DNA from: Planctomycetota bacterium
GTDB lineage: Bacteria > Planctomycetota > Phycisphaerae > Phycisphaerales > UBA1924
Length of the DNA stretch: 44,633 nucleotides
Assembly (NCBI GenBank): GCA_018242645.1
Contig: JAFEBN010000005.1
Span: forward strand, 1 to 44,633
Direction: 5' to 3'
Notes under the pieces: generated by a model
Database searches by the model: none
Told to the model about the DNA's origin: nothing
What the model saw: the letters and a program-made list of their open reading frames with translations, nothing else
In this document: positions 1-44,633 of the stretch, one piece after another
How the letters are laid out: the number at the start of each line of letters is the position of its first letter
How positions within the stretch are numbered: the first letter of the stretch is position 1
Made by a program: the position numbers and the translations under genes

Positions 1-518
1 GCCCCGTCCATTGGCGTCGCGGGGTGACCCCCGCGCGGTCCGCCGGGACGATATGGGCGACGCCCGCGTTCTGCCGCCGCGCCGGCCGGTTGCGGGCAGG
101 CAGAGGATTCTCACGCCGACGAGCGGCTGAGACCGGATCTCGACATCGGGGTGGGTCTAATTGCCGGGTGTGCCGGGGCCGAGTCTCAAAGTCGCACGTT
201 TTCCCTCCCCTGCCCCCGCCCCGGAGCCCCGACGATCGAGGGATGCCGAACCTCGTGCGTCGCCTGTTTGATGTCCTTGCCAGATCTTCTCGGGCCGAGC
301 GTCTGATCCGTCTGGCCAAACCCCTTGGCTCGGCATTCAAGTTACCGGTTTCGATCGTCAGTCCGCGGACATACCCTCGGTGGACCCGGGATGCCGGCAA
401 ACGCCGGCCCAGTTAGAAGACCGAGCGGCCACGAGTTCTCCAAGTTGGTCCGTTGGCGCCGCGCAAGAGTTGCGAGAAGGGTCAGATCCGTCTCGGCGTA
501 CGATTCGCTGAAGCGGCG
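1..518. other. Intergenic / no gene recognised
   Basis: I see no convincing gene here. Open frames on either strand are Arg/Pro-rich and unlike any family I know. The sequence is GC-rich with a cytosine-rich tract near 200-230. It must hold the upstream control region of the kinase gene at 519. A TACGAT hexamer at 499-504 could be a -10 element, but no -35 is obvious. Confidence 0.5.
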
Positions 519-1709
519 ATGAGAACCGAATCCCACCAATCTGACCTCCCTGAGCATGAGCTCGTGGCAGTTACCGAGCTTGGCGAACGAGTGAAGGAGC
601 TGCAGTGCCTCTACAAGGTCGCGGCGGTCTTCGCCGAGAGGCGGGGGTCGTTGCATGAGTGCCTGACTCGCGTCGTTTCGGTGCTCCCTGCGGCCTGTCG
701 GTTCCCTGATCGGGCCTGGGCGAATATCCGGTTGGATGGAGTCGAAGTCACGACGACCACCGAGCGGCCCAGGTTCAGTGCCGCGCGCATCCGCGCACCG
801 CTTCGCGTCGCTGACAAGGAGCGCGGCGAGGTGTTGCTCGCCTACTTGAGCGCGCCGGGTATCCCGGGCGGTCCCGACGCCGGGGATGCGGGAAAGGCGG
901 AGCTATTCCTCGCGGAAGAACGGTCGTTGCTCGACGCCGTTTCACGCCAGATCGGCGTGTTTGTGGCGAGCGTCGAGGCCGAGCAGCGCCGCGTCGACAT
1001 GGAAGCGAGCCTGCGACACGCCGATCGGCTCGCGACGATCGGCCAGCTCGCCGCGGGGGTCGCGCACGAGCTCAACGAGCCGCTCGGGAACGTGCTGGGA
1101 TTCGCGCAGCTGGCTCTCAAGGCCGCCGATGTGCCGGTGCAGGTCCGCACCGATCTGGGGCGGATCGCGGAAGCGGCGCTCCGCGGGCGTGAGATCATCC
1201 GCAAGCTGCTGGTGTTCGCTCGCCAGGCGCCGGCCTCCAAGCAGCCGACGGCGATCAACACGGTCGTTGAGGAGGCCATGTTCCTGCTCGAGGCCGGGTG
1301 CGAGAACCCGAGTGTCCGCTTCGTGCGCGAGTTGGGGGCGGGGTTGCCGAGTATCGCGGCCGACCCAGTGCAGGTCCGCCAAGTGGTGACCAACCTGGTC
1401 ATCAACGCGATGCAGGCGATCTCCGGGGCGGGCACGATTACGGTGCGCACCGCCGTCGTGGACGGTGCCGTTGTTCTCAGCGTCGCGGACACCGGCTCGG
1501 GCATGACGCCGGAGGTTCTTCGCCGCGTGTTCGACCCGTTCTTCACCACGAAGGATGTGGGACTGGGGACGGGGCTGGGACTGGCGGTCGTGCAGGGCAT
1601 CGTCGCCGGGCACGGCGGGAGCATCGAGGTGGAGTCGGAGCCCGCGCGCGGGAGCGTCTTCCGCGTGCGGCTGGCCGTCCACGCGGCGGAATCCGCTCGA
1701 ATACGCTGA
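519..1709 (+). CDS. Sensor histidine kinase (NtrB-like, cytoplasmic)
   Basis: Autophosphorylating sensor kinase of 396 residues, the probable partner of the sigma-54 activator that starts on the very next base. Residues about 20-155 look like a GAF-type sensor domain and no membrane segment is visible, so the signal is probably cytoplasmic. The dimerisation/phosphoacceptor domain has His183 in VAHELNEPLG. The ATPase domain shows the N box (NLVINAMQ, about 292-299), the G1 box DTGSGM (324-329) and a G2 box GLGTGLGLAVV. I chose the ATG at 519; a TTG 66 bases upstream would add an unconvincing N-terminus. The ligand is unknown. Pairing with an NtrC-type regulator and the nearby glutamate dehydrogenase suggest nitrogen or energy control, which is inference. 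Confidence 0.9.
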   Translation: MRTESHQSDLPEHELVAVTELGERVKELQCLYKVAAVFAERRGSLHECLTRVVSVLPAACRFPDRAWANIRLDGVEVTTTTERPRFSAARIRAPLRVADKERGEVLLAYLSAPGIPGGPDAGDAGKAELFLAEERSLLDAVSRQIGVFVASVEAEQRRVDMEASLRHADRLATIGQLAAGVAHELNEPLGNVLGFAQLALKAADVPVQVRTDLGRIAEAALRGREIIRKLLVFARQAPASKQPTAINTVVEEAMFLLEAGCENPSVRFVRELGAGLPSIAADPVQVRQVVTNLVINAMQAISGAGTITVRTAVVDGAVVLSVADTGSGMTPEVLRRVFDPFFTTKDVGLGTGLGLAVVQGIVAGHGGSIEVESEPARGSVFRVRLAVHAAESARIR

Positions 1710-3131
1710 ATGGACGTGATGATCGACGCCGCCCGCATCCTCATCGTTGACGATTCACCAGCGACCCGCGAGGTGCTGCAGCGCAACCTGTGCGCCGAGG
1801 GGCATGAGGTGGTTTCGGCCGCGAACGTCGCGGCAGCGATGGCGATCCTGAGCCAGGGGCCGGTCGACCTGGTCATCACCGACCTGCGGATGCCCGGCGC
1901 CGACGGCATGGAGCTTGTCCGCCACATCCGCGACCACCACCGAGGCACCGGCGTCATCATGGTCACCGGGTTCGCGACCGTCGGCGGCGCGGTCTGCGCG
2001 ATGCGGGAGGGCGTGGACGACTACCTGCCCAAGCCCTTCTCCGATGAGGAACTGCGGCACGCTGTCGCCGCCGCGCTCGACAAGGTGCGCCAACGGCGGG
2101 AGATCGAGGCACCGGGACCGGTCGAGGCCCCCGACGGCCTCATCGGCGCTTCCGCCGCGATGCAGCGCGTGTATCGCCTCATCGCCCGGGCCGCGAGCGC
2201 GAGCGTCCCCGTGCTCATCACCGGCGAGAGCGGGACGGGCAAGGAACTGGTGGCGCGGGCGATCCACTACCGCGGCCCGCGCGCCTCCGCGCCTTTCCTC
2301 GCGGTCAACTGCGCCGCGATCCCCGAGACGCTCATCGAGAGCGAACTGTTCGGGCACGCGAAGGGTTCGTTCACGGGCGCCACCGCGGCGCGGCAGGGCT
2401 TCTTTGTCGCCGCCGACGGCGGGACGCTCTTTCTCGACGAGGTCGCCGAACTCTCGCCGATCGCGCAGGCCAAACTCCTGCGCGTGCTGCAAGAGCAAAC
2501 GGTGCAGGCGGTTGGGTCGGACCAGCCCCGCACCGTCGATGTCCGCGTGATCGCCGCGACCAACAAGGATCTTGAGGGTCTTGCCCGCGAGGGAGGGGGG
2601 CGGGAAGGGGGGGGAAAGTTCCGCGAGGACCTGTTCTTCCGGCTGCACGTGCTGCCGATCGAGGTGCCGCCGTTGCGCGAGCGCGAGGGTGATGTGGTGC
2701 CGCTGCTCCGGCACTTCCTGGCGGCCGCGGCGGAGCAGAGTTCAACGCCCGTGCCCCACGTCACGGACGGCGCTGTGGAGGCGCTGCGGCGCTATTCCTG
2801 GCCCGGCAACGTGCGCGAACTGCAGAACCTCACCCAGCGGCTGGTGATCTTCGCGGATGCGGGGGTGATCGACACGGTGGACCTGCCGACGGTGATACGG
2901 TATGTCGCTCAGGCGCCGGACACACAGAGCGAACCGCCGGGCTGGGGGCACCGCACGCTCCGCGAGGTCGAACTGGCCCACATCCGCGCGGTGCTCGAGA
3001 GCGTGGGCGGGAACAAGACCAGGGCAGCGGCGATCCTCGGCATTGACCGCAAGTCGCTGCGGGAGAAACTCAACGCGGCGGAATCGGCTCGGGCGCATCG
3101 GGGCGATGGGCAGTCCGGCGCGGACGTTTGA
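1710..3131 (+). CDS. Sigma-54-dependent response regulator (NtrC family)
   Basis: Enhancer-binding activator of 473 residues. The receiver domain (about 9-125) has acidic DD at 14-15, phosphoacceptor Asp58 (TDLRMPG) and Lys108. The AAA+ domain shows Walker A GESGTGKE (172-179), a sigma-54 contact loop reading GSFTGA (219-224, usually GAFTGA) and Walker B around 240-244 (LFLDE). A Fis-type helix-turn-helix lies at the C-terminus (about 435-465, GGNKTRAAAILGIDRKSLREKL). The start ATG directly follows the kinase stop, so the two are co-translated. A Gly/Glu/Arg repeat near residues 291-303, encoded by a G-rich tract at about 2580-2618, is an insertion relative to the usual family sequence. A sigma-54 promoter in front of the glutamate dehydrogenase gene at 4284 is a plausible local target. 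Confidence 0.93.
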   Translation: MDVMIDAARILIVDDSPATREVLQRNLCAEGHEVVSAANVAAAMAILSQGPVDLVITDLRMPGADGMELVRHIRDHHRGTGVIMVTGFATVGGAVCAMREGVDDYLPKPFSDEELRHAVAAALDKVRQRREIEAPGPVEAPDGLIGASAAMQRVYRLIARAASASVPVLITGESGTGKELVARAIHYRGPRASAPFLAVNCAAIPETLIESELFGHAKGSFTGATAARQGFFVAADGGTLFLDEVAELSPIAQAKLLRVLQEQTVQAVGSDQPRTVDVRVIAATNKDLEGLAREGGGREGGGKFREDLFFRLHVLPIEVPPLREREGDVVPLLRHFLAAAAEQSSTPVPHVTDGAVEALRRYSWPGNVRELQNLTQRLVIFADAGVIDTVDLPTVIRYVAQAPDTQSEPPGWGHRTLREVELAHIRAVLESVGGNKTRAAAILGIDRKSLREKLNAAESARAHRGDGQSGADV

Positions 3132-3154
3132 CCGGCGCCCGCCGCGCCCCCCCC

Positions 3155-3169
3155 CCGCGCTCCGCGCGG
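3155..3169. terminator. Hairpin between convergent genes
   Basis: A perfect 6-bp GC stem (CCGCGC/GCGCGG) with a TCC loop sits between the convergent stops of the response regulator (3131) and the UbiA-like gene (3180). No T-tract follows, so it is at best a weak bidirectional terminator. Confidence 0.4.
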
Positions 3170-3179
3170 CAGGCCGGGC

Positions 3180-4106
3180 TCATGCCGGCAGCGTCAGTAC
3201 CGCCCACACGCACGCGGCCTCCACGCCGAAGCGGGCATCCACGAGGTCGCGGATCTTCGCGGGCCGCCACCAGCGCAGGGCGATCGTCCCCGCGGCCGAG
3301 GCAATCGCCCAGGCCGCGCGGCCCGCGAAGGGTCCGACGGGCCAGAGCAGGAGCGAGGCCGCGAGCGCGAGGCGCAGCCACATAGCGATGTCCCATGCCC
3401 GCGCACCGCCGAAGCGCGCCGGCAGCGTCCGCGTGCCGTGGGCGCGGTCGGAATCCTCATCGTCGATGTCGCAGAGCACCGCATCGGCGTAGATGCGGAG
3501 CGTGAGGTACGCGAAGGCCAGCGCGAGCAGGAGCGGCGGGCGCGGGAGGCGCGAGAAGACATCCGAGATTGACGCCGCGTCGTACCCGCCGGTGCCGACG
3601 CCATCCCGCCGCGCCGCCGCTATGCAGACGATCAGCACCGCGAAGCCCGCGATCCCCGCGCCGACAAACAGGTTCTTGACGACGAAGCGGTCCTTCACGC
3701 GCGCCCCCCCACCCGCCGTGCGGGGCCGCCCCGCGTAGAGCAGCACGCCCGCGATAGTGGCAAACGTCCCCGCCGCGGCGATGGGGTGGGTGGGATGGAT
3801 CATCCACCCGCTCACGAGCGACACGACGCCCGCGCCCGCCATGAGCAGCCGGGCGGCGCGGCGGTGGGTGAACAGGAACGCGAAGCGGTCGGGGTGGGCC
3901 TGGCGGTCGGCGGGGTCCAGCCACGCATCGCGGAGTTTCACGCGGTCGAGCAGGTACGCGAGCAGGGCCGTGCTCCAGGCATAGAGCAGGACAACCGGCG
4001 TGAGCGCGCCCTGCGTGCCCGTGAGTTGCGCTGCGCACACTACCGCGGCCGCGACGTACACGGCGGCGAACAAGGCGAGGTGTGCGAGCGGTTGGATCAT
4101 GCGCAT
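3180..4106 (-). CDS. UbiA-superfamily membrane protein
   Basis: Polytopic membrane protein of about 308 residues, probably of the UbiA prenyltransferase superfamily, whose members move prenyl chains onto aromatic acceptors in the membrane. Several hydrophobic helices alternate with charged loops. The second Asp-rich motif is recognisable as DAVLCDIDDEDSD (about 208-220) followed by GTRTLP, close to the family pattern. The first is degenerate (LLDRVKLRDAWLD, about 52-64). The acceptor cannot be deduced. I placed the start at the ATG at 4106, with a second in-frame ATG at 4100; the frame stays open further upstream but that sequence looks non-coding. It is transcribed away from the glutamate dehydrogenase gene and convergent with the two-component pair. 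A non-catalytic homologue remains possible. Confidence 0.75.
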   Translation of the reverse strand: MRMIQPLAHLALFAAVYVAAAVVCAAQLTGTQGALTPVVLLYAWSTALLAYLLDRVKLRDAWLDPADRQAHPDRFAFLFTHRRAARLLMAGAGVVSLVSGWMIHPTHPIAAAGTFATIAGVLLYAGRPRTAGGGARVKDRFVVKNLFVGAGIAGFAVLIVCIAAARRDGVGTGGYDAASISDVFSRLPRPPLLLALAFAYLTLRIYADAVLCDIDDEDSDRAHGTRTLPARFGGARAWDIAMWLRLALAASLLLWPVGPFAGRAAWAIASAAGTIALRWWRPAKIRDLVDARFGVEAACVWAVLTLPA

Positions 4107-4283
4107 GTCCACCAGGCGGCGCCCGACCCGCCGCTGGAGAGCCACGCAAGCGGCGCTCGCGCGGGCGGCCCTCCGCCGACCAAGCGTACGTCCCGCGCGG
4201 GGTGAAACACCCCGCCGGTTCGTTCCTCTCCGCGCCGCTAGGGCCATCAACCGCGTTCCCGGCGCGCCGCACGCGGAACGGAG

Positions 4284-4301
4284 TTGGCACGCGGGTTGCC
4301 A
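4284..4301 (+). promoter_or_regulatory. Sigma-54 (-24/-12) promoter for glutamate dehydrogenase
   Basis: The sequence TTGGCACG-CGGG-TTGCCA matches the sigma-54 consensus TGGCACG-N4-TTGC closely. The invariant GG (4286-4287) and GC (4298-4299) are separated by exactly 10 bp, which is the diagnostic spacing. The predicted transcript start is about 4311, some 28 bases before the ATG at 4339. A sigma-54 activator is encoded at 1710-3131. Confidence 0.8.
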
Positions 4302-4338
4302 TACCCCCGGTGTCCTCTCAACCCGGAGAAGCATCACC

Positions 4339-5685
4339 ATGTCCAGCGCCACCATCGCCGCCCCGTCCAAGCCCCAGCAGTCCGTGCCCGCCACGAACGG
4401 CTCCACGCCGGCGCACAACGCCGAACACCCCAAACTCTTCCAGCGCGTGCGCGAACAGATGGACCGCGCCGCCGAGGCCGCGGGCCTGGCCCCGGAGGTC
4501 CGGAAGATCCTGTCGTCGCCCGCGTGCGAGGTGGCCGTGAACTTCCCGGTGAAGATGGACGACGGGCGGGTCGAGATGTTCTCCGGGTATCGCGTGCAGC
4601 ACAACAACGTGCTGGGGCCGTTCAAGGGCGGCATCCGGTATCACCCGGACGTGAGCCTTGACGAGGTGCGCGCGCTCGCGGCCTGGATGACGATCAAGTG
4701 CGCCCTGGTGGACATCCCCTTCGGCGGGGGCAAGGGCGGCGTCCAGGTCGATCCCGCGACGCTCAGCCGGCGCGAGGTCGAGCGGATGACGCGGCGGTTC
4801 GTCTACGCGCTGGGCGCGAACATCGGCCCGGGGTACGATGTGCCCGCGCCGGATGTCAACACCGACGCCCGAACGATGGCGTGGATCGTCGATACATACG
4901 CCGCCACGCTGCCGCCGCAGGAGCGTTACCGCGCTCTGGCGGTGGTCACCGGCAAGCCGGTCAGCGCGGGCGGGTCTGTGGGGCGCGAGAAGGCGACCGG
5001 GCAGGGCGTGGTCGATCTCATCGGGATGTGGGCGGTGGACCGCCACTGCAAACTCACCGACCTCTCGTACACGGTGCAGGGCTTCGGCAAGGTTGGCTCG
5101 TGGGCGGCCCGCATCCTGAAGGACAAGGGCGCGAAGTTGATGGCCGCGCAGGATGTGACCGGGGCGATCAGGGCTCCCACCGCCGCCGGGCTGGACGCCG
5201 ATGCGCTCGCCGAGCATGTCAAGAAGAAGGGCGGCGTCGCGGGCTTCCCCGGCGCGGAGACGATCTCGCTCGAAGCGTTCTTCGGCGTCAAGGCGGATGT
5301 GTTCATCCCCGCCGCGCTGGAGAACCAGGTGACGGGCCAGTCGGCGCGGCAACTGAACGTGCGGCTGGTCGCCGAGGGGGCGAACGGCCCGACGACGCCC
5401 GAGGGCGACGCCGTCCTTCGCGAGCGCGGCATCGACGTGCTGCCGGATGTGCTGTGCAACGCGGGCGGCGTGATCGTGTCGTACTTCGAGTGGCTCCAGA
5501 ACCGCGGCGGCGCGGCGTGGAACGCGGCGGAGGTGGACCAGCGGTTGCGGGAGATCCTGGAGCACGCGTACGCCCGCGTGAAGGGAATGGTCGCTGAGAA
5601 GTCGCTGGACTGGCGCACCGCCGCGTACGCCGTGGCGCTGCGGCGGATCGAGCAGGTGTACGCCGAGCGCGGCATTTTCCCGTAA
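4339..5685 (+). CDS. gdhA: Glutamate dehydrogenase (Glu/Leu/Phe/Val dehydrogenase family)
   Basis: Hexameric-type glutamate dehydrogenase of 448 residues, interconverting glutamate and 2-oxoglutarate plus ammonium. Conserved lysines lie at 96 (GPFKGGIRYHP), 120 (TIKCALVD) and 132 (PFGGGKGG). Their spacing of 24 and 12 equals that of the substrate and catalytic lysines of the Clostridium symbiosum enzyme. The nucleotide-binding fold has GFGKVGSWAA (about 246-255). The N-terminal 30 residues are a Pro/Ala-rich extension. I chose the ATG at 4339 because a GGAGAAG ribosome site lies just upstream; the frame is open further back but that part overlaps the promoter region. Cofactor preference cannot be assigned by eye. 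A sigma-54 promoter in front points to nitrogen-responsive expression. Confidence 0.95.
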   Translation: MSSATIAAPSKPQQSVPATNGSTPAHNAEHPKLFQRVREQMDRAAEAAGLAPEVRKILSSPACEVAVNFPVKMDDGRVEMFSGYRVQHNNVLGPFKGGIRYHPDVSLDEVRALAAWMTIKCALVDIPFGGGKGGVQVDPATLSRREVERMTRRFVYALGANIGPGYDVPAPDVNTDARTMAWIVDTYAATLPPQERYRALAVVTGKPVSAGGSVGREKATGQGVVDLIGMWAVDRHCKLTDLSYTVQGFGKVGSWAARILKDKGAKLMAAQDVTGAIRAPTAAGLDADALAEHVKKKGGVAGFPGAETISLEAFFGVKADVFIPAALENQVTGQSARQLNVRLVAEGANGPTTPEGDAVLRERGIDVLPDVLCNAGGVIVSYFEWLQNRGGAAWNAAEVDQRLREILEHAYARVKGMVAEKSLDWRTAAYAVALRRIEQVYAERGIFP

Positions 5686-5736
5686 GCGTTGATGAACCCG
5701 ACCTTGAACACTCCCTCCGAGCACCAAGAGCACCCC

Positions 5737-6159
5737 ATGAACAACCGCACCATCCACGTTACGCACCAGGACATGGAGCGCCTGCGAGCCCTGATCGTGT
5801 CCTCCGGCGACCCCACCATCGGCGATGACCGCGACCGACCGTACCTAACCACGCTCGCGGCCGAACTCGACCGCGCGGTCGTCGTCGGCCCCGACGAGGT
5901 GCCGCCCGACGTGGTCACGATGAACTCGCGCATCCGCCTGCGGGACGGGCGGCGGACGTGGACCATGACGCTGGTCTTCCCCGAGAAGGCCGACCCGGAA
6001 GAGGACCGCATCTCCGTGCTCGCACCCCTGGGCGCGGCGATCCTGGGGTGCCGCGTGGGACAGCCCGTGACCTTCCGCGTCCCCGGCGGCGCGGAGCGCT
6101 CGTGCGACATCCTGAGCGTGCTCTACCAGCCGGAGGCGGCGGGCGACCTGCACCTGTAG
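5737..6159 (+). CDS. Rnk-like protein (GreA/GreB C-terminal fold), copy 1
   Basis: Protein of about 140 residues resembling Rnk, the regulator of nucleoside diphosphate kinase. Rnk is a relative of the GreA/GreB transcript-cleavage factors that binds RNA polymerase. An N-terminal helical part (1-55) precedes a FKBP-like C-terminal domain containing VPPDVVTMNSRIRLRD and ISVLAPLGAAILGCRVGQPVTF, which match the family. The start is the ATG at 5737, behind a weak CAAGAG site; TTG at 5689 and ATG at 5692 are alternatives that add a 16-residue tail. It follows glutamate dehydrogenase closely and is followed by a second copy. Whether it modulates NDP kinase or polymerase here is unknown. Confidence 0.85.
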   Translation: MNNRTIHVTHQDMERLRALIVSSGDPTIGDDRDRPYLTTLAAELDRAVVVGPDEVPPDVVTMNSRIRLRDGRRTWTMTLVFPEKADPEEDRISVLAPLGAAILGCRVGQPVTFRVPGGAERSCDILSVLYQPEAAGDLHL

Positions 6160-6222
6160 CGGCTCGCGGCGGTGTTTGAACCCGTTTCATCTTTCGCGTG
6201 CCGCGCACGCAAGGAGTGCCCC

Positions 6223-6612
6223 ATGACCACCCAACCGATCGTCAACTCCCTGGACTTCGCCCGGCTTCAGCCGCTGCTCACGGGCGCATTTATGGACGCT
6301 GCGGTGCTGCGTCTCCGCGCGTTCCTCGACCAAGCCCGGAAGGTCGCGCCGCGCCGGGTGCCGCCCGATGTGGTCACGATGAACACGCGGGTGCTGGTGC
6401 GCCACCCCGGCGATGAAGAACCCGAAACGTACGAACTAACCTACCCGGATTCTGAGTCTGGCGGGCTGTCCGTTCTCTCGCCGCTCGGGGCGGCGCTGCT
6501 GGGCGCTCGCGAAGGCGCCAGCGTCGAGTGCGCGGGCGGGCGTGTGTCGCGGCGCGTGACCGTCGAGCGGATCGAGTACCAGCCCGAACGTGAGCATCAC
6601 TTCGATCGGTGA
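6223..6612 (+). CDS. Rnk-like protein (GreA/GreB C-terminal fold), copy 2
   Basis: Second Rnk-family protein, 129 residues, in tandem with the copy ending at 6159. Both share a VPPDVVTMN core and an LSPLGAALLG/LAPLGAAILG segment, but otherwise diverge, so this is an old duplication. The N-terminal helical arm is shorter than in copy 1. The start ATG at 6223 is supported by an AAGGAG ribosome site at 6211-6216. An earlier in-frame ATG at 6172 lacks such a site. The likely role is RNA polymerase secondary-channel or nucleotide-pool modulation under stress, inferred from family membership and from the hibernation factor next to it. Confidence 0.85.
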   Translation: MTTQPIVNSLDFARLQPLLTGAFMDAAVLRLRAFLDQARKVAPRRVPPDVVTMNTRVLVRHPGDEEPETYELTYPDSESGGLSVLSPLGAALLGAREGASVECAGGRVSRRVTVERIEYQPEREHHFDR

Positions 6613-6642
6613 ACCCAGATCATCCCCATGAGGAGGCATCAC

Positions 6643-7044
6643 ATGCCCCCGAGAGCCGTCGACCTGCCCATCCACATCAAGCCCGGCAACCTCCAGACTA
6701 GCGCCGCGATCGAGGCGTGGGTTCGCCGCAAGCTCGTCGGCGTGTTCCGGCGTTACGGAGCCAAGATGACAGCCATCGAGGTCCACTTCGAGGATGTCAA
6801 CGGGACCAAGCACGGCGACAACGATGCCCGCTGCGTGATGGAAGCCCGCGTCAACGGCCGCGAACCCGTCGCGGTCAGAGCCCGCGCCGATGATCTTTAT
6901 GCCGCCATCGACGCCGCGGCCCGGAAGCTCGATGCGGCCATCCGCAGAGTCGTCGAGCGCATCGATACACAGGCGCGTCGGCGATTTCGGCAGCACCGGG
7001 CGGGGGATGTTGGTCGCCGGCGATCCCCGGCGAAAGACGCGTAA
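6643..7044 (+). CDS. hpf: Ribosome hibernation promoting factor HPF/RaiA
   Basis: Small ribosome-binding protein of 133 residues of the S30AE/RaiA family, which occupies the decoding centre and inactivates ribosomes during starvation. The beta-alpha-beta-beta-beta-alpha fold is recognisable: PIHIKPGNLQTSAAIEAWVRRKL, then AIEVHFEDVNG, then DNDARCVMEARVNGREPVAV and the helix DDLYAAIDAAARKLDAAIRRVV. It is the short form, with a basic tail rather than a dimerisation domain. I chose the ATG at 6643 because an AGGAGG site at 6631-6636 precedes it at good distance; the ATG at 6628 overlaps that site. It lies in the stress block with two Rnk-like genes and a Usp gene. Confidence 0.9.
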   Translation: MPPRAVDLPIHIKPGNLQTSAAIEAWVRRKLVGVFRRYGAKMTAIEVHFEDVNGTKHGDNDARCVMEARVNGREPVAVRARADDLYAAIDAAARKLDAAIRRVVERIDTQARRRFRQHRAGDVGRRRSPAKDA

Positions 7045-7095
7045 GCCGCGGAGTCCGTGCGTCCGCTGTATACGCCTGACCTTGGAGCGAATCAG

Positions 7096-8010
7096 ATGAG
7101 CAATCTCAAGTCGATCCTCGTCGCCGTGGACTTCTCGCCCTGTTCCATCGCGGCATTCAGAGTGGCGGCGCGTTTCGCGGAGTGCAACCGTGCCTCATTG
7201 CGCGCCGTGCATGCCGTGGCACTCCCGTCCTATGTACCGGCGCCGCACCCGCTATTCCCGTTTCCGCTACCCACTCAGGCGGACTTTGTCGCGGATGCGA
7301 CGACCGCGTGGGCTGTGTTCGCGGCAGCCGCGCCAACGCGCACCGATGTGAAGTGCGACATTGAGGTGGGCACTCCCCGCGAGATCATTCTCCAGGCTGC
7401 CGCCCGCGCGGGCGCGGACCTGCTCGTGCTCGGATCGCACAGCGTGCTCGATGCGCACAAGGGCATTGGTCCCACCGCCACATCGTGCATGCAGCGAGCA
7501 AGAATGAACGTGTTGCTGGTCCGAGAGAACCACGCCGGTCCGTTCAGGAGCGTGGTGGCCTGCCTCGATTTCACCGACACCTCCAAACTTGCGTTGCAGC
7601 AGGCGATCAGGGTCGCCGCGCAGGACGGCGCGGCGCTACACGTTCTACATGTGTACGACGACCCCTGGTACGGCCTTGGCCCGCCGGCGGGCGTCAAGGC
7701 GCACATGCCCGATTTCAAGGCGCAGCTCAATCGGGGCGTCGAGGACCGCGTGCGAGAGTTCTGCGCACCCTTCTCGCACGAGCTCAACGCGCTGAAGGCC
7801 GGGTTCCACTGCCTTGAGTCCGAGTGGCGGGGCGGCGGGTACGGCCACGCGATCGTCCGGTTCGTCAAGGAACAGGGATGCGACCTGGCGATCCTAGGGA
7901 CGCGCGATCGGTGGAACATCCGGGATATGGTCTTCGGTTCAACGGCCGAGCGGGTGGTGCGCGGGGCGCCGTGCTCCATCCTCGCCGTCAAACCCGATCT
8001 CACCGCTTGA
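7096..8010 (+). CDS. Tandem universal stress protein
   Basis: Protein of 304 residues with two Usp domains (about 1-145 and 150-304), each an alpha/beta nucleotide-binding fold. Domain 1 starts SNLKSILVAVDFSPCS and carries a degenerate ATP loop (LVLGSHSVLDAHKGIGPTA). Domain 2 starts FRSVVACLDFTDTS and ends with a better motif, AILGTRDRW..FGSTAERVVRGAPCSILAVK. The domain 2 motif suggests ATP binding there, while domain 1 may not bind. The start ATG at 7096 has a TTGGAG site ahead of it; an upstream in-frame GTG-type start at 7057 is less likely. The gene follows the hibernation factor, which fits a survival role under energy limitation. Confidence 0.9.
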   Translation: MSNLKSILVAVDFSPCSIAAFRVAARFAECNRASLRAVHAVALPSYVPAPHPLFPFPLPTQADFVADATTAWAVFAAAAPTRTDVKCDIEVGTPREIILQAAARAGADLLVLGSHSVLDAHKGIGPTATSCMQRARMNVLLVRENHAGPFRSVVACLDFTDTSKLALQQAIRVAAQDGAALHVLHVYDDPWYGLGPPAGVKAHMPDFKAQLNRGVEDRVREFCAPFSHELNALKAGFHCLESEWRGGGYGHAIVRFVKEQGCDLAILGTRDRWNIRDMVFGSTAERVVRGAPCSILAVKPDLTA

Positions 8011-8055
8011 CGGTGGCGATAGAGACAACAACCCAATACTCAATCGGAGCGTTCC

Positions 8056-9129
8056 ATGACAGCAACGATGAAGGCCTTTGTGATGCACGGGATCGGCGAA
8101 GTGGGGATCATCGACAAGCCCATCCCGCGGCCCAGCCCGAACGACGCGATCCTTCGCACGACCGCCGCGCTGATCTGCACGTCGGACACCCACACGGTCG
8201 CCGGCGCGATCGGGCCGCGCACGGACCTGACCCTCGGTCACGAGGCGGTGGGCGTCATCCACGAACTGGGCCAGGCGGTGGCCGCGACGGGGATGTTCAG
8301 GATCGGCCAGCGCGTCGCGGTCAACGCCATCACGCCGTGCTACGCCTGCGACAACTGCCAGCGCGGCTATTCGTCGCAATGCGGCGGGATGCTCGGCGGG
8401 TGGAAATTCGCCAACACCAAGGACGGGAGCATGGCGGAGTACTTCCACGTGAACGACGCGATCGCCAACCTCGCGCCGATCCCCGACGGTCTGAGCGACG
8501 AGCAGGCTGCGTACTGCTGCGACATGCTCTCGACGGGCTTCGTGGCCGCGGAGTTCGGGAACATCCCCATCGGCGGGAGCGTCGCGGTCTTCGGCGTCGG
8601 GCCCATCGGGATGATGGCGATCGTCGGGGCGCGGCTGCGCGGGGCGGGCCTGGTCATCGGGGTGGAGAGCAGGCCGGATCGCACGTCGATGGCCCGGAAG
8701 TTTGGGGCCGACCTGGTCGTTGACTTCACGAAGGAGGACCCGGTCGAAGCGATCCGCAAGGCCACCGGCGGCGCGGGCGTGGACACCGCGATCGAGGCGC
8801 TGGGATCGCCCACGACGTTCGCGGCGTGCGTCAGCGCGACGCGGCCGGGCGGGACGATCTCCAACATCGGGTATCACGGTGACGGTGACACCGTGCCCAT
8901 ACCGCGACTGGACTGGGGCGTGGGCATGAGCGACAAGACCATCCGCACGGCCCTGTGCCCCGGCGGCTCGGAGCGCATGGGCCGCCTGATGCGGCTGATC
9001 CGCAACGGGCGTGTTGACCCGCTCGCGATGACCACGCACCGCTTCAAGTTCGCGGACATCAAGTGTGCATTCACGATGATGCAGACCAAGGAAGACGGCA
9101 TGATCAAGCCGCTCATCACGTTCGGGTGA
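8056..9129 (+). CDS. Zinc-dependent alcohol dehydrogenase (secondary ADH type)
   Basis: Medium-chain dehydrogenase/reductase of 357 residues, closely resembling the Thermoanaerobacter/Clostridium secondary alcohol dehydrogenases in layout (GHEAVG, GGMLGGWKF, FHVNDA, MLSTGF, VPRLDWG). Catalytic zinc ligands are probably Cys41, His62 and an Asp in CCDMLSTGF. Unlike the thermophilic secondary ADHs as I recall them, this protein keeps a structural zinc lobe with Cys95, Cys98, Cys101 and Cys109. The nucleotide fold shows VFGVGPIGMMA followed by GVESRPDR. It oxidises an alcohol or reduces a ketone; the substrate is unknown. The start is the ATG at 8056 behind a CGGAG site; the ATG four codons later is an alternative. 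Confidence 0.9.
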   Translation: MTATMKAFVMHGIGEVGIIDKPIPRPSPNDAILRTTAALICTSDTHTVAGAIGPRTDLTLGHEAVGVIHELGQAVAATGMFRIGQRVAVNAITPCYACDNCQRGYSSQCGGMLGGWKFANTKDGSMAEYFHVNDAIANLAPIPDGLSDEQAAYCCDMLSTGFVAAEFGNIPIGGSVAVFGVGPIGMMAIVGARLRGAGLVIGVESRPDRTSMARKFGADLVVDFTKEDPVEAIRKATGGAGVDTAIEALGSPTTFAACVSATRPGGTISNIGYHGDGDTVPIPRLDWGVGMSDKTIRTALCPGGSERMGRLMRLIRNGRVDPLAMTTHRFKFADIKCAFTMMQTKEDGMIKPLITFG

Positions 9130-9172
9130 GCGTGAACGCGCGTAGCGAACGCAGTCGTGCGCGTGTTCACGC
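9130..9172. repeat. Inverted repeat after the ADH gene
   Basis: Arms GCGTGAAC (9130-9137) and GTTCACGC (9165-9172) are perfect inverted copies separated by 27 bases, immediately after the ADH stop. It could be a weak terminator or an mRNA-stabilising structure before the next gene. Confidence 0.35.
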
Positions 9173-9210
9173 GCGAGGGGACGACTCGGTGAACGGAGTG
9201 AATCACGGTC

Positions 9211-9726
9211 ATGGCTTGGGACATCATCCTCGGCTGCTTCATCATTGTCCTCGCTCGCATCGGGGATGTCTCGCTGGGGACGATCCGCACCGTGGCGGTC
9301 GTCAGCGGGCACCGCGGGCTGGCGTGGCTCTTCGGGCTGCTGGAAGTGACGATCTGGGTCTTCGCCGTGTCGGCGGTGATCGCCCACATCCGCGCCGAGC
9401 CGACCTACGGCCTGGCCTTCGCGCTGGGGGCCGCCACGGGCAACTATGTCGGCGTCACGCTCCAGCGGTGGCTCCCCTTCGGCGAGCAGGTGGTGCGGGT
9501 CTTCACCCGCGAGGGCGCGGCCCTGTTCGAGCGACTCCGCGCCGACGGCTACGGCGTGACCAAGTTCCAGGGGGAGGGCCGGGACGGCGCGGTCACGATG
9601 CTGTTCGTACAGGTGGGGCGCGCCAAGACGCGGCACGTCGTGCGCGCCGCTCGCGAGATCGACCCACGGTGCTTCTACACCATCGACGACATCCGCGTTG
9701 CCAATGGCGTCGGTTCGCCTACATAG
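9211..9726 (+). CDS. DUF2179 / UPF0316 membrane protein
   Basis: Protein of 171 residues of the DUF2179-type family (UPF0316, YebE-like). Three hydrophobic helices span about 1-85: WDIILGCFIIVLARIGDVSLGTIRTV, a second rich in Leu/Trp/Val, and AFALGAATGNYVGV. A soluble alpha/beta domain follows (about 90-165: VRVFTREGAALFERLRADGYGVTKFQGEGRDG...CFYTIDDIR). The DxxxGTxRxxxxxxG segment in helix 1 is typical. The biochemical role is unknown. The start is the ATG at 9211, within a stretch of short repeats of the type GTGAACGGAGTGAA. Possibly co-transcribed with the ADH gene. Confidence 0.85.
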   Translation: MAWDIILGCFIIVLARIGDVSLGTIRTVAVVSGHRGLAWLFGLLEVTIWVFAVSAVIAHIRAEPTYGLAFALGAATGNYVGVTLQRWLPFGEQVVRVFTREGAALFERLRADGYGVTKFQGEGRDGAVTMLFVQVGRAKTRHVVRAAREIDPRCFYTIDDIRVANGVGSPT

Positions 9727-9833
9727 GTCACAGACATCGAGAGTGTGGCAATAGACACGAGTCGACAGCGGCGAGAAGCCGGCGGAACCGAGCGGAAACC
9801 ACCGTCGGCGAATCTCGGCACCTGGGCAGTCCA

Positions 9834-9839
9834 TACTCT
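9834..9839 (+). promoter_or_regulatory. -10 element of a near-leaderless promoter
   Basis: TACTCT lies 7 bases before the ATG at 9847, so a transcript initiated from it would begin at or next to the start codon. No strong -35 is visible. It matches the spacing of similar elements before the marR, moaD and hemerythrin genes in this window. Confidence 0.35.
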
Positions 9840-9846
9840 TCCCGAT

Positions 9847-12800
9847 ATGCGCATGACCCGGCCACTGACGTTCGCCGTCATTCTGGCATTGTTTCAGTTC
9901 GCAGCGCCTGCCGCCGCTATCTCGGGCGCTCACTCTGACGACTCGGACGCCGTCGTGCGCCTCGACCTCGACGGCGATGCGGCGCGGCAGACGGTGGTGG
10001 ACAAGGAATCGGGCGTCTACCTCGGCCACGTCTCGACGCTGCTGCTCGAGGACGGCAAGACGATCCTCGCCGCGTACCCCAAGGGACACGGCAAGGGCCC
10101 GATCGTGCTCAAGCGCAGCGAGGACGGCGGCAAGACCTGGTCGCCGCGCCTCCCCGTGCCCGACTCGTGGGCCACGAGTATGGAGACGCCGACGCTCTTC
10201 CGCGTGGACAAGACCGAACGCGGCGAGTCGCTGATCCTCTTCTCCGGCTTGTACCCCATCCGCGCAGCGCGTTCGGCGGATGGCGGGCGGACGTGGACGG
10301 AGCTCGCGCCCATCGGCGACTTCGGCGGGATCGTGGCGATGGGCGGCTTAGCCGACCTCGGCGACGGCAAGTTCGCGGCCTTCTTCCACGATGATGGGCG
10401 GTTCTTCGCGCCGAAAGGCAAGGCGACCGGCACGTTCACGCTCTACCAGACCGACACGGCGGATGCGGGGTCCACGTGGCCCGCGCCGCGGGCGATCTGG
10501 AGCGGGTCGGATGTCCACCTGTGCGAGCCGGGGGTGGTGGCGTCTCCCGACGACCACACCTTCGCCCTGCTCCTGCGTGAGAACCGCCGGGTGAAGAACG
10601 CGCACGTCATGTTCAGCACGGACAAGGCCGCAACGTGGTCCGCGCCGGTCGAACTGCCCGCGCATCTCACGGGCGATCGCCACATTGCCGCGTATGCGAA
10701 GGACGGTAGGCTGGTCGTGACCTTCCGCTGCATGGCCAAGGACGATCCGTGGAAGGGCGATTGGGTCGCGTGGGTGGGAACGTGGGAGGAGATCGCGCGG
10801 CTGGCGCCCGAAGCCCCGGCGCTGATGCCCGGTGAGACGGCGGCGAAGCGACCGGGCAAACACGGCAACCGCCGCTCGTACATGTTCCGCCTCAAGGACA
10901 ACCTGACGTCGTGGGACTGCGGATACCCCGGCCTCGAGTCGCTCGAGGGCGGCACGCTCGTGGCGACGACCTACGGCACGTGGACCGCCGATGAGAAGCC
11001 CTCGATCCTGAGCGTGCGGTTCACGCTCGCGGAACTGGATGCGCTGGCGATGGAGAACCCGGCACTCTCCGCGCCGATCAAGGAGCCGCTCCTGCCGGGG
11101 CGCGAGATTCACGTCGCTCATCGGCCCGTCGTTCACGGCGACGATTCGGGCGAAGGTTCGGCCCTGCGCCCCTTCGCCACCATCGAGCGGGCGCGAGACG
11201 AGGTCCGCGCGGTTCGGAAGGCCGGAGCACTGCCCGCCGGGGGCATCGCCGTCACGCTCCACGCCGGGGTGTACGAACTCGCGGGCACGCTCGCGCTCTC
11301 CGCCGAGGACTCGGGCGCGGAGGGCGCACCGATGGTCTACCGTGCTGCGCCGGGCGAGGACGTCCGCATCTCCGGCGGCAGACGCATCTCCGGCTGGAAG
11401 GCCGTCACCGACCCCGCCGTGCTGACCCGCCTCGATCCAGCCGCGCGGGGGCACATCGTGCAGGCCGACCTCAAGGCCCACGGCATCACCGACTTCGGCC
11501 AGATGGGCGGCGGGTTCGGTCTTTCGGGCGGTCCGGGGTTGGAACTCTTCTTCCGCGACCAGCCGCAGACGATCTCGCGCTACCCCAACGAGGGCTTCAT
11601 CACCATCGCCGATGTCCACGGCCCGACGAAGATCGAGCGCAAGAACGCGAAGGCGTGCGTCGAGGGTGACATTTCGTACGACCCCGGGACCGCCGACCGC
11701 GTGGCGCGGTGGAAGGATGAGAAGGAGCCGTGGGCGCTGGGCTACTGGCTGCACGACTGGGCCGAGCAGCGGCAGCGGATCGCGTCGATCGACCCCGCGA
11801 CCAAACGCATGACGCTCGCGCAGCCGTACCACCACTACGGCTACCGCCGGGGCGGGTGGTTCTACGGCTTCAACCTGCTGTGCGAGATCGACCGCCCCGG
11901 CGAGTGGTACCTCGACCGTGAGACGGGCATCATCTACTTCTGGCCGCCTGATACTGACACGAAGCCGATCCAGGACGGCGAGGCCACCGTCTCCATCCTC
12001 GACACGCTCGTCACGCTCAATGGCGCGAAGCACGTCACCTTCCAGGGCTTCACCTTCGAGGCCGTACGCGGCACCGCGATCCGCATCGACAACGCCGACG
12101 GCAACCGCGTCGAGGACTGCACGCTCCGCAACATCGGCTCGTGGGCCGTGAGCATCAGCGGCGAGCAGAGCGGCGTCTACAACTGCGAGGTCACCGGCAC
12201 CGGCGACGGCGGCATCCGCCTCTCCGGCGGCGATCGCAGGATGCTCACCCCCGCACACCTCGTCGCCGAGAACAACCACATCCACCACTGGAGCCGCTGG
12301 AACCGCATGAACCGCCACGGGATCGCGCTCTCGGGCGTGGGCAACCGGGCCGCGAACAACCTGCTGCACGACTCGCCCCACACCGCGATCCACTTCAGCG
12401 GCAACGACCACCTCATCGAACTCAACGAGATCCACCGCGTCTGCACCGAGTCCAACGATGCCGGGGCGATCTACGCCGGGCGCGACTGGACCATGCGCGG
12501 CAACGTCATCCGCCACAACTACCTCCACCACCTCAGCGGCTTTGCGGGCGGGCGGGAGAAGGGGTGCATCGGCATCTACCTCGACGACATGTTCAGCGGC
12601 GTCACGATCACGGGCAACGTCTTCTACGACGTGACGAACGCCGCGTACATCGGAGGCGGGATGGACAACCGCATCGAGAACAACCTCTTCATCGACTGCA
12701 AGCCCGCCGTCCACGTCGATGCCCGCGGCCTGGGCTGGGCCCACAAGTGGCCGGGCGAATGGCTCCGCGAGATCAAGGCGAAGGGGACGCTCTCGGGCGT

Positions 12801-13161
12801 GCGGTTCGACCAGCCGCCGTACAGCGAGCGGTACCCCGAGTTGGCGACGCTCCTCACGCGCACGCCCGCCCCGCCCGCGCCGACGGGCAACATCATCGCG
12901 CGGAACATCCAGTTCTGTGGGACGTGGGACGACATCGAGAAGCCCGCCGCGCCGTTGGTGACGCTGGAGGGCAACCTGCTGGGCGTCGATCCGCTCTTCA
13001 TCGATGCGGCGTGGGCGAGGACGGGCACATCGGCGGGCAGGTTCCGGCTGCGCGATGACTCGCCCGCGTTCAAGGTGGGATCGATGGGCGGGGTTGGATT
13101 CGAGCGCATCCCCGTGGAGAGGATCGGGCGGGTCACGCGCAGCGCCGAGCGACCCAAATAA
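9847..13161 (+). CDS. Secreted sialidase-like / right-handed beta-helix glycosidase
   Basis: Predicted exported protein of 1104 residues. A signal peptide is clear at 1-24 (hydrophobic core then AAPAAA). Residues about 45-410 form a sialidase-type beta-propeller with Asp-box motifs: SEDGGKTW (91-98), SADGGRTW, a degenerate TDTADAGSTW and STDKAATW. Residues about 430-1100 form a right-handed parallel beta-helix, opening with HGDDSGEGSALRPFATIERARDEVR and carrying many N-x-I/V repeats (NHIHHW, NVIRHNYLHH, NNLFIDC). The beta-helix part resembles family GH141-like proteins, with GGRRISGWK and a SRYPNEGF segment. It probably degrades host or algal glycans outside the cytoplasm. The substrate is unknown. 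I start at ATG 9847 to keep the signal peptide; the frame is open to 9745 but would bury it. Confidence 0.82.
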   Translation: MRMTRPLTFAVILALFQFAAPAAAISGAHSDDSDAVVRLDLDGDAARQTVVDKESGVYLGHVSTLLLEDGKTILAAYPKGHGKGPIVLKRSEDGGKTWSPRLPVPDSWATSMETPTLFRVDKTERGESLILFSGLYPIRAARSADGGRTWTELAPIGDFGGIVAMGGLADLGDGKFAAFFHDDGRFFAPKGKATGTFTLYQTDTADAGSTWPAPRAIWSGSDVHLCEPGVVASPDDHTFALLLRENRRVKNAHVMFSTDKAATWSAPVELPAHLTGDRHIAAYAKDGRLVVTFRCMAKDDPWKGDWVAWVGTWEEIARLAPEAPALMPGETAAKRPGKHGNRRSYMFRLKDNLTSWDCGYPGLESLEGGTLVATTYGTWTADEKPSILSVRFTLAELDALAMENPALSAPIKEPLLPGREIHVAHRPVVHGDDSGEGSALRPFATIERARDEVRAVRKAGALPAGGIAVTLHAGVYELAGTLALSAEDSGAEGAPMVYRAAPGEDVRISGGRRISGWKAVTDPAVLTRLDPAARGHIVQADLKAHGITDFGQMGGGFGLSGGPGLELFFRDQPQTISRYPNEGFITIADVHGPTKIERKNAKACVEGDISYDPGTADRVARWKDEKEPWALGYWLHDWAEQRQRIASIDPATKRMTLAQPYHHYGYRRGGWFYGFNLLCEIDRPGEWYLDRETGIIYFWPPDTDTKPIQDGEATVSILDTLVTLNGAKHVTFQGFTFEAVRGTAIRIDNADGNRVEDCTLRNIGSWAVSISGEQSGVYNCEVTGTGDGGIRLSGGDRRMLTPAHLVAENNHIHHWSRWNRMNRHGIALSGVGNRAANNLLHDSPHTAIHFSGNDHLIELNEIHRVCTESNDAGAIYAGRDWTMRGNVIRHNYLHHLSGFAGGREKGCIGIYLDDMFSGVTITGNVFYDVTNAAYIGGGMDNRIENNLFIDCKPAVHVDARGLGWAHKWPGEWLREIKAKGTLSGVRFDQPPYSERYPELATLLTRTPAPPAPTGNIIARNIQFCGTWDDIEKPAAPLVTLEGNLLGVDPLFIDAAWARTGTSAGRFRLRDDSPAFKVGSMGGVGFERIPVERIGRVTRSAERPK

Positions 13162-13173
13162 GGAACCACCATC

Positions 13174-13554
13174 ATGGCCGAGCAGCCGCACCCGCACGCC
13201 CCCAACCCCGCTCCCACTCCGCAACAACTCGCCGCCCAGCGCCGCGAACTGACGCCCGACGCGACCACCGCGTTCCTGGCCTTCTCGGGCAAGGTCTTCG
13301 CCCCGGGCGCGCTGGACGCCAAGGCCAAGCAGATCATCGCCGTGGCGGTGGCTCACGTCACCCAGTGCCAGCAGTGCATCCGGTCGCACACCAGGTCCGC
13401 CCTGCGTGCCGGCGCGACGGCGCAGGAGTTGATGGAGGCGGCGTGGGTCGCGGCCGAGATGCGCGCCGGCGGAGCCTACGCGCACTCGAACGTGATGCTC
13501 GCCGCGATCAACGAGGAGCAGAGTACACAAGGCGATCAGGAGGGCCGATCATGA
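13174..13554 (+). CDS. AhpD/carboxymuconolactone decarboxylase-like protein (CxxC)
   Basis: Protein of 126 residues of the AhpD-like family. The redox motif is complete: Cys65-x2-Cys68-x3-His72 in HVTQCQQCIRSHTRSALRAG. Such proteins act as peroxidase-associated disulfide reductases or decarboxylases; the CxxCxxxH signature favours redox activity. A Pro/His-rich N-terminal tail (1-17) is unusual. Start ATG 13174, following the large secreted protein by 12 bases with a TAAGGAA site overlapping that gene's stop. The next gene overlaps its stop codon by four bases, so the two form one translation unit. Confidence 0.85.
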   Translation: MAEQPHPHAPNPAPTPQQLAAQRRELTPDATTAFLAFSGKVFAPGALDAKAKQIIAVAVAHVTQCQQCIRSHTRSALRAGATAQELMEAAWVAAEMRAGGAYAHSNVMLAAINEEQSTQGDQEGRS

Positions 13555-13985
13555 GCACGGCGCGTGACCAAGTCAGACTCAAGCGCGTGTACGACGACCC
13601 GGAACCGGGCGACGGCTTCCGTGTGCTGGTGGACCGGCTCTGGCCCCGCGGCCTGACCAAGTCCGCCGCGCGGGTGGACCTGTGGATGAAGGAGGTCGCC
13701 CCCTCGACGGACCTGCGACGCTGGTACCACGCGGACCTGACACGCTGGGCCGAGTTCCGCAGACGCTATAGGGCCGAGCTGGCCGACCGCGCTAGCCCGG
13801 CCCACGTTGCGCTCGGCGAACTCCGCGCACTGGTGCTCGCGCACGCCCCCTCACCCACGCGCGGCGGGAAGGGCAGAGCCGGGAAGCAGGGCGTCACGCT
13901 CGTCTACGGCGCCAAGAACGCCGAGCAGAACCACGCCCTCGTGCTGCGCGAGGTGCTGATAAGCCGATCGGCATCGCGCGGTTGA
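13551..13985 (+). CDS. DUF488 family protein
   Basis: Protein of 144 residues, DUF488 family, recognised from RVYDDPEPGDGFRVLVDRLWPRGLTK and from DLRRWYHAD and LVYGAKNAEQNHALVLREVL. The family is widespread and small; no reaction is firmly assigned to it. The ATG overlaps the preceding stop (ATGA) and has a strong AGGAGGG site at 13538-13544. A 13-residue insertion around residue 105-117 (SPTRGGKGRAGKQ) is low-complexity and lengthens the loop before the last strand. Confidence 0.85.
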   Translation: MSTARDQVRLKRVYDDPEPGDGFRVLVDRLWPRGLTKSAARVDLWMKEVAPSTDLRRWYHADLTRWAEFRRRYRAELADRASPAHVALGELRALVLAHAPSPTRGGKGRAGKQGVTLVYGAKNAEQNHALVLREVLISRSASRG

Positions 13986-14571
13986 TGAAGGCCCCGCATG
14001 ACCCGTCAGGCTCCGTAGCAAGCGCTCCGCCCGCGGCCGTCGTGGCCTGTTCAATAGCCATCGAGCGCGATCTCCACAACTCCAATCGGCACCCCGATCA
14101 AAGCCGTGCCGGCGGGGGAGCCCCACAGATGCTCAGATCGGCCTCACCGTTCGGGTTGAACCACCGCAGGTCTCTGCCTCCGCGTTCGTGCTCCAGATTG
14201 GTAGGCATGCCGGAGCGCGTGACGGATCTAATGTTCCCCAACCGTCCGCATCCTCGTCCGTGATACCGGCGGTGTCGTCCTTGTTCTTGATCCGCCGCGA
14301 GTCGCCGCAGAGAAATACGATCAAGGGGTTCGCGCACACGATCACAGGAATGTCGGGGTAGGCAAGGCTCAAGGGGACGAGCGCCTGGTCTCGCGCGCTC
14401 TACGACTGGGCAGGTGTCGGATTGCCGTCGGCATCCTGCCGATGAGCAGCAAGTACGGCGGCGCGGATTCAACAACTCGAAACTGCAATCGCCGTGGTTA
14501 CGGGCCGCCCTGCGTCCGCGCGACGCCATCCGGGATCCTGCACCGGCGGGCCTGGCCGAGGCCGCAGCGAA
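13986..14571. other. Gap with possible gene remnant
   Basis: No intact gene is supported. On the minus strand two short stretches read like real protein but in different frames: one at about 14230-14372 (YPDIPVIVCANPLIVFLCGD) and one at about 14105-14225 (TNLEHERGGRDLRWFNPNGE). Together they look like the decayed or frameshifted end of an unknown gene. The rest (14373-14571) shows nothing recognisable. Confidence 0.4.
14101..14372 (-). pseudogene. Frameshifted remnant of an unknown protein
   Basis: Reading the minus strand from 14372, a plausible protein (SLAYPDIPVIVCANPLIVFL...) continues to about residue 48 (ITDEDADGWG) and then appears to pass into a second frame (RSGMPTNLEHERGGRDLRWF...DLSICG) ending near 14101. 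The switch of frame near 14225-14240 suggests a single indel. I do not recognise the family. The upstream half is missing. Confidence 0.3.
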
Positions 14572-15339
14572 TCACGGTTTGCCCGCGACCGAGGCCCCTT
14601 CCAGCTTCACGGCCATCGGGAAGAGGATGCTGTTCTCCTTGTGCACGTGCGCGTGCGTGTCGGCTTCGAGCTCCGCCAGCCCCCCGAGCATCGCCACATA
14701 GGTATTGCACGCGCCCGGCGGCGGCGTGAAGCCACCGGTTAGCGCACGCATCTTCGCGAGCGCATCGCCGGAGTGCTCGTGCTCGATCATCATCATCCGC
14801 ACCGGGTTCTCGATGCCCCTTCGGGTAGGCGCCCCCCCGCACCCGCACCCACCCCCACCGCCCCCCACACACCCGGCGCCGCCCCGGCCGGTCGCGAGCG
14901 TGCGGATCCACGGGAAGAGGACCTTCTCTTCCTTCATCATGTGCTCGGTCATCTCGCCCGCGAAGTCGGTGTAGACATCCCGCAGTTCGATCAGCGAGGG
15001 CTCGCGCCCGCCGTGCACGGCGGCGACCTTCTCCGTCAGCGCCTGCAACCGCGGCAGTTCGCGCTTGAGGTACGCATGGTGCTCCTGTTCGATGTGGTCG
15101 GCCAGGGCGCCGGCGCCCCGGACCTCCCAGTCCACCGGCGGGCCGTCCGAGCACGCGGCATCCAACGCTCGCAACTCGTCGAGCACCGCCGTCGCGCTCA
15201 GCCCCTTCTTCTCGCACGCCGCGGCGAGCGCCAATCCGCCTCCGCAGCAGTAGTCGATCCCCAGCCGCTCGAAGAGTCGAGCCCTCGAGGGCTTGTCGGT
15301 CACGATCTGTCCGATGGTCGTGCGCGGGTCGATGGTCAT
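14572..15339 (-). CDS. ric: Iron-sulfur cluster repair di-iron protein RIC/ScdA/YtfE
   Basis: Di-iron hemerythrin-like protein of 255 residues that helps restore Fe-S clusters damaged by nitric oxide or oxidants. The N-terminal DUF542-type region has the hallmark DYCCGGGLALAAAC (29-42). The hemerythrin-like four-helix domain carries the expected His/Glu ligands: DHIEQEHHAYLKRELPRL, EMTEHMMKEEKVLFPWI, MMMIEHEHSGDAL and HAHVHKENSILFP. An inserted loop at about 151-170 is almost pure glycine with Cys157, Cys165 and Cys167, unlike the usual family loop. The start ATG at 15339 fits the family; the frame is open to 15390. A promoter is visible at 15404-15431, and the gene is divergent from a MarR regulator. 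Confidence 0.9.
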   Translation of the reverse strand: MTIDPRTTIGQIVTDKPSRARLFERLGIDYCCGGGLALAAACEKKGLSATAVLDELRALDAACSDGPPVDWEVRGAGALADHIEQEHHAYLKRELPRLQALTEKVAAVHGGREPSLIELRDVYTDFAGEMTEHMMKEEKVLFPWIRTLATGRGGAGCVGGGGGGCGCGGAPTRRGIENPVRMMMIEHEHSGDALAKMRALTGGFTPPPGACNTYVAMLGGLAELEADTHAHVHKENSILFPMAVKLEGASVAGKP

Positions 15340-15403
15340 CGTGTGCGTCCGTTTCGGGGGGTGTGGGGTGCCGGGAATCGTGTGCCGCACGATCCCTCGC
15401 AGC

Positions 15404-15431
15404 AGTGTAGGATCGAGAAAGTGGACATCAA
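15404..15431 (-). promoter_or_regulatory. Sigma-70-type promoter for ric
   Basis: Reading the minus strand, TTGATG (15431-15426) and TACACT (15409-15404) are separated by 16 bp, giving a leader of roughly 60 bases before the ric ATG at 15339. I see no FNR/NNR-type TTGAT-N4-ATCAA palindrome overlapping it. Confidence 0.55.
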
Positions 15432-15605
15432 GGTCGAGATATGCGACCCAGGCCGAGACCCATCGCGATCACGCGGCGGCCGGATGCCGGTGCGTTCCGA
15501 GCCCGGTTCCTGTCCCGTTCGTAAGGACGCCCGCCTCGGTACGGCGACCGCGCGGCTCGCAGCGGGCGCCCCATGCGAGGATGGGCGCGGGGGCGAGCGG
15601 TTTGG

Positions 15606-15635
15606 TTGACGACGATACTTCGGAGTCCATACTAT
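15606..15635 (+). promoter_or_regulatory. marR promoter with overlapping operator-like repeat
   Basis: TTGACG (15606-15611) and TACTAT (15630-15635) with an 18-bp spacer form a good promoter whose start would fall at or next to the GTG at 15644. The spacer holds a near-palindrome ACTTCGGAGT (15617-15626, 4 of 5 pairs) and a direct repeat ATACT (15615-15619 and 15629-15633), a plausible autoregulatory MarR site. Confidence 0.55.
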
Positions 15636-15643
15636 CTGGGACC

Positions 15644-16429
15644 GTGCCCCGCAAGCCCCCGACATCCCCGGTCGATGCCCCGACCGCCGCGCAGCGGGTC
15701 GTCGCGGGGTTGTCCAAGGTCGCGCTGGTCTTCCGGCACGCGCAGTGGGCGGCGTCGGGGGAGCGCGGGCTGACACCCACGCAGGCGCAGATCCTCGCGG
15801 TCGTCGCGGGCAACCGTGAGCCGCGGGGGGTGGGGGTCAAGGCCGTCGCGGCGCGGATGGCCGTCACGATGGGGACCGCCAGCGAAGCGGTGGGCGCGCT
15901 GGTCGAGAAGGGCCTGCTCCGCAAAGAAGCCGACGAGGCCGACGGTCGCGCCGTAGTCCTGACGCTCACCGCGCGAGGGAAGCGCGAGGCGACCCGGGCG
16001 AGCGAATGGCCCGGGGCGATCGTCGAGGCCGTGGATGCGATGCCCGAGCGCGAGCGGGCCACGCTCCTGCGCGGGCTGGTGGGCATGGTGCGCACGATGC
16101 AGGAGCGCGGCATGGTGCCGACGGCCCGCATGTGCGTGGAATGCCAGTTCTTCCGGCCCAACGAGTATCCCGGCGAGGCCAAGCCGCACCATTGCCAGTA
16201 CATCGGCGCGCCCATCGGCGATGCCGACCTGCGCCTCGACTGCGCCGAGATGGAGCCGACCGGAGCCGACGCGGACACGCCCACGCGGGCGCGGCTGTGG
16301 GAGGTCTTCGTCAACGGCCAACCGCTGGATCAACACGGACCCGGGAGGAACGGCCGCGCGCGGCCCGGGGTTCGTGCGTCAATGTCACGCCGCGCGGATC
16401 ACGCATCCACCAAAGGAGTATCACCATGA
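15644..16429 (+). CDS. MarR-family regulator with C-terminal Cys/His cluster
   Basis: Winged-helix repressor/activator of about 261 residues. The MarR core (about 10-155) has LTPTQAQILAVVA, the recognition region VKAVAARMAVTMGTASEAVGALVEKGLL and a wing with DEADGRAVVLTLTARGK. A C-terminal extension carries ARMCVECQFFRPN...HHCQYIGAPIGDADLRLDCAEME, with Cys164, Cys167, His182, His183, Cys184 and Cys200. This tail recurs in a subset of MarR proteins as I recall and looks like a metal or Fe-S/redox site. I prefer GTG 15644, which sits just behind a good promoter; ATG 15581 lies upstream of that promoter. It overlaps the glutaredoxin-like gene by 4 bases and is divergent from ric, so nitric oxide, redox or metal sensing is plausible but unproven. 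Confidence 0.82.
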   Translation: MPRKPPTSPVDAPTAAQRVVAGLSKVALVFRHAQWAASGERGLTPTQAQILAVVAGNREPRGVGVKAVAARMAVTMGTASEAVGALVEKGLLRKEADEADGRAVVLTLTARGKREATRASEWPGAIVEAVDAMPERERATLLRGLVGMVRTMQERGMVPTARMCVECQFFRPNEYPGEAKPHHCQYIGAPIGDADLRLDCAEMEPTGADADTPTRARLWEVFVNGQPLDQHGPGRNGRARPGVRASMSRRADHASTKGVSP

Positions 16430-16662
16430 GCACGAAGGCCACGTTCTATCACGCCGGCTGCCCCGTCTGCGTCGCTGCCGAGCGCACCGTCGCCGACGCC
16501 CTGGACCGCTCGAAGTACAACGTCGAGATCGTCCACCTCGGCCAGCAGAAGGGCCGCGTCGCCGAGGCCGAGAAGGCGGGCGTCAAGTCCGTCCCCGCGC
16601 TGGTCATCAACGGCCAGCCCTTCCACATCAACCACGGCGCGGACCTGTCGGTGCTGAAGTAA
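16426..16662 (+). CDS. Small thioredoxin/glutaredoxin-like protein
   Basis: Protein of 78 residues with a thioredoxin-type fold: strand KATFYHAGC, the redox motif CPVC (12-15), then the cis-Pro segment VKSVPALVINGQPFHIN. It is a thiol-disulfide reductant by family. Start ATG at 16426 overlaps the marR stop and has an AAAGGAG site at 16412-16418. Coupling to the Cys-containing MarR regulator suggests it may reset that protein or share its redox signal; this is inference. Confidence 0.85.
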   Translation: MSTKATFYHAGCPVCVAAERTVADALDRSKYNVEIVHLGQQKGRVAEAEKAGVKSVPALVINGQPFHINHGADLSVLK

Positions 16663-16673
16663 TCACCGCGCGG

Positions 16674-16740
16674 CGGGCGGGCCGCCCGTGGACACTACTT
16701 GGTCGCTCACGCCCGGCGCGGCCACTTCGGTCGCGCCGGG
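16674..16740. terminator. Pair of GC hairpins after the glutaredoxin-like gene
   Basis: Two strong inverted repeats follow the stop at 16662: CGGGCGG/CCGCCCG (16674-16680 and 16682-16688) and CCCGGCGCG/CGCGCCGGG (16712-16720 and 16732-16740). They lie between convergent genes (glutaredoxin-like and mobA). No T-run is present, so factor-independent termination is uncertain. Confidence 0.45.
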
Positions 16741-16828
16741 TCCCGGACCCGGCAACGCATCGGCGGCTTCGAGATCAATTGCGCCCGCCGCCGACACCGC
16801 GTCCCCCCCGGTGGAAACACGCGAGGCC

Positions 16829-17452
16829 TCAGGATCGCACGATTCCCCGCTGTTCATGAGCCGCGGGGACATCGCCGGGCAGGTTGACGTTTCTCGCCGC
16901 TTCCGGCGCAACGGGCACGGTCAACGCTCCGATCTGCTCCAAGGCGCTGAACAGCGTGTAGTCGCTTCGCGATACTCTGGCCTCCAGGATTGGCCTGACG
17001 TGCTGCGTGTACACCGCGGCGCACGGGTGCAGGCGATCTGTGGAGGCACAGACCGCATAGGCGCTCGGATGCACTTGCGCGACCTGGAGGATATTTGCGA
17101 TCTCCACGCCGCTGAAGGAAGGCATGTCCCCCGCCAGTACGAAGATCGGACCCGGCCATTGGGTGAGGGCTGAAACGATGCCCCCCATCGGGCCGATCCC
17201 CGGGTGGAGATCCGGAATGATGCCGTCCGCCAACTGAAGGACGGCGGGATCGCAGGCCCCGACCAGTTTCACGCGACGGCCGAACACGCCCCGCAGGGCC
17301 TGAATGGGCTGTTGGACGAGCACTCGTCCCTCGCTTCCCCAAGGCTCGCGGAGTTTATCCCGACCGAAACGCTGGCTCCTCCCTCCGACGAGGACGACCG
17401 GCTGGACGCTCGTAAGGAAATCGCGCGAGACGAACGGCGTATCAGTTGTCAT
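16829..17452 (-). CDS. mobA: Molybdenum cofactor guanylyltransferase MobA
   Basis: Nucleotidyltransferase of 207 residues that adds GMP to Mo-molybdopterin, producing the guanine dinucleotide form. The nucleotide loop VVLVGGRSQRFGRDK (about 19-33) and the metal-binding AGDMPSF are diagnostic; GIGPMGGIVSAL is also conserved. It ends the minus-strand moeA-moaC-mogA-mobA operon and overlaps mogA by 11 bases. Its presence predicts a bis-MGD enzyme, which fits the NarB-type nitrate reductase at 28189-30459. Confidence 0.92.
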   Translation of the reverse strand: MTTDTPFVSRDFLTSVQPVVLVGGRSQRFGRDKLREPWGSEGRVLVQQPIQALRGVFGRRVKLVGACDPAVLQLADGIIPDLHPGIGPMGGIVSALTQWPGPIFVLAGDMPSFSGVEIANILQVAQVHPSAYAVCASTDRLHPCAAVYTQHVRPILEARVSRSDYTLFSALEQIGALTVPVAPEAARNVNLPGDVPAAHEQRGIVRS

Positions 17453-17999
17453 GGCGGACGACCTTTCCGCCCGCCGGCGTCGCGTCTGGCCGCCCGTCGT
17501 CCTGCACCTCCCCGCGCAACGTCTCCACGGCGTGAGGCAGAATGTCGAGGAGAGCTTCGAGGTTCTCGGTACTTCCTTTGAGTGAGCCGGGCAAGGTCAG
17601 GACGAGAGTTCTGCCGATCGTGCCCGCAACCCCGCGCGACAGGAATGTCCGCGGCGTTTTGGTCATGCACCGGAGACGGGCGAGTTCCATGAGCCCCGGG
17701 TGCTCGCGCTCGATGACGCTCCGAGCGGCTTCGGGCGTCACGTCGCGCGGCGCTAGACCGGTGCCGCCTGTGCTCAGAATCAGATCGATGCCGCGCTCGG
17801 GGGTGGACCAACTGACAAAGCAGGCGGCAAGCTGGTCTTGCTCGTCGGGCAGGCATCTCGCCTCGACCACTTCAGCGCCGAGGCGAGTTCGGAGCATTTC
17901 GGCGAGCGCCGGCCCCGACGTGTCTGTGGCTATGCCGCGTGAGCATCGATCGCTCACAGTCAACACAGCGGCGCGGATGGGCCGGTCGGCTTCGCTCAT
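17442..17999 (-). CDS. mogA: Molybdopterin adenylyltransferase MogA/MoaB family
   Basis: Protein of 185 residues catalysing adenylylation of molybdopterin before metal insertion. Family features: AAVLTVSDRCSRGIATDTSGP at the N-terminus, the substrate loop LILSTGGTGLAPRDVTPEA (about 90-108) and LVLTLPGSLKGSTENLEALLD near the C-terminus. It overlaps moaC upstream by 4 bases and mobA downstream by 11, so translation is coupled. The MogA/MoaB distinction is not certain from sequence alone; this is the only such gene in the cluster. Confidence 0.9.
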   Translation of the reverse strand: MSEADRPIRAAVLTVSDRCSRGIATDTSGPALAEMLRTRLGAEVVEARCLPDEQDQLAACFVSWSTPERGIDLILSTGGTGLAPRDVTPEAARSVIEREHPGLMELARLRCMTKTPRTFLSRGVAGTIGRTLVLTLPGSLKGSTENLEALLDILPHAVETLRGEVQDDGRPDATPAGGKVVRHDN

Positions 18000-18538
18000 C
18001 GCCCCTCCTCAAGAGGTACTGCGGTGTAGTCGCCGTGGCGGCCACCGCGCTTCTCGGTGACGCGGATGCCCTCGATGATCATCGCGTTGTCGATCGCCTT
18101 ACCCATGTCGATCACCGTCAGGCAGGCGATTGCTACTGCGGTCAGGGCCTCCATCTCGACACCCGTGCGGGCCTGCGTCCGGACGGTGGCGGTGACCCTG
18201 ACGCGGCCGGACTCGAGCACGGCCTCCACGTCAACCGCTTCGAGCGGCAGCGTGTGGCACAGGGGGATGAGTTCGTCGGTGCGCTTGGCGGCGAGGATTG
18301 CGGCGACCCGAGCGACATCGAGCACGGAACCCTTCTTGATCGAGTTCTCGCGGATCGCACGTTCAAGGTCCGGCGAGACCCGCACGAACCCCTCGGCGGC
18401 CGCGGTCCTCGCTGTGACCGGCTTGTCCCCGACATCCACCATCCGAGCCGCGCCGTCCGCGCCGATGTGTGAAAGACCTTCAGAATTCGCCCCAGGGGTT
18501 CTGTCATTCATGGCGTGACTCATCTCCGCACCACACAT
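17996..18538 (-). CDS. moaC: Cyclic pyranopterin monophosphate synthase MoaC
   Basis: MoaC completes the first step of molybdenum cofactor synthesis together with the radical-SAM enzyme MoaA. Diagnostic segments: LSHIGADGAARMVDVGDKPVTART near the N-terminus, KKGSVLDVARVAAILAAKRT, the LCHTLPLEAV motif and GVEMEALTAVAIACLTVIDMGKAID. About 180 residues from the ATG at 18538, which lies just behind the moeA stop with AGGCGG upstream. ATGs at 18523 and 18511 are alternatives, the latter behind a GGAG. Overlaps mogA by four bases. Confidence 0.92.
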   Translation of the reverse strand: MCGAEMSHAMNDRTPGANSEGLSHIGADGAARMVDVGDKPVTARTAAAEGFVRVSPDLERAIRENSIKKGSVLDVARVAAILAAKRTDELIPLCHTLPLEAVDVEAVLESGRVRVTATVRTQARTGVEMEALTAVAIACLTVIDMGKAIDNAMIIEGIRVTEKRGGRHGDYTAVPLEEGR

Positions 18539-18552
18539 CGTTTGACCGCCTA

Positions 18553-19890
18553 TCAAGCCCCCGCGGGCCAAGTGTAATAGGGCAGGATCGCGTTCGAGAA
18601 GCCCGGGGGTACTTCCACAAAGCCGTCGCTCATGCCCGCCGCGACGATGTCACCCGAGCCGCGGCCATCGATCAACTCCGCCTGAGGAAGGCCGTTGGCG
18701 TCAACGACCAATCGGACCAAGCGGTGCCACCACAAATCGAGCGTCCGACCGTCGGGATTCCTGACCTCAATGAGCCTCGGGAGGCACTCCGGTGGGGTTC
18801 GCTTCGCTCCAGCGCAGGCGGCAAGGACGGGCAGGACGATCCGTACACAGGTGACAAGAGCGGAGACAGGGTTGCCGGGGAGCCCGAAGATGGGAAGCGT
18901 CTCCGCGGTGTGCGGCGCCGGTCGCCGCACGAGGGCACCCAGCATCGGCTTTCCGGGTCTCTGCGGAAGTCCGTGGAAGACCACCTCAGCTCCGACCTGT
19001 TCGAGGGCAGCTCGAACGGGATCGCGGTGCCCCATCGAGATGCCGCCGGTCAGGACCACAGCATCGGCGACTTGGCACGCACGCTCCAACGCACCGCCGA
19101 GGTTCCCATCGTCACGAATGTGTGACACGCTCGGCACGTTCGCCCACGCGTGCGACGCCAAGATTGCCCGCACGGCCGGGGAGTTGCTGTTGCGGATCTG
19201 GAAGGTTGATGGCGTGTGATGCGGCTCGATGAGTTCATCACCGGTGGTGATAAGGGCGATGCGGAGGCGGGCAAAGACCGCCGGTCGAATAATCCCTACC
19301 GCTGCAAGCGTTGCCAGCCCTGCTGCCGTGATCACTTCGCCCGCGTGCGGGACGACCGTCCCCGCCGGCGCGTTCTCGCCTCGACGACGGATATGGTCTC
19401 CTCGCCTGACGCGAGCGGCCGCCGCTCGCGTCACGGAGATTGAAGTGACATCTGCCGCCCGTCCCGCCGCGTGTTCAATGACGTCCTCCCGCCGAACAAC
19501 GGTGTCGGCTCCCGCCGGGATTGCTGCGCCGGTCGCGATCCGCACCGCGACAGGCCGACGAACACCCTCGAAGGACGCTGGGGGCGGCTCGCCAATGCGA
19601 GCCTCTCCCACAACCAGCAGTGTGATCGCTTGCACGGTCTCATTCGAGCCCTCACCTGAGGGGACGGCCAAGTCAGCGGCGCAGATTGCATACCCATCCA
19701 TCGCCGAGTAGTCAAAGGCGGGGCTATCCCGGTCGGCGCGGACCTCTTCGGCAAGGATGCGGCCCGCGGCCCTATCCAACCCCACAACCTCGCTTAGTCG
19801 GGCCGAGGGTGACGGGCAAGCGAGTGCGACCAAGGCCGCTACAGCAGCCCCGGGCGAGTCGAACGCGAATGCCTGACCTCGAAAGCCCAT
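18553..19890 (-). CDS. moeA: Molybdopterin molybdenumtransferase MoeA
   Basis: Protein of 445 residues that inserts molybdate into adenylylated molybdopterin. Motifs in order: AFDYSAMDGYAIC (about 59-71), PVAVRIATGAAIPAGADTVVR, LRIALITTGDEL, VLTGGISMGHRDPV, LPIFGLPGNPVSALVT and a C-terminal domain with SGDIVAAGMSDGFVEVP. Start ATG at 19890, with AGGAG seven bases upstream; the frame is open much further but that part is antisense to moaD/moaE. First gene of the moeA-moaC-mogA-mobA operon and divergent from moaD, with only 46 bp between them. Confidence 0.93.
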   Translation of the reverse strand: MGFRGQAFAFDSPGAAVAALVALACPSPSARLSEVVGLDRAAGRILAEEVRADRDSPAFDYSAMDGYAICAADLAVPSGEGSNETVQAITLLVVGEARIGEPPPASFEGVRRPVAVRIATGAAIPAGADTVVRREDVIEHAAGRAADVTSISVTRAAAARVRRGDHIRRRGENAPAGTVVPHAGEVITAAGLATLAAVGIIRPAVFARLRIALITTGDELIEPHHTPSTFQIRNSNSPAVRAILASHAWANVPSVSHIRDDGNLGGALERACQVADAVVLTGGISMGHRDPVRAALEQVGAEVVFHGLPQRPGKPMLGALVRRPAPHTAETLPIFGLPGNPVSALVTCVRIVLPVLAACAGAKRTPPECLPRLIEVRNPDGRTLDLWWHRLVRLVVDANGLPQAELIDGRGSGDIVAAGMSDGFVEVPPGFSNAILPYYTWPAGA

Positions 19891-19924
19891 ACACGCTCCT
19901 GGTATCGCCGCCACCGCCAAACCA

Positions 19925-19930
19925 TACACT
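19925..19930 (+). promoter_or_regulatory. -10 element for leaderless moaD
   Basis: TACACT sits 6 bases before the moaD ATG at 19937, so the transcript should start at or beside the start codon. There is no Shine-Dalgarno sequence before this ATG. A matching -35 is not evident. Confidence 0.4.
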
Positions 19931-19936
19931 CCCACA

Positions 19937-20191
19937 ATGGAAGTCGAGGTGCTCCTCTTCGGTGCCGCCGCTACGCGCGAGAAATCGGACCGCGTCACCG
20001 TAGTCGTGGGCGCCGAACCGACCGTCCGGGATGTCTTGACGGCGCTCCACGAGCAGCATCCCGATCTTCGGTTCGCTCTGCCGTCCGCAGAAGCCGGCCG
20101 CCTCGCCGTGAACCAGTCTTTCGCCAGAGGGGAACATCCCATCAGAGCGGGCGACGAGGTCGCCCTCATCACGCTCGTGGGGGGTGGCTGA
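19937..20191 (+). CDS. moaD: Molybdopterin synthase small subunit MoaD
   Basis: Ubiquitin-like sulfur carrier of 84 residues ending in the essential Gly-Gly (LITLVGGG), where the thiocarboxylate is formed. The strand-loop pattern VEVLLFGAAATREKSDRVTV and PTVRDVLTALHEQHP is typical, as is RLAVNQSFARG...GDEVALITLVGGG. The ATG at 19937 has no ribosome site and follows a -10-like TACACT by six bases. moaE begins 2 bases after its stop. The pair is divergent from moeA. Confidence 0.92.
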   Translation: MEVEVLLFGAAATREKSDRVTVVVGAEPTVRDVLTALHEQHPDLRFALPSAEAGRLAVNQSFARGEHPIRAGDEVALITLVGGG

Positions 20192-20193
20192 CA

Positions 20194-20661
20194 ATGGCCC
20201 CGACGCCCCCGGTCGTCGTCGCTCGGATTGTGGACGAGCCGCTGATCCCAAGGGATGAGCGGGTAACTCTCTTCGGCGAGAATTGGACCCCCGCTCGCGA
20301 TGCTGTTGGCCCTCCACCCGGTGTTGTTGGTGCCGTGCTTCGCTTTGAGGGGATCGTGCGCCGAGGCGAGCCCAGCGATGCCCACGGCGGCGACGAACGG
20401 GAACTGCTGGCGCTCGACTACCAGACCTACGACCCGATGGCCGAGCGCGAACTTCGCGCGCTGGCCCGCCAAATCGCCGAAGAGCACGTCCTTTCGTCGC
20501 TCGTGGCGCTGCACAGCCGCGGGCGCGTAGCCGTGGGCGATGTGTCGTTCGTGTTGATTGTGGAAAGCCCGCATCGCGCCGAGGCGATCGCAGCGATGTC
20601 GGCGTTCATTGACCGGCTCAAGCAAGACGTGCCGATTTGGAAGAAGCCGGTGTGGAAATAG
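20194..20661 (+). CDS. moaE: Molybdopterin synthase large subunit MoaE
   Basis: Catalytic subunit (155 residues) that transfers sulfur from MoaD to precursor Z. Family features: GAVLRFEGIVRRGE, LALDYQTYDPMAERELRALA, SSLVALHSRGRVAVGDVSFVLIVESPHRAEA and the C-terminal active-site segment LKQDVPIWKKPVW. Translationally coupled with moaD. Its stop is only six bases from the convergent TauE-type gene. Confidence 0.93.
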   Translation: MAPTPPVVVARIVDEPLIPRDERVTLFGENWTPARDAVGPPPGVVGAVLRFEGIVRRGEPSDAHGGDERELLALDYQTYDPMAERELRALARQIAEEHVLSSLVALHSRGRVAVGDVSFVLIVESPHRAEAIAAMSAFIDRLKQDVPIWKKPVWK

Positions 20662-20667
20662 CGGCTT

Positions 20668-21412
20668 TCACGAGACCACCAGCTTCGCGCCGGCGATGAG
20701 CAGGACGACCGCGAGCAGGACATTGAGAGTGCGAGGTGTCGCTCGCCGGCTGCCGAGTGTCGCCCCGGTGATGCCTCCGGCCCCCGCGCACGCCGCGAGC
20801 AGCCACAGCGAGGTGGGTGGGGTCCACTCGGCTCGCCAGGCCGCCAAGCCCCGCGAAGGAGTTCACAAGGATAAAGAGGGACGATGTCGCGGCCGTGCGT
20901 TTGGGGTCGGCCCAGCCCATGAGCAGAATCACGGGACTCAGGAAGATGCCCCCGCCCGTGCCGGTCAGCCCCGCGAGGAAGCCCAGTCCCGAACCAACCG
21001 CCAAGGCCACCGGCATCGAAGGGGGACGCGGCGCAGACGCCGCCTTGGGGGGTCGCCATGCGACGAATGCCATGCGCACGGCCGTGAGCACAAGCACGAC
21101 GCCGATGGCAGCCTTGAGCGCCTGCTGCGGGAGTTGGACGAGGCCGCCCACGTAGGCCGCGGGGATGGAGGCAACTGCAAATGGCCAGAAGAGCGTCCAC
21201 GAGAAGTGCCCGGCACATGCGAATTGCGTGAACGCGATGACCGCCACCAGGACGTTGATCGAGAGCGCCGTCGGCCGCATGACCGCGGCTTCCACACCAA
21301 CGAGCGCCATGACGGCGAGGTATCCCGAAGCGCCGGCGTGGCCGACCGAGGCGTAAAGTGCGCCCACGATGAGGAACAACACGGCGAGGATGGCAAGGGT
21401 GTCCGCCGGCAT
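20668..21412 (-). pseudogene. TauE/SafE-type (TSUP) permease, frameshifted
   Basis: Membrane protein of the TSUP family, which moves sulfonates, sulfite or related organic anions. From the ATG at 21412 the first 190 or so residues are normal: IVGALYASVGHAGASGYLAVMAL, GFLAGLTGTGGGIFLSPVILLMGW, and LFILVNSFAGLGGLASRVDPT. After about 20822 the frame breaks into a basic, non-membrane tail. The correct C-terminus is present one frame over (SLWLLAACAGAGGITGATLG... to AGAKLVVS and a stop at 20668). The total length fits a single inserted base, most simply in the G-rich run at 20811-20822. It may be a real inactivation, a sequencing indel, or slippage. Last gene of the hemerythrin-cupin-moaA run. Confidence 0.85.
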
Positions 21413-21432
21413 CGGTGGCCTTATGAGTGGCG

Positions 21433-22587
21433 CTAACCGCCGATCGCCGACATCGGCCGCTCGGGCTGGACAAAGTCCGGTGACGTGATCCCGTGGCCGG
21501 GCTGCTTGGTCCAAGTCGCGTCGATCAAGAAGTCGGCCAGTTCCGTGTCGGTCGCACCGGCCCGCAACGGCGAACGCAGATCCCATTCGGTGGTGCTGAA
21601 CAGGCAGGGCCTGACCTTGCCGTCGGCCGTGATCCGCAGGCGGCTGCACGCCCCGCAGAAGGGGTTGCTGACGGGCGCGATGAACCCGACGCGTGCCGGC
21701 GAATCTCCGTCGAGGTCCGCGAATCGGAATGTCCGGGCCGTGCTGGATGGATCGTCGTCGCCGCACGCGATGAGCGGGAAGACACGCTCGATGGCGGCGC
21801 GGGTCTCAGCAGCGGAGACCCACTTGGAAGAATCCCAGGCGTGAGCCGAGTCAAGGGGCATGTACTCAATGAACCGCATCTCTACGCCGAAGTTGCGGGC
21901 GAGCACCGCGAGTGCGACGGCCTCGTCGTCGTTGAAACCCCGGATGAGCACAGCGTTGAGCTTGACCGGGGTGAGGCCCTCGTCCAGAGATAACTGCACA
22001 CCTTTGAGCACCTGGGCGGGGGACGACGACGATCGTGTCAGGCGAGCGAATCGATCGGGTCGGAGCGAGTCGATGCTGATAGTCAGGCGTGCCAGGCCCG
22101 CGTCCTTCCAGGCCCGCAGAGATTCGCGGCTAAGCAGAGACGCGTTAGTGATCAGGGCAATCTCGACCTTAGTCGCGACGGCGAGCCCGGCGATGATGTC
22201 GGACAGATGGGGATGCAGCGTTGGCTCGCCGCCGGTAAGGCGGACCTTTCGCACGCCGAGCGATTCTGCGATCGCGGCGGCGCGGACGATCTCGGCCACG
22301 GTCAGGAGCGCTTCGTGCGCCGCGAATCGGACATCCGGCTCCATGCAGTAGACGCAGCGGAAGTTGCAGCGGTCCGTGATGCTGATCCGCAGGTCGCGGA
22401 TCGTTCGGCCGTGGGAATCGACCATCCGACGGCCGGCACGCACGTCCGGCGGGGCGGAAGCGGGCGCTCGTGCAGGATCTTGCCGCGGGAGTGATTGGCC
22501 GACCAACTGCGGGAGAGCAATGCCGCCACCCGCCTCGGCTGGCCGGGGCACGGAAGCGGTTCTGCTGTCTTGCATCGGGGTCCGCAC
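21433..22587 (-). CDS. moaA: GTP 3',8-cyclase MoaA (radical SAM)
   Basis: Radical-SAM enzyme of 384 residues that starts molybdenum cofactor synthesis from GTP. The SAM cluster motif is CNFRCVYC, within RISITDRCNFRCVYCMEP; the second Fe-S cluster is bound by C-x2-C...C in NPFCGACSRLRITADGKVRPC. LTGGEPTLHP and the C-terminal Gly-Gly (SAIGG, required in MoaA) are present. The N-terminal 55 residues before RMVDSHGRTIRDLRIS are an unusual Pro/Ala-rich extension. Start GTG at 22587 is behind a CGGAG; ATG 22575 is an alternative. It sits in a minus-strand run after the AhpD-like gene. Confidence 0.93.
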   Translation of the reverse strand: MRTPMQDSRTASVPRPAEAGGGIALPQLVGQSLPRQDPARAPASAPPDVRAGRRMVDSHGRTIRDLRISITDRCNFRCVYCMEPDVRFAAHEALLTVAEIVRAAAIAESLGVRKVRLTGGEPTLHPHLSDIIAGLAVATKVEIALITNASLLSRESLRAWKDAGLARLTISIDSLRPDRFARLTRSSSSPAQVLKGVQLSLDEGLTPVKLNAVLIRGFNDDEAVALAVLARNFGVEMRFIEYMPLDSAHAWDSSKWVSAAETRAAIERVFPLIACGDDDPSSTARTFRFADLDGDSPARVGFIAPVSNPFCGACSRLRITADGKVRPCLFSTTEWDLRSPLRAGATDTELADFLIDATWTKQPGHGITSPDFVQPERPMSAIGG

Positions 22588-22608
22588 GCGTTCTCGCTCC
22601 GATCTCCG

Positions 22609-22965
22609 TTAGACACCCCGCTCGAACTGCTCCGTTGCCCATCTCCAGGCGGCGACGGTTCGCGGGAAACCAACCGTATTCATGCCCAGCAGGATGGCCT
22701 GTTCGACTTCGGCGGTCGTCGCCCCGTGCTGCGTCGCCCGACGCACATGACTCCTCAGGGCCGATTCCAAACCAGCGCCGACACAGATGCCGATCTTGAC
22801 GAGCGCCAGCGTCTTGGCATCCAGAGGCCCGGCCTCCTCAACCGCCCTGGCGATGCTCTCGTGGGCCCGCCCGAGGGCCGGAAACCTCTTCACGAACTCC
22901 TTGTACGTTCCGGGAACTTTGCTTGGGGGTGAGTTGTCCTGGTCGGTGTCGCTGCGTTCCACCAC
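22609..22965 (-). CDS. AhpD/carboxymuconolactone decarboxylase-like protein without CxxC
   Basis: Protein of 118 residues with the helical AhpD-like fold: FVKRFPALGRAHESIARAVEEAGPLDAKTLALVKIGI and ESALRSHVRRATQHGATTAEVEQAILL. His73 of the active-site helix is kept, but the two positions that would be Cys in CxxCxxxH are Leu66 and Ala69. It is therefore unlikely to do disulfide chemistry, unlike the paralogue at 13174. GTG start at 22965, with AGGAGG directly upstream. It sits between a cupin and moaA. Confidence 0.85.
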   Translation of the reverse strand: MVERSDTDQDNSPPSKVPGTYKEFVKRFPALGRAHESIARAVEEAGPLDAKTLALVKIGICVGAGLESALRSHVRRATQHGATTAEVEQAILLGMNTVGFPRTVAAWRWATEQFERGV

Positions 22966-22995
22966 AAAGCCTCCTGGTCATGAAAAGCCCGGTGA

Positions 22996-23400
22996 TCAAG
23001 GGTTCTGGGGTGTAGGAGGTTTGGTCGCGAGGGATACCTGAAGCAGGAACACCGCGCGGGATTGGGCTCGCACGTCGTGCCGGACGCCGGGAGCCATGAC
23101 GAGCAACATGCCCGCTCGCAGGTGATACCCCTCACCCCCGGCCGTGACATCGAGCTCGCCCTCGATAGCCTGCACGGTCACGATGCCGCTGGTGGCGTGC
23201 TCGGCGAGACCTGCGCCTGCGTCCAGCACGAAGAGCGCCACCGTCCTGCCCGAGTTCTTGAAGAGCGTCTTCTGCCGATGGCCGTGCTTCTTTGGCGTCG
23301 GCTCGGCCTCCAAAGCCGCGGCCTCCGCGTGAAGGTCGAGCGCGAGATGCTCGGCTGCGAATCGCTCTGACGGAGCCGCGCGTGATCGTTCATCGCTCAT
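22996..23400 (-). CDS. Cupin-domain protein
   Basis: Single-domain cupin of 134 residues. The barrel runs from about residue 50: VALFVLDAGAGLAEHATSGIVTVQAIEGELDVTAGGEGYHLRAGMLLVMAPGVRHDVRAQSRAVFLLQVSL, with His68 and His107 as possible metal ligands. Function cannot be assigned. The start ATG at 23400 overlaps the hemerythrin stop by four bases. It is co-transcribed with hemerythrin, the AhpD-like gene and moaA, so a role in NO/oxygen or redox response is possible but inferred. Confidence 0.8.
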   Translation of the reverse strand: MSDERSRAAPSERFAAEHLALDLHAEAAALEAEPTPKKHGHRQKTLFKNSGRTVALFVLDAGAGLAEHATSGIVTVQAIEGELDVTAGGEGYHLRAGMLLVMAPGVRHDVRAQSRAVFLLQVSLATKPPTPQNP

Positions 23401-23951
23401 AATGCTTCCTCACTCGAACCGCTATCGGGGTCGTCCACGGACAGCTTGTGTCTCGCACGGGAACCTGGCCGCCGCTCTTCGATGAAGGTTGCCTCATGCG
23501 CCAGGGCCGCCAGCGCCTCCGGGTGGTCGCGCTGCACCTCCTCGAAGAACTCTCGTTCTTCCCAGCGGATATGGTCGTGCAGCCGCACCCCGACCTCGCG
23601 CACGAGTTCCGCGTCGCTCGCCGCCGCCTCCGGTTCGCGCTCGCACCGCTCCGCCAAACGCCGCAGGGTGGCGTGTTCATCAAGCAGCCGGTCCCGCAGT
23701 TCCGGAGAATGGACCAGCGGGAGCAGCAACCGCTCTTCGTCATCAAAGTGTGCCCGGATCTCCGACCGCCAAGCGTCCACGAACTCGGCGATCGCACGGA
23801 TGCGATCCGCACGATCCAGATCCGCGGCCTGCCGCAGGCTCCGAGCTTGGATAAGCCCGCCCATGTGCTCGCGCGACAAGGGCTGGAGCGTGGCATGACG
23901 CTTCAGGGGCGGAGTCAGAGGAACCGGTTGCTCGAAGCCGTCGTGCGCCAT
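23397..23951 (-). CDS. Hemerythrin-domain protein (minus strand)
   Basis: Protein of 184 residues with a hemerythrin-like four-helix bundle that can bind a di-iron centre: PLSREHMGGLIQAR, EIRAHFDDEERLLLPLV, LLDEHATLRRLAERCE and LHDHIRWEEREFFEEV give the expected His/Glu ligands. A charged tail follows (about 155-184). Start ATG 23951, six bases behind a -10-like TACTAT, without a ribosome site. It is transcribed divergently from the second hemerythrin gene with 18 bp between the start codons. The probable role is O2 or NO binding; no enzymatic activity can be assigned. Confidence 0.88.
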   Translation of the reverse strand: MAHDGFEQPVPLTPPLKRHATLQPLSREHMGGLIQARSLRQAADLDRADRIRAIAEFVDAWRSEIRAHFDDEERLLLPLVHSPELRDRLLDEHATLRRLAERCEREPEAAASDAELVREVGVRLHDHIRWEEREFFEEVQRDHPEALAALAHEATFIEERRPGSRARHKLSVDDPDSGSSEEAL

Positions 23952-23957
23952 CGAGTG

Positions 23958-23964
23958 ATAGTAT
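23958..23964. promoter_or_regulatory. Overlapping bidirectional -10 elements
   Basis: In the 18-bp gap between two divergent start codons, TAGTAT reads on the plus strand (23959-23964) and TACTAT on the minus strand (23963-23958). Each lies 5-6 bases from the corresponding ATG (23970 and 23951). Both mRNAs would be leaderless, and both promoters share the same base pairs. No convincing -35 is visible on either side. Confidence 0.45.
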
Positions 23965-23969
23965 TCAAC

Positions 23970-24572
23970 ATGGGCGCCTCGCTGAATATCCTCGGCCGCA
24001 CCCCCGACCACGGCTTCGACGAACCCCTCGGTCTGCTCACGGACTGCCACCGCCGGATCGAGAAGTTCCTGGAACTGCTCCAACGCATCGCCCGCGAGTA
24101 CGACGACAAGCCGCTCGACGCCCAGGCCGTCGACGCGGTGCGCACGGCCAAGCGCTACTTCGCCCACGCGGCCCCCAAGCACACCGCCGACGAGGAGGAG
24201 TCGCTCTTCCCGCGGATGAAGGCCGCGGCGGCGCGCGGGGGGGCGCACGCGCAGCCTTGCGGGGCGCTGGCGCGGCTCGAACACGACCACGAGCAGGCCG
24301 ATGCCCTGCACGCGAAGGTCGATGTGCTGCTCGAAGCGTGGCTGGACCTGCCCAGCGGCGGAATACTCCCGCCCCCCCTTCCGCCCGCGAAGGCCGCGGA
24401 ACTCACGGCGTTGCTGCACACGCTCCGCGAACTCTACCGCGGGCACATCCACACCGAAGAGGCCGAGGTCTTCCCGCTCGCTGGCACGCTGCTCACGCCG
24501 AACGAACTCACGGCGGTGGGCGAGGAGATGCGGGCGCGGCGGGGGCTGGGGCAGGGGCGTGCGGGGACGTAG
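23970..24572 (+). CDS. Hemerythrin-domain protein (plus strand)
   Basis: Protein of 200 residues with a hemerythrin-like bundle: LLTDCHRRIEKFLELLQRIA, YFAHAAPKHTADEEESLFPRM, LARLEHDHEQADALHAKVDVLL and LYRGHIHTEEAEVFPLAGTLL supply the His/Glu/Asp ligands. It differs clearly in sequence from its divergent neighbour, so it is a separate subfamily and not a recent duplicate. The start ATG at 23970 has no ribosome site and follows a -10-like TAGTAT by five bases; the frame is open far upstream because it is antisense to the other hemerythrin. Convergent with the cytochrome b561 gene. Confidence 0.88.
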   Translation: MGASLNILGRTPDHGFDEPLGLLTDCHRRIEKFLELLQRIAREYDDKPLDAQAVDAVRTAKRYFAHAAPKHTADEEESLFPRMKAAAARGGAHAQPCGALARLEHDHEQADALHAKVDVLLEAWLDLPSGGILPPPLPPAKAAELTALLHTLRELYRGHIHTEEAEVFPLAGTLLTPNELTAVGEEMRARRGLGQGRAGT

Positions 24573-24619
24573 CCGCCGCATCGCGTTCGCGGTGTTGTCA
24601 CGCTGATGCCGGGGGACAC

Positions 24620-25342
24620 TCAATCGCCATGACGCTTGCGGTGTTGGCGGTCTCCGCCGTCGTGCGCCTCGCCGAGTTGCAGACTCACCCCGAGCGCGGG
24701 GACCGCAGCCGAGCGGGTGGCCGGGTCGTATGCATTGACCAACGCGGCGGTCCACGCACCGGTGATCAGGAGGAACGCCGCCGCGGCGAGCGGGCGCGAC
24801 GATCGGATGCCCTCGGACTCCGGCACGCTCTTCCGCCCGTGGACCATGCCGGCGGTGAGGTTCTCGTGGTGTCGCAACGTGTGCACGATGACGCCCAGCA
24901 CATGCACGCCGGCGACGACAATCATCGCCGACGCGAGCACCTCGTGTACATCCTTGACCCCCTTGTTCCCGCGTCCCAGCATCACGCCCGTCACCGCCAG
25001 GCCCAGCATGAGGGCGAACATCGCGAAGATGGCGTACGCGGAACCGGGGTTGTGCCCGGCGTATTGCTCCTTGCGCCCAGTCACGACACCCTTGAGCTAC
25101 CCCGCGACGGCCCGGGGGCCGAACGCGAAGGAGCCGAACCGCGCATGGCGCGAGCCGACGAAGCCCCAAACCACGCGGAGCACGAGCATCAGCCCCAGCG
25201 CCAGCCCGATCATCCCGTGGTAGGGGAACAGCGGGCTGTCATCGCCCTGGCCCAGTGCGATTACCGCCGCAGCGATGAAACCCCCGGCGAATAGCCAGTG
25301 GAAGAGGCGTGTGGGGATGTCCCAGACGAGAGTTCGTCGCAT
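24620..25342 (-). pseudogene. Cytochrome b561-type protein interrupted by an in-frame amber codon
   Basis: Membrane di-haem cytochrome of the b561/Ni-Fe-hydrogenase b-subunit type. The first part (81 residues from ATG 25342: VWDIPTRLFHWLFAGGF, YHGMIGLALGLMLVLRVVWGFVGSRHARFG) ends at a TAG (25099-25097). The remainder continues in the same frame without further stops: LKGVVTGRKEQYAGHNPGS, then DVHEVLASAMIVVAGVHVLGVIVHTLRHHEN and a last helix. The expected residue at the TAG is Tyr (GYLKGV pattern), one base from TAC. All haem-ligand histidines are preserved. A nonsense mutation, sequencing error or read-through are all possible. GTG at 25084 could restart translation. It lies downstream of the nitrate reductase operon in the same direction. 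Confidence 0.85.
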
Positions 25343-25501
25343 GGTGAGCTCCGGACACGAGGTCCGCGTATCGAACGAATACTCGACACGCTTATAGGGA
25401 CTTAAGGCGCCGGGGTTTCACGGGTTCGTGCCCGAACTCGGCCCTGTAGCGGAGAGTCGGGACGGGGATTTAGCCGCCGCCTCGCACGAGCTGACACACG
25501 T

Positions 25502-26644
25502 TCACTTGCGCACGCGAGCGTTCACGCACACCGCATACCCCATCCCCGCCACCGCCAGCGCCCACGCCGCGAGGGAGACGTAGCAGAACACCGGCGGCAG
25601 CACGCCCAGGAACGGCGGCAGGTCGATGGCCGAGTCCATCCGCGCCGTCGCCACCGAGTACATCCCCAGCGGGAAGACCGCGCCGAAGTAGAGCGGGTCG
25701 TAGCGAAGCGGGAACCGCCTCACGATGTGCCGCCACACGCCCAGGATCAGCAGCATCGGAATCCACCACGTCGCCGTCGCCCAGAACAGGAGCGTCGCCC
25801 CCTTGATGAACGGGAGCAGGTCGCGCACAAGCCCCCTCGCGGCGATGCCGGAGTCTTGGCCCCCCCCATCCTTCACCGCCAGCAGCAGCGTCGCCCCCGC
25901 CAGCGTCGAGATTGCCATCGCCCCCATGTTGATCCAGTACGGCGGGGCCAGGTCCGACGGCTTGAACGGGAAGAACGTGTAGCGGTAGAAGATCAGCGCG
26001 ATGATCCATACATAGAGCATCGCTCCGCCCAGCCACATCACCAGGGCGATGAAGAGCAGCCCCTCGCTGTGGCCGTGGCCTTCGATCCCTTCCGCGCCCG
26101 CGGCCCCCGCCAACTGCCCCGCCAGCACCGCCACCGCCTGCGTCGCCACCACGCTCAGCAACCACCCGCCGCTGATCCCGTCGGCGAGCGTGGGCTTGAC
26201 GGCCTTGACCGTCAGCACCGTGAAGATGGTGTACGTCAGCACCGCCCACAGGACCGTGCCGAGGATCCATAGGCCCCACGCGAGATTCGTCATCCCCCCG
26301 ATCAGCAACGCCTGCGACCCCAGCACGCACGCGCCCGGCACCATCGTGAAGAACCCCACGCTCTTGTTGTGGTTGGAGAAGTCGGCGATGAGGCGCGGGC
26401 GGTGCCGCGTGAGGCGGATGAGCGTGAGCGCCCAGAGGGCCGCGAAGAAGACGAGGTTGAGCCAGAACATGCCGCGCGAGAGCGCGGCAAACCCCTGGAT
26501 CCACGCCGCGAGCGAGACAATCCCCGTCGCCATCACCAGCGAGAAGTACGAGGGGTGCAGGTTCGCGGCGGCACGGTCGAGCATGGACATCGGCGGCTGG
26601 GCGGGCTGGGGAGGGGGGGCTGCCGCGACGGGCGGGGTGCTCAT
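25502..26644 (-). CDS. TehA/SLAC1-type anion channel (TDT family)
   Basis: Polytopic membrane protein of 380 residues with about ten hydrophobic helices, of the tellurite-resistance/dicarboxylate transporter (TDT) family that includes TehA and the plant guard-cell anion channel SLAC1. LHPSYFSLVMATGIVSLAAW is a typical first helix. Other helices include FFTMVPGACVLGSQALLI and LLFWATATWWIPMLLILGVW. The N-terminus is a Pro-rich cytosolic stretch. Start ATG 26644 behind AGAGAGG; it overlaps the preceding small gene by four bases. As last gene of a nitrate reductase operon it is a candidate nitrate/nitrite channel. The transported ion is inferred. Confidence 0.85.
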   Translation of the reverse strand: MSTPPVAAAPPPQPAQPPMSMLDRAAANLHPSYFSLVMATGIVSLAAWIQGFAALSRGMFWLNLVFFAALWALTLIRLTRHRPRLIADFSNHNKSVGFFTMVPGACVLGSQALLIGGMTNLAWGLWILGTVLWAVLTYTIFTVLTVKAVKPTLADGISGGWLLSVVATQAVAVLAGQLAGAAGAEGIEGHGHSEGLLFIALVMWLGGAMLYVWIIALIFYRYTFFPFKPSDLAPPYWINMGAMAISTLAGATLLLAVKDGGGQDSGIAARGLVRDLLPFIKGATLLFWATATWWIPMLLILGVWRHIVRRFPLRYDPLYFGAVFPLGMYSVATARMDSAIDLPPFLGVLPPVFCYVSLAAWALAVAGMGYAVCVNARVRK

Positions 26645-26961
26645 CGCGGCCTCTCTAGCAGGTAGAGGTAGCGGAGCAGGCCAAGATTGAGCACGAGACA
26701 GACAAGGCTCGCCCCGAGCGCGGGCCACGCCACCGCGTGGTCGCCGCCGAGGAAGGCGTTCATGGTCGCGGTGAGCAGCCACAACTGCATGAGGGCGATG
26801 ATGAGCACGATGCACAGGATGCCCGTCACGATGGCCGTGCGGTTCTGCTCGGCGAGGCGCGAACGTGCGATGCCGGAGCGCGGCGGGCTCGGGGGGGCCG
26901 GTGCGGACACATCACCCGGCGCGTTCGCACAAGCCGATGGGTTGGGACGCGGCGGGGTCAT
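26641..26961 (-). CDS. Small two-helix membrane protein
   Basis: Protein of 106 residues: a Pro/Ala/Ser-rich cytosolic N-terminus (1-40), then two transmembrane helices (about 46-66, TAIVTGILCIVLIIALMQLWLL, and about 80-100, WPALGASLVCLVLNLGLLRYLY). I do not recognise a family with confidence; it may belong to a DUF found beside reductase operons. The ATG at 26961 overlaps the Rieske stop and has AGGAG upstream. Its stop overlaps the TehA/SLAC1-like start, so it is tightly co-translated. Possible role: assembly or anchoring of the reductase complex. Confidence 0.75.
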   Translation of the reverse strand: MTPPRPNPSACANAPGDVSAPAPPSPPRSGIARSRLAEQNRTAIVTGILCIVLIIALMQLWLLTATMNAFLGGDHAVAWPALGASLVCLVLNLGLLRYLYLLERPR

Positions 26962-27500
26962 ACCGTGCGCTCCTCCACGCTCGTGGCGTAGACGTTGCCG
27001 TCGCGCACCTCGAGGACGATCCGCGACAAAGGCCGACGCGGCGGCCCGGCCAGCGGGCGGCCCGTCGCCAGATCGAACGATCCGTGGTGGCACGGGCAGC
27101 GCAGACACCCCGAGGGCACATCCGGCGTTACCGGGCACGACAGGTGCGAGCACTTGTTGCTGTACGCGAGGAACTCGCGATCACCCGCGCGAACCAAGAG
27201 GCACGAGTCGTGCTCGCCTGGGTAGAAGAACAGCGCGGCCTGCCCGACGGCGATCTCATCGACGCGGGCGATGGCCTTCGGTCCCGCGCCGCCTCCTTCG
27301 CCCCGCAGCGTCTTGAGCGCGATCCACCCCTGGCCCGCGACGAACGACGCGCTGATGAGCACCATGAACTTGGTGAACTCACGGCGGGCCACAAAGTTGT
27401 CCTGCTGTGTGTCGATAGGGAAGTCCTGCCGCCACCTGGGCTGGGCGTCGCTCGGACGGCCGTTGGGCGTGTGGACACGGATGGGTGTAGGGTCTGCCAT
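26958..27500 (-). CDS. Rieske [2Fe-2S] protein with twin-arginine-type anchor
   Basis: Protein of 180 residues. The cluster-binding motifs are complete: Cys117-x-His119 and Cys135-x2-His138, with extra Cys122 and Cys137 able to form the disulfide typical of bc1/b6f-type high-potential Rieske proteins. An N-terminal segment ARREFTKFMVLISASFVAGQGW (about 38-59) resembles a twin-arginine signal anchor, which would place the cluster outside the cytoplasmic membrane. Start ATG 27500 with GGAG upstream. Part of the minus-strand reductase operon, so it may take electrons from quinol or deliver them to an external partner. Confidence 0.9.
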   Translation of the reverse strand: MADPTPIRVHTPNGRPSDAQPRWRQDFPIDTQQDNFVARREFTKFMVLISASFVAGQGWIALKTLRGEGGGAGPKAIARVDEIAVGQAALFFYPGEHDSCLLVRAGDREFLAYSNKCSHLSCPVTPDVPSGCLRCPCHHGSFDLATGRPLAGPPRRPLSRIVLEVRDGNVYATSVEERTV

Positions 27501-27533
27501 TGGGAACTCCGATCAGGCGGCGGGCGGCCGCGT

Positions 27534-28172
<639 letters not shown>

Positions 28173-28188
28173 GGCGACTCCGATAGGT

Positions 28189-30459
<2,271 letters not shown>

Positions 30460-30476
30460 GAGAATCCTTCTGTCGA

Positions 30477-31625
30477 TCAAGCCTGCTCGGCCGTCGTAGC
30501 GGGGGCCGACGCGGCCTCCATCATCTCCGCAACATCCACGATCCCGGGGCGGTCGCTCACCTCGCGGCCGCGCCCGGCCTGCCACAATCGGCCTTGCGCC
30601 AGCGCCATGCTAAGACGGCGGCAGCGCGGACAGATGTACTGGTAGTGGCCGACTGAGTCTCCCCGCACCCCCGGCATCTCGTAGGAATACCCCAGCTCGC
30701 GCTCGACCCGAATGAGGTCTTCGACATGCGCCTTCGAGGCAAACGGCTGCGCGCAGTTCCGGCACGCAGCCTGCTCGCCGGTTCTACCGGCGTCCTTGTA
30801 GAACGACACACCGAGCTGCGCCGGACGCTGGAAGATGTGGAAGAACTTGCCGAACGGCAGCCAGAGCAGCGTGAAGATCACGCACGCGGCATGGACGATC
30901 GCCAGGAAGTCGTAGGCGTACCCCTTCATCCATGTGTAGCTAGCCGTGAGCATCAGCCCGGTGATGCTCACCGCGAAGAGCAGGATGAGCGGCAGGAAGT
31001 CCTCGCTGAACTGCTGCACGGCCTCAGCGCCGCGATCGCGCATCCGCCGCCTCATCGCGATCATCACTCCCGCGATGACCAGAAACGAAGCCCACACCAG
31101 GCCGTGGAAGATCAATCCGCCGAGCACGCTCCCAATCCGGAAACTGAACGTGGGAAAACCAAAGACGTACACGCGGTATCGCTCGAAGTCGTCGGCGGGC
31201 GTCTGGAAGTGGATCCACCCGAACACCAGCGGGAAGGTGATCGCCCCCGCCAGCAGGCAGCCCCACATGATGAGCCAGTGGGCGGCCCAGCGGGTTCGAC
31301 TCCGCCGGAAGATGAAGTTATTGAACGCAAAGACGCCGACGACGCGCTTGGGCCAGGCGGCGAGGTTGGCGAGGAGCCGGTCACGCGAGAAGAACACCTG
31401 CCAGCCGCGCCGCCAGAAGAGCGCCGTCGGCGGGCGCTGCAGCCACATGGAGTAGCGGTACGTGATCCCAAACACCGCGAAGAGAGTGGCGAATGTGTAG
31501 CCAACGAGCGCGGCGTCAAAGTGGGCGAGATTGCGCGAACCGATGGCGATCAGAGCCGCCACGAGGAGTGTGGCCGCAACCCCTTGTGCACCTGCCCTGA
31601 CTGTCTCTCGATTCAAGGATGGCAT
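30477..31625 (-). CDS. NarI/HdrE-like membrane subunit with zinc-ribbon tail
   Basis: Integral membrane protein of 382 residues, first gene of the reductase operon. About six hydrophobic helices lie in residues 15-275, with His residues in helices ([46 protein letters not shown]) that could bind b-type haem, as in NarI and related quinol-oxidising subunits. The C-terminal soluble part has [10 protein letters not shown] (about 299-308) and ICPRCRR, a zinc-ribbon or rubredoxin-like site, not standard in NarI. Start ATG 31625 with GAGGTG upstream; the frame extends 12 codons further. It probably oxidises quinol and passes electrons to the ferredoxin subunit. Confidence 0.82.
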
Positions 31626-31674
31626 CGTCACCTCGCATACTGATCGGCGCCAAGCCGACATCCACGGTTGCGAG

Positions 31675-31680
31675 AGTGTA
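31675..31680 (-). promoter_or_regulatory. Possible -10 of the nitrate reductase operon
   Basis: On the minus strand TACACT (31680-31675) lies 49 bases before the ATG at 31625. The -35 region is not recognisable (CCGCCC at the expected place), so the promoter probably needs an activator. No FNR-type palindrome is obvious nearby. Confidence 0.3.
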
Positions 31681-31806
31681 AGCCGGACGGTGCGGACGGG
31701 CGGCTCTCTTGGTCGGAAGCCGTGGGGAGATCAGGGATGGATCGGTTTCGCCCACCGCCTGACAATCGAGTGCGCCTCCCTCGACGATCGGCGACTTCGC
31801 CCGTTG

Positions 31807-32238
31807 TCACGCAATACCGATCGTTCGGTAGACTCGCACGACCGGGGGCTCTTGGAGCAGACCGCGCCATTCCGCGAGCAGGGCTTTCATTTGCTCCACC
31901 TCGGCGATGCGGAGCTGGTCAAGTGCGAAGGCAGCCTCATCGACATACTCAACACGCTCGATGTACCGGCCGGGCCGTTGATCGTCCCGCAGGAGCGTGA
32001 CGCGAATGCCGCCCGGCTGCTCGTAGAACGGAACGGCTCGGCGTAAGAACGCCAAGAGGTCGGTGAGTCGCGGCTCAGCAACGCTGATCTCAAGGTCCAG
32101 CACGACACGGCCGGGACTTTCCATCTCGGCAAGGGTAGGAGCATCGCCGACAACAAGGATGCGTCGCTCACGGCGAGGGACATGGTCCAGCTGCCCATCG
32201 AGCTCACCGACCTCAAGGTCGTTCAACCTCGCGGTCAT
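31807..32238 (-). CDS. Hypothetical protein with ABM-like ferredoxin fold
   Basis: Protein of about 143 residues. The C-terminal two thirds (about 45-138) look like a dimeric alpha-beta barrel of the antibiotic-biosynthesis-monooxygenase kind: RVVLDLEISVAEPRLTDLLAFLRRAVPFYEQPGGIRVTLLRDDQRPGRYIERVEYVDEAAF. The codon pattern looks coding. No function can be given. The start is uncertain: ATG 32238, or TTG 32256 adding six residues. It lies between the nitrate reductase operon and the accessory block, on the same strand as both. Confidence 0.6.
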   Translation of the reverse strand: MTARLNDLEVGELDGQLDHVPRRERRILVVGDAPTLAEMESPGRVVLDLEISVAEPRLTDLLAFLRRAVPFYEQPGGIRVTLLRDDQRPGRYIERVEYVDEAAFALDQLRIAEVEQMKALLAEWRGLLQEPPVVRVYRTIGIA

Positions 32239-32282
32239 CGCCTTCGGCGCGGACAAGCGCCTTCCCGCGAATGTGTGGCCGA

Positions 32283-32309
32283 AGAGAAAGCCCCGGCGAA
32301 GGCCGAGGC
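32283..32309 (-). terminator. Factor-independent terminator of the accessory operon
   Basis: Reading the minus strand, a 7-bp stem GCCTCGG/CCGGGGC (one G-T pair, loop including TTCG) spans 32309-32290 and is followed by TTTCTCTT. It lies 23 bases after the stop of the gene at 32332, a good position for the operon end. Confidence 0.6.
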
Positions 32310-32331
32310 GTGAGGGGGGGCACCGATGCGT

Positions 32332-32811
32332 TCAGACGCTGGGGCCCTTCTCGCGGAGGGCGTGGAACTCGACCATCGCGTTCTCGTAGGGGGCGGCTCC
32401 TGCGGCGGCGTGGTTGCGCCCGCCCGCAAGGACGACCACGCTCCGCTCCTTGAGGAAGGCGAAGGCGACGGCCGCCTGCGTAACGGGGATGTTGGCGGCG
32501 TGCCGGAGGTCTTCGAGGTTGAACGGGCTCGTGGCCTCGGCCACCGCATGGGCAACCGCCTCGAAGGCGTCCTCCGGACACCGGTGCTGGTACGGCTCGC
32601 CCTTCATCGGGACGACGCTGCGGACCAACGCCCGCGTTCCATCGACCGTAAACGTCTCCGTCCGCTCGTTCGCGGGCGGCTCGTTGCAGGCCGCGACCGC
32701 GTGCTCCAGCGCGTCCCACTCCTCGGTGGTCAGCATCTGGACCTCGCGGGCGTTGAGCAGGCGCTCGGCCGCGTCGAGCAGGACTTCGAGTTGGGCGCGT
32801 GTGGCCTGCAT
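32332..32811 (-). CDS. Unknown protein with winged-helix-like C-terminus
   Basis: Protein of 159 residues, not recognised. Residues 1-45 are helical (QLEVLLDAAERLLNAREVQMLTTEEWDALEHAVAACN). Residues about 98-140 (SPFNLEDLRHAANIPVTQAAVAFAFLKERSVVVLAGGRNHAA) resemble a winged helix. ATG start at 32811, three bases after the preceding HARE-type gene's stop region. A terminator follows directly, so this is the last gene of the accessory operon. Confidence 0.7.
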   Translation of the reverse strand: MQATRAQLEVLLDAAERLLNAREVQMLTTEEWDALEHAVAACNEPPANERTETFTVDGTRALVRSVVPMKGEPYQHRCPEDAFEAVAHAVAEATSPFNLEDLRHAANIPVTQAAVAFAFLKERSVVVLAGGRNHAAAGAAPYENAMVEFHALREKGPSV

Positions 32812-32814
32812 GGG

Positions 32815-33270
32815 TCAGGCCCCCTTCCCGCGTGGGGGGGCGACGAAGACGCCCTTGTCGTGCTTCTTGAAGCGCGCCTTGTCGCCCTTGGCGGCGATTT
32901 CACGGATGATGGCGGCGTAGAGCGTGGCCTCGGGGGTCTTGCCGCCGGGGCTCTTCCACAGGCTCTTGGCCTCCATCTCCGCGATCATCTCCTTGGCCCG
33001 CATGGGGACCCTCGCTCCCGCGATGACCTGCGCCGCGGCGTCGAGGGCGCTGACGCGCTTGGGCTTCTTCTCCTTCGCAGGCTTCGGGGCCTTGGGCGTC
33101 TTGGGTGCCTTCCCGGCCTTGGCCTTCGCGGGTTCGGCGGGCTTGGCGTCCAGGCGGTTCTTGATCTCGGCGAGCGCGGCCTTGCGGAGGCGTTCGCTGC
33201 GGGCGGCCCCCTCGGCGCGAGCGGCGCTCTTGGACATGCGGGCGGGCTTCTTGGTCGTCTTCGTACTCAT
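32815..33270 (-). CDS. HARE-HTH domain protein
   Basis: Protein of 151 residues. The C-terminal 75 residues ([57 protein letters not shown]...[11 protein letters not shown]) match the HARE-HTH winged-helix domain known from restriction-related proteins, RNA polymerase delta subunit and eukaryotic ASXL. The N-terminal half is Lys/Ala/Pro-rich and histone-H1-like ([29 protein letters not shown]), which should bind DNA non-specifically. Start ATG 33270 behind GGAGACC. The combination suggests a nucleoid-associated or polymerase-associated factor of the element. Confidence 0.82.
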
Positions 33271-33298
33271 GCTGGTCTCCAAACTACGGGTGCGGAAT

Positions 33299-33319
33299 CC
33301 CGCCGCACATTGCGGCGGG
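33299..33319 (-). repeat. Leader hairpin before the HARE-HTH gene
   Basis: Perfect 8-bp stem CCCGCCGC/GCGGCGGG with a five-base loop (33299-33306 and 33312-33319), between the stop of the DUF6900-like gene and the start of the HARE-HTH gene. It could be a terminator/attenuator or an mRNA-processing structure. Confidence 0.45.
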
Positions 33320-33369
33320 GAATCGCGTGCGGCGCGGTGTCCCGCGTCGTCGCGCGTCGGGGGGGCTGG

Positions 33370-33918
33370 TCACTTCCCGAAGATGTGCTCGGCGAGGCCC
33401 GCGGCGAGCAGGCCGACGACGACCTTGGCCGCGTCGGTCGTGGGCTGGCGGTCCCAACCCCGGTCGAAGCAGGCGACCTCGGTGTGCGTGAAATGCTCTT
33501 GGAGCCACAACTTCGAGATGCGGCTGTCGCCCATCTCGAACGCGGCGTCGGTCGCGTGCTCGGGGAAGACCAGCGCCTCGAAGGCGTGGCCCGCGATGTT
33601 CCCCTTCACCCACGTCCCGCCCGTAGGGCGTCCGGTCTTCTTGGTGATCTCCAGCGTGTCGAGCATCTCGCCCGGGTCGGCGGGGTCGAACTTGAAGGGG
33701 GCCGGGGCTCCGCTGCCAGCGGCGAACCCGGCCTCGAAGGCGAGGGCAATCACGTCGCGGATGCTGGCCACCGAGATGTCGTGAAAGTCGAGGGCGTCGC
33801 GCTTGCGGTCTTCGAGCGTTTCCAACCCGAGTCGGTTGCGGACCGCTTCCGTCACCGCCGCCATGTGGAGGGCCTTCGCCTTGCTCGTCGACGTCTTCGT
33901 GTTCTTCTTCGCGTTCAT
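33370..33918 (-). CDS. DUF6900-like protein
   Basis: Protein of 182 residues. A Lys/Thr/Ser-rich N-terminus (1-15) precedes a segment LGLETLEDRKRDALDFHDISVASIRDVIALAFEAGFAAG (about 31-68), which matches the pattern of the DUF6900 family found in plasmids and phages. The remainder (PFKFDPADPGEMLDTLEITKKTGRPTGGTWVKGNIAGHAFEALVFPEHA...SKLWLQEHFTHTEVACFDRGWD) is unknown. Start ATG 33918 behind AAAGGAGACC. Its ribosome-site region is similar to that of the HARE-HTH gene. The frame is open to 34704, but upstream sequence looks non-coding. Confidence 0.7.
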   Translation of the reverse strand: MNAKKNTKTSTSKAKALHMAAVTEAVRNRLGLETLEDRKRDALDFHDISVASIRDVIALAFEAGFAAGSGAPAPFKFDPADPGEMLDTLEITKKTGRPTGGTWVKGNIAGHAFEALVFPEHATDAAFEMGDSRISKLWLQEHFTHTEVACFDRGWDRQPTTDAAKVVVGLLAAGLAEHIFGK

Positions 33919-33934
33919 GTTCGTGGTCTCCTTT

Positions 33935-33951
33935 GCGGGGTTCCGCCCCGC
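33935..33951 (-). repeat. Leader hairpin before the DUF6900-like gene
   Basis: GCGGGG/CCCCGC (33935-33940 and 33946-33951) with loop TTCCG, 17 bases before the ATG at 33918 and directly before the ribosome site. It echoes the hairpin ahead of the HARE-HTH gene. Confidence 0.4.
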
Positions 33952-34038
33952 GTTGTGACACATGAAGCCATGACACTCGCCAACCGGCAAGGCAAAGCCG
34001 CGAGGATTCGCGGTGAATCTCGCTGTTGTGGGCAACGT

Positions 34039-34052
34039 CCACATTGATGTGG
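34039..34052. promoter_or_regulatory. Palindromic operator candidate
   Basis: Perfect palindrome CCACAT-TG-ATGTGG, about 120 bases upstream of the DUF6900-like gene. A likely protein-binding site; the regulator is unknown. Confidence 0.4.
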
Positions 34053-34401
34053 GAAACGCGCGATGCCGCGCCGACGGACGACCGCACGTCGCGCCCCGCG
34101 TCCCGGCGCGCCCGTTGGCCACCCGTTGGCCCACGGTTGCCCACGTCGCGTCCTTAGCGCGGGGGCGTACCACCCCCGCCCCGGATCGGCGCTCGGACAG
34201 CGCAAACAAACTCTGTCTCCAAGCGCGGCTGTTCCCGCGGGCGTCGGTTCTCGATTGTGGCGGGGAAGTACCTATTGACCCCCTCCCCCGTTCGGACTCC
34301 GGCTGCAAGGCTTCGGGTAGGCGCTGCCTGGCATGCCAACTGCATGTCCGAACCGGTGCGACGATGGCGTGCGATCCGCACGCCGCACGCCCGTTGCGCC
34401 G

Positions 34402-34556
34402 AACCTGTTGCGCGCCCGTCGCGCCAGCGCCGGCGCGGGGGGGGGTGGGCGCAACAGGTAGTAAAGAGGGGGTGTGTTGTTGTTTGCTCCATGATTTCTC
34501 GATGCTTCCGCGATGAACCTCTTGCGCGCAAGAGGTTGCAATAGGCGCAACAGGTT
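34402..34556. repeat. Iterated 12-mers and a 22-bp palindrome (iteron-like)
   Basis: The 12-mer GCGCAACAGGTT occurs at 34545-34556 and inverted at 34402-34413, with an 11-of-12 copy at 34449-34460. A variant with G in place of the second C (GCGCAAGAGGTT) occurs twice as the overlapping arms of a perfect 22-bp palindrome at 34516-34537. Five copies within 155 bp suggest a replication-initiator or repressor binding array. Confidence 0.65.
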
Positions 34557-34690
34557 GCTGCGCACCCCCGCTCGCGATGCGGAATCGAGGGTCCGCGCCC
34601 GTGCTCGCGCTGCGCCGGAGCGCTTCTTCGCTGTGTTTGAGCGGCAAAGGGCGCTGCGCAGACCAGTTTGTGTGGCTTTGGAACGAGTGT

Positions 34691-37039
34691 TCATGCTTCG
34701 GCAACGTCCTCGATGAGCCTGTACAGCCGCTGGGGCGTGCCGCCGGTGGCCCGCTCGGCGAACTGGATGCGGCGCTGATCCATCAGCGCCTGCCGGACCT
34801 CGTCGTGCTCGCGGGGCGACCATGCCAGACGCCGGCTCAGTTGCCAGAAGGGCATCCACGGATCGGCGGGGTGTTTGACCGCCCATTCCCGGAGCACGCG
34901 GATCATCGCTTTGCACTGGCTCTCGAAGTCGCCGGCGCTGACGTGCTGGCTGGCCTTGAAGAGCATGCGGCGGGTCTGATGTTCAACCAAGGACCACGCC
35001 CAGTTCACCCCTTCGACGGAGATCTCGGGATTGCGGTGCCCAATACTGCACGCATGCACGAGCGCGAGACGCCGGGCTTTCTCGTTAGCGCGGGCCCACA
35101 GCGCCATCCCCGCTTGATCCGACTTGGCTTCGGACTCGGCGTACGCGGCATCGGCCAGGGCGCGAATCTCGCCGAGGCGTACCCGAGCATCGGGTGTTGG
35201 CTCGACATGTTTGGGCTCGGGGTGCGCGGTCTTCAGGTTTCCCTTGCCCGGCTTGAACTCCGCCCACCACCGCGCCCGCTTGAGAATCGCTTTCGGGAGT
35301 TCGTGCACATCCACATCCTGGCCGATCCCTCGGCGGCCGGCCTCGAAGATGAGCATGCGAGCGAAGAAGCCGTTGGAGAGCATCTTGGGCGACAGCGCCT
35401 CATAGAAGATGTCCGGGATCGCCGTCCCGAAGAGGCACAGGCATGGCTGGTCGATGATGCGTGGCTCCTCATCGCTGGCCTTGACGCGGAGCGGGTAGAT
35501 CGTGTTCGCAGAGGTGTACAGCTTCAGGAGCGTTTGCATGATGCCCTCGTACCGAGGGTCGCGCTTGGTGCCGTACCCGCTGATCGCCTGCATGAGCGTG
35601 TCGATCTCGTCGGTCTGGAAGAGCATGACTGGCGTGAGGTGCATCCGGTCCTCGAGGCCTTCGCCGCTCGCGAACCCGTCCGCGACCGCGCCGGCCATGC
35701 CCGCGCTCGCGAGGATCCGCTGGTTGACCTTGCGCGGGAAGTCCTTGCCCGTGCCGGTGTTGGCCAGCCCCAGGAGGTAGATCGCGGAGCGGTTGTCCTG
35801 CGGATCGCGGACCTTGCGGCCCGCCAGCGCGGCCTGCAGCGCCACCGCGCCGCAGAACGCCAGGACCGGCTCGGGGTAGGGCGCGTTGGCGAGCGTGTAG
35901 TCAATGACTTCGTCGATGAAGCCGGGAACACGCAAGAGCGCCGGCGGCACAGGGCCTGGATCGATCGGCGTGGACGGCGGCGGCTCGGCCTGCGGGGGTG
36001 TGACCTTGAAGGCGGACAGATCGACATCGCCGGAGTCAGGTTCCGCACCGAATCCCTCGCGCCGCAGCGCTCGGGCGGCCGCCGCGAAGTCACCGTCGTG
36101 CTTGAGCAGCGAGTACACGGCGAAGAGCGAGTACCCGCGCCCGTCCTCGAAGGGCGGGGCGTTGGTCGAAAACACATAGAACACGCCGCCCTTGAGCGTG
36201 GCGCTGCAGCCGCGGTCCTTGCCGGGGCGGGCCCAGTGCTCGTTCTCGCCCCCGCTCACCCGAGTCCAGCCGTGCTCGACCAATAGGTCCCGGACATCGC
36301 CGCGCTGGTTGAAGTCATCGCCCGGCTTCAGTTCGCCGGGGGATGAGGCCGAGGATGCCTTGGGGCGCGGACCATCCTCCACAAGATGCTGGGCCTCGTT
36401 GAGCTCCCATGCGCAGGCCAGCAAGCACTCTCGCTCCTCGGATTTGATGACCGGCAACGCGGCAAGATCGCCAGCCTCGAGCACATACCCGTTCGACGGT
36501 GCGCACAGGAACATCCCGCCCTCGCCGCGGGTCTCGATCATCGTGGCGACCGCACGCCAACAGCCATCGACACCCTTCCGCGGAGTGAAGCGCTTGCCCG
36601 CAACCTCGATCGGATCAGCCCCGGGTGCGTCGAAGGACCGTTGCGCGAGTTTCATGTTGCCGCAGACAGGGTCCGAACACCGGTATGCGACATGGCGACC
36701 GCCCGAGGGTGTGGTCTCGACGACAAGGCGATCGATGAGGCCCGGGCACACCGCCTCGACCCGCGCTCGCCACGGCTCGAACGCCACGCCAGCCAGGTCG
36801 AAGTCGATCATCTCGAGGTTACCCGAGACGCGTCCGCACACCAGGCACAGATCACGCCGGGCGGGCCCGGCGAACCATCGCGCGTGCTCCGCCGGCGTTG
36901 GGAGCCGCGTCTGGTACGACTTCCACGAGCGCAGAGCAACGCGCTTGTCGTCGCCCTCGCGGATCGCCGGCAGTACGCAGAGCCCCGCGGCGGCATATCG
37001 CCGGGCCGCGTCCAGGGTTGAGGGCAACGGGAGCGTCAT
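34691..37039 (-). CDS. PrimPol-DUF3987 replication protein
   Basis: Protein of 782 residues with two modules. Residues about 5-200 resemble the bifunctional DNA primase/polymerase domain: AARRYAAAGLCVLPAI, the acidic IDFD (78-81) and TPSGGRHVAYRC (111-121). Residues about 365-700 are DUF3987, a helicase-like ATPase, with a Walker-A-like segment GLANTGTGKDFPRK (about 424-437), FQTDEIDTLMQAISGYG and CLFGTAIPDIFYEALSPKMLSNGFFARMLI. Such fusions prime and unwind DNA in plasmids, phages and integrative elements. ATG 37039 overlaps the upstream gene's stop by four bases. It is the largest gene of the block and strongest evidence for a former or present replicon. Confidence 0.85.
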   Translation of the reverse strand: MTLPLPSTLDAARRYAAAGLCVLPAIREGDDKRVALRSWKSYQTRLPTPAEHARWFAGPARRDLCLVCGRVSGNLEMIDFDLAGVAFEPWRARVEAVCPGLIDRLVVETTPSGGRHVAYRCSDPVCGNMKLAQRSFDAPGADPIEVAGKRFTPRKGVDGCWRAVATMIETRGEGGMFLCAPSNGYVLEAGDLAALPVIKSEERECLLACAWELNEAQHLVEDGPRPKASSASSPGELKPGDDFNQRGDVRDLLVEHGWTRVSGGENEHWARPGKDRGCSATLKGGVFYVFSTNAPPFEDGRGYSLFAVYSLLKHDGDFAAAARALRREGFGAEPDSGDVDLSAFKVTPPQAEPPPSTPIDPGPVPPALLRVPGFIDEVIDYTLANAPYPEPVLAFCGAVALQAALAGRKVRDPQDNRSAIYLLGLANTGTGKDFPRKVNQRILASAGMAGAVADGFASGEGLEDRMHLTPVMLFQTDEIDTLMQAISGYGTKRDPRYEGIMQTLLKLYTSANTIYPLRVKASDEEPRIIDQPCLCLFGTAIPDIFYEALSPKMLSNGFFARMLIFEAGRRGIGQDVDVHELPKAILKRARWWAEFKPGKGNLKTAHPEPKHVEPTPDARVRLGEIRALADAAYAESEAKSDQAGMALWARANEKARRLALVHACSIGHRNPEISVEGVNWAWSLVEHQTRRMLFKASQHVSAGDFESQCKAMIRVLREWAVKHPADPWMPFWQLSRRLAWSPREHDEVRQALMDQRRIQFAERATGGTPQRLYRLIEDVAEA

Positions 37040-37623
37040 TCGAACGGCACCTCCCACGCCAGCGCTCGGTCGAGCGCTTCGGCGGGAGAGGCATGCACGT
37101 GCGCGGTCGTCCGCGGGCAGTTGCGGGCGAACCACATCTGCCGCGCCAGGTCCCGCGACGCGAACGCCATATACACCGGCTTGCCGAGCATGTGCGCCCA
37201 GCCGAGCTCGAGCAGCGTGGCGTGGCAGTCCGTGGCATTGATCCACGCAAAGAACAGGTCCGACTCTCTAATCCACTCCATGCACAGCCCCGGAACCACC
37301 CAGCGGGGGCGACTATTCACTGGTGCGGGCCACGATGGACTTGAGTCGTGCTGACCGACGCCCGCGTGCCATCCGACCCACTCGTGGCTCTCGCCGCCGA
37401 ACGGCACGAAGTGCGGCCCAGTGAAGATGAAACGGCCGCAGTCGATCGGCTGTCCGAACGGCGAGACGCCCAGTTGCGGCACCAGCGGCAATCGCCAGTT
37501 GCCCGATCCGTGCATCTTCCCGGCGAGGTACACACGACGCCTGGTCCGGGGACTCGGCGCAGCCGCCACGGCGGATCGGGGCGTCGTGCTGGGCGGGATG
37601 GAGGAAAGTGTGCGAGTCGTCAT
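37036..37623 (-). CDS. Nucleoside 2-deoxyribosyltransferase-like protein
   Basis: Protein of 195 residues. VYLAGKMHGSGNWR (about 31-44) and GPHFVPF resemble the nucleotide-binding start of nucleoside 2-deoxyribosyltransferase-like enzymes. LFFAWINATDCHATLLELGWAHMLGKPVYMAF (about 123-154) corresponds to the conserved E-x-G-x-A-x-x-x-G-K-P region that holds the catalytic Glu. Function might be nucleotide salvage or modified-nucleotide metabolism for the element. The first 28 residues are Ser/Pro/Arg-rich. ATG 37623 overlaps the sigma-like gene's stop. Confidence 0.75.
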   Translation of the reverse strand: MTTRTLSSIPPSTTPRSAVAAAPSPRTRRRVYLAGKMHGSGNWRLPLVPQLGVSPFGQPIDCGRFIFTGPHFVPFGGESHEWVGWHAGVGQHDSSPSWPAPVNSRPRWVVPGLCMEWIRESDLFFAWINATDCHATLLELGWAHMLGKPVYMAFASRDLARQMWFARNCPRTTAHVHASPAEALDRALAWEVPFE

Positions 37624-38168
37624 GAAAAGTTCTCCGAGAATCCGACCGATTCGAAGTGGTGGCGCAGCGCGGCTGTTGCCGCAGCGCCGAGCGAGGGGCG
37701 ACGGCGGCCATCCGTGGCCGCTTCCAGAAAGTCGTTGCAGACAGTGGCGAGGTCTTCGGGCAGAGCGTCGATCGCGGCGCGAACGTCGAGTTCGAAATCC
37801 CGCCGAGCGATTGGAGATGCCGAGGTGAGCGACGGGTACCGCCCGTGCCCCGCCGCCATCGCATCGTCAATCGGGACGGTCGTCGACCGGCCGCCACGCT
37901 TCGCGGCATGCTGGGTCCGGAGGATCGATGTACCGGCCCTGGTCATGGCGATGGCAAGGAATGCCATGGGCCGACCTCGCGACGGATCGAACTTCGGCCA
38001 GCGTTCCAGTGCGGCCAGAATGAGATCGGCGCGAAGATCCGCCGCGTCGTCGACGGGATAGCGGTTGCCGGTCAGACGGTTCGCGATCCCGTGGGCGGTC
38101 GCACCAAGTCGATCCAGATCGAGCGACGCGAACCGTTGAGACGTTGACGCCGTGGCGCACTCAGCCAT
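37620..38168 (-). CDS. Sigma-70-like (ECF-type) protein
   Basis: Protein of 182 residues resembling a sigma factor. DDAADLRADLILAALERWPKFDPSRGRPMAFLAIAMTRAGTSILR (about 39-83) has the layout of region 2, including the F-D-x-x-R/K-G segment. The C-terminal part (AIDALPEDLATVCNDFLEAATDGRRRPSLGAAATAALRHHFES) may be a reduced region 4. No anti-sigma gene is beside it. Could direct transcription of the element or be a non-sigma regulator of the same fold. Overlaps both neighbours by 4-8 bases. Confidence 0.65.
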   Translation of the reverse strand: MAECATASTSQRFASLDLDRLGATAHGIANRLTGNRYPVDDAADLRADLILAALERWPKFDPSRGRPMAFLAIAMTRAGTSILRTQHAAKRGGRSTTVPIDDAMAAGHGRYPSLTSASPIARRDFELDVRAAIDALPEDLATVCNDFLEAATDGRRRPSLGAAATAALRHHFESVGFSENFS

Positions 38169-38499
38169 GCGTCACCTCCTCGACGATCAACCTTGCAGGC
38201 AATCCGTGACGAACCTCGATCGCGACGGTGGCGACGCCAACGGCGGCCAGCTCGGCGAGGAGCTCAACGACCGCTCTCTTGACGGCGAAGTCGGCGTCGC
38301 CGATCTGCCTCGGGCTCGCCGACTCGGCCCCGAGCCTGACCTCTCGGATCACGCGGGGAGGCGGATCGAACACGGGCCGGCCGTTCGAGACGCTGAGCGA
38401 CTCGATCCGGCCGAACCCGATGCGATGCATCATTGCGATTAGCCGCTGTGAGCCTTCATCGAGCGATGCCTTGCGAACCTGGGCGTTGGTGCTGTTCAA
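38161..38499 (-). CDS. Unknown small protein of the accessory operon
   Basis: Protein of 112 residues, family not recognised. An N-terminal helix (ASLDEGSQRLIAMMHRIGFGRIESLSVSNGRPVFDPPPRVIREVRLG) is followed by a helical C-terminus (DFAVKRAVVELLAELAAVGVATVAIEVRHG). Start is a TTG at 38499 within a TTGA overlap with the preceding gene. Overlaps at both ends support it as a real gene. Confidence 0.65.
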   Translation of the reverse strand: MNSTNAQVRKASLDEGSQRLIAMMHRIGFGRIESLSVSNGRPVFDPPPRVIREVRLGAESASPRQIGDADFAVKRAVVELLAELAAVGVATVAIEVRHGLPARLIVEEVTHG

Positions 38500-38753
38500 G
38501 CCGCACCGCCCTGGCCGAGCGGCGTGCGGCGGCGGTCGATGCCGTCGAGTTCTCGGCGAACCTGCTCGATGGCCCGGCGGTCAAACAGTCGGACGCGACC
38601 GGCCAGGGCAGCCGGTTTGATCCACGGGCGGGTCGCCAGAACTCGCACGACCCGGTGAATGGGTTCGTCCAGTTCGCTGGCGATCACGCCGGCGGTGATC
38701 AGCGCGGGCGGTGGTGTCGAATCGATACGGCGGGGCGGGGGCGCGATTCCCAT
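38496..38753 (-). CDS. Excisionase/MerR-like HTH protein
   Basis: Protein of 85 residues. ITAGVIASELDEPIHRVVRVLATRPWIKPAALAGRVRLFDRRAIEQVRREL (about 19-69) has the helix-turn-helix plus wing arrangement of MerR/excisionase-type DNA-binding proteins. First gene of the run after a 140-bp gap rich in palindromes, so it may regulate its own operon or act in excision. ATG start at 38753. Confidence 0.7.
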   Translation of the reverse strand: MGIAPPPRRIDSTPPPALITAGVIASELDEPIHRVVRVLATRPWIKPAALAGRVRLFDRRAIEQVRRELDGIDRRRTPLGQGGAA

Positions 38754-38802
38754 GACGGCGGCTCCGATCCCGGGCGACGTGCCCGGCTACCAGACCGCAG
38801 GT

Positions 38803-38869
38803 GGTCGCGCGACCGCCCTGGATGTCTCGGGATTCGCAGGACGGCAGCCGGTCGCGACTGGTCGCGACC
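38803..38869. promoter_or_regulatory. Repeated GGTCGCG palindromes, probable operators
   Basis: Perfect palindrome GGTCGCGCGACC (38803-38814), then GGTCGCGAC (38850-38858) directly followed by the perfect palindrome GGTCGCGACC (38860-38869). They lie 50-115 bases upstream of the minus-strand HTH gene, where a promoter is expected. Confidence 0.6.
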
Positions 38870-38894
38870 GCCCGTCCAGTGTCTTGTCGCAGCG

Positions 38895-40031
38895 TTACCG
38901 CTCGGGCCGCTTCTTGGCGACCTTGTGCTGGCGGTCCTCGCGCAGCCGCTCGGCTCGCTGCTCAGCGGCGAGCTTCGCGATGATCTCATCACGGTCGCCG
39001 GGCGTGTCCTCGTCGCCCGCGTGATAAGCGTCGAGGGGTTCGCCCGTATCAATCCGGGCATCAACCGCTTCCTGGGCCGCCCTTGCCTCGGCGAGAGTCT
39101 CTCCGTGCGTCTCCGACGAGCCGACTTCCCGGGCCTTCTTTGCCTTCTCGGCCTCTTTGCGGCGCGCCTTGAGGTACCCGGACCGCTCGATCGCCTTCGT
39201 CATCGTGGACGACCCGCAACCGACGATTCTGGCAAGTTCGTTCCGGCCGGGGAAGAACCCGCCGTGCTTCTTGACGTGTGCCTCAGCCAGGCTCATGGCC
39301 TCTTGCCAGGTCATGGTGTCGGCTTGCGATGCCTTCGCGCTGCCGCCGCTGCTTTCCCGAGCCGAACCGCTCACGATGGCCTCGACCATCGGCAAGATCG
39401 CGTCGCGGAACGCCGCGGCGATGTCGGCGGCGTTCGTCAGGTTCACCTGTGTCGGACCGGGCGTCTTCGAAGCGCCGCCTGGCTCCGCAGCAACCCCGCG
39501 CAGTGCGACGAGCGTCCCGGTGCCGTGAACCGGCGGCCGATCCTCAAGACTCCCGGCCTTCATCACAAAGTCGATGACCCGCTCACGGCTGCCAATGAGT
39601 GCCGCGTGGTCCCGGGTCAACTTCGTGTCCAGCGGCACGCCCAGATCCGCCCTCGCGAGCAGGCCGTGCTCGGTGAGCCGCCATTCGTCGCCACCGACTT
39701 TCGTCACTCTGAACGGCCGGACGGCCCCCTCGGATCCCCGACGCCATTGGTCGATCGCCGCGGACCACCGGCTCCAGGATTCCGCCAGCAAAGGCTCGAT
39801 CGCCTGAAGCAGTCCGGCCTCTCCGGTCACCGCGACCGTCGCTTCGATAGCCTCACCCTGACCCGCCATTCCCAGACGGATGGAGCTTCGTCGCTGCACA
39901 AGTCCTGCTTCCACAAGCAGCAAGATCGCCCGCTGTTCGGTCACCGAGAGCTGGTCAATGTCCACCGACTGCCACCGATCGGGGATACGCCGGAGGAGGG
40001 ATTCGATCGCGTTGGTCAGGTCCTGGGTCAT
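38895..40031 (-). CDS. Unknown accessory protein, possible replication/partition factor
   Basis: Protein of 378 residues, not recognised. Residues about 1-140 may contain a winged helix (LSVTEQRAILLLVEAGLVQRRSS, WRLTEHGLLARADLG). A possible HTH lies at about 253-285 (FFPGRNELARIVGCGSSTMTKAIERSGYL), and the C-terminus is a charged Lys/Glu/Ala coiled region. ATG 40031. No partner gene follows for 140 bp. Its position at the upstream end of the accessory block fits a regulator or plasmid maintenance protein. Confidence 0.65.
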   Translation of the reverse strand: MTQDLTNAIESLLRRIPDRWQSVDIDQLSVTEQRAILLLVEAGLVQRRSSIRLGMAGQGEAIEATVAVTGEAGLLQAIEPLLAESWSRWSAAIDQWRRGSEGAVRPFRVTKVGGDEWRLTEHGLLARADLGVPLDTKLTRDHAALIGSRERVIDFVMKAGSLEDRPPVHGTGTLVALRGVAAEPGGASKTPGPTQVNLTNAADIAAAFRDAILPMVEAIVSGSARESSGGSAKASQADTMTWQEAMSLAEAHVKKHGGFFPGRNELARIVGCGSSTMTKAIERSGYLKARRKEAEKAKKAREVGSSETHGETLAEARAAQEAVDARIDTGEPLDAYHAGDEDTPGDRDEIIAKLAAEQRAERLREDRQHKVAKKRPER

Positions 40032-40124
40032 GCAGGCATGATCGTAAACCGCCGCACTCGCGTCGGCGTGGTGAAGGGTCGCAGGGCGCGGATCGTTGTT
40101 TCTGCTGCTCGTGGTTCGCGGCCG

Positions 40125-40140
40125 CCCGCCGTCCGGCGGG
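40125..40140. repeat. Short GC hairpin in the gap 40032-40290
   Basis: CCCGCCG/CGGCGGG with a two-base spacer. It marks the gap between the divergent accessory block and the efflux region. The gap also has a single DnaA-box-like TTATCCGCA (40164-40172, one mismatch to TTATCCACA), which alone means little. Confidence 0.35.
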
Positions 40141-40290
40141 TTGATCGCCAGATGCCGACAGACTTATCCGCAATGCAGCTCGTTGTCGGTTCAGACCGCG
40201 TTTGGGGTATTCAGCCGAGGTCCAAAAACGACCGATATTCACCCAGTGAACTTTCGGGCGTGCTACCCGTATACACTCTTCCGTCCGTCC

Positions 40291-40743
40291 ATGAACCCAC
40301 CATCGATCCAACGCCTGATCGCATTCCTGTGTCTCGTGGCCTTCGGCCTCGGGCAGACGGTGTTCGCGTCGATGGGTGTTCGGTGCACGGACGCTTCGGG
40401 CAACACCCGAATTGAGTACGCCTGCATCAAGTCTTCCCAAGGCGAGTGTCTGACCCCATGCACCGAACCCGGTGTGCATGCAACCGATGAAGACCACCAA
40501 GGGGACCCAGCGACCCCGACGCCCTGCGAAGACGAACCGCTTGGCTCGCAGTTGTCGGCCGCGAAAGTGATTCCCTCGAATGGGGCACTTGAACCGGTCT
40601 TCGCTGCGATCGCGGTAGCGTTCCTCTGGGATCAGTGGTCCTTTGTGGTCGAATTGCCCGTGCGGTGCGCTCGGCCTGCGCTGGATCGAGATCGACCGCC
40701 GGACACACTGACGCGATTGCGGTCTGTAATCCTCACTGTGTAG
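40291..40743 (+). CDS. Small secreted protein ahead of the efflux operon
   Basis: Predicted exported protein of 150 residues. Signal peptide at about 1-26 (RLIAFLCLVAFGLGQTVFAS). The mature part has four or more Cys (VRCTDASGNTRIEYACIKSSQGECLTPCTEP) and a later C, suggesting disulfides or metal binding, and a His/Asp-containing stretch (HATDEDHQGD). A hydrophobic segment follows (GALEPVFAAIAVAFLW). The family is not recognised. Start ATG 40291; TATACACT at 40270-40277 could be its -10. Its place before czcCBA-type genes suggests a periplasmic metal-related role. Confidence 0.7.
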   Translation: MNPPSIQRLIAFLCLVAFGLGQTVFASMGVRCTDASGNTRIEYACIKSSQGECLTPCTEPGVHATDEDHQGDPATPTPCEDEPLGSQLSAAKVIPSNGALEPVFAAIAVAFLWDQWSFVVELPVRCARPALDRDRPPDTLTRLRSVILTV

Positions 40744-40992
40744 CTGTGCTATCGGGTCGATCGCCTCACAGCGCTTCAAGCGTGATGGTGATCTTGTTGT
40801 CGTTGCGCGCCGGCCCAATCGGGTCTGGTACTGCGTGACGCTCTCATCCGCATCGCCACCAATCTCACCAATCCAGTTTTCGTGACCCCCGCGGTCAAGC
40901 CACGCTCGGAATCGCTGCGATTCCAATCGCGACGCGGACGCCTGCGGGCGAGGGCGTTCCCGGTCCATCCAGCAGTAACCCGAGGTCCAAAC
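40744..40992. other. Gap with possible decayed reading frame
   Basis: No intact gene. On the minus strand a stretch reads FRAWLDRGGHENWIGEIGG... (about 40920-40850) and, one frame over, VPDPIGPARNDNKITITLEA ending at a stop near 40766. This looks like a short gene broken by an indel. The plus-strand czcC ribosome site follows. Confidence 0.3.
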
Positions 40993-42471
40993 ATGAACCC
41001 AAAGACCCTGCGAATCCCATCGTCATCCGTTTGCCGCGTTGCCACTCCCTTGGGACTGGTGATCACTCTCGCGGTGTTTACTGGTTGTCAGTCCACGCCC
41101 CGAGCAGACGTTGATGCTGCTCGGAGTGCAGGCGAGGCCACCGGACTCCCTGCCCAGATCGAGTTCATCGCCGTTGGACCCGACGGCGGCCCTCTCGACG
41201 AACCTGACGCGGCGGGAGCCGTGCTCACGTTGGCCGATGCCCTCCAACGGGCCGTCACCACCGATCCCGGACTGCAGGCTGCGCTGGCGAGAGTCCGCAT
41301 CGCCCTCGCCGACGCGGACCAGTCCAGGCTGCTCCCGAATCCCGTGCTCAATGTGGTACTGCGATGGGGACCTGGAAAGCCGCAGATTGAAGCGTCGTTG
41401 GCGCAGGACTTTGTGCAGGCGCTGCAGATTCCTCGACGTTCCAGCGCTGCCGACAACCGGCTGCGGCAGGCTGCGGCGGACGCAGTGACAGTGGCGATCG
41501 ACGTTGCGAGCGAGGTACAAGAGCGGTACGCGACGGCGCAGGCGTCGGCTGAGGTCGTGCCCTTGCTCCGCGACCGCATGGTGCTCCTCGAGCGATTGGC
41601 GGCAGTTGCCAAGTCCAGGCTCGATGCGGGCGAGGGGACGCGCAGCGACCTCGTCACCCTCCAATCCCAGCGCGTCGAACTGCAGGTGGAGATCGACCAA
41701 GCGGTGCTTTCTGAGCGGGAGGAACGCCTTCGGCTGGCACGCCTCATCGGCGAGCCTTCTTCGGCCGCATCGTGGACGCTCGACGCATGGACCGCGCCAG
41801 GCAACGACCTTCAGCCAGAATCTCGCTGGGTTGACGCGGCGCTGTTACGCCGTCCGGAGATTCAGGCAGTCGCATGGAAGCTACGGGCGCTCGGTGATGA
41901 TGAAGCGATTGCCCGACTACTACCTTGGGAGGGCGCAAGCGTTGGCGTCGATGCTCAACGCGACGACAAGTGGTTCGCAGGACCGTCGGTATCCACACCG
42001 CTCCCCATCTTCGATATGGGCCAGGCCAAGCGAGCACGAGTCACCGCCGAGCAGTTGGAAGCGAGGCACGAACTGACGCTGACGCGTCGAAAGGTCGTGG
42101 AGGACGTTCGCGTCGCCTACCAGACGATGACCGCGAGTAACGCCAACCTCGCACGCATCCGCGACGAGTTGATCCCGCTCCAGCAGCAGCGCCGGACCCT
42201 CGCCGAGGATGCGTACCGAGCGGGACAGAGCGACGTCACCGCCCTGTTCCTAGCCGAACAGGACCTTCGGCTTACCCAGGCCAAAGCCATAGAGGTCGAG
42301 CGGCAAGCCGTAACTGCGTTCGTTCGTCTGCAGCGAGCCGTCGGCGGACCTGGCGTTGCGTCGCCGCTGATGGCGGCTCCCACCTCAGCCATCCCAACCC
42401 AATCCGACGCGGCGGCTGGACGCACGAGTGCTTCGCCACTCTCAGCCCTGCCCACGGTGTCGAACCGCTAA
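40993..42471 (+). CDS. CzcC/CusC-type outer membrane efflux protein
   Basis: TolC-family outer-membrane channel of 492 residues. The N-terminus is a lipoprotein-type signal (LGLVITLAVFTGCQS, lipidated Cys about 32). The core is the duplicated alpha-barrel repeat: LTLADALQRAVTTDPGLQAALARVRIALADADQSRLLPNPVLNV and ARVTAEQLEARHELTLTRRKVVEDVRVAYQTM. Start ATG 40993 behind GAGGTC. It belongs to a plus-strand efflux operon with the adaptor and the RND pump that follow, exporting divalent cations or silver/copper. The specific metal is not decided by sequence. Confidence 0.88.
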   Translation: MNPKTLRIPSSSVCRVATPLGLVITLAVFTGCQSTPRADVDAARSAGEATGLPAQIEFIAVGPDGGPLDEPDAAGAVLTLADALQRAVTTDPGLQAALARVRIALADADQSRLLPNPVLNVVLRWGPGKPQIEASLAQDFVQALQIPRRSSAADNRLRQAAADAVTVAIDVASEVQERYATAQASAEVVPLLRDRMVLLERLAAVAKSRLDAGEGTRSDLVTLQSQRVELQVEIDQAVLSEREERLRLARLIGEPSSAASWTLDAWTAPGNDLQPESRWVDAALLRRPEIQAVAWKLRALGDDEAIARLLPWEGASVGVDAQRDDKWFAGPSVSTPLPIFDMGQAKRARVTAEQLEARHELTLTRRKVVEDVRVAYQTMTASNANLARIRDELIPLQQQRRTLAEDAYRAGQSDVTALFLAEQDLRLTQAKAIEVERQAVTAFVRLQRAVGGPGVASPLMAAPTSAIPTQSDAAAGRTSASPLSALPTVSNR

Positions 42472-42508
42472 TACCGCCCGCCGCATACCCCAGAACAGCA
42501 CTCCAGCC

Positions 42509-43855
42509 ATGAGATCACCCATGAACAACGTTCGAACGATTCGTCCACTTCTGACTCGACTCCATCTCCCGGCGATTGCCGCCGCAGTCATGACTTTGAC
42601 CCTGCTCGCCGGGTGCAAGAAGCACACCGAGGGTGATGGGCACGACCACGGCTCCAAACCACCGGCAAAGGCCGACGAGCACGCGGGTCACGACCACGGT
42701 TCTGAGAGTGGCGGCGCTGAAGGTCACGCGGACGAGGTCAAGCTCACCGCCGAAGCCATCGAGCGCTACGGGGTAAAGGTGCAGCCAGCGCAGCTCTGGG
42801 CGCTCAAGCCGACCTTCGTCGCGCCGGCCCGCGTTGGCTTCAACACTGAAGCGATGGCGCACGTTGGCTCCCCGCTGCGCGGCCGTGCGGTCGAGCTCAA
42901 GGTCCGCTTGGGCGATACGGTCAAGCGTGGAGATGCCCTGCTCGTGGTCGAAAGCCCGGAGCTCGGCGAGGCGCAGAACGACTTCTTCCAGAAGCGAATC
43001 GCCGCTCAGTCCGCATCACCCGCCGTGGACCTCGCCAGAGTCGCATGGGAGCGTGCAAAGGCACTACTCGAACAGTCACAGGGCATTTCACTTACCGAAG
43101 TGCAAAAGCGTGAGGCGGAGTACAAGGCCGCGGTGGCTTCGCAGCGTGCGGCGGAAGCCGCTGTTGTCGGCTCGGAGAATCGCCTGCACCTGCTCGGCAT
43201 GTCTCAGGCATCGGTGGAAGAGCTCGCAAAGACCGGCGAGATCTCGCCCAGATACACGGTGCATGCGCCGATCGACGGTCAGGTGGTGCAGCGCGAGGTC
43301 ACGTTGGGCGAACTGGTCAGCCCCGATCGCGAGGCGCTCTTGGTGCTAGCAGATACCAGCACGCTCTGGGTCCTGGCTGATGTCCCCGAGGCCCGCCTTC
43401 ATGAGATCGCCGTTGGGGCCAAGTCGTGGGTGGCGGTCGGAACGACCGGTGCCCGGCGCTTCGAAGGGCAGGTCGCGTTCGTGGCCCCGCTCGTCGACGC
43501 CACGACGCGGACCGCTCAAGTGCGCATCGAGGTGCCCGCCGCCGCATTGACCCTCAAGCCGGGCATGTTCGCGCAGGTCGAGATCGTCGCAACCGACCCT
43601 GCCAATCCGGAGGCTGCGCCGATGGTGGCAGTCCCTGATGAGGCTGTGCAGACGGTCGAAGGCGGCCCAGGGGTCTTCGTCCCTGTGAAAGGCGAGCCCA
43701 ACACGTTTGCCAAGCGGGCGGTCACAGTCGGCCACTCCGTCGGCGGGCTCGTGCCCATACTCGGAGGCTTGGTCGAGGGCGAGGAGTTTGTGGTTGCTGG
43801 AACGTTCATTCTGAAGGCCGAACTGGGCAAGGGCAGCGCGGCCCATGAGCACTGA
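42509..43855 (+). CDS. CzcB/CusB-type periplasmic adaptor lipoprotein
   Basis: Membrane-fusion protein of 448 residues. Lipobox LLAGCKK places the lipidated Cys at 36. Residues 38-75 are His/Asp/Gly-rich (GDGHDHGSK, HAGHDHGSES, AEGHADE), a likely metal-capture segment. The lipoyl-type half motifs VGSPLRGRAVELKVRLGDTVKRGDALLVV and ISPRYTVHAPIDGQVVQREVTLGELV flank a helical hairpin. The beta-barrel follows (LWVLADVPEARLHEIAVGAKSWV). Start ATG 42509, with ATG 42521 as alternative. It links the outer-membrane protein to the RND pump. Confidence 0.9.
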   Translation: MRSPMNNVRTIRPLLTRLHLPAIAAAVMTLTLLAGCKKHTEGDGHDHGSKPPAKADEHAGHDHGSESGGAEGHADEVKLTAEAIERYGVKVQPAQLWALKPTFVAPARVGFNTEAMAHVGSPLRGRAVELKVRLGDTVKRGDALLVVESPELGEAQNDFFQKRIAAQSASPAVDLARVAWERAKALLEQSQGISLTEVQKREAEYKAAVASQRAAEAAVVGSENRLHLLGMSQASVEELAKTGEISPRYTVHAPIDGQVVQREVTLGELVSPDREALLVLADTSTLWVLADVPEARLHEIAVGAKSWVAVGTTGARRFEGQVAFVAPLVDATTRTAQVRIEVPAAALTLKPGMFAQVEIVATDPANPEAAPMVAVPDEAVQTVEGGPGVFVPVKGEPNTFAKRAVTVGHSVGGLVPILGGLVEGEEFVVAGTFILKAELGKGSAAHEH

Positions 43856-43890
43856 GCCATTCAACCGCATCTCATTAAGGAACCCCTGCC

Positions 43891-44633
43891 ATGCTTGAAT
43901 CCATCCTTCATTTCTCCATCAAGAACCGCTGGCTTGTGCTGCTGCTGACCGTGATGGTCGGGGCGTTGGGCGTGTACTCGCTCAAGCGGCTTCCGATCGA
44001 CGCGGTGCCCGACATCACCAACAATCAGGTGCAGATCAACGCCGTCGCGCCCAGCCTCTCGCCCATCGAGGTCGAGAAACAGGTGACGTTCACCATCGAG
44101 AACGCACTGGCCGGCATTCCCGGCCTTCAATCGACGCGTTCGCTCTCGCGGAACGGCTTCGCGCAGATCACCGCCGTCTTCGAGGACGATGTCAACATCT
44201 ACTTTGCCCGACAGCAAGTCAGCGAACGCCTCGGCGAAGCCAAGGAATCGCTCCCGCCGGGAGTCGAACCGGTCATGGGACCGATTGCCACGGGGCTGGG
44301 CGAGATCTACATGTACACCGTCGAGTATGTGAAGCCGCACGGCACGGGAGCCGCCTTTGCGCCGGGCAAGCCCGGCTGGCAGCGTGAGGGCGTGTACCTG
44401 ACACCCGAAGGACGCACGCTCACTAGCGATCTGGAACTGGCGTCCTATCTCCGTGAAGTTCAGGACTGGATTATCCGCCCGCAGCTCAAGGGCGTGAAGG
44501 ATGTCGCGGGTGTAGAGGCGATCGGCGGGTACGTCAAGCAGTACCACATCCAGCCCGATCCGATGAAGCTCGTCTCCTACGGCCTGTCGTTCGCCGAGGT
44601 CATCGACGCCATCGAGAAGAACAACATCTCTAC
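43891..44633 (+). CDS. CzcA/CusA-type RND efflux pump (partial, runs off the end)
   Basis: N-terminal 247 residues of a heavy-metal efflux pump of the RND superfamily. The first helix (NRWLVLLLTVMVGALGVYSL) and the family signature RLPIDAVPDITNNQVQINAVAPSLSPIEVEKQVTFTIENALAGIPGLQSTRSLSRNGFAQITAVFED are unmistakable. It drives proton-coupled export of divalent or monovalent metal ions. ATG 43891 follows TAAGG. No stop occurs before the window end; the family is normally over 1000 residues. Residues about 149-173 (HGTGAAFAPGKPGWQREGVYLTPEG) form an insert in the porter domain seen in a subset of these pumps. Confidence 0.95.
   Translation, partial: MLESILHFSIKNRWLVLLLTVMVGALGVYSLKRLPIDAVPDITNNQVQINAVAPSLSPIEVEKQVTFTIENALAGIPGLQSTRSLSRNGFAQITAVFEDDVNIYFARQQVSERLGEAKESLPPGVEPVMGPIATGLGEIYMYTVEYVKPHGTGAAFAPGKPGWQREGVYLTPEGRTLTSDLELASYLREVQDWIIRPQLKGVKDVAGVEAIGGYVKQYHIQPDPMKLVSYGLSFAEVIDAIEKNNIS

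Follow-up and report, generated by a model that had tools for sequence, protein, structure and literature searches.

A candidate membrane-spanning quinol:nitrate oxidoreductase with a Rieske protein, encoded by a gene set conserved among bacteria

The Rieske protein NasG of Paracoccus is described as carrying electrons between NasB and NasC, and nasC of Bacillus bataviensis as linked to a Rieske-type gene (PMC3475470). The nar operon of Haloferax mediterranei, a haloarchaeal pNar cluster, encodes the Rieske protein NarB and the di-haem cytochrome b NarC; a Q-cycle has been proposed for it, and NarB was undetected after purification (PMC2483277, PMC7754194). Here we describe a planctomycete locus of six genes, designated I, G, H, R, D and S (Table 1), within a stretch of 44,633 nucleotides (the window). 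The gene products probably form a membrane-spanning quinol:nitrate oxidoreductase, whose molybdenum site is predicted to be cytoplasmic and whose Rieske centre is predicted to be periplasmic, together with a predicted nitrate/nitrite channel. In its composition, the complex most likely differs from Nar, Nap and Nas.

The locus resembles NarGHI in encoding a four-cluster Fe-S subunit, a membrane subunit predicted to be di-haem and NarI-like, and a molybdenum site that is, by prediction here, cytoplasmic. It differs in that G and H are not NarG and NarH, that no NarJ is present among the six genes, and that a Rieske protein and a DUF6755 protein are added, as are an N-terminal helix and a Cys4 tail in I. 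The closest catalytic relatives are the NasC/NarB enzymes of Bacillota, Actinomycetota and Deinococcota, which share the DYNGR-CM motif, the lack of an export signal and a NarK nearby. In contrast, the four NasC reference stretches carry nirB and have no match to I, H or D (E <= 0.01), and the weak match to R in one of them is to a NirD-like gene. Haloarchaeal pNar likewise pairs its nitrate reductase genes with genes for a Rieske protein and a di-haem cytochrome b, but its catalytic site lies outside and is NarG-type, and its NarC is no NarI homologue (PMC2483277, PMC7754194); G shows no export signal and is not of NarG type. The sequence-only reading had noted that NarGHI lacks a Rieske protein. 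That statement leaves out the nar clusters of haloarchaea, in which a Rieske protein is encoded (PMC2483277, PMC7754194) and which are a partial precedent with an exported NarG-type enzyme. AioAB is also a molybdenum enzyme with a Rieske partner, but G is not AioA. AioAB is not known to include counterparts of I or H. A literature search, for which subscription journals were mostly beyond reach, found no paper describing the gene set I-G-H-R-D.

The locus and its subunits

The window is contig C217 of a MAG of 3.40 Mb that is 83% complete. Six consecutive minus-strand genes had been read from positions 25502-31625, and ORF and domain calls located them there, including the overlaps among the last three (R/D and D/S, 4 bp each). 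All six proteins are identical to those on the contig of locus L003, recorded as 'Phycisphaerae bacterium isolate new MAG-57'. Among the molybdenum cofactor genes near the operon, MoaC and MoaA score above curated cut-offs, and the MobA-like and MoaB/MogA-like proteins below theirs. FNR-type boxes upstream of I were considered and set aside: those scoring at least 9/10 were present in 2 of 83 cases, against 0.4 in shuffles.

Table 1. Positions of the operon genes and nearby cofactor genes in the window
Feature	Coordinates	Strand	Description
I	30477..31625	(-)	382 aa; predicted di-haem b membrane subunit, NarI-like fold, C-terminal Cys4 domain
G	28189..30459	(-)	756 aa; Mo catalytic subunit, NasC-related nitrate reductase, N-terminal 4Fe-4S motif
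H	27534..28172	(-)	212 aa; four-cluster 4Fe-4S subunit; Fer4_11
R	26958..27500	(-)	180 aa; membrane-anchored twin-arginine Rieske protein; Rieske 42 bits
D	26641..26961	(-)	106 aa; DUF6755 two-helix membrane protein, 99 bits; predicted small structural subunit
S	25502..26644	(-)	380 aa; SLAC1/TehA-type, 166 bits; predicted nitrate/nitrite channel
Molybdenum cofactor genes near operon	16829..22425	(-)	MobA-like, MoaB/MogA-like, MoaC, MoaA

G contains Molybdopterin, Molydop_binding and Fe4S4 domains. Its closest profile is NF047855 (NasC), at 776 bits against a cut-off of 1100; G of locus L122 scores 785 bits with the same profile. Scores against Fdh-alpha (557 bits, cut-off 666), haloarchaeal NasA (351 bits), the NapA family (about 247-258 bits, cut-off 931), AioA (133 bits, cut-off 359) and NarG TIGR01580 (59.9 bits, cut-off 1084) are all below cut-off. 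The active-site motif, DYNGRLCM, has the Cys-Met pair found in NapA and Nas; Met follows the active-site Cys in all 21 operon G proteins compared, and the FDH proteins have Cys/Sec-His or Cys-Gln. Inspection of the sequences revealed no export signal on G or H and no twin-arginine signal at the N-terminus of G. The initial description of G as a NarB/NasA-type subunit without an export signal therefore stands as regards the signal, and its type is refined, NasC being closest. A maximum-likelihood tree of 46 proteins (omitting E. coli NarG and L089, and with L090 and L140 identical) unites the 21 operon G proteins in one clade (support 100/100), whose sister group, joined to it at 99/95, consists of the NasC-type proteins from Paenibacillus, Mycobacterium, Deinococcus grandis and Streptantibioticus. 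The FDH, Nap, Aio and Phs proteins fall apart from this clade. Phylogeny, which had been proposed as a check on the identity of G, thus places it with nitrate reductases and not with formate, thiosulphate or arsenite enzymes.

No Pfam domain was detected in I at E <= 0.01, and matches to TcuB/QmoC profiles are weak only. The matches to I in a Foldseek search were for the most part GPCR chains, and NarI ranked 31st; by VIA-align, used afterwards, the predicted six-helix fold resembles NarI. Four histidines are conserved, two haems are predicted, the loops follow the positive-inside pattern, and the Cys4 tail (C288, C291, C332, C335) is invariant in 77/77 aligned relatives, in keeping with the NarI/HdrE-like protein with a Cys4 tail that had been proposed. 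H was correctly recognised as a four-cluster ferredoxin subunit: it is a Fer4_11 protein with 17 Cys invariant in 87/87. It scores 38.3 bits against NarH TIGR01660, where the cut-off is 524.

The two arginines of the R twin-arginine motif are retained in 83/84 and 84/84 relatives. The CxH...CxxH ligands and an extra Cys pair of the bc1/AioB type (C117, H119, C122, C135, C137, H138) are present in 84/84, as expected of the bc1-type Rieske protein with a twin-arginine-like anchor first read here. The nearest solved fold to R is AioB. A twin-arginine Rieske protein with a disulphide Cys pair is also a feature of cytochrome bc1/b6f, but no bc-type cytochrome b is encoded among the six genes. A role for R within a bc1 complex was considered and rejected; the sole other Rieske match in the window genome, at 83% completeness, is the C-terminal domain of what appears by eye to be an FAD oxidoreductase.

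The two-helix protein noted at the outset could be refined to DUF6755. Among 294 Planctomycetota genomes, DUF6755 exceeds its cut-off in eight, seven of which carry G at 59% identity or more; in the eighth, G280, R adjoins the DUF6755 gene on a 4.3 kb contig. G itself gave ten matches of at least 59% identity in nine of the 294 genomes (partial in G067), and the other Planctomycetota matches, among those listed, were at 38% or less. Within the nine G-bearing genomes, DUF6755 is absent from G040 and G067, the contig of the latter ending within G.

Conservation of the gene set

Relatives were found with G alone, and the best 80 of 436 genome loci were kept (72-96% identity, except L003). All five of I, G, H, R and D are present in 68/80 loci, in the order I-G-H-R-D. 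Eleven of the other 12 are truncated by a contig end; L012 has room, and H, R and D were not found nearby. In L011 the H-R-D-S part is inverted. Because the loci were selected by G alone, the conserved gene order is not a chance effect, and the synteny that had been suggested as a check is strong. The 80 loci are assigned to Planctomycetota (34), Acidobacteriota (20), Chloroflexota (12), Myxococcota (8), Gemmatimonadota (2), and Armatimonadota, Latescibacterota and Verrucomicrobiota (one each), with one unassigned. Most are MAGs, some of which may be misbinned (L074); Herpetosiphon, Sorangium and Lacipirellula are isolates. The same gene set is carried by four Deinococcus plasmids (G at 56-57% identity), and overall it spans bacteria recorded under nine phyla.

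Adding the Deinococcus plasmids and nine more loci from planctomycetes, including two repeats (L129 and L130 of L075 and L082), gives a collection of 93 G loci. R is present in 86/93, six of the seven misses being at contig cuts and the seventh in L012. By tblastn, D is present in 80/93; among the misses with enough sequence to hold it, a DUF6755 match exists in L125 and L128, and none was seen in L012 or L122.

The sixth gene and the use of nitrate

The assignment of the sixth gene to a TehA/SLAC1-type channel agrees with the SLAC1 match of S. The slot after D is occupied by S in most loci and elsewhere by K, a transporter of the NarK family; a few loci have their S or K upstream or on the opposite strand. 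Within the distance searched in the 93 loci, S was found in 52, K in 25 and both in none, and 11 of the 16 loci with neither are cut. On a tree of 74 G proteins, from which the repeats were dropped, S and K have exchanged at least 10 times, eight of the changes being forced by supported branches. In L062 and L126, K and I form one open frame (a NarK-I fusion). The best structure matches of K of L009 and of the L062 fusion are NarK/NarU. Nine K proteins and the two fusions score 200-285 bits against TIGR00886, 11/11 under the cut-off of 311.7; this profile is the best match in 10 and NarU, narrowly, in one. Two K assignments are unsure: L128 (25% identity, other strand, unscanned) and L055 (other strand, NarK-like). 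A search of the PDB with the single S sequence gave nothing at E <= 0.001. Plant SLAC1 and SLAH3 transport nitrate (PMC3509319), and by analogy S may be a nitrate/nitrite channel.

The exchange of S with NarK and the NarK-I fusions link the complex both to nitrate and to an active site in the cytoplasm. NarK is also found near the NasC-type references, so K marks nitrate and not respiration as such. Promiscuity and reversibility can occur in this family of molybdenum enzymes, and the complex might run in reverse as a nitrite oxidase or use a different oxyanion, for example chlorate or selenate. We regard this as very improbable, given the position of the G clade beside NasC and the recurrent NarK linkage, the two fusions and the NrfHA or NirB encoded nearby, which point to nitrate reduction.

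A respiratory role had been proposed for the complex. In Lacipirellula limnantheis (L041) the order is I-G-H-R-D-NarK-NrfH-NrfA, all on one strand, with NrfH above cut-off and the next gene NrfA-like; no relative of this NrfA was found at the other loci examined (E <= 1e-6). RIC repair proteins, which are linked to NO stress, are encoded near 13/94 loci, and one is in the window. The enzyme could instead be an assimilatory nitrate reductase that is fed by quinol, not by NADH or ferredoxin, and that passes nitrite to a siroheme nitrite reductase for biosynthesis. Such a role would fit the sister position of the NasC types, all four with nirB in the same stretch, and the many database names of G relatives that say assimilatory. 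It would also fit the tblastn matches to NirB near the gene set in L066, L122, L128 and, more weakly, L125, and the NIR_SIR domain in 33/45 operon genomes, a subset of the genomes of the 80 loci. However, NirB was found in only these 4/94 loci, none of them among the loci nearest the window, and NIR_SIR (E <= 1e-10) is absent from the seven nearest of the 45 genomes (L003-L005, L008-L011), which are Phycisphaerales-like and of which 5/7 have NrfA; the near loci L006, L007, L012, L013, L020, L035, L044 and L074 lie outside the 45-genome set. In the window genome, which is 83% complete, no NrfA was found, and no siroheme nitrite reductase domain either. With the NrfHA genes of L041 and the RIC-type genes also weighing against it, we consider a general assimilatory role unlikely. 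We read the use of the enzyme as mainly dissimilatory in the lineage of the window; other lineages may use it for assimilation or for both purposes. The respiratory role is thus favoured by the NrfHA genes of a single locus and by the absence of NIR_SIR from the window lineage, and the NirB and NIR_SIR counts leave room for assimilatory use more generally.

Among the 45 operon genomes, 19 have a strong NrfA match (298 bits or more), four have NirK above cut-off and 11 have a NarG match. With the window genome added, a NapA match at E <= 1e-100 was obtained in 5/46, including the genome of L003, where it is below cut-off. Neither a NarG match (E <= 1e-50) nor a NapA match (E <= 1e-100) is present in 31/45. 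The operon enzyme may represent a route of nitrate respiration that has been overlooked, since databases often name its core assimilatory. If so, many soil, freshwater and wastewater bacteria with an 'assimilatory'-named enzyme may use nitrate for respiration and, as the 31 genomes illustrate, would escape surveys limited to narG and napA; DUF6755 would gain a function, and the bacterial SLAC1/TehA channel a likely physiological ion.

Electron path and the Rieske centre

The membrane-spanning arrangement first put forward is supported, at the level of prediction, by the NarI-like fold and positive-inside loops of I, the lack of export signals on G and H, the twin-arginine anchor on R, and the NarK that adjoins or is fused to the complex. 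We propose that quinol would be oxidised at the outer face of I, beside R, and that electrons would pass from the outer haem (H174/H245) to the inner haem (H116/H263), through the four 4Fe-4S clusters of H and on to the 4Fe-4S cluster and molybdenum site of G, where nitrate would be reduced to nitrite. With the protons of quinol released on the outer side, energy would be conserved at least as in the NarGHI loop. D would hold R and I together, and S or NarK would admit nitrate and let nitrite out. Depending on the host, nitrite would then go to NrfA, NirB or another nitrite reductase. The least certain step is that of R, which may take the first quinol electron and pass it to the outer haem; any extra gain in energy, including the new way of conserving it that was first suggested, is likewise hypothetical. 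In bc1 Rieske proteins, Ser and Tyr lie near the cluster, whereas R has an invariant Gly and a near-invariant Phe. This difference in sequence suggests that R may have a lower potential, suited to menaquinol.

A somewhat unlikely alternative is that R is a side port to a periplasmic cytochrome c or another complex, with quinol electrons reaching nitrate by way of I and H only, as in NarGHI, where the oxidation of quinol needs no more than a di-haem subunit of NarI type. R is predicted by motif and charge to lie outside the membrane, as a side port would, and the complex of AioB with its acceptor, cytochrome c552, is also listed among the structural matches. However, across the 80 loci no gene for a cytochrome c accompanies the set repeatedly: if chance motifs in H are disregarded, the called genes lying within 1.5 kb contain CxxCH only in L015 (one) and in NrfH of L041. 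R is, moreover, nearly always present (86/93). If the main reading is right, the part of a Rieske centre in nitrate reduction becomes directly testable in cultured strains.

A fuller version of this reading appears quite unlikely as a whole: that the periplasmic Rieske protein and the NarI-fold I split the quinol electrons in the manner of a Q-cycle, with an energy yield beyond that of NarGHI, that the SLAC1/TehA protein is the nitrate/nitrite pore, and that the enzyme, with its assimilatory-type G, represents a further class of respiratory nitrate reductase in nine phyla.

Genes flanking the operon in the window

Directly downstream of the SLAC1-type channel gene, which is the last gene of the operon, PF01292 is split over two neighbouring open frames. 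Because these adjacent frames each match one half of a single cytochrome b561, the gene looks broken or misassembled. A cupin gene lies on the far side of the convergent plus-strand gene. The RIC-type protein encoded in the window is a sign of nitrosative stress, and relatives of it are found near 13 of the 94 operon loci.

Features around the operon and its relatives (L-numbers are loci of other genomes)
Sequence	Position	Strand	Feature	Remark
Window	14572-15339	-	RIC-type iron-sulphur repair protein	Score above curated cut-off
Window	16829-22425	-	MoaA, MoaC, MoaB/MogA-like and MobA-like genes (molybdenum cofactor)	Near operon
Window	about 23496-24572	+	Convergent gene	Hemerythrin-like relative (PF01814) in L009
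Window	24620-25342	-	Cytochrome b561 (PF01292), two open frames	Pfam match
L062	5673-7982		NarK-family transporter joined in frame to membrane subunit I
L126	3068-5281		NarK-family transporter joined in frame to membrane subunit I
L050	1490-3712	-	Quinol-type NO reductase, by eye
L061	14282-15409	-	Fe-S subunit, type II DMSO-reductase-family enzyme	Near operon
L015	11000-12328		Predicted periplasmic protein, one CxxCH	Between Fe-S subunit H and Rieske subunit R

Nitrogen-oxide and redox genes at other loci

A NirB-type nitrite reductase is encoded close to the operon in L066, L122, L125, and L128, and the SLAC1 gene is absent from all four. The L050 protein, which by eye resembles a NO reductase, generated no NCBIfam match at E <= 1e-8. 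The L061 Fe-S subunit, a relative of which is present in L045, scored 268/481 bits with TIGR03478 and 185/524 bits with NarH. Relatives of the L015 CxxCH protein, which has no Pfam match, are present in L019, L024, and L032.

Assignment of two contigs

The catalytic subunits (G) of L074 (93%) and P0027 (92%) are near-identical; L074 is filed under a Vicinamibacteria MAG and P0027 under a 'Leptolyngbya' MAG, which suggests that contigs were misbinned.
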